From the NCBI GenBank assembly GCA_002104935.1, contig MCGT01000008.1, forward strand, positions 496,001 through 560,000: DNA of 64,000 nt, given 5' to 3'. How positions within the stretch are numbered: the stretch's first letter is position 1; each line of letters begins with the position of its first letter. The notes beneath the pieces are model-generated. The model was given only the letters and a program-made list of their open reading frames with translations, made no database searches and was not told the origin of the DNA. The stretch comes from Hesseltinella vesiculosa. Taxonomy: Eukaryota; Mucoromycota; Mucoromycetes; Mucorales; Cunninghamellaceae. Positions 1-64,000 of this stretch are shown here, in pieces. Both the position numbers and the translations under genes were made by a program.

Positions 1-3000
1 ATCGCACCCGAGCAATCCACACTGCCACGTTTGTACCTGACGCAACACATGATGGAATCAAAGGTTAGGCTCACTGGTGACCGACTTGTTTTTCTTTTCA
101 AGAGCTCACCGTTTTCTTTGTCACTTTATCTAGATGGTCGCTTCCTATTCAAAAACTTGGCAATTGGACTGAAGCCACTATTCATCGGCATGCGACACTG
201 TAATCCCAGTCCAGCAAGCGACGAAATCAACCCTCAAGCTTACAATCAATTTGCTCGTGGTTTCTCGCAAGATGACATCTCAATCCTGATCCGTTTGTTC
301 CGTGAAGGCCTGTTGTGCTTTGAATATTACAATGTCGATAATTACGGACCCGAAGGCGCGCTTCCCAACTACAATGAAATCCTAAGCACTGATAGCAAAG
401 ACGAAAACTCTGTGGGTTGCAACGATGCTGCTGTCAAGCTAGGCACTCAGCCAATTATCGAAAAGGAAATACTAGATATGTTTGCCATCGTCTTTACCCT
501 ACTCGACCCTGCCATCTTTCAAGAGATATTCGCCTCTCAGATCGATTATTTCTTCGAACGCATGCTCATCAACACCTCCTTACTTCACATTGCTCAGTAC
601 TTTTTGATGAACGATGTCTCCTCACAGGGCTTTGCCGGCATCCTCGTCAAATTCCTCATTGATAGGATCGAGTGCCTGGGTGATGATGATGTTCATTACT
701 CGGCTGTCATGCTACACCTTTTCCGCCTCACCTTTATGGCCATCAACTTCTTCCCGGACAGCAACGAATCAGTCCTCCAGCCTTATCTCAGTAACCTTGT
801 CATGTCCTGCTTCAAACTATCCACCAAGGCCAAGGAGCACGCCAATTACTTTTTGCTACTGCGGGCTCTCTTCAAAAGCATCGGCGGTGGCCGCTTTGAA
901 TTACTGTACAAGGAAGTGTCGCCACTGCTCCAAGTCGTGCTCGAAAACCTCAATTCCCTATTGACCCTCGCTCACAAGCCAGCCATGCGCAACCTCTTTG
1001 TCGAGCTCTGTTTGGCTGTGCCCGTTCGTCTGAGCACCTTGCTGCCCTACCTTCCTTATTTAATGCGCCCACTGGTCATTGCCCTTAGTGCCGATCAAGA
1101 ACTGGTGTCTCAGGGTTTGCGAACCATGGAGCTCTGCAATGACAACCTGAACCCCGAGTTCCTCGATCACATTATGGCTCCTGTCATGACCGAGCTGATG
1201 GATGCCCTCTGGAGCCACCTCAAGCCTTTGCCTTACAATCAACAGCACAGCCATGCTGCCATGCGGATCCTGGGCAAGCTCGGTGGCCGAAACCGACGCA
1301 TCCTGAAGAATCCTCCTCGCCTGCAGTACGATGAACGTGGTGAAAGCGGTGTTTCTGTAGAAGTGGTATTTGATGCCACCAGCACTCCATATACCTTACC
1401 CCTCGATAAGAGTCTGGAAATCGCCATCAACACCCTCAATCGCCCCAGCGTCGACATCTTCTACAAGCGTCAAGCCTACGACTTTCTCAAAGCCAGCGTT
1501 GCCATCCTCCTTGATCTGGACGCAGGCGATAGCAAACTCGATGAAGCCCTCTATCAGCGTGTGCAGGACCATCTCCTCGTCTCTACCTCTACTGATAACA
1601 CTGACGACACCCAGAAAACAGAGAAAGAGGTAAGCCTAGCTTGCAAACGAAAAAAAGCTGTATTTTACTTTCTTTGCCCTCGCTCACTTTTTTTTTTTTT
1701 TTTTTTTTGATTTTGTAAAGACTGCTGATACCGAACAGGATACGGTCGTCGGTACTTCATTCAAAGACTCGGACATGAAACCCAAACGGTTGACAGGCAA
1801 TGGATACACCCGATACCTGGCAAAACGTGTGGCTCAAGAGGATGCACTTAAAACTATCCTTGTTGCGTGCATGAAGGCTTCGACTATTGATGACCTTGCA
1901 CCTGATGCTATTGCTTTCTTTGACAATATTTGCCGCCACTTCACCCTTCTCCATGTGGGCGAAGCCATTGATGCCAAGGACGGCGGCAGCGGATTCAAGC
2001 CACTGGCCAACATGATGGACGAACGATTAGCCGTACAACATCTCAAGACAACAATCTTAGTTGATGCCATCGTCGACGTGTTCACATCCGAGCACCCTGA
2101 CCTACGCAAACGTGCTGAACAAGCCTTGTCACTCTGCTTTGAAACCGCCGCCGTAATCATGGGTGGCGAAGAAAACGTCTGGCGTCTGCCCATCTTCCGC
2201 GTCTTTGCCTCGCAATTCTGCTCATGCTGCTACAAGCAAGAATGGTATATCAAACGCGGCGGCTGCCTTGGTATTTCAATGATGAGCTCCCGCCTGAACA
2301 TGGGTACCAAGTGGATGCGTGAACATGAACTGGAATTCATCCGTGCCCTCCTCTTTGTGCTGAAGGATGCCTCGCCAGAAATGGCCAACATCAACACCTC
2401 CGAGGCTACCCAAACTCTCTCGCACGTGCTCAAGGTGTGCAACCGCCCAGACGATGACGACTCCCAGGAAGCCCAGCAAAAATTCCAGAACCTGATCGCT
2501 CTCTTGCTTAGCGAGCTGTCGAACTCGAACAGCACCGTGCGCGAAACCATCCAGTCGTCCTTCCAGCTCCTAGCCGATCTTACCGGAAACGAGGTCACCG
2601 AGCTCCTTGCACCTGTGCGTGAACGCCTGGTTGCTCCCATCTTCGCCAAACCCCTTCGTGCCCTGCCATTTGCCATGCAGATCGGTCACATCGATGCCAT
2701 CACCTACTGCTTGACGCTTCGTCCTCCCTTTTTGGACTTCAATGACGAACTGATTCGACTGCTACACGAAGCCCTTGCACTGGCGGATGCTGAAGACCAA
2801 GCCCTCGTCAACCGCAGTGCCCAGTACAAGAACGCAACACCCCTCATGAACCTGCGCATCGTCTGCATCAAGCTACTGTCTGCTGCCATGGCCTGCTCTG
2901 ACTTCTCCATCCAGCGCCAAGCCCATACGCGTGCTCGCATTATGCAGGTCTTCTTCAAATCTCTGTACTCCAAGTCGCCTGAAGTCGTCGAGGCTGCCCA

Positions 3001-6000
3001 CCGAGGCTTGAAGCAAGTGCTCGCTCAGCAGCACAAACTGCCCAAGGAACTACTGCAGCAGGGTCTGCGCCCAATCCTCACCACGCTGTCCAACCACAAG
3101 ACCCTGAGCGTTGCCGGCCTCGAAGGCCTTGCTCGTCTGCTGGAACTGTTAACCAATTACTTCAAGGTCGAGATCGGCAAGAAGTTGCTCGACCACCTGA
3201 AGCAGTGGGCCGAACCCAAAGTGCTGCAGGAAGCCGCTAGCAAATCACTGTACGAAAACCATGAGGTCAAGATTATCGTTGCCATCCTTAACATCTTCCA
3301 CCTGTTGCCCTCAGCTGCTCACATCTTTTTGGACGACCTGGTCACCGTCGTGTTAGAAATGGAGCAGCACCTGCGTCGCTCGATCTCCAGTCCGTTCCGA
3401 CCCAACTTGATCAAATATCTCAACCGCTACCCTACCGAGACCACCGCCTATTTTTATGAACGTCTCGATAACCCCCGCTACAGCCAGCTGTTCATTTCAT
3501 TGCTCGCAACCGAAAATGCCTCACAGCTGCGCAAGGAGATCGCCGACAATGCAGATGACCTGATCGAAAAGACGTTCAAGACCGAAAATGAAAAGCTCCA
3601 TTACCAGGGCGTGCTGATCGTGCGTGAGCTCATGAACTTTGATCCTCGATGGCTGAATGGCCATCGCCCAGTGCTTGACTGCCTATTGCAGCTGTGGCAT
3701 ACCCCCAACCGCTTCGATAACATGAAAAAAGAAGACCAACAAGGCATCCAAGTGACACGTGAGTCGTTGTACATTGCCAAGATCTTCATTGCGTACCTGC
3801 GCCATAACCCTGATGACGCTGACTTGGTCTTCGAGCTGGTCCATTTGTTTGTCCAAGAATCGGTCATGGACCTGACCTTCTTGCGCACCTTTTTCTTGCA
3901 AGACATTGCCATGCATGCCTCACCGGCCCACAAACGCAAGATCCTGGATCAGTTCCTGAAAAAGTTCGCTGAAGGCACCACCTCACCCTATGTCAACATG
4001 ATGGCTCTGCGCCACATCATCAACCCCTCGCTGCTTGTCGCCTTTGCTCGCAAAGACAGTGGCTATGACAAGATCTGGGACGCCAAGATGACCGAGCGGC
4101 TCGACTTCAAAATGTTCGCCCAAATAACCAATGATGCCTCCTCTGAAGACAATCAATACTCTGAGGATTCGTTGCGCATTGAGCTGCTCCAGCTGGTAGC
4201 CATGATCGTCCAATATGCATCCCCTTTACTCGCCGACATGCGCAAGGAAGTGATCAAATTTGGCTGGAACTACCTTCGCTTGGAAGATGCCACAAGCAAG
4301 CAAGCGGCATATGTGCTGATCGCCCGCTTCATCGCCGCCTACGAAACACCAAGCAAGATTGCCATTCAAATCTATGCCGCTCTCCTCCGAGCACACCTGT
4401 CTGAAGCTCGCGGTCTTGTTAAGCAAGGCCTGGATATCCTAGCCCCAGTGCTGCCCAAACGCGTACCTTTACAAGGCACCGAGCGGGTGCCTACTTGGGT
4501 GCGCCTGACGCGAAAGGTCGTGGTGGAAGATACCCATAGCATCTCCCAAATGGTGAACGTATATCAACTGCTTGTGCGCCACCCGGACCTGTTCTATGAA
4601 TACCGCGAACACTTTTTGCCCCAGATCGTAAACACCTTGCCCAAGCTTGGTCTGCTGCAGAACACCACGCCCGAGCACAAGCTCCTGACTGTCGAGCTCG
4701 CCGAACTGATTCTCAAATGGGAACGCACTCGCATTGAGAAACATGGCCCTGCTCCTGCCAGCCCCTCAAGCGATGATACCAACAACAAGCGCACAGCTGA
4801 CGATGCCCCTGCCGACAACACACCTCGCAAAAAGGCCCAGGTCGAATCTTCCTCTGGTGATGTCAAGGCCGTGGCTTCTTCCACCGATGACAAGGAGTAC
4901 GTGCCCAGCTTAACCCTGCGTGAAAATGTGGTGGGTTACCTCGTTCGCCTGGCATGTATAATTTCAAATCCTCAAGATATGCTGCAACGTCGCCTGGTGC
5001 AACGTGTGTTGGATCTAATCAAGGAATTGCTCACCCCATCCATGTGGGGCGACGTTCATGTTAAATTTGCTCATCTGGAACGCACCCTCACCGTAATGGA
5101 AATCTCAGACGTGTTGATCCCTGCTGTTTGCAGCACGCTTGAAGTACTGAACATCGACATCTCGCACAAGCCTGATGAATGGTTCATTGTCAACATGAAC
5201 CAGCTGTACCGCCTCCTGGAAACCAGCATCAAGTCCGACAATGTGCGCATTCAATCTGCCTTGCATCCCGTCCTTATCCACATCTTCCAGGCCATTCATC
5301 GCTCGACCTCAGCCCAGAACTCGGAACAAGGAACCCAGAGCCCCGACATCTCTGGCTTCACTTCACTCATCGATTCCACTATCACCGATGGCATGACCAA
5401 CATGAACAACATGTTTGCCGTCATGAAGCTCCTCGAAGCCGCAAGTACGAGCAAGAGCGAGCATCTTGATCACTTCGTCTCTGGCCTCGTCAAAATGCTC
5501 CAGAAGCTCACCAAAGAGCATACCGTACCCCAGCACCCACCCCAGCCCAACGTACCTGCCCATCTTCCAAATATGACTCCACAAGCTACTGCTGCTCCTC
5601 AGCAACAGGTAAAGAAAAAAAAAAAAACGAGAACACGACTCTTTTTTTTTTTTTAACGCTTGCTCACCACTTTATTTCAAAAGCAGCAAGTGCAGCAAAG
5701 CAGCGGCGGGCCTGTGGATTCGCAAGTGAACCTTCTGATTCTTGGCTTGAATTTGCTGAAGAAACGTATCTCGTATTTGGGTGATCAACGTCGCTGGTTC
5801 TTGACATGCTTGATTCAACTGATTGAAAAATCACCCGATATCCCATTATTGCAAACGATATTGGACATGCTGCGTGAATGGACTTTTGACAAGACCGAAA
5901 CGTTCCCCACCATCAAGGAAAAGGCTGGCCTGCTGGTCAAGATGATGTCGTATGAGTCGCGCAACAACCTGCAACTAACCGAGAACTTTTTAAACCTGGT

Positions 6001-9000
6001 GATCAAGATCTACAACGACCCCAGCTTTGCTCGCTCAGAGCTCACAGTTCGACTAGAGCAAGCCTTCTTGCTTGGCACCCGCAGCAATGACCCACACATC
6101 CGAATGCAATTCATGCAAACCTTGAACAAGAGCCTTGGCCGTGGCCTGTATTCCCGCCTCAACTACATTCTCGGCGTCCAAAACTGGGAATTCCTGGGCA
6201 ACACGTTCTGGATCCATCAAGCTATGGATATCCTTTTGGGCGTGGTCGATGTGAACGAGATGATAACACCCCCTCACACCTTGAAGATCAAGTCGCTCAA
6301 GACCACTGTAGCCAAGATGGCCGGCTCCTCAGACTCTGACGACGACGACAGCATGAGCATTGACGTGCCCGAGAGCTTCCATGCCCTGATCGAAAAGCAA
6401 CAGGCCTTTTTACAGTCGCTCCAGTCCATTGACATCAGCCAAGCCGTCAGCACCACAAAGCAGCTTCAGTATTTGGACGATCAAGCCACGTTTGACATGT
6501 GGGTGTCGCTGTTTCCCAATTGCTGGTCTGCCCTCAGTGGCACCGAAACCCATGATCTGACCAAGGTGATGATCGCCCTGCTGGCCAAGGATTACCACCT
6601 CCGCCAAGCCGACAAGCGCCCGAACGTGATCCAGGCCTTGCTTTCTGGTATCGCCCACAGCCAAGTGCCCATCAAGCTACCGCCTCACCTCGTCAAGTAT
6701 CTCGGCCGCACTCACAACGCCTGGCACACCGCCATCGATATCCTCCAAGCCAGCTGTGCTACCGGCAAGGTGCCCGACTCCTCTAAGGACGACCAAAACA
6801 ATCGTGAACGCACACTCGATGCCTTGAGTGAACTTTACTCTTCCCTGATGGAGCAGGACATGTTCTATGGTCTGTGGCGCCGTCGCAACACATACAACGA
6901 AACCAACGTAGCCATCAGCTGCGAGCAGAGCGGCCTGTGGATGCAAGCACAGAACATGTACGAGAACGCCCAGATCAAGGCCCGCAACGGAGTGCTTCCC
7001 TTCACTGAATCCGAGTACATGCTTTGGGAAGACGATTGGATCGGCTGTACGCAAAAGTTGCAGCAATGGGACATCCTCAGCGATCTGGCAAAGCACGACG
7101 GCAACACGAACCTGCTTCTCGAATGCGCCTGGCGTCTTTCTGACTGGACAGCTGAGCGCGAGCTGCTTGAACAGTCGGTTAAGCAGGTCGCCGACACACC
7201 CACGCCACGCCACAAGGTATTCGAGGCCTTCCTGTCCTTGATCAAGTCCCAGACGAATGAATCTGGCCACACTGACTTCACTCGTATCTGCGAAGAAGGC
7301 GTTCAACTGTCACTCAAAAATTGGCATTCCTTGCCTTCCATTGTCTCTCAAAGCCACTTGCCATTGCTGGAGACCTTCCAGCAATACTTGGAACTGCAAG
7401 AAGCCAGCCAGATCTTCAACAGCCTGATGGGCACCACCGCACAGAACCTAGAACAGCGCTCGGCTGAGCTGCGCAATGTCTTGGGCACCTGGCGCGAACG
7501 TTTGCCTAACACTTGGGACGACATCAACGTTTGGAGTAACCTGGTAGCCTGGCGTCAGCACATCTTCAGCGCCATCAACCGCACGTACTTGCCTCTGATC
7601 CCTCTGCTCCAAACTCAAGCAGGTCCGCAAACCGGCCAGAACCCCAACAATGCTGGCGCTGGCAATTCATTTGCGTACCGCGGCTACCATGAAACCGCCT
7701 GGATCATCAACCGATTTGCCCATGTTGCCCGCAAACATCAGCTGTATGACGTATGTATCAACTCTCTCACCAAGATTTACACACTGCCCAACATCGAAAT
7801 CCAAGAAGCCTTCCTCAAGTTGCGTGAACAAGCCAAGTGCTACTACCAAAACCACGAACTGACTGCCGGTCTGGATGTGATCAACAACACTAACCTCATG
7901 TACTTTAAGCTTCAGCAAAAGGCTGAGTTCTTCACGCTCAAGGGCATGTTCCTCGCCAAGCTCTCACAATTCAACGAAGCCAATGAAGCCTATGTCAATG
8001 CTGTCCAGATCGACATGTCGCTGCCCAAGGCCTGGGCCGAATGGGGCAAGTACAATGATCGCCGCTTCAAGGAAAATCCTGAAGAACTCAACTGGGCCAA
8101 CCATGCCGTCAGCTGCTACTTGCAAGCCGCTGGCATCTATAAGAGTGCCAAATCTCGCAAGTATCTACTACGTGTGCTCTGGCTGCTCAGCCTTGATGAC
8201 GAACAAGGTACCATTTCCCGTGGATTTGAATCGTACAAGGGCGAATGGCCCGTGTGGTATTGGATCACATTTATTCCCCAGTTGCTTTCTGCTCTCAACC
8301 ATCGTGAAGCCAAACACGCCTGCGCCATCCTTATCCGTATCGCCAAACAATATCCCCAAGTAAACCTGCTTGCACACACAAAAAAAAAAAAATTCACTGA
8401 CACTATTCTCTTTCTTTATGATAGGCTTTGCACTTCCAATTACGAACAGCCAAGGAAGACATGATGAAACGCTCTGGTGGCGCTGCTCTAGCAGCTTCGG
8501 TCAGTGCTGCTCAAAAGGCAGCACCGACTTCCTCTGAAATCAAGACCTCGGACTCTGCAAAAGACTCGGAAGAAAAGGAGACTGCCGACGAAAACAAAGA
8601 TGATCAAAAGATGGATGTGGATGCCACCGAGCCTACCGACAAACCCGAAGCTGTTGAAGAAGACAAGCCTAATGATGACTCGGACAAGGATGACGAAGAC
8701 GTGGAAGCAATGGATACCGATACTGACATCAAGGACGTAAAGGAAGAATCTGCCGACGCTGATACGGATGGTGATGCAAAAATGGATGAAGCCAAGTCTG
8801 ACAGTGAAGACCCTGCTGAAGCCAAGGCCGAAGTGAAAGCTACCCAAGCCGATGAACCAAAAGACAAGGCTGCAGATGGCAATGCCGACGAGAACGACAA
8901 AGCCGTAAAGGAAGAAACCATTTCGGACGATCTACCCACCAACGACGCGACAGCTGATAACAAGGACACTAGCGACAAACCTGGTGCTGCTTCAACTTCC

Positions 9001-10954
9001 ACCCCCGCCACGGCAGCCGCTCCTGCCACTGCATCGACAAGTGCTCCACCTCCCCACCCCTTGGACGAAATCATGGCCATGCTGAAAACTGGATACCCTC
9101 TCCTGGCCTTATCAATGGAAACGATGGTCGATCAAATCCAGCTCAAATTCAAGCCCCAAGCTGACGAAGACATTTACCGATTGGTTGTTGCCCTGTATAA
9201 CGAAGGTGCTCAGGTAACAACTTGTTTTTATATATCGCCATTCAGACACTGATTTTTTTTTTGTGTGCTTGTTTAGCAATTGCTGTCTCGATTGACCAAC
9301 GCAAACGACAACCTTCAATTGACTCAGGCTACGATGGCCAACATCAAGCGCTTTGCTGATACGCTCTACCCTGGGCACATGAAGTCGGCCTTTGTCAACG
9401 ACTTTGCCAAAGACAAACTCAACTTGGAGCAATACGTCGCTCGCTTGCGTCTGTGGCGTGATAAGTTTGAAGCTATGTTTGATGCCCGACCAAGAAAACT
9501 CAAACTGGAGACACTTAGCCACTACCTTGTTGAATTCCAGCACCAAAAGTTCGATGATGTAGAAATCCCCGGTCAATATCTCATGGTAAGATTTATTTTG
9601 GCTGGAAGAAGAAAAACAGAAAAAAACAGCTGGCTCATCACTTTCAATTTGCAATCCTTAGCTCAAAGACAATGCCAACAACTTTTTGCGTATCGACCGA
9701 TTCCTGCCCGAAGTGGAAGTGATCCGTAGCTATGGCAATTGTTATCGACGCCTGACCATCCGTGGCCATGACGGCAGCCTTCATCCATTTGTCGTGCAGA
9801 ACCCTGCCGCCCGCCAATTCCGCCGCGAAGAGCGCCTGATGCAACTGTTCCGATTGCTCAACAATGTCTTGGAACGACGAAGCGAAAGCCGAGTGCGTAA
9901 CCTTGCCTTCCATCTGCCGGCCATCGTTCCTCTGGCTCCCAACGTCCGCATGGTCCAAGATGATCCTTCATACTACACGCTCCACGACATTTATGAAGAC
10001 CATTGTGATACCATTCAAATGCACAAGGACGAGCCCATGGTTTACTTTGCTGACAAACTCAAGAAGAACATCCGTTCTGGCAAAGAGGTGAGTACCTTTG
10101 TAGACATTTTGTGGAAAGAATTTAGCCCACTCACTCCTACTCATTAGATCATGACCCAAAAAGCCGGCATCCTTAATCTTCGCATGGAAATCAACGATGA
10201 AATTGGAACCAATATGGTACCTTCCAATATACTCACCAAGGTATAACCCAAAAAAAAAAAAAAAATGCTGTGGTGACACGGTTTATTGACGTAAATTTTG
10301 TTATTTATATAGTATATGCTCCGAGAAATGGGATCGTACACTGACTACTGGATGGCGCGCAAACAATTCACATCCCAATATGCCACTGCTACATTTATGT
10401 CCTATATCTTCAGTGTAGGACATCGCACCCCTCAAAAGATTGCTGTGTCACGCGCGACCGGTGGTGTGTGGATGATGGAGGTGCTACCTGGCTTCCACCA
10501 ATCCAACCCTTTGTTTGGCAATGGCGAAATGGTGCCTTTCCGTTTCACGCCCAACATTCAACACTTTATGACGCCTGTGGGAATCGAAGGCCTGTTCACC
10601 AGCTGCCTCATGGCCACTGCCCGCTGCTTGACGGAACCGGAGCTCGAATTGGATCAATACCTTAACATCTTTATCCGCGATGAAGTGTTTGCCTGGTACA
10701 CTAGCAGTGCCCACCAACACCAATACCAACAACCACACCAGCGCCAGCTGATTGAATCCCAGTCTGTTGATCGCATCAACGCCAACCGCTCCCAAATCAT
10801 CACCAAGGCCCAATTCTTGTCCTGCAAGGTCGACTCGGACAAGACCATCAATGCCAACAAACCAACCAACCAAAACATCATCGACTTGATATCTCAGGCT
10901 ACCAACCCACAGAAGCTCTCTCAAATGGAATGCACTTGGATGCCCTGGCTGTAA
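1..10954 (+). CDS. TRA1: Tra1/TRRAP, PIKK-family pseudokinase scaffold (5' end missing)
   Basis: Giant HEAT-repeat/FAT/PIKK-like/FATC protein, the activator-binding scaffold of SAGA and NuA4 histone acetyltransferase complexes in the nucleus. Exons read 1-1629, 1721-5608, 5684-8359, 8425-9213, 9277-9585, 9662-10087, 10148-10240 and 10313-10954, all in phase, giving about 3,480 residues. A further small intron near 64-133 is possible. Helical HEAT repeats fill the first two exons, and FAT covers roughly 5700-8350. The kinase-like lobe spans 9660-10700 and FATC ends in WMPWL, the family's usual terminus. The catalytic loop reads SVGHRTPQK and the DFG position reads EVLP, so catalytic residues are absent, as known for Tra1/TRRAP. 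A very acidic Ala/Glu/Asp/Thr-rich insert (8470-9050) separates FAT from the kinase lobe. The N-terminus lies outside the window. Confidence 0.96.
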
Positions 10955-11271
10955 AAAAAAAAAATCACAAACCTCCCTCTTTCTTTCCTATTCGCTTTTC
11001 TTTTGCTCTTCTTTTTCCTTTTTTTCGTATATAAAAATAGCATTCATTTCGTTAAACGTCGTTTAGTAGAGCCATGGCAATGAGAATGGCATAAAAAAAA
11101 ACAGGTGGCGTCTATTTTGGGCGGGTCAAATGCGAGATGCAAATCCAAACGGACAATTTACGAGGGTAGAAATTCAAATCTATGCAGTGGTAACCTCCTT
11201 TTTTCGTTCTTTTTTACCCCGAGGAAAGCACTTTAACCTCTTTCTTTATCTTTCTCTTTTTTTCATCAAGC
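10955..11271. other. Intergenic, CT/T-rich
   Basis: Spacer between the TRA1 stop and the next start codon. It holds several T- and CT-rich runs, including a pyrimidine-rich leader just before 11272. No gene, RNA or repeat was recognised. Confidence 0.6.
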
Positions 11272-12213
11272 ATGCGACCAACCTTGATCCCGATCCCAGC
11301 ACACTATGAAAAAGAATATGATCTGGCTGATTATGATACACCTGCGCTATCTATAAAAAAATCTCAAGGTAGGAGAAGAAAATGGGCATTAGCATATGAT
11401 ATATTTTGTGTTTAATCCATCCCGCTTTTTTTTTTTATACCAAGGCTGCCTTAATAGAGCTTGCTGGCCGTGCTGTCCTTGTTTGCCACTGGCAGTGAGG
11501 TGGAGTTGCTGCATTTGCTTTGGCACGCTAGCGTTACTGCTTACCGTATTAGGAAGCATGGTGCTCCTGTTTAAAATCCCCTCCATAGAATTTAAAGGTG
11601 TCACCGACGATCCCATGGGCCATCCTCGAATCCAGTTTAATGAAACTACTGGCCCATTATCATTCGATCTGTATCTTGGTCTCCAAATACATGTCATCAA
11701 CATGAATATATTGAAAGCTCAATTCGATAGCCTCAAAGCAACCGTAACCTGGGCATTTTATTTTTTTAATTTGCAGCTGACTCCCCCCCTTTTTTTTTTC
11801 ATCATTCAAGGTGTATCATCCATTGGCGCCACACCAAGCGATTGGCAAAGGAAACATTGATCATCTGACTATTGGCGCCTACACGACCACACAATTCGTT
11901 TACCCTTTCCAGATCAACTATGACCCGCACTTGGATACCCAGGGCATCCTCCAAGATATCATTGACAAGTGTGGATTTACAGGCTACCCACGACAGCCGA
12001 TCACGGTTATGTTGGAACTGACCCCCACCATCAAATTCTTTAACGTTGCCGTATCGATCACTGTCAATCACTCTATCCAGCTGGAATGTCCTCTTCAGGT
12101 AAGCCTTAAAAGAAGTAAGGAAAAAAAAAGTGAGCAATCGATACCTATATTCCTGCTTGTTGCTTCGTAAAACCTATTAATCTTCACCATAGGACGCATT
12201 TTTTAATGGATGA
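11272..12213 (+). CDS. Single-pass membrane protein with LEA2-type domain
   Basis: Exons 11272-11368, 11445-11743, 11811-12098 and 12193-12213 join in phase to 234 residues. A short hydrophilic N-terminus is followed by a cysteine-rich stretch (NRACWPCCPCLPLAV) and one hydrophobic segment (about residues 50-73). The remainder is an extracytosolic or lumenal beta-rich domain. It has the pattern of the fungal LEA_2 (late embryogenesis abundant, group 2) family: LGLQIHVIN, a YHPLAP turn, IGKGNIDHL, a Phe/Pro-rich FVYPFQINYD strand, DKCGFTG and a terminal LECPL. Cysteines beside the membrane suggest palmitoylation. The family is associated with the plasma membrane or vacuole, but the role is not known. 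Tandem with the serine dehydratase downstream. Confidence 0.8.
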
Positions 12214-12640
12214 GACCAAAAAAGGGAATTGGACTCGGTGGAGCTTTGTTGACTCGGTGGAACTCGTATACCAAATATAAAAAAAGATAGAGCCATCTCA
12301 ATAGCTTTTTTTATGCATGTGATTTGGACACTGTGATTTATCTATAGAGATATCTTATCTAGAGGAGATGCATACAGTAGAATGGATGTCCCGAAGAAAG
12401 AGCGCTAAAAAAAACATGAATTCAGCCATTTTTCCCGAGGACGACTTTTCTTTCATGCAAAAAAAAAAATTCTCCCCTGTGAATTGTGATTGGATCAATC
12501 GTGGGAAATAGGCCGGTCGTCCGAAAAAAAAAATTCCTTTAAATGTTTTTTGTTGGGCTTGATTGATGGATCTCTTTTTTTTCTCTCTTTCACTTTCACT
12601 TCCCCCTTTTTTTCCTTGCATTCTTATTACTTTAACAGTA
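12214..12640. other. Intergenic
   Basis: Contains short A/T homopolymers and a CT-rich stretch before the serine dehydratase start (12560-12630). No recognisable gene. Confidence 0.6.
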
Positions 12641-14695
12641 ATGTTTCGCTTATTCAAGCGTTTACCCCAAGCTACAACTCAACCTGTAGCCCACCAACGA
12701 GGGCTTATCGGATGCTTCCGATTCTATTCCAAGCCATCCTTGGAAGCCCAACCTGAAAACACCGTTGACCCTGAAGAAGATCACCATGCTGTCGTCTCGA
12801 CCTTTGACTTGTTCTCCATCGGTGTGGGCCCTTCGTCCTCTCACACTGTTGGCCCCATGCGTGCGGCTAAATTTTTCATCAATGACCTGAAGGAACATAA
12901 CTTGCTGGATAAAGTTGACACTCTCCGAGTGGGTAAGCACCCCTCAAAAAAAAACCCCCCCCGGAACCCAAAAAAAGGTTTTTTCGGCCACAGCCCATTC
13001 ATTTGTTTTGTTCCATTAGACATGTTTGGATCGCTAGCTTTAACTGGCAAGGGTCACGGGACTGATAATGCCATTTTGATGGGGATCGAAGGCGAAGTAA
13101 GTTTTGTACATTGTGACAAAAAAGGGAGGGAAGAGAATTAAGCTTCGGATGATGGTTTACTAGCATGTATTCATATGATTTTCAATATTTTTATTAGACG
13201 CCTGACCGTGTGGAAACCTCGACGATTCTTTCCCGTGTTGAAGATATCCACACCAACAAATCGATCAAATTGAATGGCACGCACCGCATCCAATTTGATC
13301 CTGAAAGGCATCTGATTTTCAACTATTTCAAGACGTTGCCTCAGCACCCCAACGGCATGCGACTGTGTGCGTATGACAAGGATGCCAACATGGTTGCCAC
13401 CAACGAATACTTCAGCATTGGTGGTGGTTTTGTTGTCAATGATGCCACGCAACTTGACCATGGTGAAAACGTTTATTACAAGCAAATGGAAGACGACAGC
13501 AAGGAAGTGGTGGCCGAGCGCAAGGACCAAGATGTCGCGGTAGTTGCCCTCCCTTTCAAGAACGCTGAAGAGCTCATTGCTGTGTGCAAGCGTGAAAACA
13601 TGTCCATTGCTCAAGTGGTCTATGAAAACGAACTGAAATGGCATACCCCTCTGGAAATTAGAGAAAAACTCCTGCGCATCTGGAACACCATGGATGAATC
13701 CATCCGCAACGGTGTCATGTCCACTGAAGGTAACAAAAAAAAAAAAAAAAAAGTCTCTGGATCTGACGCATGTTTTTTTTTGATGATCTTAGAACGTCTG
13801 CCTGGTGGTTTGAATGTGCGTCGTCGTGCCCCTGGCTTGTATCAAAAATTGCTCAAAGGCTTGTATGGTCCTGTAGCCACCACCAGCGGCTACCGTGATT
13901 CCCAATTAGCCCTGCCCACGTCAGAGCTTGCGTCGATCTCAAACGATGCTGCTGCTGTGCCTCCTACCCGTGAAGCTTCCTCTCTAGCCAACACTGTTCT
14001 ACCCAAACGTCAGCGTAAAAAGTACATGCTCCCTGCCTTGGATTACTTGTCTGTATATGCCATTGCTGTCAACGAAGAAAACGCTGCTGGCAATCGCATT
14101 GTCACTGCTCCCACCAACGGAGCCGCCGGCACCATCCCCTCGGTGCTCAAGTATTACATTGAATTCATCTCCGAGAGCCCTGAACAAGATGTCATGGAGT
14201 TCCTGTTGACTACTGCTGCCATTGGTATGCTGTACAAGCGGGGCGCTAGTATTTCTGCCGGTAAGTTTGGTGAATGATGGACAGACTCCTCCTCATCGAG
14301 ACAGCCATGAACTCACTTTTTCATTTTTACTAGCTGCTGTGGGCTGTCAAGGCGAAGTGGGTGTGGCCTGTAGTATGGCCGCTGCTGGTTTCACGGCTGT
14401 GATGGGTGGCACGGTTGAGCAAGTGGAAAACGCTGCCGAAATCGGCATGGAACACAATCTTGGTTTGACTTGTGACCCTGTCCATGGTTTGGTGCAAGTG
14501 CCTTGTATCGAGCGCAACGCTCTGGCTGCTGTCAAAGCTGTCACTGCTGCCCAACTGGCCCTGAACAGCAATGGTGAACACCGTGTCACCCTTGACCAAG
14601 TGATCGAAACCATGCGCCAAACTGGCATGGACATGAGCTCCAAGTACAAGGAGACCAGCCAAGGTGGCCTGGCTGTCAACGTGCCTGTGTGTTAA
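12641..14695 (+). CDS. L-serine dehydratase, iron-sulfur (bacterial single-chain) type
   Basis: Deaminates L-serine to pyruvate and ammonia using a [4Fe-4S] cluster, not PLP. Exons 12641-12932, 13020-13096, 13198-13729, 13793-14260 and 14334-14695 give 548 residues. The beta-type N-terminal part has [15 protein letters not shown] and the [15 protein letters not shown] signature. The alpha-type part has [29 protein letters not shown] and [14 protein letters not shown], which supply the cluster cysteines. The chain ends in a C-terminal Cys (NVPVC), as in bacterial enzymes where that tail Cys reaches the cluster. The first ~30 residues are Arg-rich without acids ([10 protein letters not shown]..., [12 protein letters not shown]), a likely mitochondrial presequence and a fitting place for Fe-S assembly. 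An insert of about 50 residues (13860-14025) separates the two halves. This class is bacterial-like and unusual in eukaryotes. Confidence 0.93.
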
Positions 14696-14999
14696 TTATT
14701 GTTTTCCTCATAGACTGATTCCCCCAACATCCCTTTTTTTTTTCTGTATAAATAGCATTAACACTTCAAAAAAAAAAATCGCTACCTGTGAAAGCTTGAA
14801 AAATCACGACGAAGTCCGCTTTCGACAGTTTCTGATTGGCGAGCTCTTTTTTGGAGCGGAGATGATTCTAGGAGAATTGATCTCATTCTGCCTGTTGACA
14901 GGTGCAGGATACTGTATTTCTTGTACGGAAAAAGATTTTTTTTTCTTGGATGAAAGTCACGGACCATTCAAGCATGGTACCCGCGCCAGGCTGACAAGT
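14696..14999. other. Convergent intergenic / 3' UTRs
   Basis: Lies between two convergent genes (serine dehydratase and USP36-like). AT-rich with T- and A-runs that could serve polyadenylation. No gene seen. Confidence 0.5.
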
Positions 15000-17097
15000 T
15001 TATTTTCTTTTGTAATCCGCTTCGATTTGGAACAGATTGGCCTGGCTGAAGCGGTCGCGTTTTTGCTTCTTAATCTTTTTGACCTTTCCGCGATCATAAT
15101 CCATATCATGCTGATCAACCTTGGCACGTTTGGTTTTGAGGCCCTTGAGAGTCTTGGCGCGGGATTTCTGGATGACGCCAGTGTCTTCGTCCTCCTGGGG
15201 CGCGTCCCAGCCCGATATTTCTTGGTGGAACTGGCCACCAGTGGTCTTAGTCATCAGTGAGTGCTTTGCCTGCAGACTCTTGCTTTCCTTGGATTCCAGC
15301 TGGATCAGCGAGGTTAATTTGTTGCGTTTGAGCTCCATGGAATCGTCGTGCTGTACTACGATCGCGTTAGCGTTTTCTTGGATTTTGCGAGCCGGCATAT
15401 CAGCCACTTGATTGTTGTCATTGCCGTCATCTTCTTCCTCGCTCTGATCTTCGCTAGGCTCCAGAGGTGACACTGGAGGTGATGTGGGAGGTGGCGATGA
15501 AGCGGTAGGTTCAGGCTCGGTGGTGGTTGACAGGGGCTGTCGAGCAGATTGCTTGGATTGCTTTGCTGGGACAAACTTCTTCAGAGGTATATAAAACAGC
15601 ATACTTGCCTTTTGTTCTGTGACTCGCTTGCCCGTCACTTGCTGCAGCTAAGGAGTGAAAAAGAGGAAGGGTGAGACCATTTGTTTGCCTACCAATCCAC
15701 TTTTCCCTCCGTGACTTGAGACTTACGGAGTCACCATCTAGGCAGTACCAGGCTCCGTTGGAGCCTTTCACATAAGCGACGAAACGGCCAGCATGGATAG
15801 AGTTGCCGCCCTGATGGACAATCATGGCGCAGAGCTGGTAGTTTGTGTCGATGGACTGGGAAGGTGTCACCCATCGAGACAGATCGAGAATGTCGGAGAA
15901 CTTGATCGATTTTTCGTTCTTGTTGCCATGCTTGTCGAAGCGGTTCAGGTGGAGGGCAAGTACACGAGGTGGTTGGTACATGGATTGGTATAATTTGGCC
16001 CTTGTTTGTTTTTGACACCTACAAAAACGGCATCGACAAGTGAGAACCCGATCGCCATTTTTCTGGTTTTTTTTTTTTTTTTACCTAGGGCAATCATCCC
16101 ATTGCATGGCTCTGCCTTTGGCGAATTGGTGGCTAATGCATTTATCCAATTGACTGGCTTGATGAATATCTAAAAAGAGGTCCAAGAAGCCTTGATATTG
16201 ATACGCAGGTTGGCTCTCTTTGCATTCTTGACATTCGATGCGGTCTTGAATAAAACCGTGGTACATTTGATAGATGGCGGTGGTTTGCTGTACGCGTTTG
16301 TCTTTGTGCCTTGACGAGAAACGCAAACGAATGAGATCAAGTCAGGTTTTCTGGCAAATGTTACCCTTTTTCCAATAGCAGGTAATGTTGTAGTTGATCA
16401 ATAAAAAATCGCCAGACATCATGGGCATTTTTACTGGATCCATGACCTTGTTTCATTCCTGCATGGAGGAAAGAAAACGCTGAGGCTTGCACGATTCTTC
16501 TTCAGAAAAAGAACTTACGTTTCAGCTTGCCAATGAATTGACGAGGAGAGATCTGCCGACCAGGGTTGGCCATCACTTGTTTGACATGATTTTCCAAGGC
16601 ACAGACCATGCACTCCTCCTGTACCGTACCTTTGAGATAAAGTTGAGTAAGCGTCTAGACAGAATAGTCAGTAGCTTACAGTTAGCACTATGCCATTTTG
16701 ATGAGAGGTAGTTTGCCAGGGTGGGTGTGTATGTGATACAGTTGAGTACTGCCTTAAGGGCAGACGAGTGATCGTGATCGATGGTGAGGGTGGCCCCCAT
16801 TGTGCGAATGGTGGTCCAGACAGGGTCCAGACGGGTAGGATCAAACAGGATCTTTATTGGAAGCTCGAATCCAAATGGATCAATGTGATCATGGGCAGTT
16901 TGGGTTTGTGCAGGCTGGGCAGAAGAGGTGCTGAGGGGAGACTGAGTAGTGCTGTTGACAGGTGCATACTTTTGTTTGAACAGCTCTAGTTTCGGATCAA
17001 CGTAGCGTGAAGGCACAAAGACAACCGACCGATGTAGCAAGGAATCTATGGTGTTTTGTGTTAGCTGCTTTGGCTTCAAGACTTTGGGTGGTGCCAT
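15000..17097 (-). CDS. USP36-like ubiquitin hydrolase fold lacking catalytic Cys and His (predicted pseudo-DUB)
   Basis: Exons (minus) 17097-16680, 16629-16519, 16458-16365, 16309-16085, 16018-15727 and 15647-15000 give 595 residues. The order of USP features follows nucleolar USP36/42 enzymes: the Cys box with CITYTPTLANYL after it, a KQVMANPGRQISP region, two Zn-knuckle pairs (IECQEC and CPRC), RVLALHLNRF, a His box ending KGSNGAWYCLDGDS, then a basic tail with RGKVKKIKKQKRDRF like the USP36 C-terminus. The Cys box reads GATLTIDHDHSSALKAVLNC where active enzymes have a GNTCF core, so the nucleophile is Ser. The His box reads SIHAGRFVAYV where active enzymes have GHYYAYV, so the catalytic His is Arg. 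The protein probably binds ubiquitin or nucleolar partners without cleaving. RPB4 starts upstream on the same strand. Confidence 0.9.
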
Positions 17098-17176
17098 AAT
17101 GTCAACGAAAAAAAAAAATGGGAAGAAAAAACAATGGCGGGTGTTTTATTATTATTTTTTTTTTTGAGAGCTGATT

Positions 17177-17875
17177 TTAACCTTGGAACTTTTTAATGGT
17201 GATGATTTGACTCAACATTTCTTGCAGCTTTTCGTCTTCCATTTTGTTTGCCAAGCTAATAAAGAAAGGGGAGTTTGGTGGCGTGACTCTTTTTATGTGT
17301 GTATTTGCGCTGCCGTTTACCTTGGTATCAGGGCCTTTGCTTCTTCGGCTTCTTCACAGCACAGATTGGCAAGCTGTGCAATTTCAAATTGGGTCAACTC
17401 GGCATTGCTTTCCAGCAGTCTTTTAAAAGGGTGAGTAACGTTTCCAGCGGTCTATTGTTTAAACACATCAGCTTACTTGCGAACTTCCATCACCGAATCT
17501 TGATTGGTGAATCGACCAAACGTTCGTACGTGGTCAGAGATCTTGGTCATGGCACTAAGAAAACATGGACGTTCAAGACGGGATCGTCAAGAGATCAATG
17601 GATCCCAAAGAGATGGTTTGTCAGATAACTTACTCGGTCGTTGGTCGGTTTTCTCGTCCACTTTCTTTGGAATCGATCTGGGCTTCCAGCAGGATCCTCA
17701 GTTCAGATGTGTTGAGACATTGTACGTTTTCGAATTCTGGAATCATCATAAAACAAAAAAGGTGGGTACTTTGTAGCTGATGAATGGTTCATAGCATACC
17801 TTCACCCAGTTTCAAAATACTGGCATCTTCCTGTTCTGCGCCACCTCGTCGCATGTGTCGTTGCCTCGTTGCCAT
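17177..17875 (-). CDS. RPB4: RNA polymerase II subunit Rpb4
   Basis: Subunit of the Rpb4/7 stalk of RNA polymerase II. Exons (minus) 17875-17800, 17736-17634, 17554-17477, 17419-17321 and 17255-17177 are in phase and give 144 residues, close to the metazoan length (about 142) and shorter than yeast Rpb4. The N-terminus has EDASILKLGEEFENVQCLN, the family's EDA..LK...EFE motif. The middle has TSELRILLEAQI, and the HRDC-like C-terminal region has FEIAQLANLCCEEAEEAKALIP. The stop lies only 80 bp before the USP36-like start codon on the same strand, so the two genes are tightly packed in tandem. Confidence 0.93.
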
Positions 17876-19233
17876 GCTTTGTACCAAAAAAAAAAAAAAA
17901 AAAAAAGAAAGGTCTGCCAAACAAAAAAGGCCCTTTTGCCAAAAGCCAGCAAGTCCCAATTCAAACTGGATCGCTCATGCATGACTTTTTTTTTTTTTTC
18001 TGTTCCATGATCTTGGCCACAACCGCATAGTAACAGCCAAGAGAAAGACTGTTTGCTGAGCAGGGTATCTATGGTGACTTCGTGCCAAAGAAATTAAGCG
18101 AAGAACGCCTTTTGACTGCTTCCTGACGGTTTCCGCGCAGTGTGATGCATTGCTCGTCACCACATTTTCAGTACGGCATTCAGCTCGTTCTTTGCTATCA
18201 TGTCTGAGAAGGCGGGCGCTCTCAACAATCATCATGTGTGGCCTGAAAGGATGCTTTCGGAATTTGAAATGGGTGGCAGGCAATTTCCATTTTTCGTCAT
18301 CGTTTTTAGCGGGAGATTCGAAGTTCAAAAACTAAAAACGGAACGACTTGGCTGGGCACCCTTTTCCAATCGACTTGATATTTTCAGTGGCTGCGTCTTT
18401 ATGAAGAAACAGCTCGCATGAGAAATCTCACTTGGATCTGCTAGCTCAAAAGTGCTGTGGTCCATTTTCTTTTTTTAAAAAAAGTAAAGGGGTCCCCCAG
18501 TGGATTTGGCCAAAATCCATTGATAGTCTTCAAAAACCTGACCCCCACCAATTGACACCAAATTTGGCACACAACTGGCTCACATTGGTGTAGAATGACA
18601 TGTAAAAGAACAAGCCTCGAATTGTACGAGGTGTCAAACTAGAAGCACCACAAGATTATGGCGACCCAGACATTTTGTCAGGATGACCCGCATATGCCAG
18701 CCGCCAAAATTCGACACTGTCTCACCCAATAGTGCTGTATTTTAGCCTATCCTCACTTGTCATCAGATACAAAGTTTGACGATAATTGAATCCTCTGTCA
18801 TCCGCCCTCGTGATGCAAAAGTTGCAAGCAACCTATGGGCAGTGGTGCGGAGATTAAAGTCATTTTTCATGCTGAGAGCATAACCAGGCCATCTGCTAGC
18901 GCTGAATGAGCATTGGGCTGTAGCTCACAAACGCAAGCTGCAGAGAAAAGGTGCCAAGGGAGAGATCACGTTCAACCCAGCTGCGCCAATCGACAAGAAA
19001 CGGGGCTCTTACAGCAGGGCCCATTCATTCAGAGCCGGCACGTGTGTCAATATCATCTGCACAAGCATTATTTTTTAAAAAATGAATAACGCATTTTTAT
19101 TTGGGACATGTTGGAAGGGGGTGTGGCGGTAAATAACAAGGGGTGGTATGCTATCCTCGGAAGGATACCCTTGTTCCGAATTACGGTCGTCGGATCGGGT
19201 AGTGAAGGCAAGGCTAACGACGCTTAAATAAAG
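17876..19233. other. Long gene-poor spacer with decayed sequence
   Basis: No intact gene recognised. Part of the right half (about 18470-19083) has a balanced base composition unlike surrounding spacers and is bracketed by short palindromic T6-7/A6-7 blocks; it is listed separately as a candidate element relic. The left part (17880-18460) contains long A and T runs and short unconvincing reading frames. Confidence 0.5.
18470..19083. mobile_element. Candidate decayed element bracketed by T/A palindromes
   Basis: Stretch of about 614 bp. A block of seven T then seven A sits at 18470-18483 and six T then six A at 19071-19082. The interior is GC-balanced, has only stop-ridden reading frames and no homopolymers, in contrast to the flanks. 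Short coding-like fragments remain, for example a Lys/Arg-rich stretch at 18930-19000. No transposase motif or clear terminal inverted repeat was recognised, so a non-autonomous or relic element is only one reading. Confidence 0.3.
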
Positions 19234-19659
19234 TTATTTCAAATCGTCATCGTCAAAGTCGTCCTCAAAAGCTACACGTTGAAAAATAAAAAGGAGAGAG
19301 CAGGCGAAGACGTCAGCATCGTTTTCATTCCTTTTTTCGGGTGAATGGCATGCAGATTTGTCTCTTACCATTAAAGAAATCTTTATGCACAATGTTTTTT
19401 TCAGCCGATTTAACATGAAGATCGTTCTTGTCATCGAGAATATCGGGCCAGGATGGAACAGATCTCGAGTTTCGACGTGATCCGGCCACGCCACCTGGGA
19501 GGTCTTCAAGTAAGCGGTCAATGGAATCGGTGTCTTCCTCCATGGTAGAGTCATCATCTACTACTGTCATGAAGAGCGGCGGTGAGATGGAAGAATACAT
19601 AATACAAGTTCTTTGGATTACCATCATGCTCTTCCCACATTACTTTTTCTTCATCCATG
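19234..19659 (-). CDS. COP9 signalosome acidic subunit CSN9/CSNAP-like
   Basis: Exons (minus) 19659-19623, 19560-19369 and 19271-19234 join to 88 residues. The C-terminus is diagnostic: AEKNIVHKDFFNAFEDDFD followed by DDDLK. It matches the CSN9/CSNAP (Myeov2) tail, which combines a NEKxVHxDFF core with FED, an aromatic/acidic stretch and a final Asp run. In that family the tail inserts between CSN3, CSN5 and CSN6 of the deneddylase complex. The N-terminal half is acidic and Ser/Asp-rich and longer than in the 57-residue human protein. The first exon is inferred from splice signals and could differ. It is divergent from the GH47 mannosidase gene, with about 590 bp between the start codons. Confidence 0.72.
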
Positions 19660-20249
19660 ATTGGAAACAGCAGAGAAAACGAGAGAAAAAAAGGAGGGCG
19701 CCTGAATCCCGAAAAAAAAAACCCAGCTTTTTCTGCTGCACGTCCCATTTGCTACAAGACAATGCGCATACCTTTCAGAGGGATGCACATGGTATATTTG
19801 TATTGACTAAATGGCAGAAAACCCCCCAAACAGAAACTATTCATCGCGTGAAAAAAAGGAAAAAGATTTAAGAACGACCTAAGCAAAACGAACCTCAACA
19901 TGTTTAACCGCCGATCAAGGCAACCGAGCATTCCTTTGCAAGGGGGACAAGGCTTTTTTTTCTCAGGTAAAACAATCCTTTTTAGTAAAATAAAAATGGC
20001 TTCTGGTATGCATAAAATAAGTAACGAGAGCACGGCTATTTTTTACTATGACAACAAACGCAAGATGCAATATCCGATCACTTACGTTCTTCCCCTTCGT
20101 CATTGAGCACCTCCACACCGGTTTTTAAGACCAATTAAAGGACGAGAAATATTTTTGTCCAAAAGGCCTCCCCTTGATTATTTCCCTTTTCCTTTTTTTT
20201 TTTTTCTTCTTTTCTTTTTTTTTTTTTTTTTTTTACTTCTATCGACAGC
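19660..20249. other. Divergent intergenic region (CSN9-like / GH47)
   Basis: Shared upstream region of two divergent genes. The GH47 side ends in a very long CT/T tract (20185-20235) immediately before its start codon. No further gene supported, although a short ATG exon with a good donor at 20104-20085 (minus) could be an alternative first exon of the CSN9-like gene. Confidence 0.45.
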
Positions 20250-22181
20250 ATGATTCTCACTTGTGGATGGATCAGTGTCGCCTTGATCAGCTCAGCCTTG
20301 GCCTTTCAGGCCGAGTCACCTGACGCGCGCGCAGCCGAGGTCAAGAATGCATTTCAATATGCCTGGACGAATTATGTCAACCATACCTTTGGCAGCGACG
20401 AAATTCAACCCGTCACAGGCATGGCTTCTAATTCAAGGTAAACTGATAAAAAAAATTAGGGCGTTGTACTCATTATTTTTCTTGATATAGAAATGGGTGG
20501 GGAGGTAAAGAAAGGTCCTGTCTAGAAAAAAGGAGAGGATTAAAAGAAAAATTCCATTTTTAGCCTCCATCTTTGATGGCCTCGACACTCTTCTAATCAT
20601 GGGGCTAAAAGATGAATATGAACAAGCTTTAGAACATGTATCAAAAGTGAATTGGCGAGTATCAAACGACCCATCAAAGACCTTTGAGACCAATATTCGA
20701 TACCTAGGTGGGCTTCTCAGTGCCTATGACCTGCAGCCCAACCCCATTCTTCTCAGCAAAGCTCTTAGTCTGGCCGACCAAGTCATCCTGCCTGCCTTTG
20801 ACACCCCTAATAAGATCCCAGCTTCTTATGTCAATGTCACTACGTGGGTTATTTTTTTTTTCTCCTGGCCTTTGCTGATCCATTTATTTTAGCGGCAAGC
20901 CTGTGCCTGGGAACCAGGTGTTCCTTGCAGAATTTGGTAGCATGCAATTAGAATTGGTGCGATTATCACAGATCACTGGTAATTCCACATACCAAGAATT
21001 GGGTTTGAACATCATCAATCGTCTTGCCCAAGTAAAACCCAGATACCCAGGGCTATACCCCATGCTCTGGAACTTGGAATCTTTCACCCCCTCGGACGGT
21101 AAAAAAAAAAAAAAAAAATGCCTTGGAGAAAACGTTTGTGGCCTCTCAACCAACATTTCCTTTTTTAAACAGACTATCTCACAGTGTCTGGTGGGTCGGA
21201 TAGCTACTATGAATATCTGTTGAAAACGCACATGTTGATGAATGGAGAAGAAACGATCCAGCTAAATCTCTGGGAAGACTCAGTGGCCAGCATGGAAACA
21301 TACCTCAAATCCACTACAGCCAATGGCACCGTGTTCCTCGGTGAAATCAATGACGATCTGAAATTATTGCAAACGGGTGAATTGGTAAAAAAGGAGAAGT
21401 TTGAAGGAGAAGCTTGGACCTGACCGTACCTTTTTTCCTGGCCTGTTTCGTGCTCCGTTCGGGAGTAGATTTGTTTTATCGGGGGCAATATATTGTTGGG
21501 CGCTCGTTACTTGAATCGACCTGAGTTAGACAAATTTGCCAAAGATTTGACAGATGGATGTATGACGGCTTGGGAAAAGATGCCAACAGGTCTGGCACCT
21601 GAAGCCTGGAGTTGGGTGGACGAATCGCAGCGTCTCGAGACGTTCCCGAACGATGTGCGTCTGGCTATGCAGACCTTTGGATTCATTCCTCAGGATAAGA
21701 GTTACGATCTTCGCCCTGAAACCTTGGAAAGTCTCTTTTACTTTTACCGCATCACGGGTGATAAAAGCTACCAGGTTTGTTTGTTTTTTTCTCCTTCTAC
21801 CCTACTCCTTGCGTCTTTTTTCGGTGACTGACTCCTTTTTTTTCCATTGTGGGCATAGGACAAGGCCTGGAAGATATTCAAATCCATTGACACATATTGC
21901 AAAGTGCAATATGGCTATTCTCGCGTCCTGGATACCACTGCCAATGATGTAAAGTTGGTTCAGCCTGCCAATTTTGAAGAAAGGTAAAGAAAGACGCAGG
22001 GCGACTCCGGTTTTCATCTGACCTTTTCCTCTGTAGTTATTTCTTTGCCGAGACGTTCAAGTATCTCTATCTGATCTTCTCCGATCCTGAATTAGTGTCC
22101 TTGGACAAGTACGTATTTAATACGGAAGCCCACCCTTTCAAATTACCACGGCCTATCCAAATCCAGCATACCTTTTCGTGA
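20250..22181 (+). CDS. Class I alpha-1,2-mannosidase (GH47), secretory pathway
   Basis: Trims alpha-1,2-linked mannose from N-glycans in the ER/Golgi or as a secreted enzyme. Exons 20250-20437, 20491-20504, 20564-20843, 20893-21098, 21173-21384, 21469-21774, 21859-21983 and 22037-22181 give 491 residues, near the length of secreted fungal GH47 enzymes. A signal peptide occupies about residues 1-19 ([20 protein letters not shown]). GH47 signatures in order: [40 protein letters not shown] (acidic residue), [12 protein letters not shown] (catalytic Asp), [17 protein letters not shown] (catalytic Glu), and the terminal FNTEAHP whose Thr binds calcium. No transmembrane anchor follows the signal peptide. 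Exon 2 is a 14-nt microexon encoding the NGWG turn, an unusual feature. Confidence 0.92.
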
Positions 22182-22313
22182 TGACCAAATTTAATTGAAA
22201 CTAGACACAAATCTACTCTACAAAATCCTTACGGGGTATCTTGGAAACTAATAAAAAAACCAGCACTCTTGTGTCTTATCGACTTGCATATTGGGGAAGA
22301 AGGAAAAAAAAAT

Positions 22314-24159
22314 CTACATGATCAATGGTTCGTCACTATCGGATAAGCGATTCAAATGAAGGTAGGCATCTGTGCCATAACTGAAAGTAAGAAAGTAAGA
22401 ATGATAAAATAAAAGTCAAGAGTCATCGATCATTTTTGAGAAAACAAGAGACTTACCCTTCCATGGAGATCAAGCGCAGGTCGCCTCCAAAATACTGAGC
22501 ATACTATTTTAGGGAAAGTCAGTAAGCAAGGACTTATTTTCGATCATGATCGCGGATCCTTACCAATCTAGATGTCGGCAGACCATAACCAAATCCTGCC
22601 ATGGGTGCACGAAATTCAGATTGATTGAACTCAGGTTCTAGCTCTTGTGCCTTGGCTGTCGTGTACTATCACAAAAAAAGGAAAAAATCACATGAGATTG
22701 AGCAACGTGTCCTGTCATACGTTCTTTTTTTTTTTCGTGCTGACTTGATCTTACCATGTAAGTCCACACTTTGGGAATGGCCGATCTTGGGATACCACCT
22801 CCTTCATCTGATATTTTAATGGTGATGTCCTACAAAGAGAGAAAAGAATGAGCGATTTTTTTTTTGGTCCCTTCCGTTTTTCCAGGCCTTACCTCTCTGC
22901 CATGGGCAATGACGATCTTGATGGGTGGGTATTCATCTTCATAATCGGTACCATAACGTTCGACGATGGCGCGCAATGAGTTCTTGAGCAGCTCAAACAA
23001 CATATGACTGAGGTGAGAGGGCACGTACATGAATTCAATATCACCCGGGCAAAACATGTCGACACGTGGCGCTTTGAACAAGTTGTAGTATTCTTCGCAG
23101 ATAAACCTGGCATTGCTGATGGCATCCTGGGCAATGTCTTTGATATTTGTCCTGGTGCAGATCACACCCACATAGTCGGAGCGAAAGGGGCCACGGTAAA
23201 GGGCAGAGTGTTGGCCAATCAACATACGGATGCCGATGCGTGACATGTAGAAGCGGTCCAAAAATTGCTGAATCTCCTTGTCCAGGGCGTTGGCGCCCAT
23301 TTTTTCCTTGTATTCCAAGATCCCTTGGGCCATGGTGGTGACCACTGGGTCGTGCCGTTGTTTGATCTTTTCAATGGCTCGTACTATCTCTTCGGTATAC
23401 ATGATCATTTCCGGCGTGCAGTCTATGTTTTCGACATTATTGTAGTAGCTATACGAAAGATGAGTCCTGGCTATACTTCTGTTGACTCGTTTTATCTTGT
23501 TTTTACCGATGGCCCAGGTGAAAATAAGACATCGGCAGCCGTTGGCTTGGCGGGACACTGGCATAATAATCCTTGGCTGAATTTTTTTCTCCACGTTTCA
23601 AATCCTCCTTGGTTTTTGTCGATAGCTTGGGAGGTGGAAGTTCAATTAATTCCTGCAAAAGCAAAGAAACAAAAATAGCTGAGACGCACGGTCCAGACCC
23701 TTGCTTTGATATTTATTTTAAAAAAGGCTTACCTGAAATGACTGTGCATACCAGTTCTTGACTTTGATGATCGATGGCATAGCAGCGAAGCTGACTTCTT
23801 CTAATTCTTTGGCACGATGTGCTAGTCTGATTGGCAACTCCTCTTTGCAATGTAGAATATAAAAAAATGTCAGAGGCTCAAACATGGTTTTTTTTCTATT
23901 GCTTTCTAATGTTACCATGGAGAAATTGACTAGCTTTAAACATGGTCGCTTGCGATGGCCGTTGACCTAAACATGGTGAAGAGCAAGGTTTGAATACGGC
24001 AGGGGTGAGTCAAACGTGTGAATTATTGAAGAAGAAAACAGCGAGCTTATTCACGACCTACTTACCAAACATCACCATTTGCTTTAGAGACACACCCGTT
24101 TGGGGTATTTTGGCAAAATACCGGATTCTTTCACCAATACGGGGGGTGATCTGGTACAT
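22314..24159 (-). CDS. Mitochondrial pyruvate/branched-chain ketoacid dehydrogenase kinase family
   Basis: Phosphorylates and inactivates the E1 subunit of a mitochondrial 2-oxoacid dehydrogenase complex. Exons (minus) 24159-24066, 23966-23916, 23842-23733, 23652-23507, 23448-22893, 22829-22755, 22665-22564, 22503-22457 and 22380-22314 give 415 residues. The N-terminal helical domain has IPQTGVSLKQMVMFGQRPS, EELPIRLAHRAKELEE and IKVKNWYAQSFQ. The histidine-kinase-like ATPase domain has the N box (HMLFELLKNSLRA), the G1 box (DEGGGIP), GFGYGLPTSRLYAQYFGGD and a GYGTDAYLHLNRL tail typical of PDKs. No cleavable presequence is evident with this start, so an upstream first exon may be missing. PDK and BCKDK cannot be separated with confidence from motifs alone. 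Confidence 0.9.
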
Positions 24160-24318
24160 TTTTTCTATGGAAAAAGAAAAAAGGAAAAATAAAAAATAAA
24201 AAAAAGCTGTTTGGTGAAAGGGAGCATGGTTCGGAATTTAAAAACTTGGACAGGACCAGCAGGTGTGAGCAGGAGATCAATGGATGAGTGAATGCGTGCT
24301 TTGATGATGCTTTTTTTT

Positions 24319-25732
24319 TTATTGAGATGAAGTCTTTTGAGCAGCACAGAGGACAAATGACCAGTTCACGGGTGGGTCATTTTGACATTCTTGAGCTAAT
24401 TGTCGAATAAATGCAGGGTATTGTTCGCTTGGGATACCCAATTCCTTGATCAGGTAGGGCTGAGCGGTCTGGAAGATTTGGATGATATCATAGAGGAAAT
24501 CACGACTTAGCGGGTCTTGTACATTGTTGAGGGGAATTCGTTTTCGTCGGTTTTCGATCACTTCCACACCTGGGATTTGTGACATGATTTGCGGCAGTTT
24601 TAATGAGATCCAAGGTTCTTGCCCAACTTTCAATATCAGCTTCTCAACTAGGCAAAAAATCGTTCAGCCTGTTTTCGATCTTTCAAAAGGAGTCCACTAC
24701 TTACACGCTGCCCCAGCCCAGAGCATGAAATCTGTGCCTCCTTCCTAATAAAAAAAAAATAATAATGAATAAAAAAATATACAAAAAAACGTGGGTCGAT
24801 CTTTTTTTTTTTTCCTGACTGACCAGCATGCCGCATTCAATGCATTGTAATACACCACCAGGCTTAAGGATACGAAAGAGTTCCACTAAGCCAGTGTTCC
24901 ATTCTTCAGATTTTAATGCGAGGATGAAGAAGCGTAAATTAATCAGGTCAAAGGTGTTGTCGGGAAACGGTAAGCGTTCTTGAAGATTGCCAATTTTGAA
25001 TTCTGTGTTATTGGGTTTGATGCTCGTAGGGAACGTGTCGGTAATATCGATGCCTGTAAAATGACTTGCAGGGAATTCCGTCGCTGTATCAAGTACCCAT
25101 GTCCCACTGGCGCATCCAACTGATGGGAGATGATAAAAAAAAACGTGAAGAGAAATAGGGTTTAGTGCAACGTTCCCAAAAAAATGTCATTTTGGGCCAA
25201 ATGCGACGGCGGAGATGAAAAAAGTCCCTCTGAAAAGGTCCTAATTTCTCTTACCATCGAGAACATTGGCACCTCTTTCTAATGGGACATATTTTTGTAT
25301 TGACGGTGAGATATTCCTATTGCCATAGTATTAAAAAAAAAAGCCATCAATACAATCCAATCTATCTATATCTCGGTGGAACCTTGTTCATTACCCTCCC
25401 CATAGTGCTTTGATGGCAAAATGTTGCTAAATGATAACGCAAGATAAAAATAAAAAAAAAATAAAAGCATTGACAGGTTGCACATAAAAAAAAACCACCC
25501 AGTCTTCACAATAAAAAAAATTCTTTACAGCCATCAATCGATCATTTTCTTCGTCATCATTGGGAAACCAATAAGACGATTTGGTATCATGGTAACTTCG
25601 ACCAAATTGTATTTTTGATGGTGTTTTTGTGACACTGGAGGTGCTGCAAATTTCAGAACTAGCCTGCTTCGATTCTGTGCTGCTCGTTCTGGCCGTTCGT
25701 TTTCTAGAGCTCGTGGAAAATTTAATGCCCAT
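24319..25732 (-). CDS. SAM-dependent class I methyltransferase (fungal family)
   Basis: Exons (minus) 25732-25529, 25426-25395, 25316-25255, 25119-24824, 24744-24705 and 24647-24319 give 320 residues. After a Ser/Thr-rich N-terminus comes the fungal hallmark RSYHDTKSSYWFPNDDEEND, then QHFAIKALWGG. Methyltransferase motif I reads NVLDVGCASGTWVLDTA, the acidic loop is GIDITDTFP, motif IV is LPFPDNTFDLIN, and motif VI is ILKPGGVLQCIECG. The C-terminal part forms an alpha-helical cap. Many fungi carry large families of this type, and substrates are mostly unknown (secondary metabolites or small molecules). No biosynthetic cluster surrounds it here. It is divergent from UBC6. Confidence 0.87.
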
Positions 25733-26720
25733 GACAAGCCCAAACCAAAAAAAAAAAAAATAATAAAAAAGAGAGAGAGAAAGAGAAGAAAAAGGGAAAT
25801 GATGAAGGTAGGATGAGGCAAAAAAAAAAAAAACTCTATCAAAATTGTGTCACCAACACCTCCTTTGTTCGGCAACCTTTCTGTGGGGACTTGCTCGCTA
25901 TCATGACAACCTTGGGGCTCGTGTAAAAAAATAGGTGGAAAGGCGGAAAAATAAGCTTTTTTCGCACAGGAAGACATGTTCAAAAAAAAAAAAATTGAAG
26001 CGTGGAAATGTAGAACCCCACACAGACCCACTGGCCCCCAATCATCATACCCAACAACACCTGTTTTCTAACCTTCCCATCGCAAAGAAACACGAGGCGG
26101 TTCTATTTTTTAAAGAAAAAAAAAACCTACTCCTTTTTTAAGCATTTTGCTGTTGCCTTTTTCTTTACCCGCGAAAATGAACAACGAAAGTCTTGTCGCC
26201 TTTGCCAATTTCCTATTGGCTGAGTTTGAATCGTAGGTGCTAGAACCGAAGTTGCTGGCAGGTGACCTACCATGACAAACTAGAGGAAACAGCACAGCCA
26301 GTCAAAAAGGTAGATGCGGTCATATCACTAAATTCACGATCACTCTGAGCAGAAACATTTGCGTCTTTGGTCGTGTCTTTCTGCCCAGTCCTCCGTACCC
26401 CATCATGACTTTATGATCTTACGAGGCAAAATGGATTGCAATCAGCTCTTCTTTCTATAGCATGAGTTTCTATAGAAGATTAATCATTTCAGTTGGCCTT
26501 GCCTACAGTGGCAGCGAGTTCTGCATTGGCAGCAATGGGTTTACTGCATTAACCAGGGCAGTGGTGCTTTTAGCTGCATGTTGAACACCAATCTTGATTG
26601 GTAACTGAGTTTATTCTCTTCTGTAGCGGTTTTTCACTTTTTTCCTCCCTTTTCTTTTTGTTCTTGCTGTTTGTCTATTGAAATCTTTCACCTCTTTTTT
26701 TTTTTAAACAAAACAAAGCA
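25733..26720. other. Divergent intergenic region
   Basis: About 1 kb between the methyltransferase and UBC6 start codons. Contains long A/T runs (25745-25840, 26110-26135) and an imperfect repeat of 'tttctatag' near 26451-26478. The UBC6 leader is T/CT-rich. No gene or RNA recognised. Confidence 0.5.
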
Positions 26721-27695
26721 ATGGCCACGAAAGCGGCTTATCGTCGTCTGACAAAGGAGTATATGGAGCTCCAGAAGAAGTAAAAATGCTCATTTATCCA
26801 TTAAATCATGGCTTACCTTCTCTATTTTCCTTTTTTCTCTTCAGCCCACCTCCTTACATTTCAGCAAAACCCAACGAAAGCAATATTCTTGAATGGTAAG
26901 AGTAGATTGCTCATAAAAAAATAAAAAGGTAGCTGGCACTCATTGACGTTGCATCTAGGCATTATGTCATCCAAGGACCTCCAGATACCCCCTACCAAGG
27001 CGGCGAGTACTATGGCCGGTTGATATTCCCTTCAGAGTATCCGTACAAACCTCCATCCATCCGTATGGCCACCCCATCTGGTAGATTTCAGCCCGACACA
27101 AGACTCTGTCTAACCATGAGCGACTTTCATCCCAGTTTATGGAATCCAAGCTGGTCGGTTGCAACCATTCTCAATGGTCTTCTCTCATTTATGGTAAAAA
27201 AAAAAAAAAAAAAAAAAACTAACCTGATTCTATGATCTTTTTGACTGATATCTATCTGCTCGGATAGACCACCGACGAAAACACAACAGGCAGCATCAGA
27301 ACCACAGACGCTGAAAAACGCATGTTTGCTCTCCATTCCCATCGCAACAATGTGAAAATGCCCAAATTCAGAAGTACATCGAGAGCTATCCCATACTGAA
27401 AAGATGGACTCATCTTTCTCTTTCTAATGTAGCCGCCTTCCCTGAACTATGCACCCCAGATAGGATGACAACCCTCAGCGAAGACACCTTGCGAAAGCGA
27501 CCAGTCCAAGAAAAGGACCCCAGAAAATCATCACCCACCCAACTCGAACAACCACAGCAAGCCCTCCAGGAACCCTCGAGGCTCAACCGTACCTTGTCTC
27601 GATGGAAGCGATGGATGCTCGTATTGGTTGTCTTTGTGTACTTGATCCTATCCAAAATCGCTTCTCGATCTGCCTCTGGCGACACACTCTCGTAA
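26721..27695 (+). CDS. UBC6: Tail-anchored ER ubiquitin-conjugating enzyme E2 (UBC6/UBE2J type)
   Basis: E2 enzyme of ER-associated degradation. Exons 26721-26779, 26845-26895, 26959-27193, 27268-27373 and 27433-27695 join to 237 residues. The UBC fold has [42 protein letters not shown] and [14 protein letters not shown]. The active-site Cys is in [17 protein letters not shown], the family's LCL.(I/M).DFHP box that replaces the usual [11 protein letters not shown] follows. The C-terminus carries one hydrophobic anchor ([16 protein letters not shown]) and a short lumenal tail, as expected for UBC6/UBE2J2. The fourth intron (27374-27432) was chosen because it is the only GT-AG pair found that restores frame into AFPEL, matching the family's LFPE. 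Confidence 0.92.
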
Positions 27696-27848
27696 ACCCT
27701 CTCTTTTTCCCTCCTAAAAAGAAGAAAAAAAAAAGCATTTCCCCGCCCTTCCCCCACTCTACTTTTTTTTTTTTTTTTTTTAGTCATGACAAAAATAATA
27801 ATGCTTTAAAAAATAAAAAAAAAAGACCATGCTGCCATTGATTCAAGT

Positions 27849-28882
27849 TTATTGTGCATGCACAGAGTTAGTAGGGGTCAAAAACAGCTGGACAGTGTCG
27901 GTGTCATTTGGTGCTTTTTGCTTGTCGAGCAATACCACAGGCTTCTTCCAATGTAGGACAAAGCTGGCAATCAGAACACTAACAGTGAGAAGCAGCGTCA
28001 AGAGCAACGTCAAGGACATAAACATCAACCGGTAACGCATATGGTCAAAATCGCTGGTCATGGCAAACCGGATCAGCTGGTATCCCACGTAACCAAAGGC
28101 AACAGCGCACACGCTGATAACCGTGGCCAGAAGGGCCAGGGCCGTTCGCCGTCGCACTGGGTCTATGCGCTGTAAAGCCCACCCAGAAAAAAAAAAAAAC
28201 ATTGCCAGGCTGAAAAACAAGACTGTTTCCACATAGGCTGTGATGGCCGACTCCAGAAGGTTCAACGGCAGTAACACCATGCTATGGCTAAACACCCAGT
28301 AAAAATCAAGCTTGATCAGATGCACACTTGCGCTCGTCGTTGGGTTCAACGGCGCCTGGAACCGCTGCCGATGACAGATCGCCAACACCACCAGCCCAAC
28401 CCAACCAAGAAAGCTGACGCCTGCCACGCTGTAACCGATCATCGATGCCGCGCCATCCATCGGATTTGAAGTGCAGTCGTTCGCCAAGACTTGCATCAGC
28501 ACGTCATGCTGGTACACTTGCACACTGCTGGCCACCACCGACCAAAAGCCTGTCAAAAAAAAAAAAAAAAAAGATAGGACCGAAAGTGGCGAGATTTGTC
28601 CTGTTTACCGAAAAACAGCACTGCATACAAAGCCATGGTATGAACGTGAAAGAGAGCGTCCAGACAAAGCACGCCAAGCCAGAATGAATTGGCCATCAAT
28701 TGGCCCATGCCCACCAAATCCCACTGAGCATAACCCAGATTTGTCAGCGTCAACGTGCATCCCCCATAGAATTGTAGCGACGGCACAATCAAAAAGATCG
28801 TCACCAGCAATATTGTTGCCAATGTTTGAAACGTCACCACCAATATCATCCACGCACTCGTCACTCGTGTCAAAATCATCAC
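27849..28882 (-). CDS. Polytopic membrane protein of unknown function
   Basis: Two exons (minus), 28882-28609 and 28549-27849, give 324 residues. Several hydrophobic segments (at least six, probably seven) are visible. They include an N-terminal WMILVVTFQTLATILLVTIF, a pair around SVAGVSFLGWVGLVVLAI, AYVETVLFFSLAMFFFF, ALALLATVISVCAVAFGYV and a terminal LMFMSLTLLLTLLLTVSVL followed by a hydrophilic cytosolic tail. The topology resembles fungal 7-TM receptor-like proteins, but no family motif was recognised, so no function is assigned. It converges on UBC6 with a spacing of about 150 bp. Confidence 0.78.
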
Positions 28883-29242
28883 TTTTTTTCCATTTATCCA
28901 TCGCTCTCACCACGAGACGCACTTTATAAAAAAAAATAAAAATGAAAAAAACTCGTTTCAAATCAGATCAATCACACCAAACTGAACACAAGGAACATAA
29001 AGGAGAGCTTGATGAGAGCAAAGACGTATTCCAATCAGGCTTGCAACTGGTTTTTTTTTTTTTTTTTCCTGCCAACCTCTTCCTCTCTCTCTTTTTTTAA
29101 ACTCACCCTTCCACCCAACATCACTCCCCAGCTACAAACGGGACCACCAAAAAAAAAAAGGCGAAGCCTCGGCTATGTGGCCTGGCCTAGGCAAAGCCAT
29201 TGGTCTCGGTCAAAAGAAAATGAAATCAGAAAAGAGCAAAAA
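28883..29242. other. Intergenic region ahead of the tRNA-linked repeat
   Basis: AT-rich with T/A runs. A stretch of six A at 29238-29243 is the poly-T terminator of the minus-strand tRNA. No gene seen. Confidence 0.5.
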
Positions 29243-29244
29243 AT

Positions 29245-29327
29245 GAGGGATAACGGACTTGAACCGCTAACCGCCAGGAGACACCCATTTCTGGAATCTG
29301 GCGCGCTACCAATTGCGCCAACCCCTC
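29245..29327 (-). tRNA. Probable tRNA-Trp (anticodon CCA) with a short intron
   Basis: Folds as a tRNA of 83 nt. The 7-bp acceptor stem is GAGGGGT/ATCCCTC and the D arm is GCGC-AATTGGTA-GCGC. The T arm is AGCGG-TTCAAGT-CCGTT, and the discriminator is A, with six T after it. The D-arm/anticodon context TGGCGCAATTGGTAGCGCG is that of eukaryotic tRNA-Trp, and the loop reads TT-CCA-G followed by an inferred intron of about 11 nt at the canonical 37/38 position. The anticodon stem CCAGA/CCTGG has one A-C mismatch at its base. An alternative stem GCCAG/CTGGC would give anticodon UCC (Gly) but leaves no nucleotide 26. An almost identical copy lies at 36818-36900. Confidence 0.75.
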
Positions 29328-29380
29328 GATATCTTCCGAGGTTCGGCGAGTAAAAAATGTCGAAAATATGCCCGAAAATC

Positions 29381-29632
29381 GCCGGACAATGCCGGACAGT
29401 GCCGGACAATGCCGGACAATTGTCGGGCTAAAAAGCTCCGATGTCGGGCCATACCGGATTTTCAACAACCAAAACAGGACAATTCATTACCGACAGTGCC
29501 GGATCATGTCGGACTATGCCGGACCACGCCGGATTGAGCCATGGCCGACCCGGACCGTGCCGGACAACAGCCGACCGCACGGTATTCACCCGTATGACGC
29601 CGGACTTTCACTGGCATATGTCGGACGGAAGT
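29381..29632 (+). repeat. Degenerate array of GCCGGA/GTCGGA words
   Basis: Within about 250 bp the words 'tgccggaca', 'tgtcggac', 'gccggatc', 'gccggacc' and 'gccgaccg' recur more than a dozen times at irregular short spacing, densest at 29389-29430. The same array, with a few changed copies, is present inverted at 36530-36770. The pattern could be iterated binding sites for a DNA-binding protein or a decayed short tandem repeat. Confidence 0.7.
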
Positions 29633-30344
29633 CTGACCATGCCAAACATAATCATACCCCGCCATTTGGCTTTTCTTTTCAACTGTCTTTTTCACGTTAA
29701 GCGCACACCTCCCTTCCTTCATTCGCCTCTCTTTTTTTTTTTTTTTGAAAGTTTGTTTGCTTAGAAAGTCTTTCATTAAAAAAAGTCCTGCATTCATTCC
29801 AGGCAAGTTTCTGATAACATAATCTATCCATGTGTCTTTGCTACAGGTGCCACATTGGGAAGCATCCAGTGCTAAATTAAGCCTCTTCACCATCTTTTTT
29901 GGCTAGCATTTGCAAGTTGTAGACACCCAGATCAGGAACGTGACCTGCATTGTCAATGTCCTTCCAAGGCAAACAGAGGGATCATCTTCGTGCAATGTGT
30001 ATACCGAGGCTGTTTCTAGGTGGGCCGGCCCATATCAAAATCAGTGCCCATGCCTAAAATCATAATGTGGGTGAGTTGTGTCTGTACACTCTGCTCTTGT
30101 CAAAGAGTATTAACAAAAAAGAGACTCAGGTCGCTGACTTTTTTGTATCGCTGACTGTCATTTTTTTTTTTTTCGTAAAATCAAATTCATTTGGCTTCCC
30201 GCGTCCCATAGCCATTCAAGAGACCAGTAATAATAATTGAAGATGATATTAGAAATATTTTCATTTATTAAAAAAGAGATATCTTGGTGCCACAACAAGA
30301 GCAAATTAGTTTCAGACGAGGGAATATTATCAATAAATGAAAAT

Positions 30345-31522
30345 TTAGTAAAGCGACCCAGTTTTAGTCCAATATGATCTGTGTATCCGTATAAAAATGT
30401 GACCAAAAATGGCGCAATTGTCTACCACCAGCATTCCATGCTGCTGCGGATGCGTCTTAAGCAACGTATGACTGCATAAGAGGGCAGCACAATCAGAGCG
30501 CATGCTCAAGAATGCATCACTGTTTCCCTGGTCGTCAAAGACGATGGCTCTCTTGCCAATGGCCAAAGCAATGTTTTCTTGGGTTGTCACCCATTGCAGA
30601 TTGGCTCTGCTGTTATCAGCCTTGTTCGAGTTCCGGTGATCAACAACGGCTTCCTCAAAAAAGTCATCTGCCTTGAACGCCCAACATACGGCACGGTGTA
30701 CACGAATGTTGTACCAATTCCCTCCATCAGCTTGCATTCTCACCGCCTTGTAGCCAGCAATATTAGTTGATTGGGCAAGTATGTGACCCGTAGAGATGCG
30801 CTTGACATGGCCTAGGTTGGACGTTTCATAGTCGGAGAACCAAAGGGAGTTGCAGTAATTGCCGACTGTTTGCCAGCAGCAGATGACGGCGTTAGGGTCG
30901 TCGAGCAACTGGCTTGGGTTTTCATGATCGACAGCGTCAGAGGCGGGAGGCAAAACATCTTCATCTTCAATGACGTCGTCGTCATCGTCGTCAACGTTGA
31001 CAAGGTCGGAAAATGCAACGCGATTGATGGAAAGGAAGCGTTGGTGGGAAAACCAAACTTGCGTCTCCTGGGGTGTGAGATAACGCAAGTTGGCTACCCG
31101 GTTGTCGGTTTTGATGGCGTTGATATGTTCAACGACCATGCCATCAGGTCTTGGGCCGACAAACGCATGAGGTGCCAAAGTAGTGCAGGTAAGAATGCTG
31201 GTACACCAGGTTGTCAAGATGGAGGTTGAGATGGTTGCCATCAACAAAGCTTAGGATATGGAAGGGCTTGCAGCCTCCGAAGAAGGTATCAACCATGATG
31301 TTAGCGGTCTTGACAGTGACATTGCGTTTTCCGCCGGCGTGGGGGAAGGTGGAGATTTGGACAGAGTCCGTGGGGCGGCCGCCGCGGGAGATGCAATGGA
31401 GGAGCTTGTAGCTTTCCTGGTTGAGGGACTTGGGGTGGTCACCAAGGGTAAAAGGCATTTACCCTGGGGATGGCGGTCATCGATGCAAGAATGACAAAGC
31501 TAAGCACAATCAGGTTCGCCAT
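30345..31522 (-). pseudogene. HNH/NUMOD4 homing-endonuclease-like gene with signal-peptide-like exon, frameshifted
   Basis: The first exon (31522-31463) encodes MANLIVLSFVILASMTAIPR, a signal-peptide-like sequence. A GTAAAT-CAG intron (31462-31417) leads into coding sequence with an HNH-like unit (FVDGNHLNLHLDNLVY). Near 31200 the frame shifts by one base with no rescuing intron. The new frame continues with a complete HNH unit (VVEHINAIKTDNRVANLRYL) and an Asp/Glu-rich linker. Next is a NUMOD4-like segment (WFSDYETSNLGHVKRIS) and another HNH unit (VVDHRNSNKADNSRANLQWV). NUMOD4-HNH_3 proteins are typical of phage, organelle and giant-virus homing nucleases; a nuclear fungal copy with three tandem units is odd. 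The frameshift may be real decay or an assembly error. Confidence 0.7.
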
Positions 31523-31534
31523 GAAGGAGGGTGA

Positions 31535-31745
31535 CGCACGCACTTTTTTTTTTTTTTCTATTTTGGGCAAGCCATGGTGTGAAGATCTTTAATATGCTGA
31601 ATCATACGAGCAGCACCAAAGAAAGTACACAACCACGTGGGTGTCATTGCCATCTCTTTGGGGTGAAGGTGCTGCTGTTTGATCAAGATCTCTCTTTTTG
31701 CCAATTGCCGTAGCAGGAGCCACCTACGCGTTAGGTAAAGAAAAA
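31535..31745 (-). repeat. Conserved upstream block of the HNH gene (repeated at 35893-36113)
   Basis: About 200 bp immediately upstream of the signal-peptide exon, shared in inverse orientation with the right copy. It starts 'ctattttgggcaagccatggtgtgaag' and ends 'ccacctacgcgtta'. Since it precedes the start codon in both copies, it is probably the promoter/5' UTR of the duplicated gene. Indels occur at A-runs in the right copy. Confidence 0.7.
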
Positions 31746-32446
31746 GTAAAAAGAAGGAGCGAGTGGCTTTTTTTTGTTTTTTTTTGTGTTCGCCATTGAG
31801 CGCGCCCATTGGATAAACGAATGTTATTGAAAAACATCCAAAATGTGAGGTGGGGAAGGCATGCGTATGTTTATCCACATCTATTCGTGGCGGCTGGGGG
31901 AAGACGTTGTGACCAAAAATGACAACCCCGCACGTCCGCAACACACCAGTGACGACGCGGTGATAATCATGGAAGATCCCATTTTTTTATCGACTGTCCC
32001 GGCCCAGGAATGTATGAGCTTCCCGTGGTGACATTATTATACAGTATTATACTATTTTCCCCTGTTGAACAAGTAGGTGCAGGTCATGGCTTTTCGCAGT
32101 ATCTAGCAGCAGCGGCTAAAACAAAAGCCACGACAGTGTCGGACCTTTTTTTCTTCTTGGGAAAAAACACAGGGTTTTTGGCTGGAGAGAGCGACGTTAA
32201 ATTTATACAAAATCAAATCCATCAGTGGAAGTCTCCCAGTCAATTTGACACTCGTTCCTTTGTGCTGCCTCCGATCCCTCCGCTAAACAAGCGCCATTTT
32301 TTCCATTTTTCCCGTTTTTCTCAGGGGACCTCTTTCTTGGCTCAAAAAACCAACCTCTCCGAGTTTTCCTTGGTGAAGAGCGTAGGTCTGTCGAGTAGAA
32401 AGTTATCGGAAAAAAAACCTTGCTAGCCAGGCTTCTTTCATTTATT
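31746..32446. other. Intergenic
   Basis: Between the repeat unit and the aminotransferase stop. T-runs at 31769-31787; no gene or RNA recognised. Confidence 0.5.
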
Positions 32447-33976
32447 TTACACAACCACGGACCAGGGGCTTTCGACATCACCGTATTGGATATCCATGAT
32501 AGCATCATTGAATCGCTTGGTATAGGGGCCAGCTTGCGATTCGGGGTTGGAGGGGTCCAAAGGAATGGCCAGTTCTTCGCCGAGGTATTCGATGGCCTTG
32601 ATAGGGCTAACAATACAAGCGGTGCCGGCACCGAACATCTCTTGCACACGGCCAGACTTGACCGCTTCCTTCAATTGAGGCATGGTGAGCTTGCGTTCTG
32701 ACACCTTGAATTCGCCCCATTGCTTAGCGAGCGACAGGATCGAGTCGCGCGTCACACCAGGCAAGATGGAGCCATCCAAAGGAGGGGTCACCAATTCTAA
32801 TTCGTTGCTTTCGTTCTTCCACAACACAAACAAGTTCATGGTTCCCACTTCCGTCAATTGATGTTCGTCTAGGGGAAAAAATGTGAGTCGCTTGTCTCAT
32901 TTTTTTCTGTGGTGCTCTCGTTGGCACTTACCACCAAACAGCCACAAGTTTTGTTGGTAGCCTTCCTTGGCAGCCAGACGTTGAGGCAGCAGACCAGGAG
33001 CATAGTTGCCACCGATCTTAGCATCGCCGGTACCACGGGGCCAAGCTCGCACAAATTCAGTGGTAGCCTTCAATTTGACGGCAGCAAAACCAGTCTTGTA
33101 ATAAGGACCCACAGGGCAACCAATGACAAACAGCTTGGCGTTTGAGGGAGGGTTGACGCCCAAAGCTTCTTGGGTACCGATCATAGTGGGACGCAAATAC
33201 AGGGAATAGCCACGTTCGCTAGGGATCCAGCGCTCATCCAACTTGATATAGTCACCAATTAACTTGATCAGTTCCTTGCCATCAAATTGCTAAAAATGAA
33301 AAAAAAAAAATGAGCTGAGCCTTTCATTTTTTTTTTTTCCTTTCTTACGGGCAAAGCAATACGGGCAGTGGAACGATTCATACGGGCCATGTTCATATCA
33401 GGACGGAACAAGCGGACATTTCCCTTTTTGTCCTTGTAAGCCTTCAAACCTTCAAAGCACTAGGAAAAGAAAATCGAGAAGGGCTTGTCAGTGACCAAAA
33501 AAAAAGGCACCTCCTTACTCCGTTTTTTTTTTTTTTTTTTCCTAACCTCGGAAGCATAATGGAACACCACAGCACTAGGAGCCAACGCCAAACTGCCATA
33601 GGGTTTTATTTCAGGAGCCATCCAGCCTTCTTTTTCATTCCAATCAGCAGAAATCCTATCATACAAAACGAAGACATCAGCGCGAAGCAAAACGAATGAA
33701 ACCACGATTTTTTGGTGACAGCAAACACTTACATGTGGTCGGTGAAGGTATGACCAAAGACCAAGTCTTTGTTAGCCACCAAAGGCTTCAAGATATCCGA
33801 CTTGGTCACCTTGACTTTGGAAGCCTTGACAAGAAAAAAGAAAAAAAAAGTCAGCAAGATGTCACGGTCCATAGTTTTTTTTCGGAGCACAGCTTTACAT
33901 CAAGGCCGGCAATGGAGGAATTGTATCTTTTAGCAGATGCAATGAAGGAACGGCGCAACAAACGAGAAGAAAACAT
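32447..33976 (-). CDS. Branched-chain amino acid aminotransferase, mitochondrial type
   Basis: PLP enzyme interconverting Leu/Ile/Val and their 2-oxoacids. Exons (minus) 33976-33899, 33824-33733, 33655-33547, 33459-33349, 33289-32932 and 32868-32447 give 389 residues. The N-terminus [20 protein letters not shown] is an Arg/Ser-rich mitochondrial presequence. Class IV aminotransferase features include [32 protein letters not shown] and [36 protein letters not shown] holds the Schiff-base Lys, and [12 protein letters not shown] and [13 protein letters not shown] follow. Length and motifs match fungal BAT1-like enzymes. The gene lies between the two inverted repeat copies, in tandem with RAD52. 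Confidence 0.95.
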
Positions 33977-34342
33977 TAAAGAGATGGGTGGAAGAAAATG
34001 AAAAGAAAAAAAAGAAAGAGAAAAACGAGCGGGGAGGATTGACAACCACTTTTTGTTTGCGGAGATGCGACGGAGTGAGTCACCACAAAAAGGGATGCAA
34101 AATGACATTGGGCCAATCGAATTTCCCACGGTATTGTTCTCGGTTCTTTTTCACCAAATTGTTGATCAGGATTTTATTTCAACCTTCAGGCAGTGATTTC
34201 CTTTTGTCATTCATTTTTTCGCTGGCGTTTCCATGACGGTGGGGCCGGAGGTGTGGGGGATAGAGGAATCCTAATGGAACGTGGCAAATGAGTTTAATTT
34301 TTTTGGTCACACGTACTTGTTTGACGTGCCATTGGGGTGACC
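33977..34342. other. Intergenic between RAD52 stop and aminotransferase start
   Basis: Purine-rich on the plus strand near 33980-34030 (CT-rich leader of the aminotransferase on its own strand). No gene seen. Confidence 0.5.
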
Positions 34343-35399
34343 TTACTCGTTATTTTCCTTGACCATGTCTTCGGCCATCTTGGTATAGAGTGAGTCTTCG
34401 ATTTGGTCGTAGATATCATCATCTTCGTCTTCATCTTTACGCGTTTCATAAATAAAAAAAAACGTCAGCGCCAGCGAACCCTGCTGTAGTTCTTTACCAA
34501 TGACGAAACTGCTCTGGGCATGTAATTCTTCATGGCGTTTCAGCGGAGGAGGGGCAGGAGGGTGGGTCTTCTTGTGTGAGGGAGGCTCTGCCTTGACTTT
34601 GGCCGATGGCTCGGTGGGTAGTTTTGTTTGTTGTCGTTTCACAGGTGATGCTGTTGACGCCGAAGTGGATTGTGCACGTGCCGTTTCCCGTTCATTGATC
34701 CCTTTTTGAATGGCTGGATGGCGATACAGATCCTTGGGTGAGAATGGGATCTGTGAAAAAAAAAAAAAAAAATCAGCCCCCTTTTTCCATTTTGCTCAGC
34801 TCTTTCTCTTCTTTCTTGCCGCTGGTTTCGCCATATTTCCGATGTTTCGCAAATAGTTCTTGTCATAGATGCAGTTGCCCATCACGTCGCCAAATAGGCG
34901 CAGAGCCCGCTTAAGGCCATCAGTGACCGATTCCTTGCGTGCTTTTTCAAAAGCATCCGCCTTTGTTTTGGCATTCTCGAATGATCCATAGCCCCAGTCT
35001 TCATGGTATGTACCGCACTTCAACGTAACGCGTACCCTTGCTGCAATCCCCAAACTCACACGGCCTCTATCATCCACATCAATCTAAAAGAAGTCAGCCG
35101 GGCGAGTTTCTTTTATTCTTCCCACCTACAAAGTCTGTGACAGTTTCCAATACTTCTGAACTCCATCCATCATAGCCAAATACTTCATTGGCCAAGTTGA
35201 TCGCTGTCCTTCCTTCAATGTAGAAGAGTTTGGCATTGCCAGCTAGTCATCAGATAGTTAGCTACCTTGATGTTGGATCTTCTTACTTACGCCCCACTCG
35301 ATTCGCAATAAATTCGGGTCCTAGGCTCTTTTGCAATATTTCCTCTTTTGCGTATGCTATGCCATCTCGATCATGCTTGATGGAGCGTTGATCAGTCAT
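34343..35399 (-). CDS. RAD52: RAD52 homologous-recombination mediator
   Basis: Ring-forming single-strand annealing protein that loads Rad51. Exons (minus) 35399-35291, 35242-35130, 35083-34820, 34750-34498 and 34434-34343 give 276 residues. The conserved N-terminal domain has KSLGPEFIANRVGPGNAKLFYIEG, ANEVFGYDGWSSEV, RVTLKCGTYHEDWGYG, KARKESVTDGLKRALRLFGD and NCIYDKNYL. The C-terminal part is short, Pro/Lys-rich and ends in an acidic helix, so the protein is much shorter than yeast or human Rad52. Intron 3 appears to use a GC donor (GCG^GCAAGA, 34819) with a normal AG. No GT donor exists near that position, and this junction alone keeps the frame into PFSPKDLYR, the family's DLYR block. Confidence 0.92.
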
Positions 35400-35892
35400 G
35401 CTTAATCAACGACCAAAAGCAAAAAGTAGGAAAAAAAATAATAAATAGAAAACAACGTCGTCCCTAAAAACTTAAAAAAAAAAAAAGCCGCAGTGGCACG
35501 CAATTTGAACCTGTCTTTGAATTCACCAGGGCTGCGCGCTACCGTTCCTTTGCTCCATAGCACCAATGGGAGCCGAAGCTGCAAGCTGACATGTGTTTCC
35601 TGCCAACGCATGCGTACTTCGCGCCGCAACTCCTGCGGATCCTTCTTCTCCTCCTATTGCATGACTTTGCAAGCAAGAGAACCGCCAGGTGTCCATCCTT
35701 CCTAGCCTCATTTTTTCCCAAAGTGCTTGTACCAAGCCAGTCTTAACCCAGCCCTTCCTAACCAGTGCACAACTGTTCGTTACTGCGGACCCTCGGCGCC
35801 TTCAATTAAAGCCATTGTCAACTTTTGACCGTGTTTATTCATTGTTCAAAGGTTGGGAAAAAAAAAATGCACATCCTCTTATTTTTGCTATT
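35400..35892. other. Intergenic
   Basis: Between RAD52 and the right repeat copy. A minus-strand stretch at about 35570-35486 has tRNA-promoter-like words followed by a 12-T run but does not fold as a tRNA. Nothing else recognised. Confidence 0.45.
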
Positions 35893-36139
35893 TTTTACTT
35901 AACGCGTAGGTGGCTCCCCCTATGGCAATTGGCAAAAAGAGAGACCATGATCAAACAGCAGCACCTTCACCCCAAGAGATGGAAATGACACCCACATGGT
36001 TGTGTACTGTCTTTGTTGTTGCCCCTAAACAAAAAAAAAAAAAAAAAAAGAAAAAAAACCTCGTATGGTTCAGCAAATTAAAGATCCTCACACCATGGCT
36101 TGCCCAAAATAGAAAAAAAAAAGTGGGTCACCTTGCTTC

Positions 36140-36190
36140 ATGGCAAGCCTGGAGTCCTTGCTGATGGTGCTTAGCATTGTCATGCATTGA
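36140..36190 (+). pseudogene. Remnant of signal-peptide exon in the short copy
   Basis: Corresponds to the first exon of the HNH gene at 31522-31463. It opens with MASLESLLMVLS and terminates at an in-frame TGA after 16 residues. The downstream HNH exons are deleted, so this copy cannot encode the protein. Confidence 0.6.
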
Positions 36191-36529
36191 TGGCCGCCAT
36201 CCCCAGTGCAAATGCCTTCTACATCTCCGTCTTTCAAATGCTAGCCAAAAAAGATGGTGAAGAGGCTTGATTTAGCACTGGATGCTTCCCAATGTGGCAC
36301 CTGTAGCAAAGACACATGGATAGACTATGTTATCAGAAACTTGCCTGGAATGAATGCAGGACTTTTTTTAATGAAAGACTTTCTAAAGCAAACAAACTTT
36401 CAAAAAAAAAAAAAGAGAGGTGAATGAAGGAAGGGAGGTGTGCGCTTAACGTGAAAAAGACAGTTGAAAAGAAAAGCCAAATGGCGGGGTATGATTATGT
36501 TTGGCATGGTCAGACTTCCGTCCGACATA

Positions 36530-36770
36530 TGCCAGTGAAAGTCCGGCGTCATACGGGTGAATACCGTGCGGTCGGCTGTTGTCCGGCACGGTCCGGGTCG
36601 GCCATGGCTCAATCCGGCGTGGTCCGGCATAGTCCGACATGATCCGGCACTGTCGGTAATGAATTGTCCTGTTTTGGTTGTTGAAAATCCGGTACGGCCG
36701 ACATCGGAGCTTTTTAGCCCGACAATTGTCCGGCACTGTCCGACATTGTCCGACACTGTCCGGCGATTTT
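36530..36770 (-). repeat. Degenerate GCCGGA-word array, right copy
   Basis: Inverted counterpart of the array at 29381-29632, with the same irregular succession of gccgga/gtcgga words and some diverged units. Confidence 0.7.
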
Positions 36771-36817
36771 CGGGCATATTTTCGACATTTTTTACTCGCC
36801 GAACCTCGGAAGATATC

Positions 36818-36900
36818 GAGGGGTTGGCGCAATTGGTAGCGCGCCAGATTCCAGAAATGGGTGTCTCCTGGCGGTTAGCGGTTCAAGTCCGTTATCCCTC
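36818..36900 (+). tRNA. Probable tRNA-Trp (anticodon CCA) with a short intron, second copy
   Basis: Same sequence and fold as the minus-strand copy at 29245-29327. Acceptor stem, D arm and T arm are intact, CCA lies at 36851-36853 and the inferred ~11-nt intron at about 36855-36865. The discriminator is A at 36901 and a run of seven T follows at 36904. Both copies keep intact stems and terminators, so both look functional. The assignment to Trp rests on the loop position and on similarity of the D-arm region to eukaryotic tRNA-Trp; Gly(UCC) is the alternative. Confidence 0.75.
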
Positions 36901-36901
36901 A

Positions 36902-37581
36902 TCTTTTTTTACTTTTCTCATCTACGAGATGAGCTGAATTTGCGACACAGGGTCGGGAAAGCGTGTTCGTGTGGTTCTTTTTGTAAACCGTTGGTGTCCA
37001 TCAACTAAGTTTTAATCATGACTCATTGGCTTGAAGACTTTTCTTTTTTTTTTTGGTTGGGAGATTGGGGTTGTCAAAAGCAGCGATCTACAACGATGGA
37101 CTTGATTTTTCAGCATCATCGGTATTTATGAACCTCCGGAAATGAACACAAGGCCATTAGGCAGCTGGCTGTGTTGGAGCGGACCGACACCATGTTTCTG
37201 TTCCGGACACACAAGGCTGGTCTTGCCTACAGGAAAGCTGGGCTGAAAGTTTCAATGGACCCTCACGCTTTGTGCAATGCCATTCATGTCAGGCTCTCCA
37301 TTTTTATTTCGCTCAAAACTTGAACCAATCACGCTCCGCTTTTTTTGTCCTTTTGAAGAAAAGGCTCCTTTTGAAAATCATGCTTGAAAAAAAGGAACCC
37401 TATTCATATTGGAGACAGAGCAATAGGAGGAAAAAAGGGGGATACACCTTTCATTTATTGAATTTGTATAGACACAAAGGAGAAAACAAACGAGAAGTGA
37501 GGGGAATATACGACGTTCGCATGGTAAAGGAAACAAAGGAAAAAAAAATGCAATGTCATTGTTTGTTGGTGCAGAACTTGT
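36902..37581. other. Intergenic
   Basis: No gene, RNA or repeat recognised between the right tRNA and the small cysteine-rich peptide gene. Confidence 0.5.
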
Positions 37582-37821
37582 TTAACTGGGTTGGTAACCA
37601 CAGTAGCAGGTGTTGTCGTAGCACACACTCATAAGAACTTTTTGGACACCGGAGCCGCTGCACCTGGATTCACAATCGCCGAGATTACCTGTGCATGCAA
37701 AGTCACATGCCTGACGCTTATCCAAACGCTTTGGGCCGACGGTCTTGATGGCATCCACAGAACTGGAGGAGATCATGGCCAAAAGGCCCAAAGTCATAAA
37801 AACCATCTTGTAGCTGACCAT
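37582..37821 (-). CDS. Small secreted cysteine-rich peptide, defensin-like (CS-alpha-beta pattern)
   Basis: Intronless gene for 79 residues. A signal peptide (about residues 1-25, with MVFMTLGLLAMISSSSVDA as the hydrophobic core) is followed by a short propeptide ending in LDKR, a Kex2-type dibasic site. The mature part would begin at Gln and have about 42 residues with seven Cys. Spacing includes CxxxC (CESRC) and a final CxC (CYC), the order C-n-CxxxC-n-C-n-CxC of CS-alpha-beta defensins such as fungal plectasin-type peptides, plus one extra Cys near the mature N-terminus. Antimicrobial activity is inference from the cysteine pattern. Two candidate start Met lie six codons apart; the upstream one was chosen. 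Confidence 0.72.
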   Translation of the reverse strand: MVSYKMVFMTLGLLAMISSSSVDAIKTVGPKRLDKRQACDFACTGNLGDCESRCSGSGVQKVLMSVCYDNTCYCGYQPS

Positions 37822-38976
37822 TTTTTTCTTTTTAGTATTGCGAGACAGAGGGATAATAAAAAAAAAAGTTGTAGAGGGAAGGAAGAAAGACCGGGGCCTG
37901 CCAAAAAGCATTTTTATACTTTTTTCTTCCTTGATCTTAAGGAGCATTCCGTGAAGAGGGATATGTTCGTATAAAAAGAGATGTAAAAGGGAGGTTCATG
38001 GGTAAATAGGAGGGATGAGACAAAGGAAATAAATGGGATGACGAAGTGTGGCTGCCAGTGTCTAAGCAATGGGTGGGTGAGGTGAAAAAAAGGGGTCCAG
38101 CGATCAAGGAGCCTTCTTTTTCAAAGGAAAGGGAGCGCAAGACTCCAAGGAAATAGAAACATCGCACGCACACGCACACCCTCTCTCTCTCTTTTTTTTT
38201 TTTTTTTAGAAAAAGGTTTTGAGGAGATGGACATTGCTCATCTTGCCCATCACCTGGACCAAAGAATCTTTTTTTCATGCATGAATGTGACACCAAGATT
38301 TTGCCCTCCCCCCCACATTAAAAGTGATGGAAGGGTTGACGTGAATTGACGTTGAAAACGAGAAAAAGTTTTCATCAGCCGAAGCATGTGGCTCCCTGGC
38401 AAGTCTGTCCTTTCTATACTGCCAATGAGCCATATCTATAAAACCTTTCAAAAAAAAAAAAGGTCGAAAAAAAACGCATGACCATTGCTGTGACCCGACA
38501 AGGAGGTTTCCCCCCCCCAAAAAAAAAAAAAAAAAAAAAAAAAAAGAAAAAGGTATACACTAGTTGTGCCTTGTCTTTAGTACTTTGATATCTAAATTCA
38601 TGGTCACAGCCGACAGCCGATCCTCTTTATGGTATTGATTGAACAAACAAGAAACTGTCCAGGAAAGCACTTCGAGTCGCCGTTTTAAAAAAGAGAAACA
38701 TCGATCGATCAGAAAGGCAATCAAAAAAAAAAGAGCGACTCTGAGAAGACAGCATGCAATGGGTCAGTTGTGCACGATCCTTTTATTTTATTTTTATCTT
38801 TATGTTTTATTTTACCGTAGGAAAACTAATATACTGGTTATTAAATTATCAACATATTCTATGAAACAGGTCATTAAGGAGAGCGGCGGAGACAGGGGAG
38901 GGAGAGGGAGGCAAAGGGGAGAGCAGAAAAAAAAAAAAAAAAAAAAAGGAGCAGGGCCTCCTTATGGTTTGGTAGG
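37822..38976. other. Intergenic
   Basis: Holds the promoter of the defensin-like gene, a CT/CA-rich microsatellite (38160-38205), a C8 run and a long A-run (38513-38545), and purine-rich sequence at 38876-38950. No further gene supported. Confidence 0.5.
37911..37918 (-). promoter_or_regulatory. TATA-like box of the defensin-like gene
   Basis: Reads TATAAAAA on the minus strand, about 90 bp upstream of the start codon at 37821. Position and sequence fit a strong TATA promoter, as expected for an abundantly expressed secreted peptide. Confidence 0.5.
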
Positions 38977-40855
38977 TTATTCTGTATAGAGAGGAGGAGC
39001 ACCCCATTCGGGTTGAACCAAGGGTTCATGGGTATTGATGTTGTGGGTGGAGGTATGGTTCAGGGCATGTTGTTTCTGGTGAAAGGCACGAATTTGGCAT
39101 GGGCAAGGTCGACGGCAAGTGCCCCACTGTGAGCTGGTGGTGATGGGTTGGCGCTGATGCCAAAAGATGTCGGATGAGATGGCGCGGTTGTCATCCATGT
39201 AACTGGGTGGGGCAGGCAGGATGGTTTGTTTTTCATCGTCAGAGACCAGGCGGCAATCGAGCATATGGATGGGAGATTCGATGCTGAGTTCGAAGAAATG
39301 GCCCTCTTGTTCTAGGGTGACGACCATGCGCAGCCAGTGCTCGATTTTGACATTGTCAGCATTCATGGAAGGGTGGAGCAGGCCACCGCAGGGTGGCACA
39401 GGCACGACAAAGTAACCATCAAAATATTCGCCAAGGGGAATGGCATGGTCCAGTTCCTTGATGTTCAGTAGATGGGTGGGCCGAGCGGCGTCGTCATAGA
39501 GATTGGCAAGCAAGGGTGGGGTGACGAGTTTATTTTTTGTTGGTTGGTGGTTGAGGGCACGGATGCCGGTGGGTAGGGCATGGGATTTGGCAGGGCGAGT
39601 GGATCGAGGCTGGGGGGTGGGGGTTGGTGGGTGAGGCGGCGATGGGGCTGATCAAAAGGTTGTTCCAGGGACGACAGAAGCTTGCATTCCTCGACGTTGT
39701 GCAGGTAGTCGTCGCCCAAGGTGGTTTTGTTTTTCTTGGCGTCATAGGTACCGGTCATGTCGGCGAGACTGTCGTAGGCAGAGGTGTCGCGGATGGTGTA
39801 GGGGATGACGGGGTAGGCATAGGCCCATTTCAGCAGGGTCTTGTTGCGTTCGTTGGCACGATGGCGGTGAGGGCTTTCGAAGCCATCCTTGCGGGGCATG
39901 GCGATGTTGTATTTGCGGGTTTCTTCGAGCGTGACATAGACGGAACGGATTTTGGTGACGTGTTGGGTGGGCTGCAGCACAAGTTCGAGGCCCAGGCTGG
40001 TGCCGAGGGCGATGGCGGTGCGGTCGACGGCCAGGCGGTAGCGCACGCCATGTTCCTGGGTCAGCATGTGGAGGGGTCTTGAAAAGTTGTCGCAGACACG
40101 GCCACCGAGACATTGCTGGACCAGTTGGTCATGCTGTTCATCCAAGGAAAACCGATTGTTGTACTGAGCCCAAAGATCAAACGGGGTGTGGGTGGAGGAG
40201 GAGGAGGAGGAGGTGGAGGTGAGCGAGAGGGCGGAGAGGGAGGGAGCCGTGGAGGGAGGGGCGGAGGGTGGCAGGCTGGCGGAGGCGTTGATAGCCCGGA
40301 CGAGACGAAGGTGGGAGATGTCGACAAGTTTGCGTTTGGTGATGGTTTGGCGGGCCCAGCCGACGAAGGAATCGGCTTCTTTGGATTTGTGCAGAGTGGC
40401 GATGAGACGGTAGAAGATGGTGAGGCGGTTGGTGATCGTGATGGTGGGAGGCAAGGTGGGGGGGATAGGGAATTCAAAAGGGAAGCGATGGATACCGGCT
40501 GGCATGATGCCTTTGGTGTTGGGAGGCATCAATGACAGCTCAATGACGTGAAGGCGGCTTTCTTTTGGTTTGCCAATGGCCCTGTCGGACATGATTTCTT
40601 TAAAAAGAGAGAGAGTCAGGATAGAATGTGGGATGGATTCAATGAGTTACCTGCCCATGGATAGACGATTTGAATGGCTTCAAATAATAGCTGGATGGGG
40701 CCTTGAATGGTTGTTTCATGAGCAACATTGACAATGACTTCACCCCGGACCATGGCAGGGTTATCTTCGATGTAGAGCACAGGTTCATCGAGGACCAGTC
40801 GTAGAGGTTTCTTTGATCTGAATTGTGAAGAAGGTGTTTGTACAATCTCAACCAT
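38977..40855 (-). CDS. Arrestin-like (ART/alpha-arrestin) protein, apparent frameshift
   Basis: Exon 1 (40855-40651) encodes the arrestin N-lobe start (LRLVLDEPVLYIEDNPAMVRGEV, here shown only in part: LDEPVLYIEDNP). Exon 2 starts at 40597 and continues the fold with PAGIHRFPFEFPIPPTLPP. The second lobe starts around YRLAVDRTAIALGTSL. The C-terminal part (from about 39600) lies in another frame and ends with proline-tyrosine motifs (APPSY, PPLY) typical of Rsp5-binding arrestin-related adaptors that direct ubiquitination of membrane transporters. No GT-AG intron cleanly joins the two frames. The switch falls in or near a C-rich tract at 39608-39627 (minus strand CCCCCACCCCCC), so a homopolymer sequencing error or a recent indel is likely. 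The Ser-rich insert near 40200 is low complexity. Confidence 0.8.
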
Positions 40856-41868
40856 GGTGATTTGCAGAAAAAAAAAGAGAAAGAACATCAAAAAAAGGAA
40901 ATCACCGCTTTTTATACCGCTTTTTTTGGTGATCAGCATTTTCTTACTCATCGAAATAAGGTTTTTTGTTTGTCTCCTTTCCCGTGGAAGATGGGTTGAC
41001 TCACGCTTCGCGGCTCACCGCAGTTTAATCAATTTTCTTACTCATGATCTTATCTTTTTTGACACATGGTACATGTCATTTCCACGGCAAAACCATTGCA
41101 GAAAAAGCAGATCCGATTCTTCGGCCTGGTCAAGGCGGTTTTTTTTTTTTTTACAATTTGAACCTTGTTCCCAAGTGACAAAGATGAACATTTCAAAGCA
41201 AAATGACTCTTTCATTTGTGGGTTTTAGATCACTGTCACAGCCAGCCACTCATCACGCCTAGCCTCTTTTTTTTTTTTTTTTTTTGTTTAGTTTCCCACC
41301 TATGATTTCTAATGTCAACAATGGAAACCATAGAAGACCATGTTTCCCATCCTATGGCTGTAAAAAAAAATTCACGCCGTACAAGAAATTTTTCCTATTC
41401 ATACGGCGGATGCAATATTCAGAGGAGGATGAAAAAAAAAAAAATGTCTTGGAACTTGAATTCACACCAATCATGTCGGTCCGGGCGACAAATCGGTTCT
41501 CCATGATCTCGGGCAACTTTTTGAAAGTGATCGTTCTTTCAGCTTTGACCAATCAATGGGGGTGTACACAAAGGTTTACACTTAAAATCATTCACGTGAG
41601 TCAATGGTCATTGTCTGATTTTTCCTCCAAGTTCTTTTGTTGAGTCACGCCTAAATTTGGTTATTTTTCCAAGTTCGAAATCACGAAGCCAGAGTCACAC
41701 AAAGGGAAACTTGTCATGCTGAAAAAGTATCAGGTGAAAAAGGCGAGCGTCCACCAAATTCCACGGTTTTATTACAATAGGCAGGACCCTATCAGGGATT
41801 GGAAAAGGGAGGAAATGCCCACCAAGGGACAGAGCGAATGTACAGAAAGGAGAGGGTGTGATTTGAGT
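40856..41868. other. Intergenic
   Basis: Between the arrestin start and the DNAJC3-like stop, both on the minus strand. Several T-runs (41141-41152, 41266-41285). No gene could be supported. Confidence 0.5.
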
Positions 41869-43753
41869 CTAGAAATGCATCTTGAATTCAAAAGGGCCAC
41901 CACCGGGGAAGCCGCCACCACCAGGAAAACCACCTCCACCAAAGGGAAACCCTTGGAATTGGCCGCCGCCAAATGGATTGCCTTGGAAGTGGAAACCACC
42001 TCCAGGTCCTCCAGCTTGTGCTTCAGGATCATTGGGGTCAATACCTTGGTCAAATTGTTGGCGTAGATCTGTGAAGAGAGAGAGGGTGAGTGTTTCTTTT
42101 TCTTATTTGATGGTGACCTTTACCATCGTTGCTTAGGACTTGATAAGCTGCATTGATTTCGGCCATTTTGGTTTCGGCTTCTTGTTTCTTGGATTCTTCA
42201 AATTTATCGGGATGGTTGGCCTTGGCCATTTCTCTATATGCTTTTTTAATCTGACGAGCATCAGCATCCCGTGGTACACCTGTAAAAAAAAAAAAAAATG
42301 AGCTCCGTTCCCCTTTTCCACGCTTGCCTATCGGCAACGTACCGAGAATCTTGTAATAGTCCCTGCGTTTGCTTTGTCGGTAGAGGTTTTGGGCTTTTTG
42401 CAAGAGTTGGGTGACTTGATGGTTCTGGCCTTGGGCTGCCGAGTTGGCGGTTTCCAGGTCATTCTTGGCAGCTTCGAATTCGTGTTGCTTGAGTAGGAGC
42501 TGACCACGGTACATGAGAGCATCGATGTTTTCGGGGTCGAGCGTCAAGGTAGCCGTGCACCAATGCATGATTTTGTCGTCGTCCTTATCCATCTTGCCCT
42601 GCAGCTGACATGCCGCTTCGTAACTGGACAAGAGCAGGCGCTGTGGAATAGTGGTATTGGTCTTTTCGTTGTCGAGGCTGAAGCGGGGAAGGAGCTGTTG
42701 GATGGTGTGGTGGGTGTTTTCTTTGATGTCATCTACCAGCCCAGGCCGGGTGGCGGTGCCAATCAGCTGATTGCTGGCGGTCGACGTTTTCTTTTCCTCG
42801 ATTTTGGTATGGATGGTCTTGACGGCCTTGTTCAGTTTTTTTAATTGCTTAAAGGTGGCCTTGCACAATTTCTGTTCTGGATCGTAATGTAAACACTGCT
42901 TGACATTAGCAATGGCACCCTCCGGTTGGTTCAATAAGAAGAAATTCATCTTGGCCAAGTCGACCAATAAATCAGCGTCCGAGGGTGTAATATAAGCAGC
43001 GCGACTAACGAAAAAAAAAAATGAGTCCACGTCCTTTTCCTCATTTGGAGATCTTACGACAAGTCACCAGCTGCAGCTTCCACGTCACCCACACCCAAAT
43101 GACACTTGGCACTGAGTCGCCGGAACAGACCTTTGTTAGGGGCTGTACGGATAGCATTGGCGATATGTTCCACACAACTCTCAAAGGCATCCGTATCAAA
43201 GTCCTTTTCTGCTTGCTGCCACTCTATTTCTGCCTGGCGCACGGCCTCCAACTAGAGAACCAAAAAAAAAAGTGAGACTGCAGTTGGAAAAAGACCAGGA
43301 CACTTACAGATTCGGTGGCTTTGCCATCATCAGGTTGATGGTTCAAAAAGGATTGCAGGTCGGATTTGGCCAGGTCAAAGTCACCTTGTTGCACGTAGAT
43401 ACGGGCACGTTGGTATAGAGCCTGGTTAAAATCAGGCTTGAGGGTAAGGATCTTTGAGAAATCGTCGACGGCAGCTTGATGACGGCCCAGTGACAAATAA
43501 GTGGTGGCTCGCTTGTAATAGGATAGATAATTATCAGGCTCTTGGGCTAAGAAAAAAAATGAGTCTCTGTTGGAGGCAAAATTGTCCTTTTTGATTTACA
43601 GATGGCAGCATCGTAGCTTGTCAATGCATCTTGCAATTGGCGAGACGAAAGGAACGCATTGCCCTCTGCTAAGTGCTGTTGCGATGTCTTTTCAGCAACA
43701 GCAGATATGGGTAGAAACCAAGGCAATACAAAGGCAAGTAGCATTGGCTTCAT
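41869..43753 (-). CDS. ER-lumenal TPR/J-domain co-chaperone, DNAJC3/P58IPK-like
   Basis: Exons (minus) 43753-43600, 43546-43308, 43251-43058, 43004-42343, 42279-42124 and 42068-41869 give 534 residues. A signal peptide ([20 protein letters not shown]) is followed by tandem TPR repeats (first unit [20 protein letters not shown]; later units [34 protein letters not shown]). A C-terminal J domain starts at RRDYYKILG and has the HPD triad ([12 protein letters not shown]). The tail is Gly/Phe-rich with GGGFPGG repeats. Domain order and signal peptide match DNAJC3, which stimulates BiP/Kar2 in the ER lumen. No KDEL-type signal is present. It is divergent from TMEM18 with about 185 bp between the starts. 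Confidence 0.93.
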
Positions 43754-43937
43754 GGTTAGGATGAATCTATGACAAAAAAAAAAAAAAGAGGAAATAATTG
43801 AATGCAGCTTTTTTTATTTTCTATGCCTAAAAAATGTGGGTTGCTGCCATTGGTCTGATTTCAGTCTGTGCCACGCCGAAAAGCTGAATTTTTTGCTTCG
43901 GATTTCTCCTCTGCTCATCTTTTTGAAACGTGTTGCT

Positions 43938-44569
43938 ATGGACGTCTTTTGGGACCCCCTCGCACAATGGCTGGGGGCTGGCTCATTACCAGCCTTTTTC
44001 CAGCATCATGCTGATCAGACACTTGAGTTCATGCTTGCGGTTAGACATCCATCCTTTTGTGACATTGATGGCTGACAGCTCTCTTCTTTTTTCTATAGGT
44101 AGATTGGTACCAACCATGGCTCTTGGTCCTCTTGGCATGTCACTGCATTTGTCTTATGATCACCTTACTGCTAAGGAACCAATCCACTGCTCTGTCTTGG
44201 TATTTTTTTCTCCTGTGTAAAGCATTGAAACGTCGAGGTTAACAAAGGTGCTGATCGATTTTTTTTTTGAAGTGGGGCTGGCCGCACTGACACAACCTCT
44301 CAACCAGCTTGGTCATCAGCATTGGCAGCAGTTTGCTACAGCCAATTATTTTGACCCCTCGGGTTTATTTATCGTCTCGGTTTACGCGTTCCCTTTGATC
44401 TTCAATGGCTTTGTCGTCCTGGTACCCCCCCCGCCTTTCTGCTGTCGCACACAGCCTCATCTTTTTTTTTTTTTTTTTTTTTTTTTGGTAGATGATCATC
44501 CTCAAGACTACGTTTGGATTGATGGTCGAAACAAAACGCAGACAGTTGACTCGGAAGAAAAACGAGTAA
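43938..44569 (+). CDS. TMEM18: TMEM18 family membrane protein
   Basis: Exons 43938-44039, 44099-44216, 44273-44421 and 44492-44569 give 148 residues (human 140). The family signature is visible: VDWYQPWLLVLLACH, then NQLGHQHWQQFATANYFDPSG, aligned without gaps to the human block around the YQYFDSRGMF segment, and FPLIFNGFVVLMIIL. Four hydrophobic segments precede a basic C-terminus (ETKRRQLTRKK), as in TMEM18, a nuclear-envelope protein. Intron 2 (44217-44272) was chosen to keep that gapless spacing. Confidence 0.85.
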
Positions 44570-45272
44570 CCTTATACCTTTATTTTTTTTACAATATCTT
44601 TTGAGGAGGATTTTGGACGACGTGACACGATCTGCTCCTTTGATAGTGGCTACTGGGCACGTACAGATCAAATTTACGACAGCCGCCTGTCTCTAATAAA
44701 AAGCGGGGCGAGGCCCTCAGCGGACTTGATCTCTAGCACTTTTCATTCTTTCTTCTTTTTCTACTCGTTTGTGGCCCAAGCCAATGGAGAGCTTTCGTTC
44801 TATTGGCGACTGTCCTCTGAAGCTCAGGAGTGAAGGTTTGGGAGAAGGAAAAAAAAAAAGTTCCTAGCTTACAAATTCCGAGGAAATGTAAAGATCACGA
44901 CCAAACCGCTGCAAGGATTTGATCTACCCTTTTGCTTCCAAAAACAGCAGGCGCAATCATCACTCGTACTGTAAACATTGACCAGGGCTTCTGCAGACAA
45001 GGAAAATGGAGGTAACATTAACATAAACATTGTGCATGAATGTGAACTCGTCAAGTGATACAAGAGCCGAGATTTGTTTGATGGCGAGCATTGAAAGAAA
45101 AGAAAATTGAATGTTACACGCAATTTCCTCAAACTAGGAACTCAGCAAGGGTCGGCCAATGGATCAGCTTCATTGCTTCATTGCTTCATAGTTGAAATGC
45201 TTCTAAAAAGTTTATAAAGTGACAGATTTTTTTTTCTCTCTTTATTTTTCTTTTTTTCCTTATCCAAGGAAC
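44570..45272. other. Intergenic
   Basis: No gene recognised. Near the right end 'cattgcttcattgcttcatag' forms a short direct repeat, followed by the TATA box of the CAP-protein gene. Confidence 0.5.
45213..45219 (+). promoter_or_regulatory. TATA box of the CAP-protein gene
   Basis: TATAAAG about 55 bp upstream of the start codon at 45273, followed by a T/CT-rich leader. Confidence 0.5.
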
Positions 45273-46021
45273 ATGCAACGCCTTATCTTGTGTCTCGTGG
45301 TTGTGCTGGCCATTGCCCTCCAATTGGTAGCCGCTGCTCCTCATCATGGTTCGCATAAAAAGCACCATCACCATAAGCAACATCAACAATCTACCAAGAA
45401 ACATCACCATGAAGCTCCTAAGCATGTTTCCTCCCAAGCTCCCAAGCACACCAAAGCTCCCAAGCACACTCCCACCCAAGCTCCCAAGCACAAGCCCACT
45501 CATGCTACCACCCCTCGTGCCAAATCCCCCACCTCCACTTCCAAGGCCGGCCTCTCCGCCAAGGATCAACAAGCCATTCTCAACTTGCACAACAAGTTCC
45601 GCGCTGCCCATCAAGCCCCTCCCTTGAAGTGGGACACCAAGGTCGCTGCCTATGCTCAAAAATGGACTAGCCACTGTGTCTTCCAACACAGCCAAGTAAG
45701 TCCGCCATCCCTTTTTTTTCCAGCTTATCCTCACACCGTTTTTTTTCTCAGGGTCAATACGGTGAAAACTTGGCTATGGGCTACAGCAACTGGGCTGACG
45801 CCATTACTGCTTGGTACGATGAATACAAGCAATACAGCTACAACAACCCTGGCTTTGGCGAATCTACCGGTCACTTCACTCAAGTCGTCTGGCGCACCTC
45901 CACCAAGCTCGGCTGCGGTGTCTCTTCTTGCAATGGCCGTCCCATCTACTCTTGTAACTACAACCCCCCTGGTAACATGATTGGCGACTTTAAGAAAAAC
46001 GTGTTGCCTACCAAGAAATAG
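45273..46021 (+). CDS. Secreted CAP/SCP (PR-1-like) protein with His/Lys-rich linker
   Basis: Two exons, 45273-45695 and 45752-46021, give 230 residues. The signal peptide is MQRLILCLVVVLAIALQLVA. A low-complexity linker (residues about 24-90) is rich in His, Lys, Pro and Thr, with APKH units recurring at close spacing. The CAP domain follows: ILNLHNKFRAAHQAPPLKWD, KWTSHCVFQHSQGQYGENLA, GHFTQVVWRTSTKLGCGVS and YSCNYNPPGNMIG. The conserved CAP His/Glu cavity residues are present. Fungal members (Pry-like) bind sterols and fatty acids and are exported. The His-rich linker may bind metal or the cell wall; that is inference. Confidence 0.93.
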
Positions 46022-47300
46022 GCTAAATAAACCTCGACCCATGTATTTTTTTCCAAATCAACACGGTGCAATATTTCTTACTGATCAAAGCCTTTTTTTA
46101 AAAGGAGCCATGGGCACCAGCCATTTGGTCAACCACTGACCTCATTTCTGAGAAATTGCCCACGTTTCTATCCCGATCTTTGGGCTCCTGCACGCCAAGT
46201 TCACCCAGTCATGAGATTATTTGACACTGGATGCCTCGATCGTCTGCGGTCTCTGTATTTTTTTTTATTTCCTAAGCATGCCCATGCATAATGTGCTTCG
46301 GGTCTTTTTTTTTTTTGTGCCCTGGAACCAGGTAGAACTGAGCCAATCGTTTCAAACGATTCGTCGTTTTTCCAATCCCGACATATTGCGCAACTAGTCC
46401 ACACCGTCGTTTTCCAAAGGTATGGTTCAGATGAACCAAGCATGTGTCTGTCAAACCAAGGGCATGTGATTTTAGCCTCTTAACTCCAGTGTCTGATGGG
46501 ATTGTGCTGGTATGCAAAATTTGGGGGGGGGGAGGTTTATTTAGAGTAATTTTGAACTGTGATTTTTGATCAGGTCGCCCAGGGGGTTCCCTGGGGAAAA
46601 TGGTCGATTTTTTCTTTTTTTTAAGCTGGAGAATCGGAGTTGTCAATGCGAAAGTGATCAAAAGTTGGCTGAGCAACCTTCACCAATCGACATGATTTTG
46701 TTAGTATCATCATCATTCATGCATTTGCGTGCCCATATAAAATGTCACGCCAATCCAATCACTCAAGGATGCTGTGTAGCATCTGCTTTTTTTTTTTTTT
46801 TTCGAAATAAAAAAATTTGGATGGTCGAATTCAATCACCGCACAGCTTCTTCCTGACGGACACATGCGCGGTTACTGGTATTAAGCGAATAGAGTACAAG
46901 TCTCGATATTAAAAAGCGAATGCAACAATCCAAAGGACAACCTTCTCCAAAACATTCCGAAGGTCCAGATTCCCAATTTGATGAAGAGGTGCCAATGTAG
47001 TCACTTCATGACGACTGATTTTTTCTTTCCCTGATCGTTATCGCCTTCAGTCATCCTACGATCATTGCATGACTGAGCAGATGTGATGTCTGGAAAAATC
47101 TCGCTTTTCGCTACCGTCATCTCTTTCCGGACCACCTGTGGTTATCAATGCTACTTTATTTTTTTCCCCGTTTGATCAAGCCGGTGGTGCCAGCCGTCGG
47201 CTGGTTTCAAATCCCGTCGGCGCTGATCAAACACAGTGGGGGGGAAAAAGCCCCCGCAGGTTTTTTCTGGTTTTTTTTTTTATTATCTGCTTACTCGTGC
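46022..47300. other. Intergenic
   Basis: No gene supported. T-runs at 46305-46317 and 46788-46803, and a G10 run at 46523. Confidence 0.5.
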
Positions 47301-48711
47301 ATGTCCAAGATAATGTCGGCTGTCTCTAAAGTAATTGGTACACACAGTGGTCACTTTCACTGGTAAGGAGGAGATGGATGCTACTTAATGTTCGGTATAG
47401 CCCTGATCTCACCTTTGTTATGGTAGCGATGAAGCTTTGGCCGTGTGGATGCTGAAGCAAACCACTGAATTCAAAAACGCCAGCCTTGTGCGCACACGCG
47501 ATCCTGCTAAATTGAATGAATGCTCAGTGGTTGTGGATGTCGGTGGTGTTTATGATCCTGCTCAGCATCGTTATGATCATCATCAAGTAAAACCAGATCG
47601 ATGTGTTCATTTTCTTAGCACTCACTTTTTTTTTTTTTTTTTCCACGTTACGCTAGCGTGGATTTGTGGAAACGTTTGATGACAAACACAAGACGAAGTT
47701 GAGCTCTGCTGGTCTTGTCTACAAGTAAAGAAGGAGAGAGAGAAGAAGGACGGCGTGCTGATTTCACTCTTGCGTTAGACACTTTGGTCGCGAAGTCATC
47801 AGCAACTTGGTGGGCGACTCCAAGCAATTGGAAATCATCTATCAAAAAACCTATGACGTAAGAAAATACGCCACCTCTTCTTTTCTTGTTTTGCACAGGG
47901 GACCAACCATGCTAATTTTTATTTTAGGATTTTATCGAGTCGTTGGATGCACATGACAATGGCATCAGCGCTTATGCTGGAGCCACCCCTTTGTTCAAGG
48001 AAAGCCCTACCAGCCTGGCCAGCCGTGTGGGCCAAAAGAACCCTGCTTGGAATGAACCTGTGCCTGATGATCAAATTGATGTAAGCAAATAAGCAGACAT
48101 CCATACAAGATATTCAACCCTCGTTTTTTTTTTAGGCTCGATTTGTCGAAGCATCCGACTTGGCGGGTTCGGAATTGCGCGGATTCATTGAACGTTTGGT
48201 ATCAACGTGGCTGCCGGCTCGAGATCTGGTGGTGGAAGCGATCGAAAGCCGATTGAACGTGCATGCATCGGGTCAGGTGATTGCCTTGGAAAAGAGCTGC
48301 CCTTGGAAGGAACATCTCTTGGATTTAGAAAAGGAACGTGGTCTAGAAAAGGTTCTGTATGTGTTGTACCCTGAATCGGCTCCTGACGGCAACTGGCGCA
48401 TTCAATGTGTGCCTGTGCGTCCCGAAGGCTTTGAAAACCGCAAAAGCCTACCTGAGCAGTAAGTTTGGATCTCTTTTAAACCCCGTTCTCACCTCCTTCT
48501 GTAGATGGCGTGGTTATCGGGATCAAGAGTTATCACAAATCTCTGGCATTGATGGCTGTATCTTTGTCCATGCTGGGGGGTAAATCATAGGCATTAAAAA
48601 AGAGACAACAGCCAATTCAGCTGACCCTTTTTTATTCAAAGGTTCATCGGTGGAAACAAGAGCCGCCATGGTGTCTATGAAATGGCTCGTTTGGCCGTAG
48701 AGCAGCAATGA
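47301..48711 (+). CDS. MYG1: MYG1 family (GAMM1) exonuclease
   Basis: DHH-like metal-dependent 3'-5' RNA exonuclease acting in nucleus/nucleolus and mitochondria. Exons 47301-47362, 47427-47586, 47657-47724, 47779-47857, 47928-48080, 48136-48458, 48505-48579 and 48642-48711 give 329 residues. Metal-site motifs: IGTHSGHFHCDEALA, VVVDVGGVYDPAQHRYDHHQ and DAHDNGISAY. Further conserved blocks are KTKLSSAGLVYKHFG, WLPARDLVVEAI, CPWKEHLLDLE, WRIQCVPVRP, and the C-terminal QISGIDGCIFVHAGGFIGGN. A second in-frame Met lies four codons in (47313); either could be the start, and no strong presequence is visible. Confidence 0.95.
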
Positions 48712-49414
48712 CGTCAGTTCGAAAAAGTCCTCTGTCAAAAAATAAACTAAGCGGGCCAATGAGCACATGGTTTAGCATGAACCTTCCTCCCCGAGTTTCC
48801 TTTTTAGCACCAGCAAAGGTAAGGTTTTTACAGTTCATCCTATCCCCATGGCAACGTCCGACATCGTCTTTCTCTTGTGATCTTTACCATGACTGACTGG
48901 TTTCCTCGGTCATCACTGCAACCCAAGGTTCTCAAGCCAGCCCTTTTCTTTTTCTTCGATGAAGGAAAAAAAAAAAAAGAAAGCGTCAGGATAGGGTGTG
49001 TAGTTTGATTGGCGGTGGGGTTGTGAAGAAGGTTCAAAAGAAAGATGGAACATTGCTTTTTGGAGAAAAAGAAGGTCGTTGCTCCGTGGTCACCGCCGGT
49101 TACTATTTTTTTTTTGTTTCTGCTTGTCAATGCACATTATAATCTATTTACAATGTGGGATGCACCGTGATACAAGTAGAGCAGCAGTTTAGTGCATGGG
49201 GAACTAGTCAAAAGGGGGGTTGTACTGAAACAAAAGCCAAGAGGATCATGCTCACGCCTACGGAAGGCCCAAGTGAAAGCGGCCCGATCAGGCAATTGGT
49301 TTCAGCTTGCTTTTCCTTTTTTCTTTTCCATACTCTTTTTTTTTATTCTTTCTTTTTCCTTGATTACTTTTCCCTTTTTATTTGTTTTTGTACATCTTCA
49401 GTCTCTTTTATTCC
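48712..49414. other. Intergenic
   Basis: No gene recognised; long T/CT-rich leader (49310-49400) before the SAP-domain gene. Confidence 0.5.
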
Positions 49415-50871
49415 ATGATATCGCAGCGAATCCAACATTTACAAGCGTCGCATGACCTGGATCAATTATCGTCGTCGTTACCTTCTTCGTTTACGGACAC
49501 AGGGTCGACAGACGACATTACATGGGAAGCATTGCTAGATAATGTCAACCACACTTTTGGTGATCCACGTATGGAAGATCAGACCATGGCCATGGCCACT
49601 GATGACTGGCTCAACTTTTCTTTTGACCAGCCTCCACCACAAGATGCTAATGAACTGGTACGCTTTTTTTTTTTTTCTTTTTCTTCCCACCGGCTTCTGA
49701 TTTACTCACTTTTTTTTTTTTTTGGCTCGAAAAAAAAAAAAAGGTGCCACAGCCTGCATTGTCACAGTCATTATCGCCCCTGTCAGAAATGTCAATGAAT
49801 TCCCCACAAAACGCCCCTGGACCACTGCCCCTCACAAGTGATCCTCAGCTGCTGCAACTGCCGTTTCAAAACGACATGGCGCATCGTGGCCACCGTCGGC
49901 GCCGGTCCTCCTCTGTCCCCTCTCTCTTTTACAGCATGAAACGCCCAGTACGCCGTCAAGAGACACCCCCAGCCATGATACCACCCTTGCCCCAACAAGA
50001 GCTGTTTTCACCCCAATTGCAACCCTCCACCTCGTTACCCCCCTACCATGCGCCACCCCCTTCATTCCAAGCTGTGGCTAAAGCCATGCCTATCCAGATC
50101 CAGCGCCGTGTCACCTATCCCAAACGACAAGCCCCACCCAAACTATCGCAGCAGCAGCTCGATCACAAGCTGCTCAATCTTAATTTCGACGATGTCACGG
50201 TGGCCGAGCTCAAAGAACTGCTGCGTGAACGAGGACTGTCGATTGCTGGCCGCAAGGCGGAGCTGACCGATCGACTTGCCCGCGAGAAACAAAGAGTTGT
50301 TTTCCTACGCGAGCACCCTGGCCAACCTTTACCAGCCGATCTCAAAGAACAGATCGCCTCGCCACCACCCAACAACACCTCGCCTGCGATGCCAGCAGCG
50401 ATGTCGACGCAGCCAGCACCGCTTGCCGTGCCTTCACAATCCCACCCCAACGGCACATCCCCCATCCTTCAAACCGGCACGCCCATTCTACAACTCACTA
50501 GCCAGATGGATAGTCTTGACTTTTCTTCGCCTGTCGCCTCCTTTGCTCAGATGATGCCAGCCGTTCCTATCCCTCCAGCCCAGGCTCAGCCCGAACATCT
50601 GCACCACCCAGCCCACCCACATCTTTTCCATCAGACACCCCATCATCCGTATCAGCAGGCCTATGAGCACCACTTGTCGTCGTCGTTGCCGATGGCCTCG
50701 GCCTTTCCTTCCCATCATTTCCATCCGCCCGAACCATTGCAGCAAAAGGCCATGCGACTTCAGCCAGGTTACCTGGATCCTACCTATCCATCCATGATGG
50801 AGGATATGGACCAGCATATCAATTTTGACGATCAATCCCTCGCAGATTTTTTACATCAGGATTGGCAATAA
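49415..50871 (+). CDS. SAP-domain protein, Pro/Gln-rich
   Basis: Two exons, 49415-49657 and 49744-50871, give 456 residues. The only recognised domain is a SAP motif (FDDVTVAELKELLRERGLSI with AGRKAELTDRLARE after it, about residues 210-245), a helix-extended-loop-helix that binds scaffold-attachment DNA. The rest is disordered and Pro/Gln/His/Ser-rich. An Arg cluster (HRGHRRRRSSSVPS) resembles a nuclear localisation and phosphorylation site, and the C-terminus is acidic/aromatic (FDDQSLADFLHQDWQ), reminiscent of activation domains. A transcription-regulator role is inference. It is convergent with the MADS gene. Confidence 0.82.
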
Positions 50872-51029
50872 ACGGAGGTTCGGTTTTTTTTTTTTTTCTT
50901 ACTCCTTGGCTAGTCCGTTTTTGGCAGGTGTCAATGGACCAAGCTGCATGGCGAGGTCGCACAGCATTTTTTTTTTTTTTTTTTAGAGGGTGGAGCAGTT
51001 TTTTATTTTTAATTTGGGGAAGATGCCAT

Positions 51030-52145
51030 TCAGTGTTCTTGTTTTACAAAATTGGGTTCATGTGGCCTAGAGGTAGGGGGAGGATAGGTGTAGGAAGGGA
51101 CTGGGTGATGGTGATGGGGAGGTGGCTGAGGCTGAGGCCATTGGAAGGAATGTGGAGGTTGGTTGATGGACAGTGGACTGGGGAGTTCTGGTTGATCATA
51201 GAAAGAGGGATAGTACATCCAAGAGGAGGATGGAGGTAAGGACGTGGGCATGGACGAAGGCATAAATGAAGAGGAAGGTGGCATGGAGGTGGAGGGGGTG
51301 ACATACATGGGTGAGGATGGCAGGTAGGCAGGAGGGTGGGTCATGGAAGGAGGGGCCATGGGTGTGGAGTAGGAAGTCGGTGGCAAAAGCGATTGTTGTT
51401 GTTGCAAGGGGGAAGGTGTCGGTCGTGGTTGCTGAAGAGGAGGAGATTGTGATGAAACGACGGGTGACGGTGGTTTGTAACGTCCGCTGTTTAAACCTTG
51501 ATGAGACGGCGATGTCATGGGGGATGACGGAAATCGGATCTGTGAAGGAATCGGTGGGGTGTCCAAATAGCCTTGTGTTCGAGCCGTCTACCAAAAAAAA
51601 TGAGTGAACCTTTTTCTTTTCCGTCATGTTTGGGGAGTACCGAAGAGGAGGGCAAGGTGGAGAGGGGCTCGGTGTCATCGTCTTCGTCATCTTCGTCGTC
51701 ACCTTCACGTTTTTTTGACAGGGTATCGGTTCGTTCAAACTTGTGGAGAGGTGAGTTGTTTTGGTTCTCATTTTAAAAAAACGATGGCTTACATCATGGT
51801 TTGATTTGCTTTCATAAGGGTCACCATGCTATTGAGTAGGAAGAGTGAGAAAGGAAAGAGGACTAGGTTTTGGGCTGTTTACCTCTGTGTATTTCATCAA
51901 GATTTGATCCATGTCTGAGCTTGCATATTGGACAAGTTTGCCTTTGGGGTTAAAGATGATAAGTGCGACTTCGCAATTACACAAGACTGATAGCTCATAA
52001 GCTTTTTTCATTAGACCATGTTTGCGTTTTAAAAAAGTGACCTAGCAAAAATGGTGAATAGCTGGGAAGACACGCTTTTTTTTTTTTTTACCTGTCTATT
52101 TCTATTGTCTCTGATAGGCTGGATTTTAATTTTTTTTCTTCCCAT
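51030..52145 (-). CDS. MADS-box transcription factor, MEF2/Rlm1 type
   Basis: Exons (minus) 52145-52092, 52041-51883, 51828-51793, 51739-51641 and 51587-51030 give 301 residues. The MADS domain begins at residue 1: [60 protein letters not shown], then [11 protein letters not shown]. The MEF2-type extension reads [12 protein letters not shown]. An acidic cluster follows ([10 protein letters not shown]) and then a long Pro/Ser-rich C-terminus. Rlm1-type factors are MAP-kinase targets of the cell-wall integrity pathway; that assignment is by family. A Rho1 GEF of the same pathway lies about 11 kb away. Confidence 0.93.
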
Positions 52146-53316
52146 TCTTTTTTGCTGAGGGATATTATCAAATAAAAAAAGATGAACTTTGGGAAACGAG
52201 GTATTGAAAATCAGATGGTTGGATTAAAAATATCGTAAAGAAAGGCGCTTCAAGGTATCTAAAAAAAAACAATGAAAAGTGTACAAAAATAAATAAAAAA
52301 GCCAAGGAGGAAAAAAAGGGGAGAAAAGAAGGAAAGAGGAACTGGGAAAAGGAAAAAAAAAAGAAAAAAAAACTTAAGCATTACAGTTTGAGCTATTTTT
52401 AACCCAATGAAAGAAGAAAAAAAGGGTTGCAAAAGAAAAAAAAGGGTGCAACCCATCACTGCAGTGTCTGGTCACACAACAACTAGTATTTGGTTACTTC
52501 TCACTGCGCAACTTGCCCCTCTCTCAATGGTTCCAGCATTTCTTCTTTTTCAGGCAGCTGTTTCGGCACCAGTTTATTTGCAAAAAGGTAGTCAGGGGGG
52601 GAGGGATGGGCATTTACCTTTTTACTAGGAGCACCGTGATCTCGTAAGCTTAACAAATCAGCCAATCAATCACACTTGACCAGAAGAAAGACAAAAAAAA
52701 AACACGAGGGAACCCCAGTCACACGTTTTCAATCTGATAGAAAATAAGAGCGCTGCAGCTGTTAAAAAGATCCAGGATTCTTTTTTTTTTTTATCAAGCA
52801 CAGATGGGTCGAGACACTCGGTCTTATTAAAAAAGAAAAAGAGTCAGTGTACACGTTTTTTTTCATCTCCCTTTTGAAAAACAAGGTTTGGGGTTGTCAA
52901 ATGGATGGCTCTTTACCAGGTCCATCGGTGGGTGCTCCTGTTTGTCTGCTCATCTAAAAAAAGGAAAATAATTTTACCCATGGCGAGATAAAAATAAAAC
53001 CAGATCTATTTTTATCCTCATGTCACACAAAGCAAAAAGAGATGATCCCATCACTGGAATGTCCACGACTTTTTCATCAGACGAAGTGGTTGTATCACCT
53101 TAACAAGCACACTTGCATGCATGCATGTTTCTCAACGGAGTTTCCAGCACAATGACTGTTTTATGTTTATGATTTATGATCAATTTATTTTAAAATGTAA
53201 GAAAGGATGGTATCTAAATAAAAAAAAAGTACAAGCAAGGGATATTAAAAAAAACTATAGTACACGTGAGGTAAAGTAAGGGGGAAAACGGAGATATCGG
53301 CGGAAGGATGGTTCTT
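52146..53316. other. Intergenic
   Basis: More than 1.1 kb with purine-rich stretches (52280-52445) and A/T runs. No gene, RNA or repeat recognised. Confidence 0.5.
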
Positions 53317-55006
53317 TTAGCAAGTGGCGGCCACAGGCGTGGGCAAAGACCAACCATAAGCGCTTTGCACGGCCTTTTGCCAACCTTGGTACATCTGATC
53401 TCGTTTGTCTTGAGAAATCTTGGCTTCAAAGATGGTGCGGCCTTGTTGGTTGACTTTTTGTAGGTCATGCACAGAGGACCAGATACCAGCACCAAGGCCA
53501 GCAGCAATGGCGGCGCCCAAGGCAGTGGATTCACGCATCAGAGGTCGATCCACCTCGATGCCCAAGACATCCGCTTGGATTTGCATACACAGGTCGGAAT
53601 TGGACATACCGCCATCGACCTTGAGGATACGCAGGGGTTGGCCACTGACGTTGTTCATGACATCAAGAATGGCTTTGGTTTGGTAGCAGACGGCTTCCAA
53701 AGTGGCTCGGCACAAATGTTCCAGGCGAGTGAATTGAGTCAGACCACAGATCGTGCCACGGGCGTCTTCACGCCAGTAAGGAGCAAACAGACCGGCAAAA
53801 GCAGTGACGAAATACGCACCACCGCAGTCTTCCACTTGGCTGGCAAGCTCATTCACTTGCTGAGCATCACGCACCACTCGCAAGTTGTCACGGAGCCAGT
53901 TCAAGGAGCTGCCGGCCACAGCCACCGAGCCCTCGAGTGCATAGGCTTTGTCATCACCAAACTGGTAGGCCACCGTTGACAGCAGGCCTTGGGCATCCAT
54001 CACAGGTCGGTCACCTGTGTTGAATAACATGAAGCAGCCAGTGCCAAAAGTGCTTTTGGCATCGCCCGGGTTGAAACATTTCTGGCCCACCATTGCTGCT
54101 TGTTGATCGCCAAGACATCCTGTGATCGGCACGCCATCATATCCATCTTGGGTGCAGATCGATCCAAAAGAATGGGAAGAGGATTGCAATTTGGGTAAAT
54201 CGATGCCTTCAAAACCAAAGAAGCTAAAAGGAGATGCCCAACCAAAAAAAAAAAAAAAAAAAAAAAAGGTCAGCCAAAGTCCTTGCGCAGCTGTGATGCA
54301 ATGACTCCTACCTGATAGCCTCTTGACTCCATTGCAAAGTATGGATGTTCATCAGCATGGTGCGGCTTGCATTGGTGACATCGGTAGCCACAATCCCTTT
54401 CCCTGCACCACCCGTCAGGTTCTGAAAGGAGAAGGAAGTGAGTAATTCTTTTCTAACTAGAGGAAAAAAAAGGGCATTTACATAGATGATCCAGGAATCC
54501 ATGGTGCCAAACAAGAGTCGACCTTGGTCGCGGGCCTGCGCAACGGCTGGTACATGGTCCAACAGCCAGCGTAATTTCACAGCTGTAAAGTAGGTGTTGA
54601 GCGGCAGGCCGGTCAGGGGCACAAGCACATTAGCATCGCCGTTTGCTTTTTCGACAAGTTCGTGCACCGTCGAAGAGGTCCGGGCGTCGCTCCACAGAAT
54701 GGCCGGGTGCAAGGGTTCGCCAGTCAGTTTGTCCCAAGTGACGATGGACTCCCGTTGATTGGTAATACCAACACAGGCCAGGTCGGAGGCTTGGTAGCCA
54801 GCCGCTTCGATTTTTAGCAAGGCATGTTGCATACATTGTTGGACAGAGTCTAGGGTGGTAAATGGATCGTGCTCCATCCAACCAGGCTGTGGAGAATGCT
54901 GTTCGATTTCCATTTGATGCATGGCCAGCAATTGGCCAAACTCATCAAAGACAACAAAGCGAGTCGACGTTGTTCCTTGATCAATCGCGCCAATGAGTCT
55001 GGGCAT
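53317..55006 (-). CDS. GUT1: Glycerol kinase
   Basis: FGGY-family kinase converting glycerol to glycerol-3-phosphate. Exons (minus) 55006-54482, 54421-54312 and 54223-53317 give 513 residues. The N-terminal phosphate loop is GAIDQGTTSTRFVVFDE. WMEHDP, VGITNQRES, ILWSDARTS, GTMDSWIIYNLTGG and DVTNASRTMLMN follow. Family signatures are PITGCLGDQQAAMVGQ, KSTFGTGCFML, SVAVAGSSLNWLRDNL, FAGLFAPYWREDARG and ILKVDGGMSNSDLCMQIQAD. Length and motifs are those of a complete enzyme, without extra N- or C-terminal extension. Confidence 0.97.
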
Positions 55007-55990
55007 AATAGAGTCTGTTCTTTTCTAGTTCGTAAAGGATGGGGGAAAAAGAAGATGAATGGGAAGAAAAGAAAAAAAAAAAAAAGGGGCCAAAATGTGG
55101 GAGCCAATTTTTTTTTTCTTTTCTTCTTTTCCGAGGGATTCCCACCCAGTCGGTGCATGAAAGAACAGGCCGTGGCTGTTGTCATTGGTGCAGTGTGTTT
55201 GACATTTTGCCAAAAACAGAATCTGCTTGGTTTTTCTTTCCACTTGGCCTGAACCTGTCAAGTTTCACAATGTGCTGACCAAGTTCTTTTTCATGGATGA
55301 TTGCCTCCAATCAATGGCCATTTTCATTTTCTGCAAATCCCCTTTGCCTCCGAAGCTGCTTCTTTACCTGATTCTTTATCTGATGCACACTTCCCTCCTT
55401 CCGCGGTAAGCTCGGTCGTGTAAACTGGCATGGCTTGCAACGCAGCAACGGCTGGCACTCTCCTGTCTCGGATCGCCCCGATTTCTTTTCCCCGATCGTG
55501 TCTAATATTCCTTTGGTTCGCTGACTTCATTTGTTCTCAAACAAAAAATCGACCATCCTTCTTTTATTCTGGACGCAGTATTTTTTTTTTTTTTTTGCGC
55601 GTGTCACCAAGAGGGTTGTTTTCAGCAATAGATGTTTTTTTTTTGTTGTTGTTGGGAATCGTCACGCCATTCTTTGCAAGGCAGGCTGTCTAAAGTCACC
55701 AACCAATGCTCGAAAGAATGGGCGCGTTTCCCCAGTTGGCGACCGTTGTTGCATGAGGTGGCAATGCATAGTCCGATTTTTGACCATGAGGAAGAATGCC
55801 GCCACAGCGCGTTTGACCTGATAGATCGACACAGTGTTTCACAGCTGGACTCCATGCTGTCATAAATTTCTGCCCCTTTCATGGACAACACGTAGCACGT
55901 AAGCGAGGGCATACTTCCTTTTTATGACGGCTATTTGCTTATAAATTATCCTACGCTTGATTGTATTTTTATTTAAATAAAATGAATCTG
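55007..55990. other. Intergenic
   Basis: T/A runs at 55070-55085 and 55580-55596. A minus-strand open stretch near 55625-55910 has no recognisable family and was not called. Otherwise nothing. Confidence 0.5.
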
Positions 55991-57924
55991 TCAATCTACG
56001 AGATCATGGATAGTCGTGTTAAACATCGACAAGCTAACTTCGGGCTGGTAATACGCAGACTCATGACCAGCCTGGTAGATCCGCACAAACGTCAAATTAC
56101 CACCTTGTTTGAACTGTCCAACTTCTTTGCCATCCATGTGCCATGGTAATAGCGTGCGGGAACGATAATCGCTTGATAGAGGATAATCGAGCTGCTCCGT
56201 CCATGCGAGGTTGCTCATCTAGCGAAAAAAAAAAAAAAATGAAACTGAGCGACACCGTCGGAGTTTGCAACTCTTTACCCAATTGCAGTAGTAGTCAGCG
56301 TCACCTTGTTTGGAGAATGAAAGAGGTGAGCACAAGACAGGTAAATGAGTCCTATTCATACCAGCGTAGATGATGACCTTGACTCCGTTGTTTAAGAGGT
56401 CGGCTACCATGGGGGCAAAATTGCGTACAAAATCCCCTGTTTGACCAAATTCTACAATCACGGTGGAGGAGCAGCTTTGGAATTTCGTCGGCGTAGCCCC
56501 AATGGCTTTCTGTACATCTGGCTTGTTCAGGTAAGTGACAAAATATTCAGGGGGGTCGACACTTGTTCTAATCTTTTGTTTTTGAACCATTAAAGGGATA
56601 AGCCAAAAAAAAAAAAAAAAAAACGAAAGCACTATGCTAAAATCACTCACGTCGTAAAGGCTTCTCTTTGAATTTCTGTAAATCAACTGCACATTTTTTT
56701 GACACCATGACGTGGCTGCTATGCAGTCCGCATCGGTACCTGTTGAAAGACATTTACCGACTGAATGCCTGAAGTCAATATCCTACGAAGACCTGAAGCT
56801 TGATTGGCTTACTCATACTGACACACGTGGGCGTGTTGTCCCGCATTGTTTTGCAGTCGGCTGCGGAAAGCACCGACCCATCTGTAAAAGAGAGGGTTCT
56901 AGGATCGTTGGCGTGACCTCTTTCCACGGCTTACAGCTAGAATTACAAGCCATTGGCTCCATATACTGCCTATATCAGTAAATATTTCCAAAAAAAAAAA
57001 AAAATGAGCAAGGCAGCGGTCACTAACAAGATGATTTACATTTGCACTTGGGCATCAGTGATGCCATTCCCAATCCCAATGGAGACCAAATTAATGTGGA
57101 TATTGCCACTGGCTAAATTCTTGTTTTGCGAAAATATGTAATCTGCAAAGGCAGGCACATAATGACCAGCATAACTTTCTCTAGAGCAGAATTTCGCTTC
57201 AGTCGTTGATCACCAGTGTCGTACAAGCTTTTTTTTTTCTCACCCAAAGAGTCGAAAGCCATTGGTTTGGTATTTGGGAAAAGATTTCAAAAACTGTTGG
57301 ATTGCTTTGTAAAAAAGGGGTGCACAGCTGGCTGTACTGTATTGGTGCGGACCACCATAGGAAAATCCAGTGTTTGTAGGCTTACAAGACGAACAAAGAA
57401 AAGTAAAAAAAATCTGATGGCACACTCCCTGAACGTGATTTGCTACAAACCTGATCGATGAAGAGGAGGTTGGAGACCTTGTTCCAGCTTCCACGCTCAT
57501 TATACGTAGCCGAAGAGCCATCGGTGCGGCACGGGCCAATCTCGTTCCATAGGCCACTTTCATTTCAAATGAAAAAAAAAATTTGAGCAATTGGCAGAAC
57601 GACCGGACGGGTTTTCTTCATTACTTCATGCTTGAGCATCCTGGTCCGCCATTTAACCAAACCGTCAAAGGATCATTTGCTGGATCGTTTCGGCTTTCAA
57701 AGAACCAATAAAAATAGTACGAAGCAGAGGAGCCGCTTGGCACTGTGATATAACCCGAATACTTTTTTTTTTTTGAGAGAGAGGTTTTCATAGTATAACC
57801 ATAATTCAAGCATTACCTGTACCACAGTTGTGTCACATAGGCCTGGCTTATGCATCGTGATCTGAGACTTAGCCATCGGAAAAATAACCGAAAGATAAAA
57901 ACAAAGTATTAAAAATGCCAGCAT
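55991..57924 (-). CDS. Serine carboxypeptidase, peptidase family S10
   Basis: Secreted or vacuolar exopeptidase. Starts with a hydrophobic signal sequence ([20 protein letters not shown]) and then directly [15 protein letters not shown], the mature S10 N-terminus, so the long propeptide of CPY is missing. Exons follow with [44 protein letters not shown] and [16 protein letters not shown] (catalytic Ser, about 57180-57110). A Cys-rich region in several small exons (56990-56640) precedes [25 protein letters not shown] (catalytic Asp) and [13 protein letters not shown] (catalytic His). Small-exon borders between 57000 and 56640 are the least certain part. The triad is intact, so activity is expected. 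Confidence 0.88.
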
Positions 57925-58800
57925 GATTCAAAAGAGGTTGCTGATTGAAAAAGAAGAGAACGGAAAGGAGAGGAAATTTATTTGAGGCAGTTAATACTCG
58001 CCTGCATGGAGTATGCTTGCCTTTACGGGAAATTGTTTCATTTTTTTCTTCCATGAACATGTTTTCTTGGTTGAAGCCGACATTTTCAGGGCGAGATCAT
58101 ATATGATGGCAGACGTTATTTTGCTTGATCCTGCACAAAATGCTGATAGAGCGAAACCTTGCTCGCTAAAAGCACACGCGAGGAATAACGCAGCAAGTAG
58201 TTTTTTTTTTTTTAATACGAGTAGCCCAATGTCAAATCACTGCTTATCATGTCGTATTTACGATGATGACGGACCTGCTTGTGTATCCGACGTTGATGTG
58301 CGCGTTGTGTTTGACGGAGTGGAACTTGCTGCACAGCTCTGCCTGTTGGTTCATATCGGGACCTAATATCGCTGCGAAAGTACAGCCATCGTTTCTTCTT
58401 CTGCAAGTGAATGCCAGAAGCTGAGATTCGGATCGCTCTGGTTGGATTGCCTGGTTGGCGGATAAGCCTGAGGGCGGGAATCCGGGGGCTAGATGGAGCG
58501 GCTTACTGCATAGCACACGAATACAAAATGACAAGAGATGATCATAATTACATTTACAACTCTATCAGGCAGCAGGGAAAAGAAGCAGATGGATGGCAAT
58601 CATGAGCTAGAAATGCGTTTGCATGACTTGGTTGCGCATTTGCATTGGTGTAACAGCTCGCCCGATCGGTGCACCCTCCAAAAAATACTTATTTACAGCC
58701 AGTGATGGTGGGGATATTGTAGTTGACTGCATTGGAATGCACTGTTCCGGTACGATAATGTACAAAAGTGTGTGGAGTGGATTTATTCCTTGCACAAAAA
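57925..58800. other. Intergenic with unassigned open stretches
   Basis: Between the carboxypeptidase start and the NDUFAF6-like stop, both on minus. Minus-strand open stretches (58534-58250 and 58877-58690) carry Cys/His residues but match no family I recognise; they may be relics. T-run at 58200-58213. Confidence 0.4.
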
Positions 58801-59213
58801 TTACAATTGCCTATTTTTATAGGAACTCCATAATGCAAACGGGAGCTTCCAATCCTTGCGCTGCAACGAGGGATCAAACACGTTGAAATTGACAGATTCT
58901 AGTTTTTCCAAGTATCGAATGTGAGGGATCTTTATGCAAAAAAATAACAAGTGGGAAGGATATTAGATCAATAGGACAAAATAGTTCAGTGCTTACTGCT
59001 GATAGTAGGACAGGCATAATTTCAGGTTTCTCGGATGTTTTCAACAAGGACCGTGCTGTGAGCAGTTGGTCATTGGCTGCAGTAGCTACTTCAAAGACCG
59101 CGTCATCGATGCCATCCAGATGTCCTCGAATGGCAGCTTCTTGTGAGATACGATGCTACAATATAGAGAGGGCGAGAGCAGGTGTATATGCGCCCAAATC
59201 AATACCAGACACG

Positions 59214-59244
<31 letters not shown>

Positions 59245-60015
59245 AGTTACCTGAGCCATAATTTGGGCGGGCAGCACTAGGCGCTTTTGGCTGAGATGAA
59301 AAGGCAGTGAGCGCAGGAAGGTGGTGATGCCAATCATCTTGCCCAGGTGGCTAGCAATATGGTCAACCTGCACATCGCGCACACCCAAGGATTCCAACTG
59401 CAAGTACAGCAGGCTCGCTGCAGTGTTTTCACCATATCCTTCCATATCTTTGATAGTCATAAACATGTGGTCGTCCAAGTTGTTGGTGCGTTCAGAGATG
59501 ATCCGCTTGAACCACATTGACGACAAGCTCGAGACGGTCAGCGCTTCTTGCAGTGCCAATGCAATTGGTTGCTGCGGTGCCTGACCCTGGCAAAAAGTAA
59601 ATGTAAAATAAGCTTCCGTCGAACAGATACACGTCCTTTATTTTTGCTTTCGCTCTTACTTCGAAGACTTTGTCGATCGTGTCTTTCCAAAACTGCATAC
59701 GGACTTTGCCAATCTCAGGTTTGGATACAGTTTCTCGGATCGAAGCCAATTCGACATTGAATGCACGAATGGCATATTGTACATTGCGTAGATGGGCTGG
59801 GAAGAATGCGACACACAGATACCCATCATGATCTCCTTTTCTGATTGAATGTTGATGTCAAAAGTGATTGAGCCTGAAGATCCAGATCGAAAGAACTTTT
59901 TACAAAATTACCGGACGGCTTCCAAGCAGTATTTGTGGGCTAATGGCAGAGACCCTTGGGTTGTGTATGGGCGAAGGGATTGTAATAGATTTGATCGAGG
60001 AAAGCGACGTTGCAT
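58801..60015 (-). CDS. NDUFAF6-like complex I assembly factor (squalene/phytoene synthase fold)
   Basis: Exons (minus) 60015-59912, 59840-59660, 59586-59251, 59155-58997 and 58929-58801 give 302 residues. The N-terminus is Arg/Ser-rich without acids (MQRRFPRSNLLQSLRPYTTQ), a mitochondrial presequence. It is followed by HKYCLEAVRKGDHDGYLCVA, AIRAFNVELASIRETVS, RMQFWKDTIDKVFE, MTIKDMEGYGENTAASLLYL and HIASHLGKMIGITTFLRSLP. The C-terminal block has FDPSLQRKDWKLPFALW. Order and spacing follow human NDUFAF6, needed for ND1 biogenesis in complex I. The Asp-rich DxxxD motifs of true prenyl synthases are not conserved, so a catalytic role is not expected. Its presence implies a complex I-containing mitochondrion. 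Confidence 0.9.
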
Positions 60016-60858
60016 TATGGTGAATTTCTAGAAACAAAAAAAAAAAAAAAAAAAAAAAAACAAATGGCGGGGGCTCGTTTTCCCCTCCATCCAGGGCGGC
60101 AAACTCTTCTTTTTTTGGCAAGCACAGCTTGTGCCTTCACGTTGGAATTGAAATTATCCAATGTTTTTATCTCTTTTGGAATAAGAATAGACTTGCATTA
60201 TAATGAGTCGTAACATGTTTATATTTTGCTTTAGATTGAAAACAGCTTCAAGCAGAAGATAACTTGGAAATCAAGAAACGGGAGCGGGATAAGAAAGAAA
60301 ACCCATCGTGGATATATTTATTATCGAACGAGGAATTACGAAAAGAAAAAGTAAAAAAAAAAAAAAAAAATGTTGTGCCAAGACGCGTTAATCTAAAATT
60401 AAAATGCTTTTACAGTGAACTTGTTTGCATAGGTGCTAGGGTACGGAATGGGGAAGGGGGGGGGGATTTGAACGCGAAATTTAAAAAATTATGAAATTGA
60501 CCAGAAGGAATGTCTCAACGCACAATGAGAGGTCAAAAAGTGGACGCTGACTTGCCATTCCTGTCAAATAAATCACTCCCAATTTATTCTGCACACAACC
60601 TTCCCTTTAGTTTTTGATCAAGGCTACTCTCTCTCCCACTCTTTCTCTCTCTCTCCTCCTCCTTCCACTCTCTCTCCCACACGCTCTCTCTGAGTGTGCG
60701 TGACATCTGGTTTTCCTTTTTTTTTTTTTTTTTCTTCAACCTTTGGTTTCACACGGATAGATCTGGTGAACAGGGTCAACAAAAGTAATTTTCCTAGCAC
60801 AGCCAGTCCATTTTTAATATTTTCATTTCTTAGCGTTCCTCCACCTATTTTATTTAAC
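60016..60858. other. Divergent intergenic region
   Basis: Between the NDUFAF6-like and Zn2Cys6 start codons. Contains A-runs (60036-60060, 60354-60370), a G10 run (60457) and a CT-rich microsatellite (60628-60690) before the Zn2Cys6 leader. No gene recognised. Confidence 0.5.
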
Positions 60859-62785
60859 ATGAACGAGTCTGTGCCTGAGCTGGTGGAAAGAATTGAGCAT
60901 CAGTCAACAACAACATCCTCAAGCATCTTTAACCCCACCTCGTCCCTGCCCTACACCAAGGATCCATCCTCGGCGCAATTACCGATAGATGGCTGCTCTA
61001 GCACTGGCCAGCCTCACCTCTTGCCTCATCTAAACGACGATTTGTATCATTATTTTGCAGATACTCCCTACAGCAATGTCCAATATTTTCAACAACCTCC
61101 CATACTTAATCAGCAACAGACGACACTTCCTCTATACAACGACACTGCTGCCACTTCAAAGTACTCCGACGAAGTTATATACCAAGACTCGATGAGGGAA
61201 CCCTCATCCTGCATCGACCCATCCAAATCCACGAGCTGGGTCGATGCCCTCGATGTCTACATACCCATCGACGAACTCTCTCTTTATGAAAATGGCAAAT
61301 CCTTCCCTTCCAACAATCTTATATCTCAACCCAGTGTGCCACCACGCTCTGTTGACGACCCGGAATTTTGTAATGTATGTATTGCAGGATAAATAGCAAC
61401 AATGAAAGGTGCATTGTGACCATTTTTTTTTTATCGCCTAGGATTTGACATGTCATTCCAAACCCTACCCTCGGCACTACTCTGACATGGAAACCATCAA
61501 TGCTGACCAGATCTATTTGACAGAAACGACGTCACCTTTCACCCCATCGTCCGTCAGTTTTAATACGAACAGTCATTGTCACCCTTTGGCCATCCCTTCT
61601 ACTGCAACCTCACCTGGTTTGGAAGATGAAAACATGGGCGACTTCTCCGACAGTGACACAGCCACATCGAATCAAAGCTGGATGATGCCTTTATGTACTC
61701 AGTACGCAGGCACCTCCTTCTGGAGTGATATCATCCACATTCCCATGGTCTCCAACCCATCTCAGCGTTTGAGCTCACATTATTCACATTCTTACCCATT
61801 ATCATCATCCTCGGATGGTTTCCACCCAATGCCACCCATCTCACCTGGTTTGGCTTATTCCTCGCAAATGAACACACATGTTTCTCATCCTGCTGACATT
61901 GCAACCAATGCAGCTGCCTCAGCAGCTGCTGCAGCCAGCTCTTTTTCTGTTAAACCCCCCAGCCGCAGCCGATCTTCTGTCACCATTCATAACAAGCGAA
62001 AATTCAAGCAGCCCTCTGGTGCTCGCCGAAGTGTCTCCAGTAATACTCTCCTAACATCCTTTATTGACTCGGTCAAAGGCAATGACTCGACTGCGGAGCA
62101 ACCAGCCAGTCAAGTCAGCGGTCCATTTCCTCACCCGTCTTCCCTTTCAAACTTGTCACTTGTCTCGGGTTCCAACCCGTCCAAATATCCTAAACGCCGC
62201 GAAAGTGAACCGTATTCATTGAAAAAAGGTGGTTTGTCCAGCTTCGCTCCGTCCTCGTCCACTCCTCTCTATTTATCCAAATCCAAAAGCGTATCCGGTT
62301 CTTCCCCCCTTAAACAGATATCAGATGATCAAGATAATGCAGGTGATTCTAATCTCGCCAACTGTGTTTGGCCTCATACAAGTATGCGAAAAAAACAGGG
62401 CTGGGATGAAAAACAGAAGTAGTTGACAGGCTGTCCTTTTTTTTTTTTTTTTTTTTTTTTAGGATCCCCAGATACGCATTTCCTTAGCGATTCCGTTTTC
62501 TTGGATTCCACTTTTGACGACGATTTTGGCACTGGTCTGTTGCACCCAACCCTCCTGAATGACGAACTGGTTCACTCAAATTTCAGTATTCCAAAAGATG
62601 AGGCCATCCCTTCTCTTCCAACGAGGAAAAACCGTAACGTTGATAAGGCCTGTAACCATTGCAAGCGTTCTCATCTCCGTTGTGATAACATGCGCCCATG
62701 CCGCCGTTGCATTGCCACTGGTAAATCAGGTTGCAAGGACGTTGAGCACAAGCCGCGTGGGCGTCCTCGATTGCACAAGTTCTAA
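60859..62785 (+). CDS. Zn2Cys6 transcription factor with C-terminal zinc cluster
   Basis: Exons 60859-61374, 61442-62381 and 62463-62785 give 592 residues. Most of the protein is disordered and Ser/Pro/Gln-rich, with an Ala run and a basic Ser/Arg patch (PPSRSRSSVTIHNKRKFKQP). The DNA-binding domain is at the extreme C-terminus: ACNHCKRSHLRCDNMRPCRR, then CIATGKSGC, i.e. six Cys in the binuclear cluster arrangement. It is followed by an AT-hook-like KPRGRPRL and only three further residues. Most ascomycete Zn2Cys6 factors carry the cluster near the N-terminus; the C-terminal form with KPRGRPRL is seen in early-diverging fungi. The target genes are unknown. Confidence 0.88.
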
Positions 62786-62925
62786 TAAATCATTTATCAT
62801 GTACAGCGTAGTTTTTTTTTTTTTTTTTTCTTCCCCTAGTCATCTCGTCCACGCAAGAAGCAGAGGTGGGAGGAGGAGGAGGAGAAACGTGTTGACGAGT
62901 CACATTATATTGATATTTGGCAAGT

Positions 62926-64000
62926 TTAGCTTGGACGAATCCTGTCCAACTGGAAGATGTTATGATATCCTTCGTGATCTGGATCATTCATGACACCTTG
63001 GATCATCCCGCCGCGCGTATTTGTACATCGGATATTGCTGCCTCGAATCAATTGATCGATTTGACCCTACAGCATGGATAAACAAATGAGTCTCAAACGC
63101 AAGCCTGGTCCTGTCAAAAAATAGTTACCGTGATGATATTGCGCACTTCCACAAAACCAGGTTCAAAGGCCAGGACATGTGGATAGGATAAGGCAAACGC
63201 GTCGGGCTCGCCTTCCCATTCTAAAAATGGACTCGTTTGGATTAACCGGCCACGTTGGTCAACAAAGAAGCCAAATTCTAGTAGGAAAAAAAAAAGCCGA
63301 TGGTAGAGGGAGGATGTTAGAATCTATGTCTTTTTTCTCGGTGGAATCCGTTTCAGTACCATCATAGCATACTAAGTATTCAGCAAATTGGACACGGAAG
63401 ATAGTGACAGGATGGATGTCCTGACGGGAGAAAACAAACTGGAGATTGGTATCGGTTGGATCCAAGAGTGCCTGCACGCCAAAGGATTTCATGTCGACCA
63501 CGCCAATTTCTCGGTAGCAGGAGATGCACATTTTGCTCTTGAGCAGGCGGATGGACGAAGCTTCGCTTGGAAGGTACAGGTCTTTGAAGGGTTTAAGACC
63601 CACGTCGTTACCGTGTCGCACCAGGCGGCGGATACTGAAGGAGGTCTTGGTTTTCTGGTCATTTGTAGTTGAGATGGGTTCGAGGACGCGGATGGTAGTC
63701 GCTGAGAGTGTATTAGGTTTAACAATGCACACCAAAGTCTTGTTCAGACACTGGCCGACATGGAAAAAGGAGGTGTTGGTGTTGACGGTATGACCACGCT
63801 TCATCGAGAGTGGCTTGTCGACGGTATCAAATACTTCGTCGAGAGGGAATGTCCACAACGTTTTATCAGCCAACACCAGCAATTGCGACGATGCGCCGGG
63901 CTTGTCTAGGATTTCAATCTGCAAGGATTTGTCCAAGGGGATGACACGCTTCATGTCATCGAGCAATGGTGATTCCTGGTCGGCCCACGGCGTCATGCCC
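62926..64000 (-). CDS. Rho1 guanine nucleotide exchange factor, CNH-domain C-terminus (partial)
   Basis: Only the 3' end is in the window; the gene enters at 64000. Exons (minus) 64000-63360, 63277-63129 and 63066-62926. The sequence is a citron-homology (CNH) beta-propeller: LLVLADKTLWTFPLDEVFD, FFHVGQCLNKTLVCIVK, FKDLYLPSEASSIRLLKSK, VFSRQDIHPVTIFRVQFAEY, EFGFFVDQRGRLIQTSP and HVLAFEPGFVEVRNI. The K..C.....IGVVDM pattern with DP(T)DTNLQFV is that of fungal Rom2/Rgf Rho1-GEFs (DH-PH-CNH), which activate Rho1 in cell-wall integrity signalling. DH and PH domains would lie outside the window, so assignment rests on CNH only. Confidence 0.85.

Follow-up and report, generated by a model that had tools for sequence, protein, structure and literature searches.

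Putative Tnp2-type transposon remnants lie upstream of tRNA genes, with one polarity, in the fungus Hesseltinella vesiculosa

A recurring pairing of Tnp2-type transposon sequence with the 5' flank of tRNA genes is found in the genome of Hesseltinella vesiculosa (Mucorales). The stretch of DNA analyzed here (the window; GCA_002104935.1, MCGT01000008.1:496,001-560,000, forward strand, 64,000 nt) holds two such loci as an inverted pair of tRNA-Trp units. Tnp2 transposons probably have a preference for the 5' flanks of tRNA genes and a single polarity there; duplication of the tRNA-Trp locus would have followed, one of the copies then receiving a piece of an HNH/NUMOD4 gene.

Comparison within the window sequence pairs a long unit (29238-31775) with a short unit (35852-36907), each with a tRNA-Trp gene at one end. 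The inverted arms measure 298, 210, 191, 94, and 63 nt at 88-99% identity (29238-29923 against 36224-36907, 31548-31610 against 36060-36122, and 31658-31751 against 35882-35975), which bears out the inverted units of ~2.5 kb and ~1.0 kb with common ends described in the initial annotation. The tRNA-Trp(CCA) genes, at 29244-29327 on the minus strand (ARAGORN; Rfam RF00005, 49.8 bits) and 36818-36901 on the plus strand (ARAGORN; Rfam RF00005), are identical to each other; in the genome search their 84-mer occurred only at the 29244 and 36818 sites, and no third copy of the unit was found. Identity between the units stops ~6 nt beyond the tRNA 3' ends, inside a run of T residues; each unit does end at a tRNA gene, as had been claimed. 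Identity is 98% over the tRNA-proximal 0.69 kb (669/684 aligned bases) and 90% over the distal block (283/316 aligned bases, 71 gap positions), the step coinciding with the edge of the HNH segment. Segmental duplication, the fallback of the initial annotation, accounts for the tRNA-Trp pair itself. Each unit also contains a CCGG-rich block, which is TCCGGCA-like and located between the element remnant and the tRNA gene in the long unit (29328-29680, minus strand) and lies at 36480-36800 (plus strand) in the short unit; 15 scored motifs (+8 reverse) and 11 (+6 reverse), respectively, lie within 700 bp upstream of the two tRNA genes.

Farther upstream, both units contain a block, here called T, which is homologous to a transposase gene and is what decay and internal deletion have left of a gene of the Tnp2 type (Transposase_21, CACTA/EnSpm-like). 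The short unit has T without the HNH segment (35852-36381, plus strand; profile match 2e-128), and in the long unit T is split on the minus strand into a 5' part corresponding to transposase exons 1 and 2 (31449-31774; 1.5e-70) and a 3' part corresponding to the C-terminus (29766-29919; 1.1e-34). The reference gene, at the C39 locus, carries PF02992 (4.1e-16). In tblastn, peptides from its exon 1 and its C-terminus found matches in 11 of 16 T-bearing sequences (50-75% identity over 21-38 aa, E 7e-10 to 7e-4), whereas reversed decoys gave no hits; no such protein-level match was obtained in the other five (L015, L016, L032, L047, and L048). In other T copies the 3' part matches the C-terminus of the C39 transposase, and positions 35913-36005 of the short unit still read as transposase exon 1 (55% over 31 aa, 3e-6, no decoy hits). 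T is collinear with C39 11093-10927, 9938-9831, and 7473-7359; an extra piece, 10090-10030, matches weakly (E 0.001). Frames of C39 outside the gene gave weak tblastn hits in L019, L021, and the window, where frames upstream of the gene match 31928-32032 (E 2e-4 to 4e-4) and similarity to the C39 5' region maybe extends to 32032.

In T, exons 1 and 2 are joined to each other and to the C-terminus, the PF02992 core is missing, and the arrangement is the same in many copies, as would be expected of an internally deleted, non-autonomous derivative. T copies differ at ~26-35% of aligned sites, their tree is near star-like (each tree used 10 of 14 T rows), and the codon pattern is slight (change of 0.26/0.30/0.27 in exon 1 and 0.32/0.29/0.35 in exon 2); the tree and the codon pattern are compatible with an old burst followed by decay. 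Other identities for T were considered and rejected. For a living small gene, third-position change is not clearly in excess, the L013 frame has no protein relative, and genome matches are T copies only. For a non-coding RNA, the only Rfam matches above gathering score in the window and the scanned loci are tRNA genes; at E <= 0.5, eight loci gave three extra sub-threshold matches, none on T. For a tie to reverse transcriptase, only two of 111 RVT_1 matches lie 10 kb or less from any of the 17 T loci described below (C33:241766-242241 and C39:1434-1925), each ~5 kb from T and the C33 one near an LTR (C33:238770-239067).

Searching with the T sequence yielded 17 loci, C39 being counted as one despite its three separate places. 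A same-strand tRNA gene lies downstream of T in 15 of them (13 of 15 when the window pair is set aside), T thus being upstream in every case, and ten anticodons are represented. With 500 tRNA genes assumed, the chance of 15/17 is ~1e-24, the loci being partly non-independent. The distance from T to the tRNA gene is not constant (about 0.3-1.65 kb), with repeats called R and Y in between. No tRNA gene was found at C33:236 in the 4.1 kb read downstream, or at C39 in C39:5800-12000, where the tRNA scan reached only 1.5 kb past the matched end of the gene. A tRNA-Thr locus (L032) stands outside the 17, having been found via tRNA loci first, and L041 (E 8e-6) was dropped as marginal; reversed decoys gave two hits at E 0.002-0.009. 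Among 20 loci chosen because they hold tRNA genes, two have a clear T block, and most tRNA genes are therefore without T. The earlier proposal of a mobile element stands for a transposase-derived component that recurs elsewhere, but not for an HNH-bearing unit; likewise, a tRNA gene lies to one side at 15 of the 17 T loci, but not at C33:236 and C39 in the stretches read.

Other repeats also occur near tRNA genes. The R repeat lies upstream and on the same strand at several of them; as a candidate tRNA-directed element it was set aside with no conclusion drawn, R being common elsewhere and back-to-back R pairs making the nearest copy face the gene trivially. Against 6.2 kb of the C39 locus, R and Y blocks gave weak matches only (E 0.02 or worse). 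A Ty3-type element abuts tRNA genes in the same genome.

Fuller Tnp2 elements are marked by PF02992 at C39, C42 (4e-16), and five further places; three of these seven loci form the set examined for tRNA context, and the fuller copies outside that set are at C12 (1469748; 1470258), C85:534330, C46:131558, C65:786, and C34:1239699. The C42 and C5 elements are 99.94% identical (3155 bp compared) and end 56 bp before a tRNA-Arg gene and 354 bp before a tRNA-Lys gene, with the polarity seen at T loci; the 354-bp gap consists of LTR sequence. Between transposase and tRNA gene, the C42 element contains short open frames only on both strands, those on the minus strand without a Pfam match, and no second gene was found in it. 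A counter-example is found on C18, where a decayed C42-type fragment lies on the downstream side of a tRNA-Ile gene, at a distance of ~0.5 kb. The C42 and C5 copies bear on whether survival, not targeting, produced the pattern: insertion would have been wide, a compact genome would have spared only the copies in tRNA 5' flanks, and their direction would reflect selection against the opposite one. The small genome (27 Mb) and the age of the T copies suit this reading. However, with a single side and strand at 15 of the 17 T loci, a near-complete purge of the rest would be required, and the 99.94% identical C42/C5 copies, on which selection can hardly have acted for long, nevertheless precede tRNA genes in this same polarity. 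Survival as the cause is accordingly held to be unlikely, and targeting is preferred.

The HNH piece of the long unit is a later insertion that duplicates, in truncated form, an HNH/NUMOD4 gene located on another contig. It occupies 29920-31447 (minus strand), a gain of 1.53 kb relative to the short unit, which keeps T sequence at the insertion point. Against C34 it shows two blocks at 90-91% DNA identity and one at 79%, with ~1.1 kb missing at 31171; a 119-bp stretch not in the C34 copy (30281-30399, minus strand) has relatives at C78:286685 and C17:335433 (81-83%). Its 298-aa open frame (30345-31241, minus strand) contains two HNH_3 stretches (5e-20) and a NUMOD4-like match slightly below the Pfam cut-off, confirming the HNH-nuclease-like protein noticed initially, and is a His-Me finger endonuclease in the public record annotation. 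Relative to the C34 copy, dN/dS is 0.175 (256 codons) and dS 0.32. Relatives at C34 and C49 both lie outside T-like flanks, and no tRNA gene was found beside them in the 9.5 kb and 7.0 kb read, respectively; the long unit is the sole HNH-bearing T copy among those read, no match to the segment having been found in the 15 other T loci and the C39 pieces. An autonomous element with a deleted partner, as first proposed, does not agree with the uninterrupted T of the short unit, and the pairing of HNH nuclease and tRNA end looks accidental. A Pack-type capture has also been considered, which would make the long unit a non-autonomous CACTA-like element able to transport an HNH gene fragment that it had acquired. 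A gene fragment within a deleted transposon fits such an event, as do the joints, where a clear duplication is absent and some 10-18 bp of T are lost (by eye). Against it, a single such copy was found, movement after capture has left no sign, and C34 need not be the donor, because its divergence from the HNH segment exceeds that of the two units; the capture is considered doubtful.

T might instead be an old part of tRNA loci, a spacer or regulatory block spread with the tRNA genes by segmental duplication. Longer homology does exist among loci of the same anticodon, namely the Trp units (98% near the gene) and a Gly pair on C67 (88%). Between the ten anticodons, T copies are yet mostly about 65-80% alike, the spacing varies (404 bp at the C1:1240 tRNA-Gly locus, ~1460 bp for the C67 Gly pair), and T descends from a transposase gene; such an origin is thus improbable. 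The least credible reading of all is an HNH-carrying mobile element that has a tRNA gene as its end and is accompanied by a deleted partner. In its favour are the HNH gene in the long unit only and nuclease genes riding on mobile DNA in cases such as KolobokP (PMC9587614), but the segment is truncated, is missing from 15 other T loci as well as from the short unit, and has relatives that stand apart from T and tRNA genes in the stretches read.

Under the preferred history, an internally deleted, non-autonomous Tnp2-type derivative would have inserted on the 5' side of an ancestral tRNA-Trp gene, pointing in the direction of that gene, and sister copies likewise at other tRNA genes. A second, inverted copy of the remnant, the CCGG-rich block, and the tRNA gene would then have arisen by duplication ~7 kb away. 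The two copies may owe the likeness of their tRNA-proximal 0.7 kb to gene conversion, and one of them would later have received the HNH/NUMOD4 gene piece in its T block. That targeting acted during insertion, for example through interaction with Pol III factors or their chromatin, is our inference, as are the gene conversion and the order of events. A broader proposal, that cut-and-paste Tnp2/CACTA-like elements have long been steered to the 5' flanks of Pol III genes with fixed polarity, alongside the tRNA-abutting Ty3-type element, seems to us about evenly poised between true and false. That proposal draws on both the old T remnants and the near-identical C42/C5 copies.

For retrotransposon integrases and TRE proteins, the targeting of Pol III gene flanks has already been elucidated. 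If the present reading is true, a DNA transposase that prefers these flanks, and does so in one polarity, would add another independent answer to the problem of 'safe' insertion and would offer new contacts between transposase and host; no case of such a transposase in Mucoromycota was found in the literature searched. CACTA/EnSpm elements have terminal inverted repeats starting with CACTA and a short target site duplication of 2-3 bp. The elements described here resemble them in PF02992, present in the C39 and C42 genes and five further places, and in having internally deleted derivatives. The 3' end common to C42 and C5, the one end read, is ...CCCGCTGTGG and shows no CACTA motif; the C5 end may have been cut by an LTR insertion. 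EnSpm elements have been reported in sequenced Mucorales (PMC7928374), and a preference for tRNA 5' flanks was not found as a CACTA/EnSpm trait in the literature searched. KolobokP is a eukaryotic DNA transposon with an I-PpoI-like His-Me finger nuclease and long terminal direct repeats (PMC9587614), whereas the HNH_3/NUMOD4 gene here lies outside the element family. Dada DNA transposons are tied to tRNA and snRNA genes and insert into the RNA gene itself, where they use a fixed site and produce a 6-7 bp duplication (PMC3706591); in contrast, the tRNA genes here are recognized whole, with the elements upstream. In the literature searched, as far as those accounts go, targeting of tRNA flanks is a retrotransposon trait, described for Ty1, Ty3, Tj1, Tyl6, and Tca8 of ascomycetes and DGLT-A, TRE5, and TRE3 of dictyostelids (PMC5911963; PMC5006619), and Table 1 of one review names no Mucoromycota host (PMC5911963). 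Ty1 inserts in a ~1-kb window upstream of Pol III genes, and TRE5 and TRE3 have a fixed orientation (PMC5911963; PMC5006619). The elements of H. vesiculosa share with these the position beside Pol III genes but encode a Tnp2 DNA transposase, and would, if the targeting reading is true, represent a DNA-transposon counterpart of the Ty1/TRE5 strategy in an early-diverging fungus.

Two units with inverted orientation lie in the window (C78:496001-560000), a long one at 29238-31775 and a short one at 35852-36907. Self-comparison of the window paired 29238-29923 with 36224-36907 and 31548-31751 with 35882-36122; with the arms matched and a tRNA-Trp(CCA) gene terminating each unit, the inverted pair with tRNA ends proposed in the initial annotation is borne out. 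In a DNA search of the genome (27.05-Mb assembly, 85 contigs, as in all genome searches here), the 84-bp tRNA-Trp gene was found at two places only, both in this pair, and the identity of the units stops about 6 nt past it on either side. The units are 98% identical in the tRNA-proximal 0.69 kb and 90% identical, over aligned bases and with many gaps, in the distal block. This step coincides with the 1.53-kb HNH segment (29920-31447) of the long unit, and would fit gene conversion that acts near the tRNA genes and stops at the insert. The pair itself probably arose through inverted duplication of one Tnp2-bearing tRNA locus, after element insertion. Between the units, 32447-33184 contains an aminotransferase class IV match (PF01063, 2e-11, on 32450-32839) and can be read as coding for a branched-chain aminotransferase.

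The block common to both units and distal to the tRNA gene, here called T, recurs elsewhere. With the long unit as query, the first genome search returned HNH matches and also ten additional T places, in pieces of 70-82% identity. ARAGORN detected a same-strand downstream tRNA gene in nine of these ten fetched loci (Gly, Ala, Met, Glu, Gly, Asp, Asp with Arg beyond, Gly and Asp); at the T copy C33:236, none was present within the 4.1 kb read downstream. Two further searches, using T copies as queries, added C67:362, C6:75, C67:471, C33:37 and C39. Genes for tRNA-Cys, tRNA-Asn and tRNA-Lys lie downstream of T at C6:75, C67:471 and C33:37, respectively. The tRNA list had no gene at C67:362, but the downstream stretch, once fetched, contained tRNA-Glu(TTC) on the same strand, as predicted; no tRNA gene was found in C39:5800-12000, the extent read. 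Altogether, 15 of 17 T loci have a same-strand tRNA gene downstream. The genome-wide search suggested earlier, asking whether the tRNA always marks one end, found a tRNA gene to one side of most copies (13 of 15 outside the window pair). The distance from T to the gene is 404-1630 bp, with profile coordinates giving 658 bp at C6 and 601 bp at C67:471. The chance value for 15/17 is 1.3e-24 with 500 tRNA genes assumed, the loci being partly non-independent, as locus duplication produced both the Trp pair and the C67 Gly pair; 129-274 predicted tRNA genes are given for six related genomes in a section of PMC7928374. Of 20 loci chosen by tRNA gene alone, irrespective of T and all from the best-scoring part of the tRNA list, two (Lys and Thr) carry a clear T block, in both cases upstream and on the same strand. 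Near the T copy that lacks a tRNA gene is an LTR (C33:238770-239067; fetched loci L013 4771-5001 and L046 1-67), next to which no tRNA gene was recognised either.

T-like pieces are collinear inside a larger minus-strand gene on C39 (11093-10927, 9938-9831, 7473-7359), and the stretch between them encodes PF02992 Transposase_21 (tnp2; 4.1e-16). This core has 223 protein matches at E <= 0.001; of the 120 listed, those carrying a species name include Mucor saturninus, Circinella minor and Rhizopus delemar. In tblastn, the C39 first-exon and C-terminus peptides matched 11 of 16 T-bearing sequences (L011-L014, L017-L020, L026, L043 and the window short unit), and reversed decoys gave no match. Collinearity, the intervening PF02992 domain and the peptide matches therefore identify T as an internally deleted transposase gene without the catalytic core. 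No clear codon pattern is visible among the substitutions in T, and its trees approach a star shape, with terminal branches of about 0.2 per site; an old burst that left dead copies would be expected to look like this. At window 31928-32032 and L019 2736-3012, tblastn showed weak similarity to frames lying 5' of the transposase gene on C39. The element may extend upstream beyond the T block.

The HNH gene had been regarded as part of a candidate tRNA-linked mobile unit, a proposal that has to be abandoned: the short unit is continuous across the site, where its sequence aligns to other T copies, and no match to the segment occurs in the 15 other T loci and C39 pieces compared. Judged by these alignments, the segment is an insertion into the T block of the long unit. 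It is collinear in pieces (79-91%) with C34:1228681-1231672, where a longer gene has four HNH_3 stretches (two clear, two weak) across several frames, probably exons. The window copy begins within the first part of the C34 gene and, at 31171, is missing about 1.1 kb of its sequence. C49 carries a third relative, and neither a tRNA gene nor a T block was recognised at the C34 (9.5 kb) and C49 (7.0 kb) loci. Comparison of the window copy with that on C34 over 256 codons gives dN 0.055 and dS 0.32 (ratio 0.175), so HNH protein function was retained during much of the period after they diverged; the ratio does not show that the window copy works today. The window and C34 copies differ from each other more than the two units do, so the direct donor may be a sequence other than C34. 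Over 81% of its length, the window HNH frame is 100% identical to a His-Me finger endonuclease of Hesseltinella vesiculosa (Mucorales, Cunninghamellaceae). A distantly related paralogue (33%), in reverse at C34:1225625-1226434, faces the C34 gene (L009, C34:1226000-1235500) from a few kb away.

Between T and the tRNA genes lies a repeat, R, that is common in the genome and not limited to tRNA loci. R was also seen at window 18292-18491 and 46533-46851 and at more than 40 genome places; its copies often form inverted pairs set back to back, and one frame has a slight third-position excess. Another block in the same interval, Y, recurs at loci of Asp, Glu, Ile and Lys as well as at C33:236. At some genes the interval also holds a CCGG-rich tract, which is richest at T-bearing Trp, Gly and Asp genes, missing at other T-bearing genes and present at one T-less gene (L023); the tract may represent subterminal element repeats. 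Upstream of tRNA genes, CCGG is about twice as common as downstream (56 vs 26; 600 bp each, n=33, L011-L042), T-bearing genes supplying much of the excess.

PF02992 was found at seven places in the genome, of which C42, C5 and C39 were read for tRNA genes, C42 and C5 having been fetched for theirs. Where both could be compared (3155 bp), the C42 and C5 copies show 99.94% identity. tRNA-Arg(TCG) follows the C42 copy end by 56 bp and tRNA-Lys(CTT) the C5 copy end by 354 bp, the latter gap consisting of a 302-bp LTR and a 49-bp inverted LTR piece. The 3' 0.5 kb of the element matched C42, C5, C12:1469748-1470258 (93%) and a C18 fragment (76%), which sits downstream of a tRNA-Ile gene and counts against the upstream pattern. 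The most likely view, held at even or slightly better odds, is that Tnp2-type insertion machinery favours the 5' flanks of tRNA genes and sets the polarity. Its main rival is selective survival of copies at such sites, against which the near-identical C42/C5 pair speaks.

A Ty3-type LTR retrotransposon was also observed at L038 (C29:108880 to about 115204), with gag, protease, RT, RNase H and integrase matches and 302-bp LTRs that agree at 99.7% over 297 bp. At tRNA-Ile, -Phe, -Lys and -Thr genes (L038, L035, L033, L029) its LTR stands 2-3 bp away, and the element looks like a tRNA-targeting retroelement of a Mucorales fungus. Neither a CACTA/EnSpm preference for tRNA flanks nor a Mucorales case turned up in the literature searched, which took in few subscription journals. 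Insertion within RNA genes is described for Dada DNA transposons in part of PMC3706591, and an excerpt of PMC7337890 reports no more insertion of Mu and P near rRNA/tRNA genes than at random loci. The tRNA-adjacent elements covered in the portion read of one review (PMC5911963) are retrotransposons, with ascomycete yeasts and dictyostelids as hosts, and TRE behaviour at Pol III genes is treated in passages of PMC5006619. The preference proposed here for Tnp2-type machinery would resemble that of Ty1/Ty3 integrases and TRE proteins, which choose Pol III genes.
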